From assembly GCA_027011025.1 (NCBI GenBank), contig JALVAU010000047.1, forward strand, positions 1-12,817: a stretch of 12,817 nt of DNA. Direction: 5' to 3'. The first letter of the stretch is position 1. Each line of letters starts with the position of its first letter. The translations under genes were made by a program, and so were the position numbers. Below are positions 1-12,817 of the stretch, piece after piece. The notes under the pieces are model-generated. The model worked only from the letters and a program-made list of their open reading frames with translations. It did not search any database and was not told where the DNA came from. The DNA comes from Campylobacteraceae bacterium. GTDB taxonomy: Bacteria > Campylobacterota > Campylobacteria > Campylobacterales > Sulfurospirillaceae.

Positions 1-3
1 CAG

Positions 4-9
4 TATAAT
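4..9 (+). promoter_or_regulatory. Candidate sigma-70 -10 box for the HIT gene
   Basis: A perfect TATAAT lies 44 bases before the HIT start codon. Transcription would begin near position 16 and give a leader of about 38 nt that includes the AAGGA ribosome binding site at 41-45. Any -35 or upstream element lies outside the window, so this rests on the -10 hexamer alone in AT-rich DNA. Confidence 0.4.
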
Positions 10-53
10 GATACTCAATAATTTACAATAAATAAATTTTAAGGACATAATGA

Positions 54-410
54 ATGACAATATTTAGCAAGATAATCAAAGGTGAAATACCTTGTAATAA
101 AGTACTTGAAAATGATAATTTTCTAGCTTTCCACGATATCAACCCAAAGGCTCCAATTCATATATTGATAATCCCAAAAGTAGAGGTAGAAAATTTCCAA
201 CAAGTCACACCCGAAATCATGGCTGGAATGACATCTTTTATACAAGAAGTCGCAACTCTACTAGGGCTCGATAAAAATGGGTACAGACTCATAACAAACA
301 ATGGACAAAATGGCGGACAAGAGGTAATGCATTTGCATTTTCACCTTCTAGGTGGTGCAAAACTATCATGGGGACACATGGCAGATAGCGACACTAAAAA
401 CTTTTTTTAG
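54..410 (+). CDS. HIT family (HINT-like) nucleotide hydrolase
   Basis: This 118-residue protein belongs to the histidine triad superfamily, HINT branch, whose members hydrolyse AMP-lysine and related purine nucleoside phosphoramidates in the cytoplasm. The diagnostic motif HLHFHLL is at residues 93-99; by analogy with HINT1, the middle His95 is the likely nucleophile. The conserved IHILIIPK (34-41, with His36) and GGAKLSWGHM (100-109, with Trp106) segments also fit, and the length is typical. The start at 54 is chosen because AAGGA at 41-45 is 8 bases upstream; an ATG at 50 is in another frame and stops after five codons. The gene is convergent with argH and separated from it by a hairpin. 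The family assignment is firm; the physiological substrate cannot be read from sequence. Confidence 0.93.
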   Translation: MTIFSKIIKGEIPCNKVLENDNFLAFHDINPKAPIHILIIPKVEVENFQQVTPEIMAGMTSFIQEVATLLGLDKNGYRLITNNGQNGGQEVMHLHFHLLGGAKLSWGHMADSDTKNFF

Positions 411-428
411 ACAAGAAGTGTCTATTAT

Positions 429-489
429 GGGCACCTCTGATAATCCTATACACTGATAGAACCCTGGTATAGGGTTATCAGAGGTGCCC
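429..489. repeat. 22-nt inverted repeat hairpin between convergent genes; also a dispersed repeat copy
   Basis: Arms 429-450 and 468-489 match at 21 of 22 positions. The exception is a T/G pair that would be a U.G wobble in RNA from the + strand. The loop is 17 nt. It lies between the 3' ends of the HIT gene and argH, where a bidirectional terminator is expected, but neither flank has a clear T-run, so intrinsic termination is not certain. An alternative fold pairs 453-457 with 477-481 and 460-465 with 471-476, competing with the long stem. The arm sequence, beginning GGGCACCT, recurs at 10159-10186, so this may be a dispersed intergenic repeat rather than a dedicated terminator. Confidence 0.75.
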
Positions 490-497
490 TTATGTGG

Positions 498-1883
498 TTA
501 GTCTCTCTTGTCTAGCCACTCTTCAAAATACTTTATCTGTTTTTTTGTTGAATTTACAGATGTGCCACCTTGTGAATCTCTTGCGTTCATAGAGTTATAG
601 AGTTTCAGTATATCAATAACATCTTCTTTGATTTTTGGCTCAAATTTTTTTAACTCTTGCAAATCTAATTCACTCATATCTTTTCCATTATCATCCGCAT
701 AACCAACTATTTCACCTGTTAACTTATAGGCATCTCTAAAGGTATATCCACACTTACTAGTAAGATAATCAGCCAAATCTGTAGCACTCAGATGACCTTT
801 TTTAGTAGCCTTCAACATCGCTTCTTTTTTAATACTCATAGTTTTTAGTGCTTCTGTAAGTATTTTTATAGATATAAGAGCTGTTTTAATACTATCAAAA
901 ACACCCTCTTTATCTTCTTGTGTATCTTTATTGTAAGCCAATGGAAGACCCTTCATGACAGTTAATAAAGATATCAGATTTCCATACACTCTGCCTGTCT
1001 TACCTCTTAGAAGTTCTGGAACATCTGGGTTTTTCTTTTGTGGCATTATTGAACTACTTGTGCTGTATTCATCACTAAGTTCAACAAAACCAAATTCACT
1101 GCTACTCCACAGAATAATCTCTTCAGAAAGTCTTGAAATGTGCATCATTAAAACAGAAATATTAAATAGTATTTCTAATGCAAAATCCCTATCACTAACC
1201 GTATCCAAACAGTTTACACTAACACTTGAGAATCCCAAGAGTTTTGCTTCATACTCTCTGTCTGTTTGATATGGCGTACCTGCAAGAGCAGCACAACCAA
1301 TCGGAGATATACTGTTTCTTTTCATAGAGTCTTCAAATCTTTGTATATCTCTTTTAAACATAGAACTATAAGCAAGCAGATGGTAAGAAAAATTTATAGG
1401 TTGAGCATGTTGTAGATGAGTCATACCGGGGAGCAAAGTATCTGTATGCTCTTTTTCTATCTCTAACAACACTTTCTCTAGTTCAAAAAGCAGATCAATT
1501 AACTCTGTGTTTTTTCTCAATACAAAAAGTCTAAAGTCTAAAGCAACTTGATCATTTCTGCTTCTAGCCGTATGCATTCTTTTTGCATCATCACCTATAA
1601 GTGTTGTTAATCTATTTTCTATAGACATATGTATATCTTCATCTTTTATATCAAAAATATATTCATCTGCCTCTATCTCTTTTTGTATTTTATTTAAACC
1701 ACTTATAATATTTGTTTTTGCATTTTCATCTATAATACCCTGCTTTAAAAGCATCTTTACATGAGCAATAGAGCCTTCAATATCCTCTAAATAGAGCTCT
1801 TTATCAAACATTATAGAGGCATTAAATTCATCCAGTATTTTTGCACTTGATTTTTTGATTTTTCCTGAGGCAACTTTTGACAT
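498..1883 (-). CDS. argH: Argininosuccinate lyase
   Basis: ArgH performs the last step of arginine synthesis, splitting argininosuccinate into arginine and fumarate in the cytoplasm. At 461 residues it has the normal length of the fumarase/aspartase superfamily. Visible motifs are TARSRNDQV (105-113), the [15 protein letters not shown] block near 153-162 (His156 corresponds to the histidine of the conserved THLQ motif), and the mobile signature loop [14 protein letters not shown] (277-290) that carries the catalytic serine. The start is supported by AAGGA about 6 bases upstream. It is the last gene of the oadG-oadA-oadB-pckA-argH series, 62 bp after pckA. The link to carbon metabolism genes is not obviously functional, although fumarate is a C4 acid. 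I recall the same argH-pckA-pycB neighbourhood in Campylobacter jejuni. Confidence 0.96.
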
Positions 1884-1907
1884 TGCAATTCCTTACATGT
1901 AGAGAAT

Positions 1908-1928
1908 CAGGGAGAAAGTTTCCCCCTG
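1908..1928 (-). other. Small hairpin in the pckA-argH spacer
   Basis: A short imperfect inverted repeat (CAGGG at 1908-1912 with CCCTG at 1924-1928, extended by a few pairs across one mismatch) lies in the 62-bp gap before argH. No T-run follows it on the minus strand. It could slow polymerase or stabilise the upstream message; it is weak evidence of partial separation of argH from the operon. Confidence 0.3.
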
Positions 1929-1945
1929 CATATAGTAGTTAAATT

Positions 1946-3523
1946 TTAAAGTTTTGGACCAAACTCTGAAAAGTCTGAATCTTCTGTTATATACTTTTTA
2001 AAGTTCTCGATAAACATATTTGCCAGTTTTTGGCTTGTTTTATCATACTCTTCTTTATCTTCCCAACTATTTTTTGGATTTAATAGTTTAGTTTCGACTC
2101 CATCTAAACTCTTTGGAACGCTCAAATCAAAAATAGGAAGTTTTTCAAATTCACTCTTATTGATACTTCCATCCAAAATAGCACTTATACAAGCTCTTGT
2201 AGCTTTTATACTCATTCTGCTTCCAACACCGTAAGCGCCTCCGCTCCAACCTGTATTTACAAGAAAAACTTCTACGCCATGTCTGTCTATCTTTTCACCC
2301 AAAAGTTTTGCATACACTGTTGGATGTAGAGGTAAAAATGCCTCGCCAAAACAGGAACTAAATGTAGCAACAGGCTCTGTTATACCTCTCTCAGTTCCCG
2401 CTACTTTAGCAGTATATCCACTCATAAAATAGTACATAGCCTGCTCTTTTGTAAGCTTTGAAACAGGAGGTAAAACGCCAAAAGCATCAGCAGAGAGAAA
2501 AATGATCTTTTTAGGATGCCCTGCTTTTGAATCTTCTTTGTAATTTTCTATGAAATATATTGGATACGAAACCCTAGTATTTTCCGTCTTACTTCCATCA
2601 TCATAATCAACCACACCATTTTCATCAGCTACCACATTTTCCAAGAGTGCATCTCTTCTTATAGCATGAAATATCTCAGGTTCATTCTCTTCTTTTAGAT
2701 TTATACATTTTGCATAACAACCGCCCTCGAAATTAAAGATACCATTGTCATCCCAACCATGTTCATCATCACCTATAAGCTGTCTTTTTGGATCAGTTGA
2801 AAGAGTAGTTTTTCCTGTGCCGCTAAGTCCAAAAAACAGAGCAGCATCTCCATCTGCACCAACATTTGCGGAACAGTGCATGGATAGTTTGCCTTCTAAG
2901 GGCAACCAGTAATTCATCATAGAGAATACACCTTTTTTTATCTCTCCACCATACCATGTACCGCCGATTATAGCGATATTTTCTTCAACATTAAATATAA
3001 CAAAAACATCAGAATTCAGACCATGTTTTTTATAATCCTTATCAACAGTTTTGCAAGCAACATAAAGAGTGAAATCAGGTTTAAAATCCACCAAATCTTT
3101 CTCGTCCGGTCGAATAAACATATTTTTTACAAAGTGAGCCTGCCAAGCAACTTCAGCAACAACTCTTATGCTCTTTTTACTATCTGCACTTGCTCCGGCA
3201 TAAGCATCTTGGATATATAGGTCCTTATTTGAAAGCTGTTTTTTTGCAACCACAAAAAGTTCGTCAAAAACTTCCTTTGTTGTTGGTTGGTTTATTGCAC
3301 CCCAAGAGATATACTTCTGTGAAGGATCTTGTTTAACGAAATATTTATCTTTTGGACTTCTTCCTGTAAATACTCCTGTATCGACCATAAATGCACCACT
3401 ACTCGAAACTTTTCCTTCCTTATTTGCAACTTCATGATCAAAAAGTTCTTCATAACTCAAATTGTGATAAACCTTGCCTATATTTTCCAAGCCCAACTTT
3501 TCAATTCCATTAACCTTCAACAT
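1946..3523 (-). CDS. pckA: Phosphoenolpyruvate carboxykinase (ATP)
   Basis: This is the ATP-dependent PEP carboxykinase, which interconverts oxaloacetate + ATP with PEP + CO2 + ADP in the cytoplasm. It has 525 residues, about the usual length. Motifs in order: [12 protein letters not shown] (52-63) with substrate-binding Arg55; Lys197 and His216, matching the metal-ligand Lys and His of the E. coli enzyme; the P-loop [11 protein letters not shown] (232-242); the kinase-2 region [11 protein letters not shown] (251-261) with metal-binding Asp252/253; [11 protein letters not shown] (343-353); and [14 protein letters not shown] (424-437). These are ATP-type motifs, not the GTP-type family. An AAGG ribosome site lies about 5 bases before the start. 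It follows oadB by 11 bp, placing it in one message with the oxaloacetate decarboxylase genes, so enzymes making and using oxaloacetate are expressed together. Confidence 0.98.
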
Positions 3524-3534
3524 AATATCCTTCT

Positions 3535-4866
3535 TTATTTAAATATCGATAACAATACACCGGCTGCTACGGCTGAGCCAATAACACCAGCAACATTTGG
3601 ACCCATGGCATGCATAAGTAGCATATTTGTAGGATCACTCTCCATTCCAACTTTATTTGATACACGAGCTGCCATAGGTACAGCACTGACTCCAGCTGAC
3701 CCGATAAGCGGATTTATCGGATCTTTGGAAAATTTATTCATCACTTTTGCCATCAAAACTCCAGCCATTGTTCCAATTGAAAATGCAACAAGTCCTAAAG
3801 CCAAAATTCCCAAAGTATCGGCAACCAAAAACTTTTCAGCTGCCAATTTTGAACCAACACCAAGCCCTAAAAATATAGTGACTATATTTATAAGTGCATT
3901 CTGCATTGTACCAGACAATCTATCAACAACGCCTGAAACCCTGGCAAAATTACCAAAAGTAAGCGCACCGATAAGAGGTGTAGATTCAGGTAAAATTAAA
4001 ATGGAAAGAATTAAAACAGTAAGTGGAAACATAAGTTTCTCTATCTTCCCAACATCTCTTAACTGCACCATCTTAATCTTTCTCTCCTCCTTGGTTGTAA
4101 ATAATCTCATAATTGGAGGCTGAATTATAGGTACTAATGCCATATAAGAGTATGCAGCAACAGCAATAGCCCCCATAAGATCCGGTGAAAGTTTTGAAGC
4201 CACAAATATAGATGTTGGACCATCTGCCCCACCTATGATAGATATAGCAGAAGCCTGCTTTAGTGTAAAATCAAAAAGCGGAGTATATTGAGAAAGCGCA
4301 ACTGCGCCGACAAGTGAGCCAAAGATACCAAACTGGGCAGCAGCTCCTAGAAGTGCTGTTTTCGGATTTGCGATAAGTGGTCCAAAATCCGTCATAGCGC
4401 CAACACCCATGAAGATAATAAGCGGAAATAACTCATTTTTTATACCTGCATCAAAAAGCGTACCTATAAAGCCATGGTGCCCTATGATATCTGCGAGCGG
4501 TATATTTGCAAGTAATCCTCCAAAAGCAATCGGCAAAAGCAATAAGGGTTCAAATCCTTTAGCAATAGCCAAGTAAAAAAGTAAAAATGTTATAAAAATC
4601 ATAATTATTCTACCCCAGCTTTGGGCAAATTTACTAAGTGGCTCTCCTAGCGCATTTGTAGCGCCATCTCGCGGATTTAAAAAGGCATAAATGCCTGTAG
4701 TTTTATAGAAATTACTAAACATAGCAGATATGCTTTTCACTTCATGCTGATTATCTTGAACAACTTTATGAGTTTGAACACTATTTTCACTACTACTTGC
4801 ATAGAGTGGATTGGCCAAGAAGCTAATCGCAAAAAATGTTAAAAACACAAAAATTAAATTTTTCAT
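3535..4866 (-). CDS. oadB: Na+-translocating decarboxylase beta subunit (oxaloacetate decarboxylase)
   Basis: OadB is the integral membrane subunit that decarboxylates carboxybiotin and couples this to Na+ export. The 443-residue protein is strongly hydrophobic. The conserved [15 protein letters not shown] (103-117), [15 protein letters not shown] (154-168), GGADGPTS (212-219) and [18 protein letters not shown] (385-402) segments are all present. Asp215, Tyr241, Asn385, Gly389, Ser394 and Arg401 correspond, with a constant +12 offset, to the Klebsiella residues I recall as important for Na+ translocation (D203, Y229, N373, G377, S382, R389), so a working pump is expected. The N-terminus is about 65 residues longer than the Klebsiella protein before FEPLLLLP; it begins with a signal-like segment (3-22) ending LYASS, then a polar stretch. 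AAGGA lies 8 bases before the start. Gaps to oadA and pckA are 11 bp each. Confidence 0.95.
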
Positions 4867-4877
4867 ATTATCTGTCC

Positions 4878-6671
4878 TTACAATACGACTAATGCTTGAC
4901 CATCTTCTACATTGTCACCCTGTTTAACCAAAATGGAACTCACTACACCATCTTGGGGAGCTACTATCTCTATCTCCATTTTCATAGCCTCCAAAACTAA
5001 CAAAATATCTCCCTTTTTTACACTTTGCCCAACACTGCTTACAACTTTAAACACAACACCCGGAAGTGTAGCCTTGACTTCAAAACCACTTGAATTTTGT
5101 GGTGCGCTAGTTTGTGCAACAGGTGTGACTGATTTTACTTCAACACTCGCATCAAGTCCTTCGCTGACTTGAACATTGTATTTTTGACCGTTAACTACTA
5201 CCGTATATTCTCCATTACCTGTTGTTGCCACTTTTTTATTCCCCTCTTTTTTTGTTTCATTTTTATCAATTTTTCTTACATTTACCTTTGCTTCACCTTT
5301 GAGAAAAGCGATACCTTTCTCTTTGCAAGATGCCGCTATAAAGACATTTTCATCATTTATCTCTATATTTTCTTTCTCCAAAATACTTCTTACATGTGCA
5401 AGTGATTTTGTCTCATCTTTATCCGCAATATCTACTGCATTTTGGGTTGTTGGTTCAAGTTTTAATTGTTCTGAAGCCAAAGCGATAATATCTGCATCTG
5501 GAGTAGAAGGTGTATGTCCAAAGTAACCCAAAACCATCTTTCCATAACCTTCAGCTATCTTTTTCCATGGTCCAAACATCACATTATTAAATGCTTGCTG
5601 AAAATAGAACTGGCTTACTGGTGTAACGCTTGTTCCATATCCTCCCTTTTCTACTACCTCTCTCATCGCTTTTATAACTTCAGGAAATTTTCCTAAAATA
5701 TTATTGTCTCTCATCATCTGAGTATTTGCAGTCAACGCACCTCCTGGCATCGGAGAAAAAGGGATAAGAGGAGAGACTTGTGTTGCTTCTGGTGGCATAA
5801 AATAATCACTCAAACAATCTTTTAGAACTTCTTCATAAGTTAAAATCTTCTCTAACTCTAAACCACCTAAATCATAATCTTTACCTTTAGTAGCATGCAA
5901 AAGAGTCAAGATATCCGGCTGAGAAGTTCCACCGCTAACAGGACTCGCAGCCAAATCGATTCCATCAATTCCAGCTTCTAGGGCAGCCAAATAACAAGCT
6001 ACACTAACTCCGGCAGTTTCGTGTGTATGAAGTCTTACATGTACACCCTCAGGGAGAAGTTTTTTAGCCATTTTTATAGTTTCATAGACTTTTTGAGGAC
6101 TAGAAGTTCCGCTGGCATCTTTAAAACATATACTATCATAAGGTATGCCGGCATCCAATATGCTTCTAAGAGTTTTTTCATAAAAAGCTACATCATGTGC
6201 ACCAGTGCATCCCGGTGGTAAATCCATCATAGTAACAACTGCTTCATGTTTTAATCCATAGTGAGATATTCTTTCTCCACTGTACTTTAGATTTTCAACA
6301 TCATTTAATGCATCAAAATTTCTTATGGTTGTTGTTCCGTGTTTTTTAAACATCTTTGCATGCAAATCAATCAATTCACGACTTCCCGTATCTAGCATTA
6401 CCGTATTTACACCACGCGCTAAAGTTTGTAGATTTGCTTCTGGACCTGCAACTTCCCTAAATTTATCCATCATATCAAAAGCATTTTCATTAAGGTAGAA
6501 AAAGAGTGCTTGGAATCTAGCTCCCCCTCCAAACTCAAAATGAGTGATTCCTGCTTCTCTTGCTGCTGCAACTGCCGGCATAAAGTCTTCCATGAGGGCT
6601 CGCCCACCAAAAACTGACTGAAAACCATCTCTAAAGGTTGTATCCATTATGTCAATGTATTTTTTTGCCAT
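4878..6671 (-). CDS. oadA: Biotin-dependent carboxyltransferase: oxaloacetate decarboxylase alpha / pyruvate carboxylase subunit B
   Basis: The 597-residue protein has an N-terminal carboxyltransferase TIM barrel, a PycB/OadA-conserved middle region and a C-terminal biotinyl domain. Barrel motifs are [10 protein letters not shown] (10-19), CFKDASGT (182-189) with the active-site Lys184, LHTHETAG (214-221) with metal ligands His215 and His217, and PMPGGALT (307-314). The biotin site EAMKMEIE (561-568) has Lys564 33 residues from the end. Residues about 468-530 form a low-complexity linker with a [14 protein letters not shown] segment as in Na+-pump alpha subunits. With oadG 18 bp upstream and oadB 11 bp downstream, a Na+-pumping oxaloacetate decarboxylase is the natural reading. 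The close Campylobacter relative is PycB, which works with a separate PycA biotin carboxylase to make oxaloacetate; no pycA is in the window, so both roles remain open. Confidence 0.93.
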
Positions 6672-6689
6672 TTTGTATCCCTATTTTAG

Positions 6690-6947
6690 TTAATTTTGTT
6701 TTTTAAATTCTTGAATTGAGGCTACGATAGCAGCCACCACAGCATCATTATCTTGAGTTGAATTAGATATTTTTGGAGCTTCTCTTTTTGTATATATAGG
6801 ACTTAATTTTTTTGTTGGAAAATATTTTTTGACTATCTTTGATATTATATTAAGTACAAATACCATTAATAATAGAAATAGATATACCGTAGTCATACCT
6901 AGAACCATAAACTTCAAACCCTCCACAACAAGATTGACATTATCCAT
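6690..6947 (-). CDS. oadG: Oxaloacetate decarboxylase gamma subunit
   Basis: This small 85-residue protein has one strong membrane helix at about residues 11-35, then a basic stretch and a C-terminal NDAVVAAIVASIQEF segment (67-81), which is the recognisable OadG ending. The gamma subunit holds the alpha and beta subunits together on the inner membrane. The start is supported by an unusually strong GGGAGGAG ribosome site about 5 bases upstream, stronger than the AAGGA sites of its neighbours. It is the first gene of the minus-strand operon, 18 bp before oadA. It contains no histidine, unlike the Klebsiella subunit, in which C-terminal histidines help bind Zn2+. Identification rests on size, topology, the C-terminal motif and position. 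Confidence 0.88.
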   Translation of the reverse strand: MDNVNLVVEGLKFMVLGMTTVYLFLLLMVFVLNIISKIVKKYFPTKKLSPIYTKREAPKISNSTQDNDAVVAAIVASIQEFKKQN

Positions 6948-6984
6948 GTTGTCTCCTCCCTATATAATCAGAGTAATTTGGAGT

Positions 6985-6990
6985 ATTTTA
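6985..6990 (-). promoter_or_regulatory. Candidate -10 box for the oadGAB-pckA-argH operon
   Basis: On the minus strand TAAAAT (in context GATAAAATAC) sits 38 bases before oadG and would give a leader of about 30 nt containing the strong ribosome site. No clear -35 is visible, which is common in Campylobacterota. The region is so AT-rich that other boxes are possible, and transcripts could also read through from the upstream oxidase gene across the foldback element. Confidence 0.27.
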
Positions 6991-7034
6991 TCATTTCTTT
7001 TATTAAATAAAACCAATAAAATAACTATAATTTT

Positions 7035-7067
7035 ATTACTCCACCAACTAAATACACCAATTTTTGA
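7035..7067 (+). repeat. Left terminal inverted repeat of the foldback element
   Basis: This 33-nt arm pairs with 7272-7304, with mismatches only at arm positions 23 and 27. It begins ATTACTCCACCAACTAAATA. The same sequence read outward on the opposite strand encodes VFSWWSN, as does the right arm. Confidence 0.85.
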
Positions 7068-7166
7068 AAAACAGAGACTTGGTGAGATGTGAACATAAAA
7101 ATTTGTAGGACTAGCAATAGCTAATTCAAGAATTTTTCTGTTTGCAGATTGCCAAGTATCTGTTTT
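7068..7166. repeat. Arm A: nested hairpin inside the foldback element
   Basis: Three stems share one axis: 7068-7082 with 7152-7166 (14 of 15 pairs), 7092-7103 with 7131-7142 (11 of 12), and TAGC 7112-7115 with GCTA 7120-7123 around an AATA loop. The internal loops are nearly symmetric (9/9 and 8/7 nt), as in a degenerated longer palindrome or a regularly bulged RNA hairpin. Arm A plus the adjoining 9-nt mini-hairpin (108 nt) is present only on the left side of the element. Confidence 0.7.
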
Positions 7167-7175
7167 CCCTTCGGG

Positions 7176-7271
7176 TGCTTTAGTTTTGCCCATATACTTC
7201 GTTAGATTTATTCAACTTAGCTACGGCTAAGTCTTCATAAATCTGCCTCGTCTATGAACAAAACTAAAACA
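7176..7271. repeat. Arm B: three-stem inverted repeat with a TACG loop
   Basis: The stems are 7176-7193 with 7254-7271 (15 of 18), AGATTTAT 7204-7211 with ATAAATCT 7237-7244 (8 of 8), and CTTAGC 7216-7221 with GCTAAG 7226-7231 closing a TACG tetraloop. Internal loops are 10/9 and 4/5 nt. Read as RNA from the + strand, the tip is C(UACG)G, a very stable UNCG-type tetraloop. Confidence 0.7.
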
Positions 7272-7304
7272 TCAAAAGTTGATGTATTTAGTTGGTGGAG
7301 TAAT
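7272..7304 (-). repeat. Right terminal inverted repeat of the foldback element
   Basis: This 33-nt arm is complementary to 7035-7067 at 31 of 33 positions. It lies just downstream of the oxidase stop codon (7314-7312). A further small palindrome, CATCAA / TTGATG at 7270-7284, overlaps its inner end and could form in place of the long stem. Confidence 0.85.
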
Positions 7305-7311
7305 GAGAAAA

Positions 7312-10137
7312 TTACCTTGTACATCGCTCTACTAAATAAAAAATTGATTTATAGTCCAAACCACTATGTTCGCTTAATCCTATTTCACAAGTTTTGCTTG
7401 TTGAAAAAGCATATTTTACCTCTTTTGGTATCTCCTCTTTGAGGTGTCTTAGAGCTGATGCATTCAACTGCGGAAATGTAAAACCTCTATCACCTGCAAA
7501 ACCGCAACAACTTACACTTTTTGGTATAGTAACATTTGAGCTGCACATGCGAGCAACTTTTTCAAATTTATCTACCAACCCACTCTTTCTTGTACTGCAA
7601 GTTGTATGTATCACGATTGGATCGTCAACTTGTACAAATTTTAATTTTGTTGCTAAAAATTCTATTATAAATTCTACCGTATCATATACTTTGAGATCAC
7701 TTGGAAAATTTTGCTCTATCGTTTTACTGCAAGGGCTCATATCACACAAAATTGGATATTTTCCATTTCCGCTAGCATCTTTTAGTGCAATTTCAAGCTC
7801 GTCCGACTTGCTCTTGCCCTCTTCTTTATAACCTTTTGAACTAAAAGGCATACCACAACATAAATTGTCTATATTTTTTGGAATTATCACTTCATATCCG
7901 GCACGCTCTAGCAGAATTACCACTATTTCACTGATACTTTTTTCATCTTTTTTAGCCCTTGGATTTGCCATTGTTCTGTTTATGCAAGATGAAAAATAGA
8001 CAACTTTTTCCTTTGCATTTAGGATGGTTTTCTTAATCTTGAACTTTTCACCTTTAGGCAAAGATGAGCTCCAAAGAGGCATAGCATTGTTTGTAAGAGT
8101 TCTAAGTCCTTTGCTTATACTCTCCATCGTACTGTTTGGTATAACTCTATTTACCCCCTTTACAGCACTCAATGCAAATCTTCCTACAGTTAAAACTGTT
8201 CCATAATTATCTGCTATACTCCATGCTATCTTGTGTCCTAGTTTTCCTATCTGTTTTGCCCTTAATTTTTTAGTTAAATTTCCTGTGTCTATATCTATCG
8301 GGCAAGAAACCAAACAGAGTTGACAAGTAGCACAAGTCTCTACTCCGTCATATTGATATAATTTTTCAAACTCTTCCAACTCCTCTATTCTTTTGCTATC
8401 TTTTAGCATTCTCATGTATCTATTTGATACTATTCTTTGCCTTGGAGTTAAAGTTAAGAAATTGGAAGGGCATTTAGGCTCACAATATCCACACTCTATA
8501 CATGTATCGATCAACTCATCTGTCTTTGGCATAGCTTTAAAATTTTTTAGGTGTATTTTTTTATCATTATTAAGTATAACACCAGGGTTTAACAATCCTT
8601 TAGGATCAAATATATGCTTAATCTCCTTCATAAGTTTATATGCATCTTCACCCCACTCAAGCTCAACAAAAGGAGCCATATTTCTACCTGTTCCATGCTC
8701 TGCCTTTAGACTGCCTTTATATTTTAATGCTACCTGATTGGCAACTTCTGCCATAAACTCTTCGTATCTTTTTATCTCTTTTTCATCATCAAAGGATTGG
8801 GTAAAAACAAAATGTAGATTTCCCTCAAGTGTGTGTCCAAATATAATCGCTTCGTTATATCCGTATTTTTTGAACATTGCCTGCAATTCCAGCGTTGCAT
8901 CTGCTAAATCTTCTATAGGGTATGCAACATCTTCTATAATGACGGTTGTACCTGCTTGTCTAACTGCTCCAACAGCAGGAAAAAGTCCTTTTCTTATACT
9001 CCAGTAAAGATTATACTCACTTGGAATATCTGTAAATTCCAACGGACGGAGAGGATCAAAATCTTTTAATTTCTCTAAAATTATTTTAATATTTTCATCT
9101 AACTCTTTTTTACTAGGCGCTCTTGTCTCAACCAGCACAGCAGTAGCATTTTGTTCTAAAGTTTTTAAGAAATCCGGCATTCCCTCTTTATCTTCTACAC
9201 ATCTTAGGGCTGCTCTATCCATAATTTCAGCAGCATTTACACTCTGCCTACAATGAAGTTTCATCATTATCACAGCATCACATGCATCTTTTATGTTTTT
9301 AAAAATCATCAATGCACTTGCTTTATCACTATATTCCGGTACAGTTTTATAGGTAATATCTTTAATAAAACCCAAAGTCCCTTCACTTCCAATCATGAGA
9401 TGAGATATTATATCTATGGGATCTTCAAAATCCACCAAAGCATTTAGTGAATAACCGCAGGTATTTTTTATCTTAAATTTTCTTACTATTTTATCGTGTA
9501 ACATTTTATTTTTTTTGATTTTTAAGTGTAGCTGTTTTATACTCTCAACCATCATCCCATGAGTATTTAAAAAATTCTCTCTGCTTCTTCTATCACCCGT
9601 ATCTAGTTCACTCCCATCATAAAATACTATCTTCATAGAGTGCAGAGTCTTATAGGAGTTATCAGCAACGCCACAACACATACCACTTGCATTATTTGCA
9701 GCAATTCCACCTATCATTGCACAGCTTATACTAGCAGGATCAGGGCCTATTTTTTTGCTATACGGAAGTAAGAATTCATTTGCATCTGCCCCTACAACTG
9801 ACGGTTCTAGTGTTACAAGAGAGTGATCATCACTGATTTTCTTACCTCTCCAGTCCCTCGAGGTAACAATAAGTATAGAATCCGTAATGGCCTGCCCAGA
9901 CAGACTTGTTCCTGCCGCTCTAAATACAACAGGGAGAGAGAAAGAAGATGAGAGCTTTAATATCCTTGAAACCTCTTTGGAGTTATCAACCCATATAACA
10001 ACTTTTGGAATAAGCCTGTAAAAGGAAGCATCTGTACCATAAGCCAAAGTATGTAAAGGGTCTGTAAAGACTCTTTGTTTTGGAATTATTTCTTTTAATT
10101 TCTCATAAAACTGCATATAGGAGGTATCTAATTTCAT
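7312..10137 (-). CDS. FAD/Fe-S D-lactate dehydrogenase-type oxidoreductase (Dld-II / GlcD-GlpC fusion type)
   Basis: This 941-residue protein joins a flavin dehydrogenase to an iron-sulfur electron-transfer half. Residues about 20-270 form a PCMH-type FAD domain, with RAAGTSLSGQAITDS (73-87) and IGGIAANNASGMCCG (142-156). The FAD-oxidase C-terminal domain (about 270-522) shows GHTLEGNLHF (434-443), EHGTGRN (480-486) and IFDPKGLLNPG (509-519). Two 4Fe-4S clusters follow: Cys546/549/552/556 and Cys602/605/608/612. Two CCG-type repeats end it, with CCG at 760-762 and 877-879. This layout matches bacterial quinone-linked D-lactate dehydrogenases (Shewanella Dld-II; Campylobacter Cj1585 type), which oxidise D-lactate to pyruvate at the inner face of the membrane. 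D-2-hydroxyglutarate or glycolate are alternatives. AAGGA is 7 bases before the chosen start. The adjacent TRAP genes fit a lactate role. Confidence 0.88.
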   Translation of the reverse strand: MKLDTSYMQFYEKLKEIIPKQRVFTDPLHTLAYGTDASFYRLIPKVVIWVDNSKEVSRILKLSSSFSLPVVFRAAGTSLSGQAITDSILIVTSRDWRGKKISDDHSLVTLEPSVVGADANEFLLPYSKKIGPDPASISCAMIGGIAANNASGMCCGVADNSYKTLHSMKIVFYDGSELDTGDRRSRENFLNTHGMMVESIKQLHLKIKKNKMLHDKIVRKFKIKNTCGYSLNALVDFEDPIDIISHLMIGSEGTLGFIKDITYKTVPEYSDKASALMIFKNIKDACDAVIMMKLHCRQSVNAAEIMDRAALRCVEDKEGMPDFLKTLEQNATAVLVETRAPSKKELDENIKIILEKLKDFDPLRPLEFTDIPSEYNLYWSIRKGLFPAVGAVRQAGTTVIIEDVAYPIEDLADATLELQAMFKKYGYNEAIIFGHTLEGNLHFVFTQSFDDEKEIKRYEEFMAEVANQVALKYKGSLKAEHGTGRNMAPFVELEWGEDAYKLMKEIKHIFDPKGLLNPGVILNNDKKIHLKNFKAMPKTDELIDTCIECGYCEPKCPSNFLTLTPRQRIVSNRYMRMLKDSKRIEELEEFEKLYQYDGVETCATCQLCLVSCPIDIDTGNLTKKLRAKQIGKLGHKIAWSIADNYGTVLTVGRFALSAVKGVNRVIPNSTMESISKGLRTLTNNAMPLWSSSLPKGEKFKIKKTILNAKEKVVYFSSCINRTMANPRAKKDEKSISEIVVILLERAGYEVIIPKNIDNLCCGMPFSSKGYKEEGKSKSDELEIALKDASGNGKYPILCDMSPCSKTIEQNFPSDLKVYDTVEFIIEFLATKLKFVQVDDPIVIHTTCSTRKSGLVDKFEKVARMCSSNVTIPKSVSCCGFAGDRGFTFPQLNASALRHLKEEIPKEVKYAFSTSKTCEIGLSEHSGLDYKSIFYLVERCTR

Positions 10138-10158
10138 ATTTATTTCCTTATATATTTA

Positions 10159-10186
10159 GGGCACCTATAATAACCCTATGATAGAA
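10159..10186 (+). repeat. Second copy of the GGGCACCT dispersed repeat motif
   Basis: The first 21 bases match the reverse complement of the right hairpin arm near position 489 at 19 of 21 positions, and the left arm (from 429) at 18 of 21. GATAGAA follows in both copies. Here there is no opposing arm, so this is a half-site. It lies in the spacer upstream of the oxidase gene. Confidence 0.6.
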
Positions 10187-10198
10187 TATAACAAAAGA

Positions 10199-10219
10199 AT
10201 ATGAGAAAAATATGAGAAA
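10199..10219. repeat. Two direct repeats of ATATGAGAAA, 11 bp apart
   Basis: Identical 10-mers start at 10199 and 10210, one helical turn apart, in the region where the oxidase promoter should lie. The spacing would suit a DNA-binding protein on one face of the helix. In such AT-rich DNA a chance duplication is quite possible. Confidence 0.3.
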
Positions 10220-10225
10220 TAAATG

Positions 10226-10255
10226 AACTTGCACAAATTAATATTTGTGCAAGTT
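10226..10255 (-). terminator. Hairpin terminator after dctM
   Basis: A perfect 13-bp stem (10226-10238 with 10243-10255) and a TAAT loop lie 12 bp downstream of the dctM stop codon. On the minus strand it is followed by CATTTATTTCTC, a broken T-rich tail. It probably ends the TRAP operon and separates it from the oxidase gene, though the tail is imperfect and read-through is plausible. Confidence 0.7.
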
Positions 10256-10267
10256 TAGATTGGTAGT

Positions 10268-11623
10268 TTATTTAATAATTGATGATATTCCAAACCAACT
10301 TGGTTCTATAACTAAAATTGCTAAGATTAAAACTTGAATAGCGATAAAAGGCATAACACCCTTATATATATCGACTGTTCTTACACTATCTGGTGCAACT
10401 CCTCGCAAATAAAACAAGCTAAAACCAAAAGGAGGTGTTAAAAATGAAGTCTGCAAATTCATAGCTATCAAAATTGCATACCATACTGGATTAATTCCAA
10501 GATTTGTAGCAATCGGGACTAGAATTGGGACTATGATGTATGAAATCTCAACGAAATCTATAAAAAATCCCAAAAACATAATAGCTAACATTGAAGTTAT
10601 GATAAAACCCCATTTTTCACCAGGCAAACTCATCATAAAGTTTTCAACTATGGTATCTCCACCCGCATAGGTAAATACCATAGAAAATGCTGTTGCTCCT
10701 ATGAGTATAGCAAAAACCATGGCTGTTACTTTTGCAGTCTCTAGTGCAGAGTCTTTCAACATTCCTAAAGAAAATTGTCTATAAGCGATTGCTAAAATCA
10801 TAGCACCGACTGATCCAACTGCAGCTGACTCTGTCGGAGTAGCAACTCCGGCAAAAATAGAACCAAGAACCAGTACAATAAGTAGCAATGGTGGGATTAT
10901 AGCCTTTAAAGCCCTTATGATTTGTTGAATCTTAGTCTCATTTAAATCCGTTGGTGGAATTGCAGGTGCTGCATTTTTATCTTTAAAAGCAACAATAATA
11001 ATATACAAAACATAAGCACCCACAAGAGAAACACCAGGAACAACTGCTGCTTTAAAAAGGTCTCCTACAGGAACTTGAAATACATCTCCTAGTATAATCA
11101 AAACAATTGATGGAGGTATTATCTGTCCGAGTGTACCAGATGCACAAATAGTACCTGTTGCCAATCTTTTACTATAGTTGTATTTAAGCATAACGGGGAG
11201 TGATATAACACCCATAGCCACGACACTTGCACCAACAACACCAGTAGAAGCTGCTAAAAGTGCGCCAACTAAAACTGTACTGATGGCAACACCGCCTCTT
11301 AATTCACCAAATAGCGTTCCCATTGCCTCTAACAACTTTTCAGCTAGTTGAGATTTTTGAAGTATGATACCCATAAATATAAAAAGTGGTACAGCCATCA
11401 AAATAGTGTTTTGCATAATAGAGTATATTCTAAAAGGCATAAAGCCGAACATATCCACACCGGTATCCACAAAAGTTTCCCAAATAGGAAGGCTGTTTTG
11501 CAACGCATCAACTACACCAAATGACAAACCAAATATAACAGCAACCGTACCAAAAGTAAAAGCTACAGGAAAACCTATCAGCAACATTATAAGTCCAGCC
11601 CCAAACATTACTATACCAGTCAT
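10268..11623 (-). CDS. dctM: TRAP transporter large membrane subunit DctM
   Basis: This 451-residue polytopic membrane protein is the channel subunit of a tripartite ATP-independent periplasmic transporter, which imports organic acids with Na+. The family signature is the CASGTLGQIIPPSIVLIILG run (160-179). A charged cytoplasmic loop follows near 213-230. The long insert between the first helices (about 40-65) and overall style match the mannitol/chloroaromatic or 2-oxo acid branch of DctM, not the C4-dicarboxylate DctM. Its ATG overlaps the dctQ stop by 4 bp (ATGA at 11620-11623), so the two membrane subunits are translationally coupled. It is the last TRAP gene, followed by a hairpin at 10226-10255. 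Confidence 0.94.
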   Translation of the reverse strand: MTGIVMFGAGLIMLLIGFPVAFTFGTVAVIFGLSFGVVDALQNSLPIWETFVDTGVDMFGFMPFRIYSIMQNTILMAVPLFIFMGIILQKSQLAEKLLEAMGTLFGELRGGVAISTVLVGALLAASTGVVGASVVAMGVISLPVMLKYNYSKRLATGTICASGTLGQIIPPSIVLIILGDVFQVPVGDLFKAAVVPGVSLVGAYVLYIIIVAFKDKNAAPAIPPTDLNETKIQQIIRALKAIIPPLLLIVLVLGSIFAGVATPTESAAVGSVGAMILAIAYRQFSLGMLKDSALETAKVTAMVFAILIGATAFSMVFTYAGGDTIVENFMMSLPGEKWGFIITSMLAIMFLGFFIDFVEISYIIVPILVPIATNLGINPVWYAILIAMNLQTSFLTPPFGFSLFYLRGVAPDSVRTVDIYKGVMPFIAIQVLILAILVIEPSWFGISSIIK

Positions 11624-12165
11624 AGCGCTTCTCCATCTTTATAATCAACATCCATCTTTGCTGCCTTATCTTTTTTGTAAATATTTAAATTCTGCACAAA
11701 ATAACCAAAATCCATAAAAATTAGCAACCAAAAAGATGCCGGTATCAAAGCTTTTATAATCCATCTATGTGTTAATCCACCTGGATCTCCACTTATTTCA
11801 TGAGATGTATATGACTCCATCACAAAGTCAACTGAGTTTGTTGCAATAAGTAGAGCAAGAGGCAAAATAAATACAATTGCACCCATCATATTTATCTTGG
11901 CTTTTTTTTGGACTGACCAATTGTCATACAAAAGATCGACTCTAACATGTCCCTCTTCCATAAGGGCATAAGACATTCCGATTAAAATGAGTACTGAAAA
12001 CAGATGCCACTCCATCTCTTGCATTGCAATTGAACCTGTATTGAAAGCATATCTGGCTATCGCATCATAAGCAACATTAAAAGTCATAAGCAACATTATA
12101 ATAAATAGCAAAATACCAAGTGCTTTGGTTATTTTTTTGTAAAATATTTCTATCTTATCTAACAT
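11620..12165 (-). CDS. dctQ: TRAP transporter small membrane subunit DctQ
   Basis: DctQ is the four-helix small membrane partner of DctM. The 181-residue protein has hydrophobic segments at about 16-34, 54-70, 92-110 and 135-158. It carries the family features EMEWHLF (50-56), GHVRVDLLY (72-80) and SGDPGGLTHRWIIKALIP (125-142), the last being typical of the TRAP branch with large DctQ loops. AAGGA lies 5 bases before the start. The spacer from dctP is 111 bp and contains two strong hairpins; the 3' end overlaps dctM. The charged C-terminal tail (about 164-181) is probably cytoplasmic. The family assignment is secure from motifs and context. Confidence 0.92.
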   Translation of the reverse strand: MLDKIEIFYKKITKALGILLFIIMLLMTFNVAYDAIARYAFNTGSIAMQEMEWHLFSVLILIGMSYALMEEGHVRVDLLYDNWSVQKKAKINMMGAIVFILPLALLIATNSVDFVMESYTSHEISGDPGGLTHRWIIKALIPASFWLLIFMDFGYFVQNLNIYKKDKAAKMDVDYKDGEAL

Positions 12166-12194
12166 TAAAGTCCTTTTTTGAATTTAGAATCAAA

Positions 12195-12233
12195 TTTATA
12201 GGAGTTGATAACAAAATTATCAACTCCTATAAA
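12195..12233 (-). terminator. 17-bp hairpin between dctP and dctQ (attenuator)
   Basis: A perfect 17-bp stem (12195-12211 with 12217-12233) and a 5-nt loop lie between dctP and dctQ, followed on the minus strand by a weakly T-rich stretch. Partial termination or 3' protection here would leave more dctP than dctQM message, as is usual when a periplasmic binding protein is needed in excess. Confidence 0.65.
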
Positions 12234-12235
12234 GT

Positions 12236-12262
12236 TTTGCCACCAAGAGGTTTGGTGGCAAA
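12236..12262 (-). terminator. 11-bp hairpin just after dctP
   Basis: TTTGCCACCAA (12236-12246) pairs perfectly with 12252-12262 around a 5-nt loop, 14 bp past the dctP stop codon. There is no T-run. Only two bases separate it from the 17-bp hairpin at 12195-12233, so the pair forms a tandem block that probably stabilises dctP mRNA or lowers read-through. Confidence 0.6.
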
Positions 12263-12276
12263 TTTTCAGCTTAAGC

Positions 12277-12817
12277 TTATTTTGCTGGTTTTATATTCAT
12301 AGTTGTATTTAAGTACTCATAATCAGAAATCTTAGTCCAAGCTCTAACTTTCTTCATATAAGCTTTTTGAGACTCTACAATCTCCTTAAATTCAGCATTT
12401 TTTGCTTCATCTATAGCCAAAAGTTTGTTATTAGCTTTTTTCATAGCAGCAATAACTGGCGCAGGAAAAGATCTCACTTTTATGTTTGGATAATCAGTCT
12501 TGATTTTCGCCCAAGCCATTGCACTCATATGGTAATTCTCAATATACATATCATATGCTGAAAGCTTCATAGCGGTCTTAAGGATTTCTTGATACTTAGG
12601 AGACAATTTTTTAAACTTTTTGATATTTACAAGAAACTGTAACTCAGTACCCGGCTCATGCCATCCTGTATAGTAGTAAGGTGCAACTTTGTGGAAGCCC
12701 ATTCTTATATCCATTCCCGGTCCAACCCACTCTAATGCATCAATAGTACCTCGTTCTAGTGAAGTATAAAGTTCACCCGGAGCTATATTTGTAACCGTAA
12801 CACCAAGTTCTGCCATA
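12277..12817 (-). CDS. dctP: TRAP transporter solute-binding protein DctP, TakP-like (partial, N-terminus outside window)
   Basis: About 180 C-terminal residues of the periplasmic binding protein are visible; the gene runs off the right edge, and the methionine at 12816-12814 is likely internal because family members are about 350 residues. The segment ERGTIDALEWVGPGMD followed by YYYTGWHEPGTEL is characteristic of the TakP branch (Rhodobacter 2-oxo acid binder; related Thermus lactate binder), not C4-dicarboxylate DctP. In TRAP binding proteins the hinge helix and substrate site are completed by this half. It is the first of three TRAP genes, separated from dctQ by two hairpins. A 2-oxo or 2-hydroxy acid such as pyruvate or lactate is the most likely ligand, supported by the neighbouring D-lactate dehydrogenase-type enzyme. 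Confidence 0.9.
   Translation of the reverse strand, partial: MAELGVTVTNIAPGELYTSLERGTIDALEWVGPGMDIRMGFHKVAPYYYTGWHEPGTELQFLVNIKKFKKLSPKYQEILKTAMKLSAYDMYIENYHMSAMAWAKIKTDYPNIKVRSFPAPVIAAMKKANNKLLAIDEAKNAEFKEIVESQKAYMKKVRAWTKISDYEYLNTTMNIKPAK

Follow-up and report, generated by a model that had tools for sequence, protein, structure and literature searches.

A probable MITE-like, non-autonomous transposon with a roughly two-fold-symmetric hairpin core in Campylobacterota

The 270-bp palindrome at positions 7,035 to 7,304 of the stretch analysed here (the window, 12,817 nucleotides from a Campylobacteraceae bacterium, contig JALVAU010000047.1) is probably a non-autonomous, MITE-like transposon whose roughly two-fold-symmetric hairpin core is under selection. 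MITEs are usually regarded as remnants of insertion sequences (IS) that are defined by their ends. Here, ends and target duplication vary while a covarying internal fold persists across the order and into the Gammaproteobacteria. This opens a testable question, namely whether non-autonomous transposons owe their spread to a folded DNA core as well as to their ends. For annotation, the repeat family, often found at contig ends and absent from Rfam, now has a model.

The original prediction of a branched foldback is confirmed, and the fold of the element is exceptional. RNA folding gives energies of -115.5 kcal/mol on the plus strand and -116.7 kcal/mol on the minus strand (z of -15.6 and -16.4 against shuffled controls), and 0 of 200 shuffles fold equally well on each strand. 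The predicted 33-nt terminal inverted repeats were recovered by a repeat search, with 31 of 33 positions paired (94% complementary), and the outer stem, arm A, mini-hairpin, arm B and outer stem abut exactly, as had been described. The outermost bases of the outer stem form the transposon end. The parts of the window copy are:

7034..7305, unstranded: element with flanking bases, left TA at 7034-7035 and right TG at 7304-7305
7035..7067, unstranded: outer stem, left half (terminal inverted repeat; repeat search)
7068..7166, unstranded: arm A, hairpin whose GA/GA internal loop and tip are both conserved
7107..7129, unstranded: conserved arm A tip, AGGACTAGCAATAGCTAATTCAA in the window copy
7167..7175, unstranded: central mini-hairpin CCC-TTC-GGG, the centre of the two-fold symmetry
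7176..7271, unstranded: arm B, related to arm A in inverted orientation
7197..7250, unstranded: conserved internal-loop motif of arm B, CTTCGTTAGATTT (7197-7209) opposite AAATCTGCCTCG (7239-7250)
7272..7304, unstranded: outer stem, right half (repeat search)

As judged by genome comparison, the element is mobile. The idea of a non-autonomous mobile palindrome is supported by multiple copies in the host and by empty sites; a relative adds a recently amplified family and target duplications. The host genome of the window has 46 BLAST matches to the 270 bp, including cross-matches between stem halves, and 13 of 41 genomes in a first set of relatives have a match. A Campylobacteraceae MAG with a 96% identical OadA (L036) has the insertion site empty: the 270 bp are absent, and the joined window flanks align to it over 500 columns with one gap and 454 identities. 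Three other loci (L037, L038, L039) likewise have the site without the element, and all four retain the LDH-oadG gene order. In the window, the insertion point has the 3' end of the LDH gene on one side and, on the other, an AT-rich stretch adjoining oadG that the window and L036-L039 have in common. Further empty sites were found for C8 against L186 (216/220 identical), G002a against L187 (213/220), C249 against L216 (206/219) and C196 against L202 (211/220); the remaining pairs of that comparison were gapped or cut.

The single-contig genome G165 contains 22 copies of a family A (mean identity 98.5%) and 12 copies of a family B (94.8%). Perfect 4-bp repeats flank 20 of the 22 family A copies (GGGCACC..GGTGCCC), against 2.5 expected by permutation, and TA stands on both flanks in 12/12 rows of family B; one core is thus carried on different transposon ends. 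The 4-bp duplications rule out that all families duplicate only TA, and the 2-bp and 4-bp families may need different enzymes. A GAGACC-ended family with few copies may make a 5-bp duplication. In the window's own family, the base before the element is T in 17 of 19 rows and the base after it is A in 16 of 19 (one misfiled row left out); the right flank is TG in the window copy and TA in most relatives of the family. The flanking TA is the sole candidate for a duplication in this family, and because TA is self-complementary it is indistinguishable from a base of the terminal repeat. No copy out of 35 in G165 is inside a mechanical ORF (such ORFs cover 88.7%). Among 33 classified copies, tandem gaps hold 17 (expected share 0.58), convergent gaps 9 (0.14) and divergent gaps 7 (0.28), a mild excess in convergent gaps (p 0.04). 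Copies occupy intergenic, AT-rich sites. The element shares with MITEs its short length, multiple copies, terminal inverted repeats and empty sites and, in family A of G165, a target duplication. One copy (L016:1457-1727) sits at the junction of a hemE-like and a radical-SAM-like gene (named by eye), where one gene takes its stop codon, and the other part of its start codon, from the element.

Families of the element differ strongly in their outer stems (ATTACTCCACC.., AAGTACC.., TAACTGACC.., AAGGGTGCC.., ATTATGAGACC.. and TATGGGCAC..), and the end types among Campylobacterota elements include GGGCACCTCTAA and TTACNCCACC. The build is constant: elements are 265-289 bp long, mostly 266-275 (taken as the longest end-to-end repeat), with an outer stem of mostly 30-35 bp, two arms of ~94-107 and a CCC-nnn-GGG centre. 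An alignment of 40 of the 43 complete elements in 280 columns (A1) has conserved loops and variable stems. In a second alignment (A5; 26 hand-picked rows, with the structure derived from folds of the same rows), 95.7% of cells are paired and the consensus fold has 114 pairs, which makes the earlier estimate of roughly 150 of 270 bases in stems too low. Both sides have changed in 87 of these 114 pairs, including covariation in 31 of the 33 outer stem pairs across the 26 elements, and double-change cells number 586, compared with 158 for shuffled controls and 71-102 with the partner slid. For arm B alone (A3, 21 of the 40 rows of A1, type 1 only), 96.6% of cells are paired and 26 of 36 pairs have double changes; further pair types are weakly above control, the observed number being reached in 26 of 500 shuffles. 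Since the end sequences differ between families and the fold is kept by matched changes, evolution seems to preserve the folded shape itself. The original prediction had staked itself on further copies, covarying homologues and an exceptional fold, and all three were found.

A covariance model of arm B (R1) matches arm A on the opposite strand. It scores 57-72 bits where arm A has the same loop motif and a weak 42.5 bits in the window's family, where the plain complement of arm B scores 38.5 bits; with so small a gap, the homology of the arms in that family rests mainly on the tip motif, which direct alignment of arm A with the reverse complement of arm B finds in both. Arm B is related to arm A, inverted and diverged, which gives the element a rough two-fold symmetry about the mini-hairpin. 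The symmetry is also visible in the 1x1 mismatches of 94 elements (a set without L260, L270, L283, L300, lengths outside 255-300 bp and identical rows). Arm A has G-T 111 times and A-C 8 times, A-G 76 times and C-T 8 times; arm B has G-T 4 and A-C 62, A-G 2 and C-T 91; the outer stem has G-T 53 and A-C 74. The mismatches of the two arms are strand-complementary, so each DNA strand has a single hairpin with the conserved mismatch type, located in its 5' half. The same picture would be expected if both arms descended from one asymmetric hairpin.

Of 398 genomes sampled within the order, 120 match R1, and these belong to 32 of 87 genera; at most 9 candidates were scored per genome, so copy numbers from this survey are lower bounds. 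R1 is positive in 12 of 16 selected genomes, with as many as 67 matches, two of which often come from a single complete element. One copy is on a plasmid of Sulfurovum mangrovi. Relatives of full build, 264-276 bp long with one of 322, are present in Pseudoalteromonas, Vibrio and Catenovulum. These gammaproteobacterial relatives occupy 76 places in 15 PLSDB records, and both arms match R1 on opposite strands at 7 of 9 loci. A search of E. coli genomes gave no element. Among phages, four Flavobacterium phage records match over 32 nt only, and further phage searches gave no match; a viral pattern scan gave 0, and R1 on viral stretches had 0 matches in the 80 listed of 120. A plasmid record labelled Subdoligranulum variabile (OY725836.1, a Clostridia label) has a lone arm-B-type hairpin (L457:1974-2072, R1 61.9 bits) with no outer stem.

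Matching ends indicate a mobilizing enzyme in the Gammaproteobacteria only. Pseudoalteromonas sp. HL-AS2 (NZ_CP133572.1) has an 886-bp IS (L619:356-1241) ~1 kb from an element, with a transposase of the IS5 family (NF033580, PF13340, PF01609). Seven ends of four elements are identical to the ends of this IS at 15-18 of 18 positions. The two differ in that the IS encodes a transposase and has no arm hairpin core; R1 gives no hit on it at E up to 10, and therefore the core is not a simple deletion remnant of this IS. In Campylobacterota, 41 transposase loci were examined and in none is the gene bounded by element-type ends, though in two of them, L232 and L233, the gene itself could not be placed. 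Paired element ends at transposase distance were found neither on one contig in 6 genomes nor, among the matches listed, in 20 stretches. The repeated genes of G165 include IS110, IS3 and Y1 transposases. Two candidate partners were rejected: IS630 (PF13358), present in only 2 of 13 genomes, a count that excludes G165, and absent from the window's own; and PF01609 in Campylobacterota, present in 5 of 11 genomes, not in G165, with ends that are not of the element type.

We propose that a DDE transposase acting in trans moves the element by its ends. In the Pseudoalteromonas relatives this would be the IS5-family enzyme with matching ends, and the Campylobacterota copies would be moved by one or more enzymes in trans. 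The core would have a role at the DNA level, selected as folded single-stranded or cruciform DNA, with each strand presenting, in its 5' half, one conserved-type hairpin. Its likeliest role would be to bind a protein that helps capture a transposase or a replication fork, and a protein-bound core could serve different transposon ends. Five observations count against this reading: the 41 Campylobacterota loci have no transposase with matching ends, the flanking TA may be a base of the terminal repeat, upper arm A is RNA-like in its richness in G-U pairs, arm homology in the window's family depends mainly on the tip motif, and family B has 9 two-sided changes. A bolder version, which we offer tentatively as a possibility, takes the two-hairpin core to be a selfish module of structured DNA, old and shared across phyla, that is capped by varied ends, exploits whichever DDE transposase is at hand and recruits a conserved host or transposition factor through its folded single strand.

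It is unlikely that the core is instead a structured non-coding RNA or an mRNA-processing hairpin carried on a transposon, with the symmetry providing a working 5' hairpin in either orientation. Conserved loops on covarying stems would suit an RNA, as would a U-G pair within the internal-loop motif of arm B, kept in 40/40 rows of A1. Upper arm A is also rich in G-U pairs, which make up 13.7% of arm A pairs in plain folds and occur in several columns of A5. Elsewhere (outer stem, arm B and the lower stem of arm A) changes are mostly from one Watson-Crick pair to another. In 184 of 188 arms, thinned of similar rows and read on the strand of the conserved mismatches, G-U does exceed A-C, with 21 against 10 among 624 pairs in lower arm A and 8 against 3 among 546 pairs in lower arm B, but it is scarce; in the outer stem (1950 pairs in thinned rows) A-C, at 73, exceeds G-U, at 49. 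The small number of G-U pairs outside upper arm A points to DNA more than to RNA. Rfam gave 0 matches at the gathering score in the window, 20 loci and 9 gammaproteobacterial loci; models of known RNA families below that threshold were limited to mir-15, ToxI and SpF43, at no more than 22.1 bits, and were rejected. The use of tandem, convergent and divergent gaps alike also weighs against an RNA. With stems that vary by Watson-Crick swaps, few G-U pairs and no Rfam match, the earlier suggestion of a structured non-coding RNA is not supported.

The stems might also be kept perfect by mutation, through template switching in palindromes, the fold having no role. This would account for double changes that are mostly Watson-Crick and for the 9 two-sided changes, alongside 25 one-sided ones, among the 12 family B copies. 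We consider it distinctly improbable. In the 22 fresh family A copies, 20 changes are one-sided (including A-C 11 and G-T 3) and 0 are two-sided. The rate of change is lower at paired than at unpaired sites both in family A (0.41% vs 1.5%, p 2.6e-4) and in family B (1.8% vs 3.4%, p 0.016). Correction leaves the conserved loops and internal loops unexplained, and the constraint on loops and build across phyla weighs against it as well. We take the pattern in the fresh copies to reflect selection that acts on pairing, more probably in DNA than in RNA.

We give very little probability to a REPIN-like element mobilized by a hairpin-acting Y1 (RAYT) transposase, although the inverted pair of hairpins recalls one. 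REPINs or REP doublets, as treated in PMC3116915, consist of two inverted hairpin units moved by RAYTs, with compensatory changes noted in their hairpins. Y1 genes (PF01797) are present in 9 of 13 genomes, with three full-length matches in G165, and an element copy in G005 is ~120 bp from a Y1 transposase gene (L240, G005:C82). The gene is missing from the element-bearing genomes G000, G004, G030 and G033, which are drafts and may miss genes. The element, moreover, differs from REPINs in its greater length, 33-bp terminal stem, target duplications and, in one host group, IS5-type ends. Its terminal repeats and the 4-bp duplications of the fresh family fit a DDE transposase, and the matching ends in Pseudoalteromonas are those of an IS5-family IS. 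Five Campylobacterota Y1 genes of RAYT type (L241, L242, L245, L247, L248) are themselves flanked by near-perfect inverted repeats starting with (A)GGGGTCA.

That the element is an exapted leader or regulator of the oad operon, as its position upstream of oadG in the window genome had suggested, deserves almost no credence, because L036-L039 keep both gene order and AT-rich stretch without it and other copies sit in many different gaps.

The preferred reading, a MITE-like transposon with a selected core, invites comparison with other folded or palindromic DNAs. Integron attC sites work as folded single-stranded DNA whose shape is kept while the sequence varies, and their RYYYAAC and GTTRRRY boxes pair at the base of the hairpin. 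Arm B of the element has a GTTRRRY-like GTTAGAT; read by eye, this faces ATCTGCC, not RYYYAAC, within a variable stem, and an attC site was rejected. The terminal repeat of AAV also works as folded DNA, with an outer stem enclosing two side arms, and its likeness to the element is one of shape only. Bacterial MITEs covered in PMC2229807 include RUP (IS630-Spn1-like ends, TA targets), Correia/NEMIS and the Rickettsia palindromic element. Like the window element, these are short, protein-less, intergenic, presumed to be moved in trans, and have terminal inverted repeats and TA ends; they are described there as simple stem-loops of less than 200 bp (PMC2229807). The window element, unlike them, has an internal multi-hairpin core that covaries and keeps its layout from one family to the next while the ends differ. 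No description of it was found in the open-licence papers searched, including PMC2229807, PMC3733652, PMC3116915 and PMC10969869.

Several variants depart from the constant build. Solo hairpins, 61-65 bp long, are made up of nothing but the outer stem (L144:661-721, L134:688-750 and 743-807, L148:655-719, L150:626-688), and pattern pairs ~45 and ~54 bp apart in several genomes resemble them. One-arm versions of ~150 bp with perfect 40-bp inverted repeats (L116:432-580, L146:560-709) are perhaps deletion products of template switching. Lone, partnerless GGGCACCTCTAA sites of 12-24 bp (L308, L313-L325), which among the matches listed are far above a reversed-pattern control in several genomes, are perhaps short remnants after loss of the element. 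One copy (L032:1501-1793) has ~25 extra bases forming an additional hairpin near the arm A tip, and another (L035:1401-1722) is bordered on its right by part of a second such element. Alteromonadales elements (Pseudoalteromonas chromids, L584-L609), many of them ~197-214 bp long, have AACCTGA.. ends and one R1 hairpin, and represent a shorter relative with another layout.
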